Assembly (NCBI GenBank): GCA_040755715.1
Contig: JBFLXN010000144.1
Location: 1 to 6,997, forward strand
Length of the DNA stretch: 6,997 nt
Reading direction: 5' to 3'
From: JBFLXN01 sp040755715 [NCBI: Candidatus Edwardsbacteria bacterium]
Lineage (GTDB): Bacteria; Edwardsbacteria; AC1; JBFLXN01
Position 1 is the stretch's first letter. Each line of letters begins with the position of its first letter. Position numbers and translations under genes: made by a program. The notes beneath the pieces are model-generated. The model was not told where the DNA came from. It made no database searches and was given only the letters and a program-made list of their open reading frames with translations. Positions 1 to 6,997 of the stretch are shown here, piece by piece.

Positions 1-90
1 CTCTCTTGTATATGCAAGTCGCCACATTACCCTCTCATCATAATAAGCACTGGGAACTGAGGTATCAAGATACAAACTTTCTTTCTTCAT
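1..90 (-). CDS. PIN-domain protein, N-terminal fragment (gene runs off the window)
   Basis: Thirty codons read from an ATG at 88-90 to the window edge without a stop. The peptide contains LYLDTSVPSAYYDER, the typical first strand of a PIN-domain nuclease, where the Asp after LYL is the first metal-binding acidic residue. PIN proteins are Mg/Mn-dependent RNases and many are VapC-type toxins. A good Shine-Dalgarno sequence lies 8 nt upstream. The gene is too short for a default ORF list but is supported by start, ribosome binding site and motif together. It is the third cassette of the array: its start lies 54 nt inside the GTTATCT cassette boundary at 144-150. No antitoxin gene lies between that boundary and this start, so any antitoxin would have to follow the toxin, outside the window, or be absent. 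The remaining acidic residues are not visible, so activity cannot be judged. Confidence 0.72.
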   Translation of the reverse strand, partial: MKKESLYLDTSVPSAYYDERVMWRLAYTRE

Positions 91-98
91 TTGAGTTT

Positions 99-105
99 CT
101 CCTCT
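99..105 (-). promoter_or_regulatory. Ribosome binding site of the PIN-domain gene
   Basis: AGAGGAG on the minus strand, 8 nt before the ATG at 88-90. It is the main support for calling this short partial gene. A TATAAT-like hexamer lies just upstream around 125-130, but I see no convincing -35 partner, so I do not call a cassette promoter. Confidence 0.7.
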
Positions 106-213
106 CTATATTTTACCATAGATTATTATAGATCCGCAATGGCAGATAACGGGCTCGGGGTAAACGAAGTTGGTTGGACGAAAGCAAAGCTTTCGGACAA
201 ACAATTTTGTTTA

Positions 214-260
214 CCCCGTGATAGGCGAAGTGGCGCTTCGCCACGAAGCCTATCACGGGG
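214..260. repeat. Long hairpin within attC2
   Basis: A 13-bp perfect stem (CCCCGTGATAGGC at 214-226 against 248-260) continues through a GAA/GAA internal loop (227-229, 245-247) into a 6-bp stem GTGGCG/CGCCAC (230-235/239-244) capped by CTT. Bases 214-218 can instead pair with 156-160 as part of the GTTTACCCCG/CGGGGTAAAC repeat, so two alternative folds exist. Confidence 0.85.
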
Positions 261-273
261 CGAAGCCCCGAGC

Positions 274-330
274 CCGATAAGCAAAATGTTCCGCCGAAGG
301 CGGAAAGCGAAGCGTCATTTTGCTTATCGG
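274..330. repeat. 15-bp stem hairpin with inner hairpin within attC2
   Basis: CCGATAAGCAAAATG (274-288) pairs perfectly with 316-330. Directly inside it is TTCCGCC-GAA-GGCGGAA (289-305), followed by a small GC-GAA-GC element (307-313). There is no T-tract, so it does not read as a simple intrinsic terminator. Confidence 0.85.
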
Positions 331-434
331 CTGGTGGGTATCTGAAGTTTTCGCCGAAGGCGAAAATTTGGGCGAAGGCATACACCGTAGCCAGATACGC
401 TCTGTTAGGTGTAGTTGCCACCAGTTCTCAACAA

Positions 435-1439
435 CTATATTCTGTTTGCCATAGTGCATTTTAAACAAGCTTTCGGAGCCCGTGGTGTGTTAACAACTGA
501 ACGCAAATTCTCAAAGCGATTTCCATGCCAAATATCCCGGAAACTTTCTTTCTTCAAATCTCCAAGTGTGCCTGGCCAGGAACAACAAGCGGAGACTTCA
601 CCAACTTCGTTTACTGCGGCGAGAAAATTTGGCGCATTACATACAGTATTGAATTTTTCTATAGGAGTTCTTGTATAATGTTGACTTTGCCAATAGTATT
701 CCCCGATTCTCATTGGCTTTTCTGTTACAAAAAGGCCAACATCCATAGAGTAATTCACTGCCTCTTCTACCTTTCGAACATTTTCTTCAGTAAACTCAAT
801 TCTAAACTTGCTTGGTTCTATAACAAGTCCAAAACCAATTCTGGATAGACCTAGCTTATGTGCCATTTTGGCTATACCCACGAGTTCGTCTATGTTATCT
901 CTCTGGATAGTCGAATGTATTCCGATTTGTGGAGCATTAGGAAACTTGCGCTCATGAAGTTCAATTGCATTCTTGATGTTTGAAATAACACTCTTAAAGT
1001 TAGCCCCCCGGCGAATTTTCTCAAAAGTATTTTGTGAACACCCATCAACTGATACATCTATTTCAACACCATGATTCATTAGGATAGAACAGCGATCATT
1101 GTCTAATAAGGTACCATTCGTAAAGAGGTATATTCGAGCATTTTTGCGTTTATGCAGACATAAATAATCTAAATACTTTTCAACTTCCCGAGGTTTTAAA
1201 AGGAGGGTTTCTCCCCAATTGAATATGGAATAGTTGAGCACCCCTGGAGATACTTGATCAACTAAAGAACGAAATAATGCAAAATCGATCCTTCCGTGCA
1301 GTTCGGTTGGGGTATTTCTGCACATCTGACAATATATATTACAGTCTGCAATAAGCTCAACCCAGATGTGTGAGGGGAAATGGACAGATAGAGGTGCACC
1401 CAGAGAAGACAGCATTTCATCAACTATGTTATGTATCAT
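435..1439 (-). CDS. Radical SAM/SPASM-domain protein (cassette-borne)
   Basis: A 334-residue protein. The radical SAM cluster motif CNIYCQMC places Cys33, Cys37 and Cys40 in the CX3CX2C spacing that binds the [4Fe-4S] cluster used to cleave S-adenosylmethionine. The barrel follows, with a GE-type SAM-contact motif in FNWGET (73-78), FTNGT at 106-110 and VDG at 131-133. A C-terminal SPASM-like region (about 267-328) contributes Cys267, Cys285, Cys286, Cys325 and Cys328 for extra Fe-S clusters, with LGDL and IWHG landmarks between. SPASM enzymes often modify peptides, but no precursor peptide gene is visible nearby, so the substrate is unknown. I chose the ATG at 1437-1439 because AGGTGA sits 4 nt upstream. 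A TTG at 1470-1472 would add 11 residues but lies in the cassette-end repeat. It is the cargo of the second cassette, with attC-like sites on both sides. Confidence 0.9.
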   Translation of the reverse strand: MIHNIVDEMLSSLGAPLSVHFPSHIWVELIADCNIYCQMCRNTPTELHGRIDFALFRSLVDQVSPGVLNYSIFNWGETLLLKPREVEKYLDYLCLHKRKNARIYLFTNGTLLDNDRCSILMNHGVEIDVSVDGCSQNTFEKIRRGANFKSVISNIKNAIELHERKFPNAPQIGIHSTIQRDNIDELVGIAKMAHKLGLSRIGFGLVIEPSKFRIEFTEENVRKVEEAVNYSMDVGLFVTEKPMRIGEYYWQSQHYTRTPIEKFNTVCNAPNFLAAVNEVGEVSACCSWPGTLGDLKKESFRDIWHGNRFENLRSVVNTPRAPKACLKCTMANRI

Positions 1440-1443
1440 AACT

Positions 1444-1449
1444 TCACCT
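1444..1449 (-). promoter_or_regulatory. Ribosome binding site deciding the radical SAM start
   Basis: AGGTGA on the minus strand, 4 nt before the ATG at 1437-1439. The upstream TTG at 1470-1472 has no comparable site, so the shorter protein is preferred. Confidence 0.7.
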
Positions 1450-1476
1450 TTTCGGCTTTTGGAAACAGGCAATTAC

Positions 1477-1565
1477 ACCTAACGGTTCCAGCATAAAAGA
1501 AGTTTTTGCGAAGCAAAAATTTGGGTGAGCGCCGTAAGGCACGAACCTTTTATGCTGTGTTATAC
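1477..1565 (-). repeat. attC-like cassette recombination site (attC1), 89 bp
   Basis: On the minus strand the order is R''-like GTATAAC (1559-1565), L'' AGCATAAAAG (1547-1556), a central region, L' CTTTTATGCT (1490-1499), a 6-nt spacer, then R' GTTAGGT (1477-1483), which fits the integron consensus GTTRRRY. The two L arms are perfectly complementary over 10 bp. The centre has a hairpin TTTTTGC-GAA-GCAAAAA (1503-1519, plus-strand reading) and a smaller GCC-GTAA-GGC (1531-1540). Length and layout match classical attC sites. The grpB-family stop codon (1550-1552) lies inside the L'' arm, as is often seen for integron cassette genes. It separates the first and second cassettes. Confidence 0.85.
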
Positions 1566-2119
1566 GCAGTTGCATTTTCTCCTGCCTCTTTTCTTGCCTT
1601 TTCTAGTACCTCGTTAATATATGATGTTTTAAGCCCTGTGTATTTGGGTCGATCTGAGCCGGCTTCTGTACTCCATCGTTTTTTAAGCTCATAGTATCTT
1701 TTAGCTTCATCAGGGTGCTGTCTTAGATAATTCCGAAATAGCAACTTATCTTCATGCTCCCTGCTTCCAAAAAATGTTATATGGAAATGTACGTGTAATT
1801 CCTTTTCTTTATACTTGTATGGTCCTGAGATAAACAACCTTTCTGGGAATGTGCCAAATCCAGGTTCGGGATTAAACTTGTATCCTTTGGATTCTAACAA
1901 TTCGACCATCTTTCGCATGTGCTCTTGCTTTGTTATTATTAAAATATCTACGACTTCTTTTCCACCCAAACCTACAACTGCAGTGCTTCCTACATGTTCG
2001 ACCTCTATCGGAAATGGAACCAAATCACAAATGAAACGCTTTATATCGTCGAATATCTCAGGTGCTTTGCCATCGTAGGGGAGTATTCTTACGGCTAAAT
2101 TTCGACCTTCGTCAACCAT
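1550..2119 (-). CDS. GrpB/UPF0157 family protein (cassette-borne)
   Basis: A 189-residue protein, close to the usual GrpB-family size of about 170-180. The hallmark segment EHVGSTAVVGLGGKEVVDI spans residues 41-59 and matches the nucleotidyltransferase-like GS core followed by an acidic residue (Asp58). The second conserved block is the HVHFHITFFG stretch followed by a basic FRNYLRQHP helix. The fold belongs to the nucleotidyltransferase superfamily, but no activity is firmly established for the family. Where most members have VPGL and KP, this protein has Val49 and Glu55. I chose the ATG at 2117-2119 because GAGGT sits 4 nt upstream; the longer reading to 2167 would translate the cassette boundary and attI-like repeats. 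The last residues (ATAYNTA) are encoded by the R''/L'' part of attC1, so the C-terminus was set by the recombination site. It is the first cassette after the recombinase. Confidence 0.9.
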   Translation of the reverse strand: MVDEGRNLAVRILPYDGKAPEIFDDIKRFICDLVPFPIEVEHVGSTAVVGLGGKEVVDILIITKQEHMRKMVELLESKGYKFNPEPGFGTFPERLFISGPYKYKEKELHVHFHITFFGSREHEDKLLFRNYLRQHPDEAKRYYELKKRWSTEAGSDRPKYTGLKTSYINEVLEKARKEAGENATAYNTA

Positions 2120-2123
2120 TTTT

Positions 2124-2130
2124 ACCTCAC
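2124..2130 (-). promoter_or_regulatory. Ribosome binding site deciding the GrpB-family start
   Basis: GTGAGGT on the minus strand, 4 nt before the ATG at 2117-2119. It supports the 189-residue product over the 205-residue reading that starts at 2167. Confidence 0.7.
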
Positions 2131-2135
2131 TTACA

Positions 2136-2217
2136 CCGCAATTGCGTATAACGGCTAATAACCGCATTATTGCGATTATCCCTCCAAATTGGTATATTAT
2201 CCGCAGTATTGCGGATA
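2136..2217 (-). other. attI-like site between recombinase and first cassette
   Basis: This stretch lies between the recombinase stop and the first cassette gene. The first cassette boundary is GTTATAC at 2146-2152 (minus strand). Three related near-palindromes occur: CCGCA-A-TTGCG (2136-2146), CCGCA-TTA-TTGCG (2162-2174) and CCGCA-GTA-TTGCG (2201-2213). The last extends to an 8-bp stem (2198-2205/2210-2217). The two outer copies form an imperfect direct repeat, 15 of 18 bases identical. In class 1 integrons attI carries direct repeats bound by the integrase, so this layout suggests a primary insertion site. The function is inferred from position and pattern. Confidence 0.55.
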
Positions 2218-2239
2218 TTTTTCATATAGCCAAACACCC

Positions 2240-3349
2240 TTAATTCTTGTTTTCCTTCCCTCCTCCCTTCCTTAAATTGTCTAGAGGGCTCTTAATTCTG
2301 CCTAAATCTCTGGTGCTTACATGGGTATATATTTCAGTAGTTTTTGAACTCTTATGACCTAATAGCTCTTGTATGTATCGCAAATCTGTTCCGCCTCCCA
2401 GTAAGTGAGTAGCGAAACTATGGCGGAAAGTATGCACTGACGCTTTTTTCTTTATATCAGCTTCCTTGAGTGCACTCTCAAAAATCGCTTCTACCGTTCT
2501 CGTAGAAATATGTCTGTCTGGTTTTGCCCCAGGGAATAACCACTTATCAGGTTCATATTCTCTCCAATACCTTCTTAATTCCTCAAGTGCCACTTCTGAA
2601 AGAACCGTATATCTGTCCTTCCTACCTTTAGCACCTTTAATGAAGATAAGGTGTCTATCGCTATCAATATCCTCTACTCGCAATTTTACTATTTCGCTTA
2701 CTCTAAGTCCAGCAGAATAAACCAGCATCATAACTGCCCTGTGTTTTAGGTTTTTGATTGCCTGAAGTATTTGCCTGACTTCTTTCTGACTGAGAACAGT
2801 GGGCAACTTTTGCTCTTTTCTCGGTCTTGGAAGGTTACCTACTATCCTTGGCATCTGTAATACATTGTCATATAAGAACTTTATAGCACTTACTGCCTGA
2901 TTATGGTAAGACCTTGATACCCTTTCCTTATCTATCAGATGAAGCATGTATTCCCTAACATGGCCTTCGTCCAGTTCTTTCGGGTCTTTCTTGAAGTGCC
3001 GTATGTAGCAATCTATATGATGCAGATATGCCTTTCTGGTTTTCTGGCTATATCCCCTCAACTTGAGTTCTTTTTTTACTGCATCTATTATTTGTCCTTG
3101 ATTTAGAACCTCTATCTTGGTTTTTGGAAGTTTCGATCGCAGGACAGGGTCTATATCAATTTCTTCGCCTTCAAAGACCTTTAAAACCTTCTCTAAGATT
3201 CCCTTGGCATTCGGAAAACTCCAATGCTTTCCATCCGGGTGCCATCTCCGACCCTCAATGGTTTTAATCTTTCCTACAAAGTCAGGGTTATAGGGAAAAG
3301 CAACTACTATCTCATCCGAGGGACCCTTTCTAATCTCTATACTTGGCAT
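2240..3349 (-). CDS. Tyrosine recombinase, XerC/D-IntI type, with N-terminal extra module
   Basis: A 369-residue site-specific recombinase. The core-binding SAM-like domain spans about residues 86-172 (RGYSQKTRKAYLHHI ... NQAVSAIKFLY), resembling the type shared by IntI and related Xer-like enzymes. The catalytic domain spans about 182-345 with all expected residues: Arg216 (AGLRVSE), Lys241 in the beta-hairpin, His306 and Arg309 (HTFRHSF), His332 (LGH) and the nucleophile Tyr341 (EIYTHV). Only about 93 residues separate Arg box I from box II, as in XerD, so the extra insertion that defines integron integrases is absent. Residues 1-75 form an added module with a RRWHPDGKHWSFP motif that I cannot assign firmly. 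It has its own upstream promoter but only a weak Shine-Dalgarno signal at the ATG. It is transcribed towards the attI-like site and cassettes, which makes it the obvious candidate for moving them. Confidence 0.92.
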   Translation of the reverse strand: MPSIEIRKGPSDEIVVAFPYNPDFVGKIKTIEGRRWHPDGKHWSFPNAKGILEKVLKVFEGEEIDIDPVLRSKLPKTKIEVLNQGQIIDAVKKELKLRGYSQKTRKAYLHHIDCYIRHFKKDPKELDEGHVREYMLHLIDKERVSRSYHNQAVSAIKFLYDNVLQMPRIVGNLPRPRKEQKLPTVLSQKEVRQILQAIKNLKHRAVMMLVYSAGLRVSEIVKLRVEDIDSDRHLIFIKGAKGRKDRYTVLSEVALEELRRYWREYEPDKWLFPGAKPDRHISTRTVEAIFESALKEADIKKKASVHTFRHSFATHLLGGGTDLRYIQELLGHKSSKTTEIYTHVSTRDLGRIKSPLDNLRKGGGKENKN

Positions 3350-3390
3350 AGTTTGGTAGAAGATCAGTGCTACACCTTATTTTTGGTTTT

Positions 3391-3420
3391 ATTCTAACAC
3401 ACTTTCACTTTCCTTGTCAA
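3391..3420 (-). promoter_or_regulatory. Sigma70-type promoter of the recombinase
   Basis: On the minus strand a perfect -35 TTGACA (3415-3420) and a -10 TAGAAT (3391-3396) are separated by 18 nt. The -10 lies about 41 nt before the recombinase ATG. I see no clear terminator between the recombinase stop and the first cassette, so transcripts from here could continue into the cassettes. Confidence 0.75.
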
Positions 3421-3447
3421 CAGTTTTTTCTGATTCAGGATATTTAG

Positions 3448-3480
3448 CCACAGATTTCCACAGATTTTCACAGAATTTTC
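3448..3480. repeat. Short tandem repeat, about 10-11 bp unit, three copies
   Basis: CCACAGATTT (3448-3457), CCACAGATTT (3458-3467), then a diverged TCACAGAATTTT. Related CTGTG-containing bits recur at 3509-3516 and 3550-3557. The role is unknown; it resembles dispersed intergenic repeats. Confidence 0.7.
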
Positions 3481-3508
3481 TTCAGGAACCATCAAGATTT
3501 TCCGTGTT

Positions 3509-3557
3509 ATTCTGTGTCATGCCTGAGGCAGATCCGCCTCTGGCGGATAATTCTGTG
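3509..3557. repeat. REP-like hairpin unit flanked by an 8-bp direct repeat
   Basis: The core contains GCCT-G-AGGC (3521-3529) and ATCCGCC-TCT-GGCGGAT (3532-3548). It is flanked by exact copies of ATTCTGTG at 3509-3516 and 3550-3557. It looks like a small non-coding palindromic element inserted into a CTGTG-repeat context. The flanks may be a target duplication or simply two units of the local repeat. Confidence 0.6.
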
Positions 3558-3617
3558 GCTTCAATTCCGAAGCGGCAAGCTGTTCTCAAAAATACTTTCT
3601 GCCACGGATTCATCCTG

Positions 3618-3645
3618 CCTCGCACCGAGGGCGCTCGGCACGAGG
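3618..3645. repeat. Hairpin with symmetric CA/CA internal loop
   Basis: CCTCG-CA-CCGAG-GGCG-CTCGG-CA-CGAGG: two 5-bp stems separated by a CA/CA mismatch and capped by GGCG. No T-tract follows on either strand, so it is not a standard intrinsic terminator. Confidence 0.7.
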
Positions 3646-3685
3646 TGAACGGAGAACACGGAAATAAATTCAATGTAAAATTAGC

Positions 3686-3723
3686 AATTAGCATTTTAAA
3701 ATGATAATTTTGCAATGCTAATT
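3686..3723 (-). terminator. Possible weak terminator at the end of the RND gene
   Basis: The perfect 10-bp inverted repeat AATTAGCATT/AATGCTAATT (3686-3695/3714-3723) overlaps the RND stop codon (3718-3720). The stem is AT-rich and no clear run of T follows it on the minus strand, so termination is only a possibility; it may be another dispersed palindrome. Confidence 0.35.
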
Positions 3724-6700
3724 TTGAATTGAATTCTTTGCGTTCTCCCTGCCCTCCGTGGCTCTGAAACGAACTAATCTCTTGGTAATCCTTACTCCAA
3801 TTTCATCAAAAATTTCATAGACACAGGGTATCACTATGAGTGTCAAGAGAGTGGAAGTAAAAAGTCCACCGACGACCGCAATACCGAGCGGAATCTGTAA
3901 CTCCATCCCTTCGGCTTTACCCAGAGCCACCGGAAGCATAGCAAAGAGAGTAGCTAACGCGGTCATTAGAATCGGCCGTAGCCGAATCTTTCCCGCTTCC
4001 ACAATTGCTTCCCTTCTGGCTAATCCTCGCTGGCGACTTTTGAGAACAAAGTCAATTAACACAATAGCATTCGTAGAAACGATGCCAACTAACATAATCA
4101 GACCGATAAAAGCGGTGACCCCTAAAGGAATGCCAGCAATGAAAAGGGCTATGATTGCACCAGTGAAAGCAAAGGGGACAGAAAACATAATGGTTAGTGG
4201 ATGAATCAGTGATTCGTAAAGTGAAGCCAGAATCATATAGACCAAAAGAATGGCTAATGATAAAACCAGAAGCAGACTTAGGAAGGTTTCCGCCATATCT
4301 TTTTGTTGACCGCCAAATTCAGTGAAATACCCTTCAGGGAGTTTTATCTTTGCTAACATTCTGGCTATGTCGTTTGAAACCTTGGATAGACTCCGACCGG
4401 AGAGGTCCGCAGAGACAGTAGCTAAACGTTTGGCATTTTCCCGTCGGATAATACCCGGACCTTCTCTGTGTTTCACCTCGGCTATGTCTCTGAGCGGCTG
4501 AATAAATCCTAAAGGAGAGGCAATCGGCACATCCTTAATGTCTTCCAATGTCTTTCTATCATCTTCTTTGAGCCTCACTCTAATATCAATTTCCTCTCCG
4601 GCCTCATGATATAATGAGGCTACCTGTCCTTCTACCGCCGTTCCTACACTCTGGGCTACCTGTCCCACAGTCAATCCGTAGTTTGCCACACGCTGACGGT
4701 CAAAATGCATAGCGAGTTCTGGACTGCCTTTTTCCATGCTTGAGGCCACATCTCTCAATCCAGAAATCCTTTGCATCTCTGTCTTGATATTCTCAGAGAG
4801 CTTTCTGAGTGTCTCAAGGTCAGTGCCATAAATTTTTACTTCTATGGCCCGACTGGTGCCAAAAAGCATTGAACCGGATTGAACCAGAGACACTTTGGCT
4901 TCTGGATTTTCTTGAGCAATTCTTTTAATTGCGGAGTAGATTTCTCTTTCTGGGGTAACTCTCTTTGAGCCTTTTAGCATTCTCAACATTACTTGAGCAG
5001 TGTTACTTCCCTGCATCGTTCCGCTCATAGCCGCATGACGCTCTTGCATCTTGGAAGTTCCCACAATAGAAGTCACCTTATCTAAATCAGGAAACTGCAT
5101 CGCCCGGTTTTCAATTCTTCCGACTAATTTTTCAGTTGCGTTTAAGGACGAACCCATCGGCAATTCTACCTGGATTTGATACATCCCGGAAGTCATCTGG
5201 GGTAAAAACTCCTTCCCAATCAGAGAGAAGAGAACTCCTGTGATTACGAAAATAATTCCAGCAACGCTAATAACTTTTCCTTTATTGCTTAATGCCCAGG
5301 CTAAAACCTTTCCATAAAATTCACGCACCGCATGATAGATGCCTTTTTCTTTCTCTTCACCCACCCCTTTACCAAAGCGATAGAACTTGGAGGAAAGCAT
5401 CGGCACCACAGTGAAGGCGACCAGGAGGGAGGCCATCAAAGAATAGAAGACACAAGCTCCAAAGGCCTTGAACAGTTGGCCGGCAACACCCGTGGCAAAG
5501 ACAATCGGGAGAAAAACCACGACCGTAACTAAAGTAGAAGACATCACTGCAGTCGCTACTTCCGAAGTGCCCTCAACGGCCGCTTCTTTAGCACCTTTTT
5601 CCAGACGGAGATGTCTAAAGATATTCTCCATTACTACGATAGAATCGTCAACCAACCGTCCCAAAGCCAAAACTAATCCTCCTAGAGTCATAATATTAAG
5701 TGTCATCTTACTGAAATACATACAGACAAAAGCAACCAGAATAGAAAGAGGAATGGACAGACTAACCACAAAGGTCGGACGAAATCTCAGCAAGAAGAGA
5801 AAGATGATGACAAAGGCTAAGATACCGCCCTCTAAAGCACTTCGTTTTAGCGCATTGATTGAGTTGCCAATCATTTCTGAAAGGTCAAAAACCGTTACTA
5901 ACTCTACACCTGATGGAAGTTCTCGGTTAATTTGTGATAAGAGTTTTTTTACTCGGTCAGCCACCTGGACGGTGTTAGCGTCGGTTTCCTTTTGAACTAT
6001 TAGGCTGACTCCCTGTTTCTTATTTGTGCGTGAAATTCCGGTTTCATCAGCAAATGCATCGGTAATTTGAGCAATGTCTTTTAGATAAATAGGAGTGCCC
6101 GATTTTGCTCCAACAACTAAATTTTCTAATTCAGTCAAAGTTTTGAATTCACCTAATCCTCGCAGTAAAAATTGCTCTTGAGTTTCTTTAAGAGTGCCAG
6201 CAGAGACATTTAAATTTTCAAATCTAATCCGGTTGACAATTTGGTCCAGAGAGAGACCGTAGGCCAGAAGCCCTGATTTCGCCACTCTAACCTGAATCTC
6301 TCTCGTTCGTCCTCCTAAAGAAGAAACACTGGCAACACCGTTAACACGCTCCAAACGAGGAGCAATGTTATCATCCGCCAATTTTTGAAGTTCACTAAGC
6401 TCACGCTCACCCCTCAAACTGAGAAAGACAACAGGAATTTGGGAAATGTCCATTTTGAGGACTAATGGCTCATCAATACCTTCTGGGAGGAATTTTCTTA
6501 TCATGCCAATGCGGTCACGAATGGCGGCTGAGATTTCGTCCAAATCTGTGCCCCAAGCAAATTCAGCGGTGATAAGAGCGCTCCCTTCCTGACTGGTAGA
6601 TTTCACATTTTTGATTCCGGGAACAGTTCTAATCGCTGACTCTAATGGTCTGGTAAGACTTTTCTCTATCTCTTCCGGAGCTACCCCGGAGTAGGTTGTC

Positions 6701-6843
6701 ACCACGGAAATATTGGGAAACTTCATTTGCGGCATTAAATCAACAGTTAATCTTGACAAAGAAAGCCCACCCAAGACCACGATAATGAGCATCATCATTA
6801 CTACTGTCACCGGACGTTTAACTGGGAATTCAGCTAATCTCAT
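3718..6843 (-). CDS. RND efflux permease, HAE1/AcrB family
   Basis: A full-length 1041-residue inner-membrane proton-driven exporter subunit. It normally works as a trimer with a periplasmic adaptor and an outer-membrane channel. The family layout is complete: TM1 at about 12-30, a large periplasmic domain, TM2-TM6 between about 336 and 483, TM7 at about 524-542, a second large periplasmic domain, and TM8-TM12 between about 853 and 1008. The TM4 proton-relay pair is present as Asp399 and Asp400 (LVDDSIVVMEN), equivalent to AcrB Asp407/Asp408. The TM10 lysine of AcrB (Lys940) is replaced by Thr924 (VSTNAIVLIDF); many HAE1 relatives also lack that lysine. AGGAGA lies 5 nt before the ATG. No adaptor gene is visible downstream; it may lie upstream, beyond the right edge. 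The substrate cannot be read from the sequence. Confidence 0.95.
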   Translation of the reverse strand: MRLAEFPVKRPVTVVMMMLIIVVLGGLSLSRLTVDLMPQMKFPNISVVTTYSGVAPEEIEKSLTRPLESAIRTVPGIKNVKSTSQEGSALITAEFAWGTDLDEISAAIRDRIGMIRKFLPEGIDEPLVLKMDISQIPVVFLSLRGERELSELQKLADDNIAPRLERVNGVASVSSLGGRTREIQVRVAKSGLLAYGLSLDQIVNRIRFENLNVSAGTLKETQEQFLLRGLGEFKTLTELENLVVGAKSGTPIYLKDIAQITDAFADETGISRTNKKQGVSLIVQKETDANTVQVADRVKKLLSQINRELPSGVELVTVFDLSEMIGNSINALKRSALEGGILAFVIIFLFLLRFRPTFVVSLSIPLSILVAFVCMYFSKMTLNIMTLGGLVLALGRLVDDSIVVMENIFRHLRLEKGAKEAAVEGTSEVATAVMSSTLVTVVVFLPIVFATGVAGQLFKAFGACVFYSLMASLLVAFTVVPMLSSKFYRFGKGVGEEKEKGIYHAVREFYGKVLAWALSNKGKVISVAGIIFVITGVLFSLIGKEFLPQMTSGMYQIQVELPMGSSLNATEKLVGRIENRAMQFPDLDKVTSIVGTSKMQERHAAMSGTMQGSNTAQVMLRMLKGSKRVTPEREIYSAIKRIAQENPEAKVSLVQSGSMLFGTSRAIEVKIYGTDLETLRKLSENIKTEMQRISGLRDVASSMEKGSPELAMHFDRQRVANYGLTVGQVAQSVGTAVEGQVASLYHEAGEEIDIRVRLKEDDRKTLEDIKDVPIASPLGFIQPLRDIAEVKHREGPGIIRRENAKRLATVSADLSGRSLSKVSNDIARMLAKIKLPEGYFTEFGGQQKDMAETFLSLLLVLSLAILLVYMILASLYESLIHPLTIMFSVPFAFTGAIIALFIAGIPLGVTAFIGLIMLVGIVSTNAIVLIDFVLKSRQRGLARREAIVEAGKIRLRPILMTALATLFAMLPVALGKAEGMELQIPLGIAVVGGLFTSTLLTLIVIPCVYEIFDEIGVRITKRLVRFRATEGRENAKNSIQN

Positions 6844-6848
6844 TTTGT

Positions 6849-6854
6849 TCTCCT
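6849..6854 (-). promoter_or_regulatory. Ribosome binding site of the RND permease gene
   Basis: AGGAGA on the minus strand, 5 nt before the ATG at 6841-6843, confirming the start. The rest of the upstream segment to 6997 is AT-rich and shows no promoter I would defend. A minus-strand frame open from the edge to a TAA at 6881-6883 could be the tail of an upstream gene but has no recognisable motif. Confidence 0.8.
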
Positions 6855-6997
6855 ATATTTTAGTAATTTCAGCCTATATGTTATACTAATAGGTGTGGTA
6901 ATTGTTTTTGTAATTGGATCTGTAAGTGTTTTTTAGTTGTTTTTGTCAGTAGCTTTGGTGTAATATTTACTATGCTAACTCCAGGTTCTGGTAGAAG

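What the first reader, a model, noticed from the sequence alone, without database searches (positions are those of the whole stretch)
1..3420. Integron-like platform driven by a recombinase that is not a canonical IntI
One tyrosine recombinase, an attI-like repeat region and three same-strand cassettes separated by attC-like sites lie in perfect order. Yet the recombinase has no IntI-specific insertion (Arg box I to box II is about 93 residues, as in XerD), and it points into the array instead of away from it. Either a Xer-like enzyme has an integron-type role here, or a cassette cluster without IntI happens to sit beside an unrelated recombinase. The first option would be a little-described system.
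Basis: partly seen in the sequence, partly recalled or inferred. Interest (0 to 1): 0.85.

Follow-up and report, generated by a model that had tools for sequence, protein, structure and literature searches.

The report
Integron run by a non-IntI recombinase
A gene-capturing platform built like an integron, but run by a recombinase that lacks the part thought essential to integrons; close copies sit in many bacteria and some archaea.

Summary
Window 2240-3349(-) encodes a recombinase with all catalytic residues and no IntI insertion (Arg-Arg distance 93). It points into an attI-like palindromic site and a same-strand cassette array. Relatives share this: of 83 loci, 59 had >=600 nt downstream, and a strict array walker found cassettes in 38 of 59, against 1 of 590 shuffles, 2 of 610 upstream windows and 2 of 74 viral-contig relatives. 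In 47 locus pairs with homologous recombinases, 11 keep homology >50 nt past the stop; 5 of these end exactly on GTTA, the predicted crossover. In the tree the family groups apart from XerC/D, as sister to IntI. Most loci carry an N-terminal HARP-like module, related to branched-DNA-binding domains. The attC-like sites have 15-nt arms with a conserved A.C mismatch at position 11 on top (G.T below) and ungapped inner stems. Best reading: a second integron lineage, which works like an integron but is not an IntI integron. Recombination itself is untested. Nine integron searches of an open-access library listed no paper I recognised as describing it.

The parts
2240..3349 (-). tyrosine recombinase, 369 aa, no IntI-specific insertion; points towards the array
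3140..3349 (-). N-terminal HARP-like module (about residues 1-70)
   Evidence: PF07443 18.1 bits, under its cut-off of 25; profile to SMARCAL1 HARP 4o66 E=6.5e-5; fold
2146..2219 (-). attI-like site: two palindromes, then crossover motif G|TTATAC at 2152-2146
   Evidence: same site in L082, then different cassettes
1559..2151 (-). cassette 1 up to its R'' core; paired ends 2152-2138 and 1573-1559 with A/G mismatch at position 11
1550..2119 (-). GrpB-family protein, 189 aa from the ATG at 2119 (205 aa from an upstream ATG); stop codon lies inside attC1
1477..1565 (-). attC-like site 1, 89 nt: GTATAAC - A - 11-bp stem ... stem - GAACC - GTTAGGT
404..1482 (-). cassette 2 up to its R'' core; paired ends 1483-1468 and 419-404
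435..1439 (-). radical SAM/SPASM protein, 334 aa from the ATG at 1439
322..410 (-). attC-like site 2; its distal core reads GATAAGC instead of GTTxxxx
276..328 (-). ORF-less hairpin (mini-cassette?) GATAAGCAAAATG ... CATTTTGCTTATC
   Evidence: similar elements elsewhere
144..282 (-). attC-like hairpin 3, long and compound, ends in GTTATCT
1..150 (-). start of cassette 3; ORF fragment from ATG at 90, cut by the window edge
   Evidence: no Pfam hit

Best explanation
An integron-type platform. The recombinase encoded at 3349-2240 recognises the attI site at the 3' end of its own gene and inserts circular gene cassettes there at G|TT. Each cassette carries an attC-like hairpin made of an outer arm (its own start paired with its own end, about 15 bp) and an inner stem, and is probably recombined as the folded bottom strand. 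Shown from sequence: recombinase, attI, arrays, pairing logic, a breakpoint on GTTA in 5 of 11 informative pairs, and strand-asymmetric folding. Inferred: that this enzyme performs the reaction, that the substrate is single-stranded, and that the HARP-like module helps to recognise the folded site in place of the missing IntI insertion.
For: Strict walker: arrays in 38 of 59 loci (66 cassettes) versus 1 of 590 shuffles and 2 of 610 upstream windows. Viral-contig relatives: 2 of 74 with enough DNA (of 78), both copies of one AT-rich match. attC found by inner stem alone (outer arms not used): 64 consecutive pairs; a cassette's own two ends agree at 9 variable positions at 0.776 versus 0.353 with swapped partners (maximum 0.415 in 2000 shuffles). 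Position 11 is A at the start and G in the reverse complement of the end in 57 of 66 and in 37 of the 43 well-paired cassettes. Of 11 pairs whose homology runs >50 nt past both stops (47 pairs in all), 5 end exactly on GTTA (W/L082, L085/L100, L100/L116, L155/B_L244, B_L247/B_L248), one ends 1 base past it (L085/L116) and one 2 bases before the GTT (L127/L128). In 60 genomes of the class of G014 (Arundinibacter), 35 have a family match; of 27 of the 55 listed places that I fetched, 22 had >500 nt downstream and 13 of these show strict arrays, up to 7 cassettes. 59 of 66 cassettes carry their longest ORF on the recombinase's strand. Modelled circle-junction sites fold better as bottom strand in 54 of 62, as top in 8. 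All catalytic residues present.
Against: No recombination was observed. 21 of 59 loci fail the strict walker; in the Bacteroidia set 9 of 22 do, some because the contig ends, but L240, L256, L262, L264 and L265 show no clear array. Of the 11 informative pairs, 4 do not end at or next to GTT: L091/L108 7 bases past it, B_L248/B_L252 16 past it, L084/L085 and L086/L100 well before it; the other 36 of 47 lose homology before +50. Six loci without a detectable HARP-like module were not obviously cut (L109, L122, L135, L151, L152, L001); L109, L135, L151 and L001 have a strict array, so the module cannot be strictly required. 5 of 26 genomes also hold an IntI over the cut-off. The strict criteria are not exclusive: 3 of 21 canonical cassettes pass them, and some walker hits may be false (L100 looks so). 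Pfam HARP and TIGR02249 cut-offs are not reached. Part of the outer-arm pairing (to position 10-11) also exists in canonical cassettes.
Confidence: 0.85

Rival explanations
1. The cassettes belong to a canonical IntI acting in trans (an array that has lost or never had its IntI), and this recombinase is an unrelated neighbour.
For: 5 of 26 relatives' genomes carry a protein over the IntI cut-off. Pairing of cassette ends to position 10-11 is shared with canonical arrays, and 3 of 21 canonical cassettes pass the new-type criteria.
Against: 21 of 26 genomes have none over the cut-off (genomes may be incomplete). In the 38 walker-positive loci the first cassette starts 39-264 nt after this recombinase's stop (the walker looked at the first 400 nt). 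Inner stems are ungapped, unlike 23 of 24 canonical sites. Homology of recombinase plus attI ends at the cassette border in several pairs.
Confidence: 0.06
2. The enzyme moves cassettes as double-stranded circles, like an ordinary Xer-type recombinase, and the hairpins are only inverted binding sites.
For: No IntI insertion, so the known reader of folded attC is missing. attI holds palindromes that look like ordinary paired recombinase-binding sites.
Against: Arm sequences vary from cassette to cassette but pair within each (0.776 versus 0.353), which asks for folding, not for a shared sequence. A.C on top becomes G.T below at position 11, and the bottom strand folds better in 54 of 62.
Confidence: 0.07
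3. Tandem non-autonomous transposon-like elements with terminal inverted repeats have accumulated beside a recombinase.
For: Each complete window unit has inverted ends; ORF-less units exist.
Against: The ends differ between neighbouring units. 59 of 66 units have the longest ORF on one strand. Homology between loci ends at the first unit in several pairs.
Confidence: 0.02

Closest known systems
Canonical integron (IntI + attI + attC cassettes)
   Same: Recombinase gene next to attI, same-strand cassettes, GTTxxxx / xxxxAAC cores, crossover at G|TT, hairpin attC, pairing between the start and end of one cassette.
   Different: Recombinase lacks the IntI additional domain (69 versus 110-111 residues) and scores 236 bits against TIGR02249's 265; most loci have a HARP-like N-terminus (74 of 83); arms reach 15 nt with a mismatch at position 11, whereas 21 canonical cassettes stop pairing at 10-11; inner stems are ungapped (1 of 24 canonical sites); the gene points into the array.
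Treponema-type integrons (intI transcribed toward attI)
   Same: Recombinase transcribed toward attI and in the cassettes' direction (PMC3607928, passages).
   Different: That paper calls the enzyme IntI; whether it has the additional domain was not tested here. The paper treats Treponema species only.
Archaeal integrons (PMC9668308)
   Same: Arrays in archaea; attI immediately downstream of the integrase gene (passages).
   Different: Those enzymes have the IntI additional domain (passages). L086 and L095 here lack it and come from Micrarchaeota and Altarchaeum records.
XerC/XerD/XerA tyrosine recombinases
   Same: Domain plan and spacing of SAM-like plus catalytic domains; by VIA-align XerA 4a8e Z 22.9 (rmsd 9.0, 259 aligned) ranks above IntI4 2a3v Z 20.3 (rmsd 3.9, 255 aligned), while Foldseek and phmmer rank 2a3v first; NF040815 cut-off met.
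   Different: XerC/D form their own clade (100/100); no cassette arrays are known for them (recalled). XerA was not in the tree.
HARP / DRD junction-binding domains (SMARCAL1, UvsW, XPB)
   Same: Profile match to 4o66 E=6.5e-5; UvsW 1rif Z 7.8, rmsd 1.9, 62 aligned; five strands plus two helices as described for HARP (PMC4666394, passages).
   Different: Fused to a tyrosine recombinase instead of a helicase; Pfam cut-off not met; Foldseek gives nothing under E 0.001 (4o66 at 0.08); eIF1 chains score as high as XPB (Z 6.5 versus 6.7).

Membership tests
Integron with IntI (TIGR02249) | IntI additional domain (I2) in the catalytic domain | tested here: not met
   69 residues KDR-HTxRHSF versus 110-111 in 7 IntI
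Integron with IntI (TIGR02249) | TIGR02249 curated cut-off 265 bits | tested here: not met
   236.1 bits
Integron, system level | attI beside the recombinase gene, insertion point G|TT | tested here: met
   of 11 informative pairs 5 end on GTTA, 1 is 1 base past it, 1 is 2 bases before GTT, 4 elsewhere
Integron, system level | attC-like hairpins between cassettes | tested here: met
   with differences in arms and stems
Integron, system level | Cassettes mostly one ORF in one orientation | tested here: met
   longest ORF on the recombinase strand in 59 of 66, 3 opposite, 4 without ORF >=60 aa
Integron, system level | intI divergent from the array (typical layout) | tested here: not met
   the Treponema exception is known
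Integron, system level | Recombination of the folded bottom strand of attC | not testable with these tools
   only a folding asymmetry was computed
Integron, system level | Cassette promoter Pc and SOS control of the integrase | not tested
   no call
XerC / XerD | TIGR02224 / TIGR02225 cut-offs and clade | tested here: not met
   187.6 and 190.2 bits against 335.15 and 329.6; outside the Xer clade
NF040815 (XerA_Arch, 'site-specific tyrosine recombinase/integron integrase') | curated cut-off 220 bits | tested here: met
   230.9 bits
HARP (PF07443) | Pfam gathering score 25 | tested here: not met
   18.1 bits for the window; 18 of 38 members match at E<=1, best 0.00025
HARP-like fold | match to solved HARP/DRD domains | tested here: inconclusive
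   4o66 top by profile, E=6.5e-5; UvsW Z 7.8 (rmsd 1.9, 62 aligned), XPB 6p66 6.7 (2.7, 63), eIF1 3j80 6.5 (2.7, 66), 4o66 4.1 (1.8, 48), none at 8 or more; no Foldseek E under 0.001

The most novel reading that the evidence does not exclude
A second integron lineage, sister to IntI and spanning bacteria and archaea, recombines folded single-stranded cassettes without the I2 insertion. It reads the fold another way (for many members probably with a HARP-like junction-binding module) and its sites code strand choice through A.C/G.T positions instead of extrahelical bases. It would make integrons common in groups reported to have very few, such as Bacteroidota.
Probability: 0.55. Interest if true: 0.95.

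Novelty: new variant of a known kind. Interest (0 to 1): 0.87.

Why it matters
One published view is that acquiring the I2 insertion opened recombination of folded single-stranded cassettes, and it notes a lack of intermediates (PMC7790495, passages); the insertion is called essential for integron function (PMC8138268, passages). A sister lineage that carries cassette arrays without it makes this directly testable. It also changes the map: IntegronFinder 2.0 reported one complete integron in Bacteroidetes proper and one in Firmicutes (PMC9024848, passages), though a review lists both phyla among those with integrons (PMC8618304, one passage). Here 35 of 60 sampled genomes of the class of Arundinibacter hold a family match and 13 of 22 fetched places there start strict arrays. 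Contigs often break just after the recombinase (30 of 80 within 1 kb downstream versus 7 of 80 upstream), which may help explain why it was missed.

Tried and rejected
First attC detector (cores plus stem) was too strict: 8 sites downstream, 1 upstream, 0 in shuffles, none in the window. The loose walker had visible background: 44 of 59 versus 7 of 59 shuffled and 8 of 77 upstream, so I report the strict one. Inner-stem-only detection with fixed cores gave 23 core-matching new cassettes; canonical sites needed a gapped stem (24 sites, 21 cassettes, from L281 and L283 only; L280 and L282 gave none). Weakness of that control, found on re-checking: one search scanned only the DNA upstream of each IntI, and only 400 nt on either side of it, whereas L283's 19 sites lie on the 3' side of its IntI (20634-36737), so their link to that IntI is unclear. 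therefore scored the 24 canonical sites directly: 1 of 24 has an ungapped inner stem score of 9 or more, and 3 of 21 canonical cassettes pass the new-type criteria. Rfam found nothing. Megablast of window 1-3420 against plasmids: no match. One pattern for the mini-cassette was wrong and matched nothing; redone. I considered and dropped 'XerC/D housekeeping enzyme' and 'phage integrase'. That the HARP-like module replaces I2 in every member is rejected, since members without it have arrays. No HARP row appeared with the full-length model, hence the separate module model. Linear (not circle-junction) attC: bottom better in 47, top in 12 of 62. The module profile was built from many of the same proteins it then found.

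Rows dropped: 24 of 83 loci with <600 nt downstream; 4 of 78 viral-contig relatives likewise; recombinases with internal stops or frameshifts left out of the tree (among them L082, whose gene reads as two ORFs); 28 of 55 listed Bacteroidia places not fetched, 7 of them full-length at contig edges (G037, G067, G039:C16, G054:C3, G040, G084, G063); L131 and L002 left out of A2; 21 rows removed before the careful tree (76 of 97 kept). Two of the 27 fetched Bacteroidia loci (G014, G021) are the same places as L115 and L156.
Full report
What is there. The window's minus strand reads: RND transporter (6843-3718), recombinase (3349-2240), attI-like site (2219-2146), GrpB cassette, attC, radical SAM cassette, compound attC, start of a third cassette. 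The recombinase has R216, K241, K244, H306, R309, H332 and Y341 and an Arg-Arg distance of 93. TIGR02249 (IntI) scores 236 bits, under its cut-off of 265; NF040815, named 'site-specific tyrosine recombinase/integron integrase', scores 230.9 over its cut-off of 220.

Is it more than chance? Printing the DNA after each stop codon showed a similar layout in many of them, by eye: one or two palindromes, then ..GTTA, then a cassette. I then walked arrays from that GTT: the start of a cassette must pair with its own end, and an inner stem must follow before the next GTT. With strict settings 38 of 59 loci with enough DNA gave 66 cassettes; 1 of 590 shuffles, 2 of 610 upstream windows and 2 of 74 viral-contig relatives did. 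Positive loci include records titled Atribacteria, Nitrospirae, Nitrospinae, Aminicenantes, Bacillota/Paenibacillus, Bacteroidetes, Micrarchaeota and Altarchaeum. Because the walker selects paired ends, I repeated it finding attC by the inner stem alone: own ends agree at 0.776 versus 0.353 for swapped partners (maximum 0.415 in 2000 shuffles).

Insertion point. In 47 blastn pairs of loci with homologous recombinases (two pairs that are the same place fetched twice, L115 and L156, set aside), 11 keep homology more than 50 nt past both stop codons. Of these, 5 end exactly on GTTA, 1 is one base past it, 1 is two bases before the GTT, 1 is 7 past, 1 is 16 past, and 2 end well before. W and L082 (Atribacteria UBA4082, 74% DNA identity over 958 nt) end on GTTA, then carry different cassettes: GrpB and radical SAM in the window, a ClpP-like SDH protease and a GNAT in L082. 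L085 and L100, two copies from one genome (G003), also part on GTTA.

How far it reaches. In genomes drawn from taxonomic groups around named loci, a family match was found in 35 of 60 (class of Arundinibacter, E<=1e-60), 11 of 41 (class of Nitrospirae G002, E<=1e-60), 13 of 119 (phylum of Paenibacillus, E<=1e-80) and 9 of 29 (phylum of Altarchaeum, E<=1e-80). These counts include matches without the N-terminal module. Of 55 Bacteroidia places listed I fetched 27; 22 had more than 500 nt downstream and 13 of these had strict arrays, up to 7 cassettes. Contigs end within 1 kb downstream of the recombinase in 30 of 80 loci, upstream in 7 of 80.

Kinship. In the careful tree (76 rows, insertion columns removed) 7 IntI form a clade (100/100), 7 Xer another (100/100), and the window family with its phage and other insert-less relatives forms the sister of IntI (91/81) (the quick tree of 97 rows agrees at 82). 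XerA was not included. Of 26 relatives' genomes, 5 hold an IntI over the cut-off.

How it may work. The attC-like sites have xxxxAAC-A-stem...stem-xAAC/ACC-GTT(A/G)xxx, 64-200 nt. Compared with 21 canonical cassettes, whose end pairing fades after position 10-11, these arms continue to 15 with one conserved mismatch at 11, A at the start and G in the reverse complement of the end in 57 of 66. On the top strand this is A.C; on the bottom strand G.T, which can pair. The bottom strand of the modelled circle junction folds better in 54 of 62. An ungapped inner stem score of 9 or more occurs in 1 of 24 canonical sites but in 118 sites found by that very criterion in 78 new loci (threshold 9.5), so the extrahelical bases that IntI's I2 helix is known to read (recalled) seem absent from many of these stems. 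The canonical control is small, and most of it comes from one array (L283) on the 3' side of its IntI. The enzyme lacks I2. Instead 74 of 83 loci have an N-terminal module (profile hit E<=1) whose profile matches SMARCAL1 HARP (E=6.5e-5) and whose model resembles UvsW and XPB domains, though eIF1 chains score alike; HARP is described as junction-specific DNA-binding (PMC4666394, passages). I infer that this module helps to recognise the folded site; members without it that still have arrays speak against strict need.

What is known. Treponema intI also points into the array. Archaeal integrons described so far have the IntI domain. [quoted passage not shown] Ten searches of an open-access library, nine of them on integrons, listed no paper that I recognised as describing this system; I saw listings with titles and abstract starts, in some searches only the best of more hits, and subscription papers and preprints are not held.

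Verdict. It works like an integron (confidence 0.85 from sequence alone); it is not an IntI integron, since the defining domain is absent. I rate it a new variant of a known kind, with high interest because it bears on how single-strand cassette recombination arose and on where integrons occur. The re-check mended the breakpoint counts and the canonical control; the odds did not change.

Noticed in passing
window 276-328; L082 10518-10550; L108 9168-9200 and 12724-12756: A short ORF-less hairpin TAAGCAAAATG...CATTTTGCTTA occurs in two Atribacteria loci (exact pattern in L082, L108 and L176, the last from the same genome as L108; 3 of 305 loci); the window has a similar element between two attC-like hairpins. 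Possibly a mobile empty cassette. 0 matches in viral contigs.
   Followed up: partly
L082 7282-7364, 11379-11461, 12600-12682: Three similar 83-nt palindromic repeats (GGGGTCAGGTCTTCACATTTGAC...; 87-98% identical) around the Atribacteria array.
   Followed up: no
L163, L164, L165, L187, L188: Canonical IntI-type proteins of 412-454 aa with an N-terminal extension; the 260 nt printed after each did not look to me like the new-type arrays.
   Followed up: no
L159, first and fourth walker cassettes: Two cassettes of one Arenibacter array give the same 200-aa protein, as if a cassette had been duplicated; not checked further.
   Followed up: no
L283 20634-36737 (Gemmatirosa plasmid): 19 canonical-looking attC sites lie on the 3' side of the IntI at 18001-18942 and read toward it; which integrase owns this array is unclear.
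   Followed up: no
window 1550-1565: The GrpB reading frame ends inside attC1, so the cassette's stop codon is part of the recombination site.
   Followed up: partly
window 3449-3475: Non-coding stretch upstream of the recombinase with a CACAGATTTCCACAGATTTTCACAG run; not analysed.
   Followed up: no
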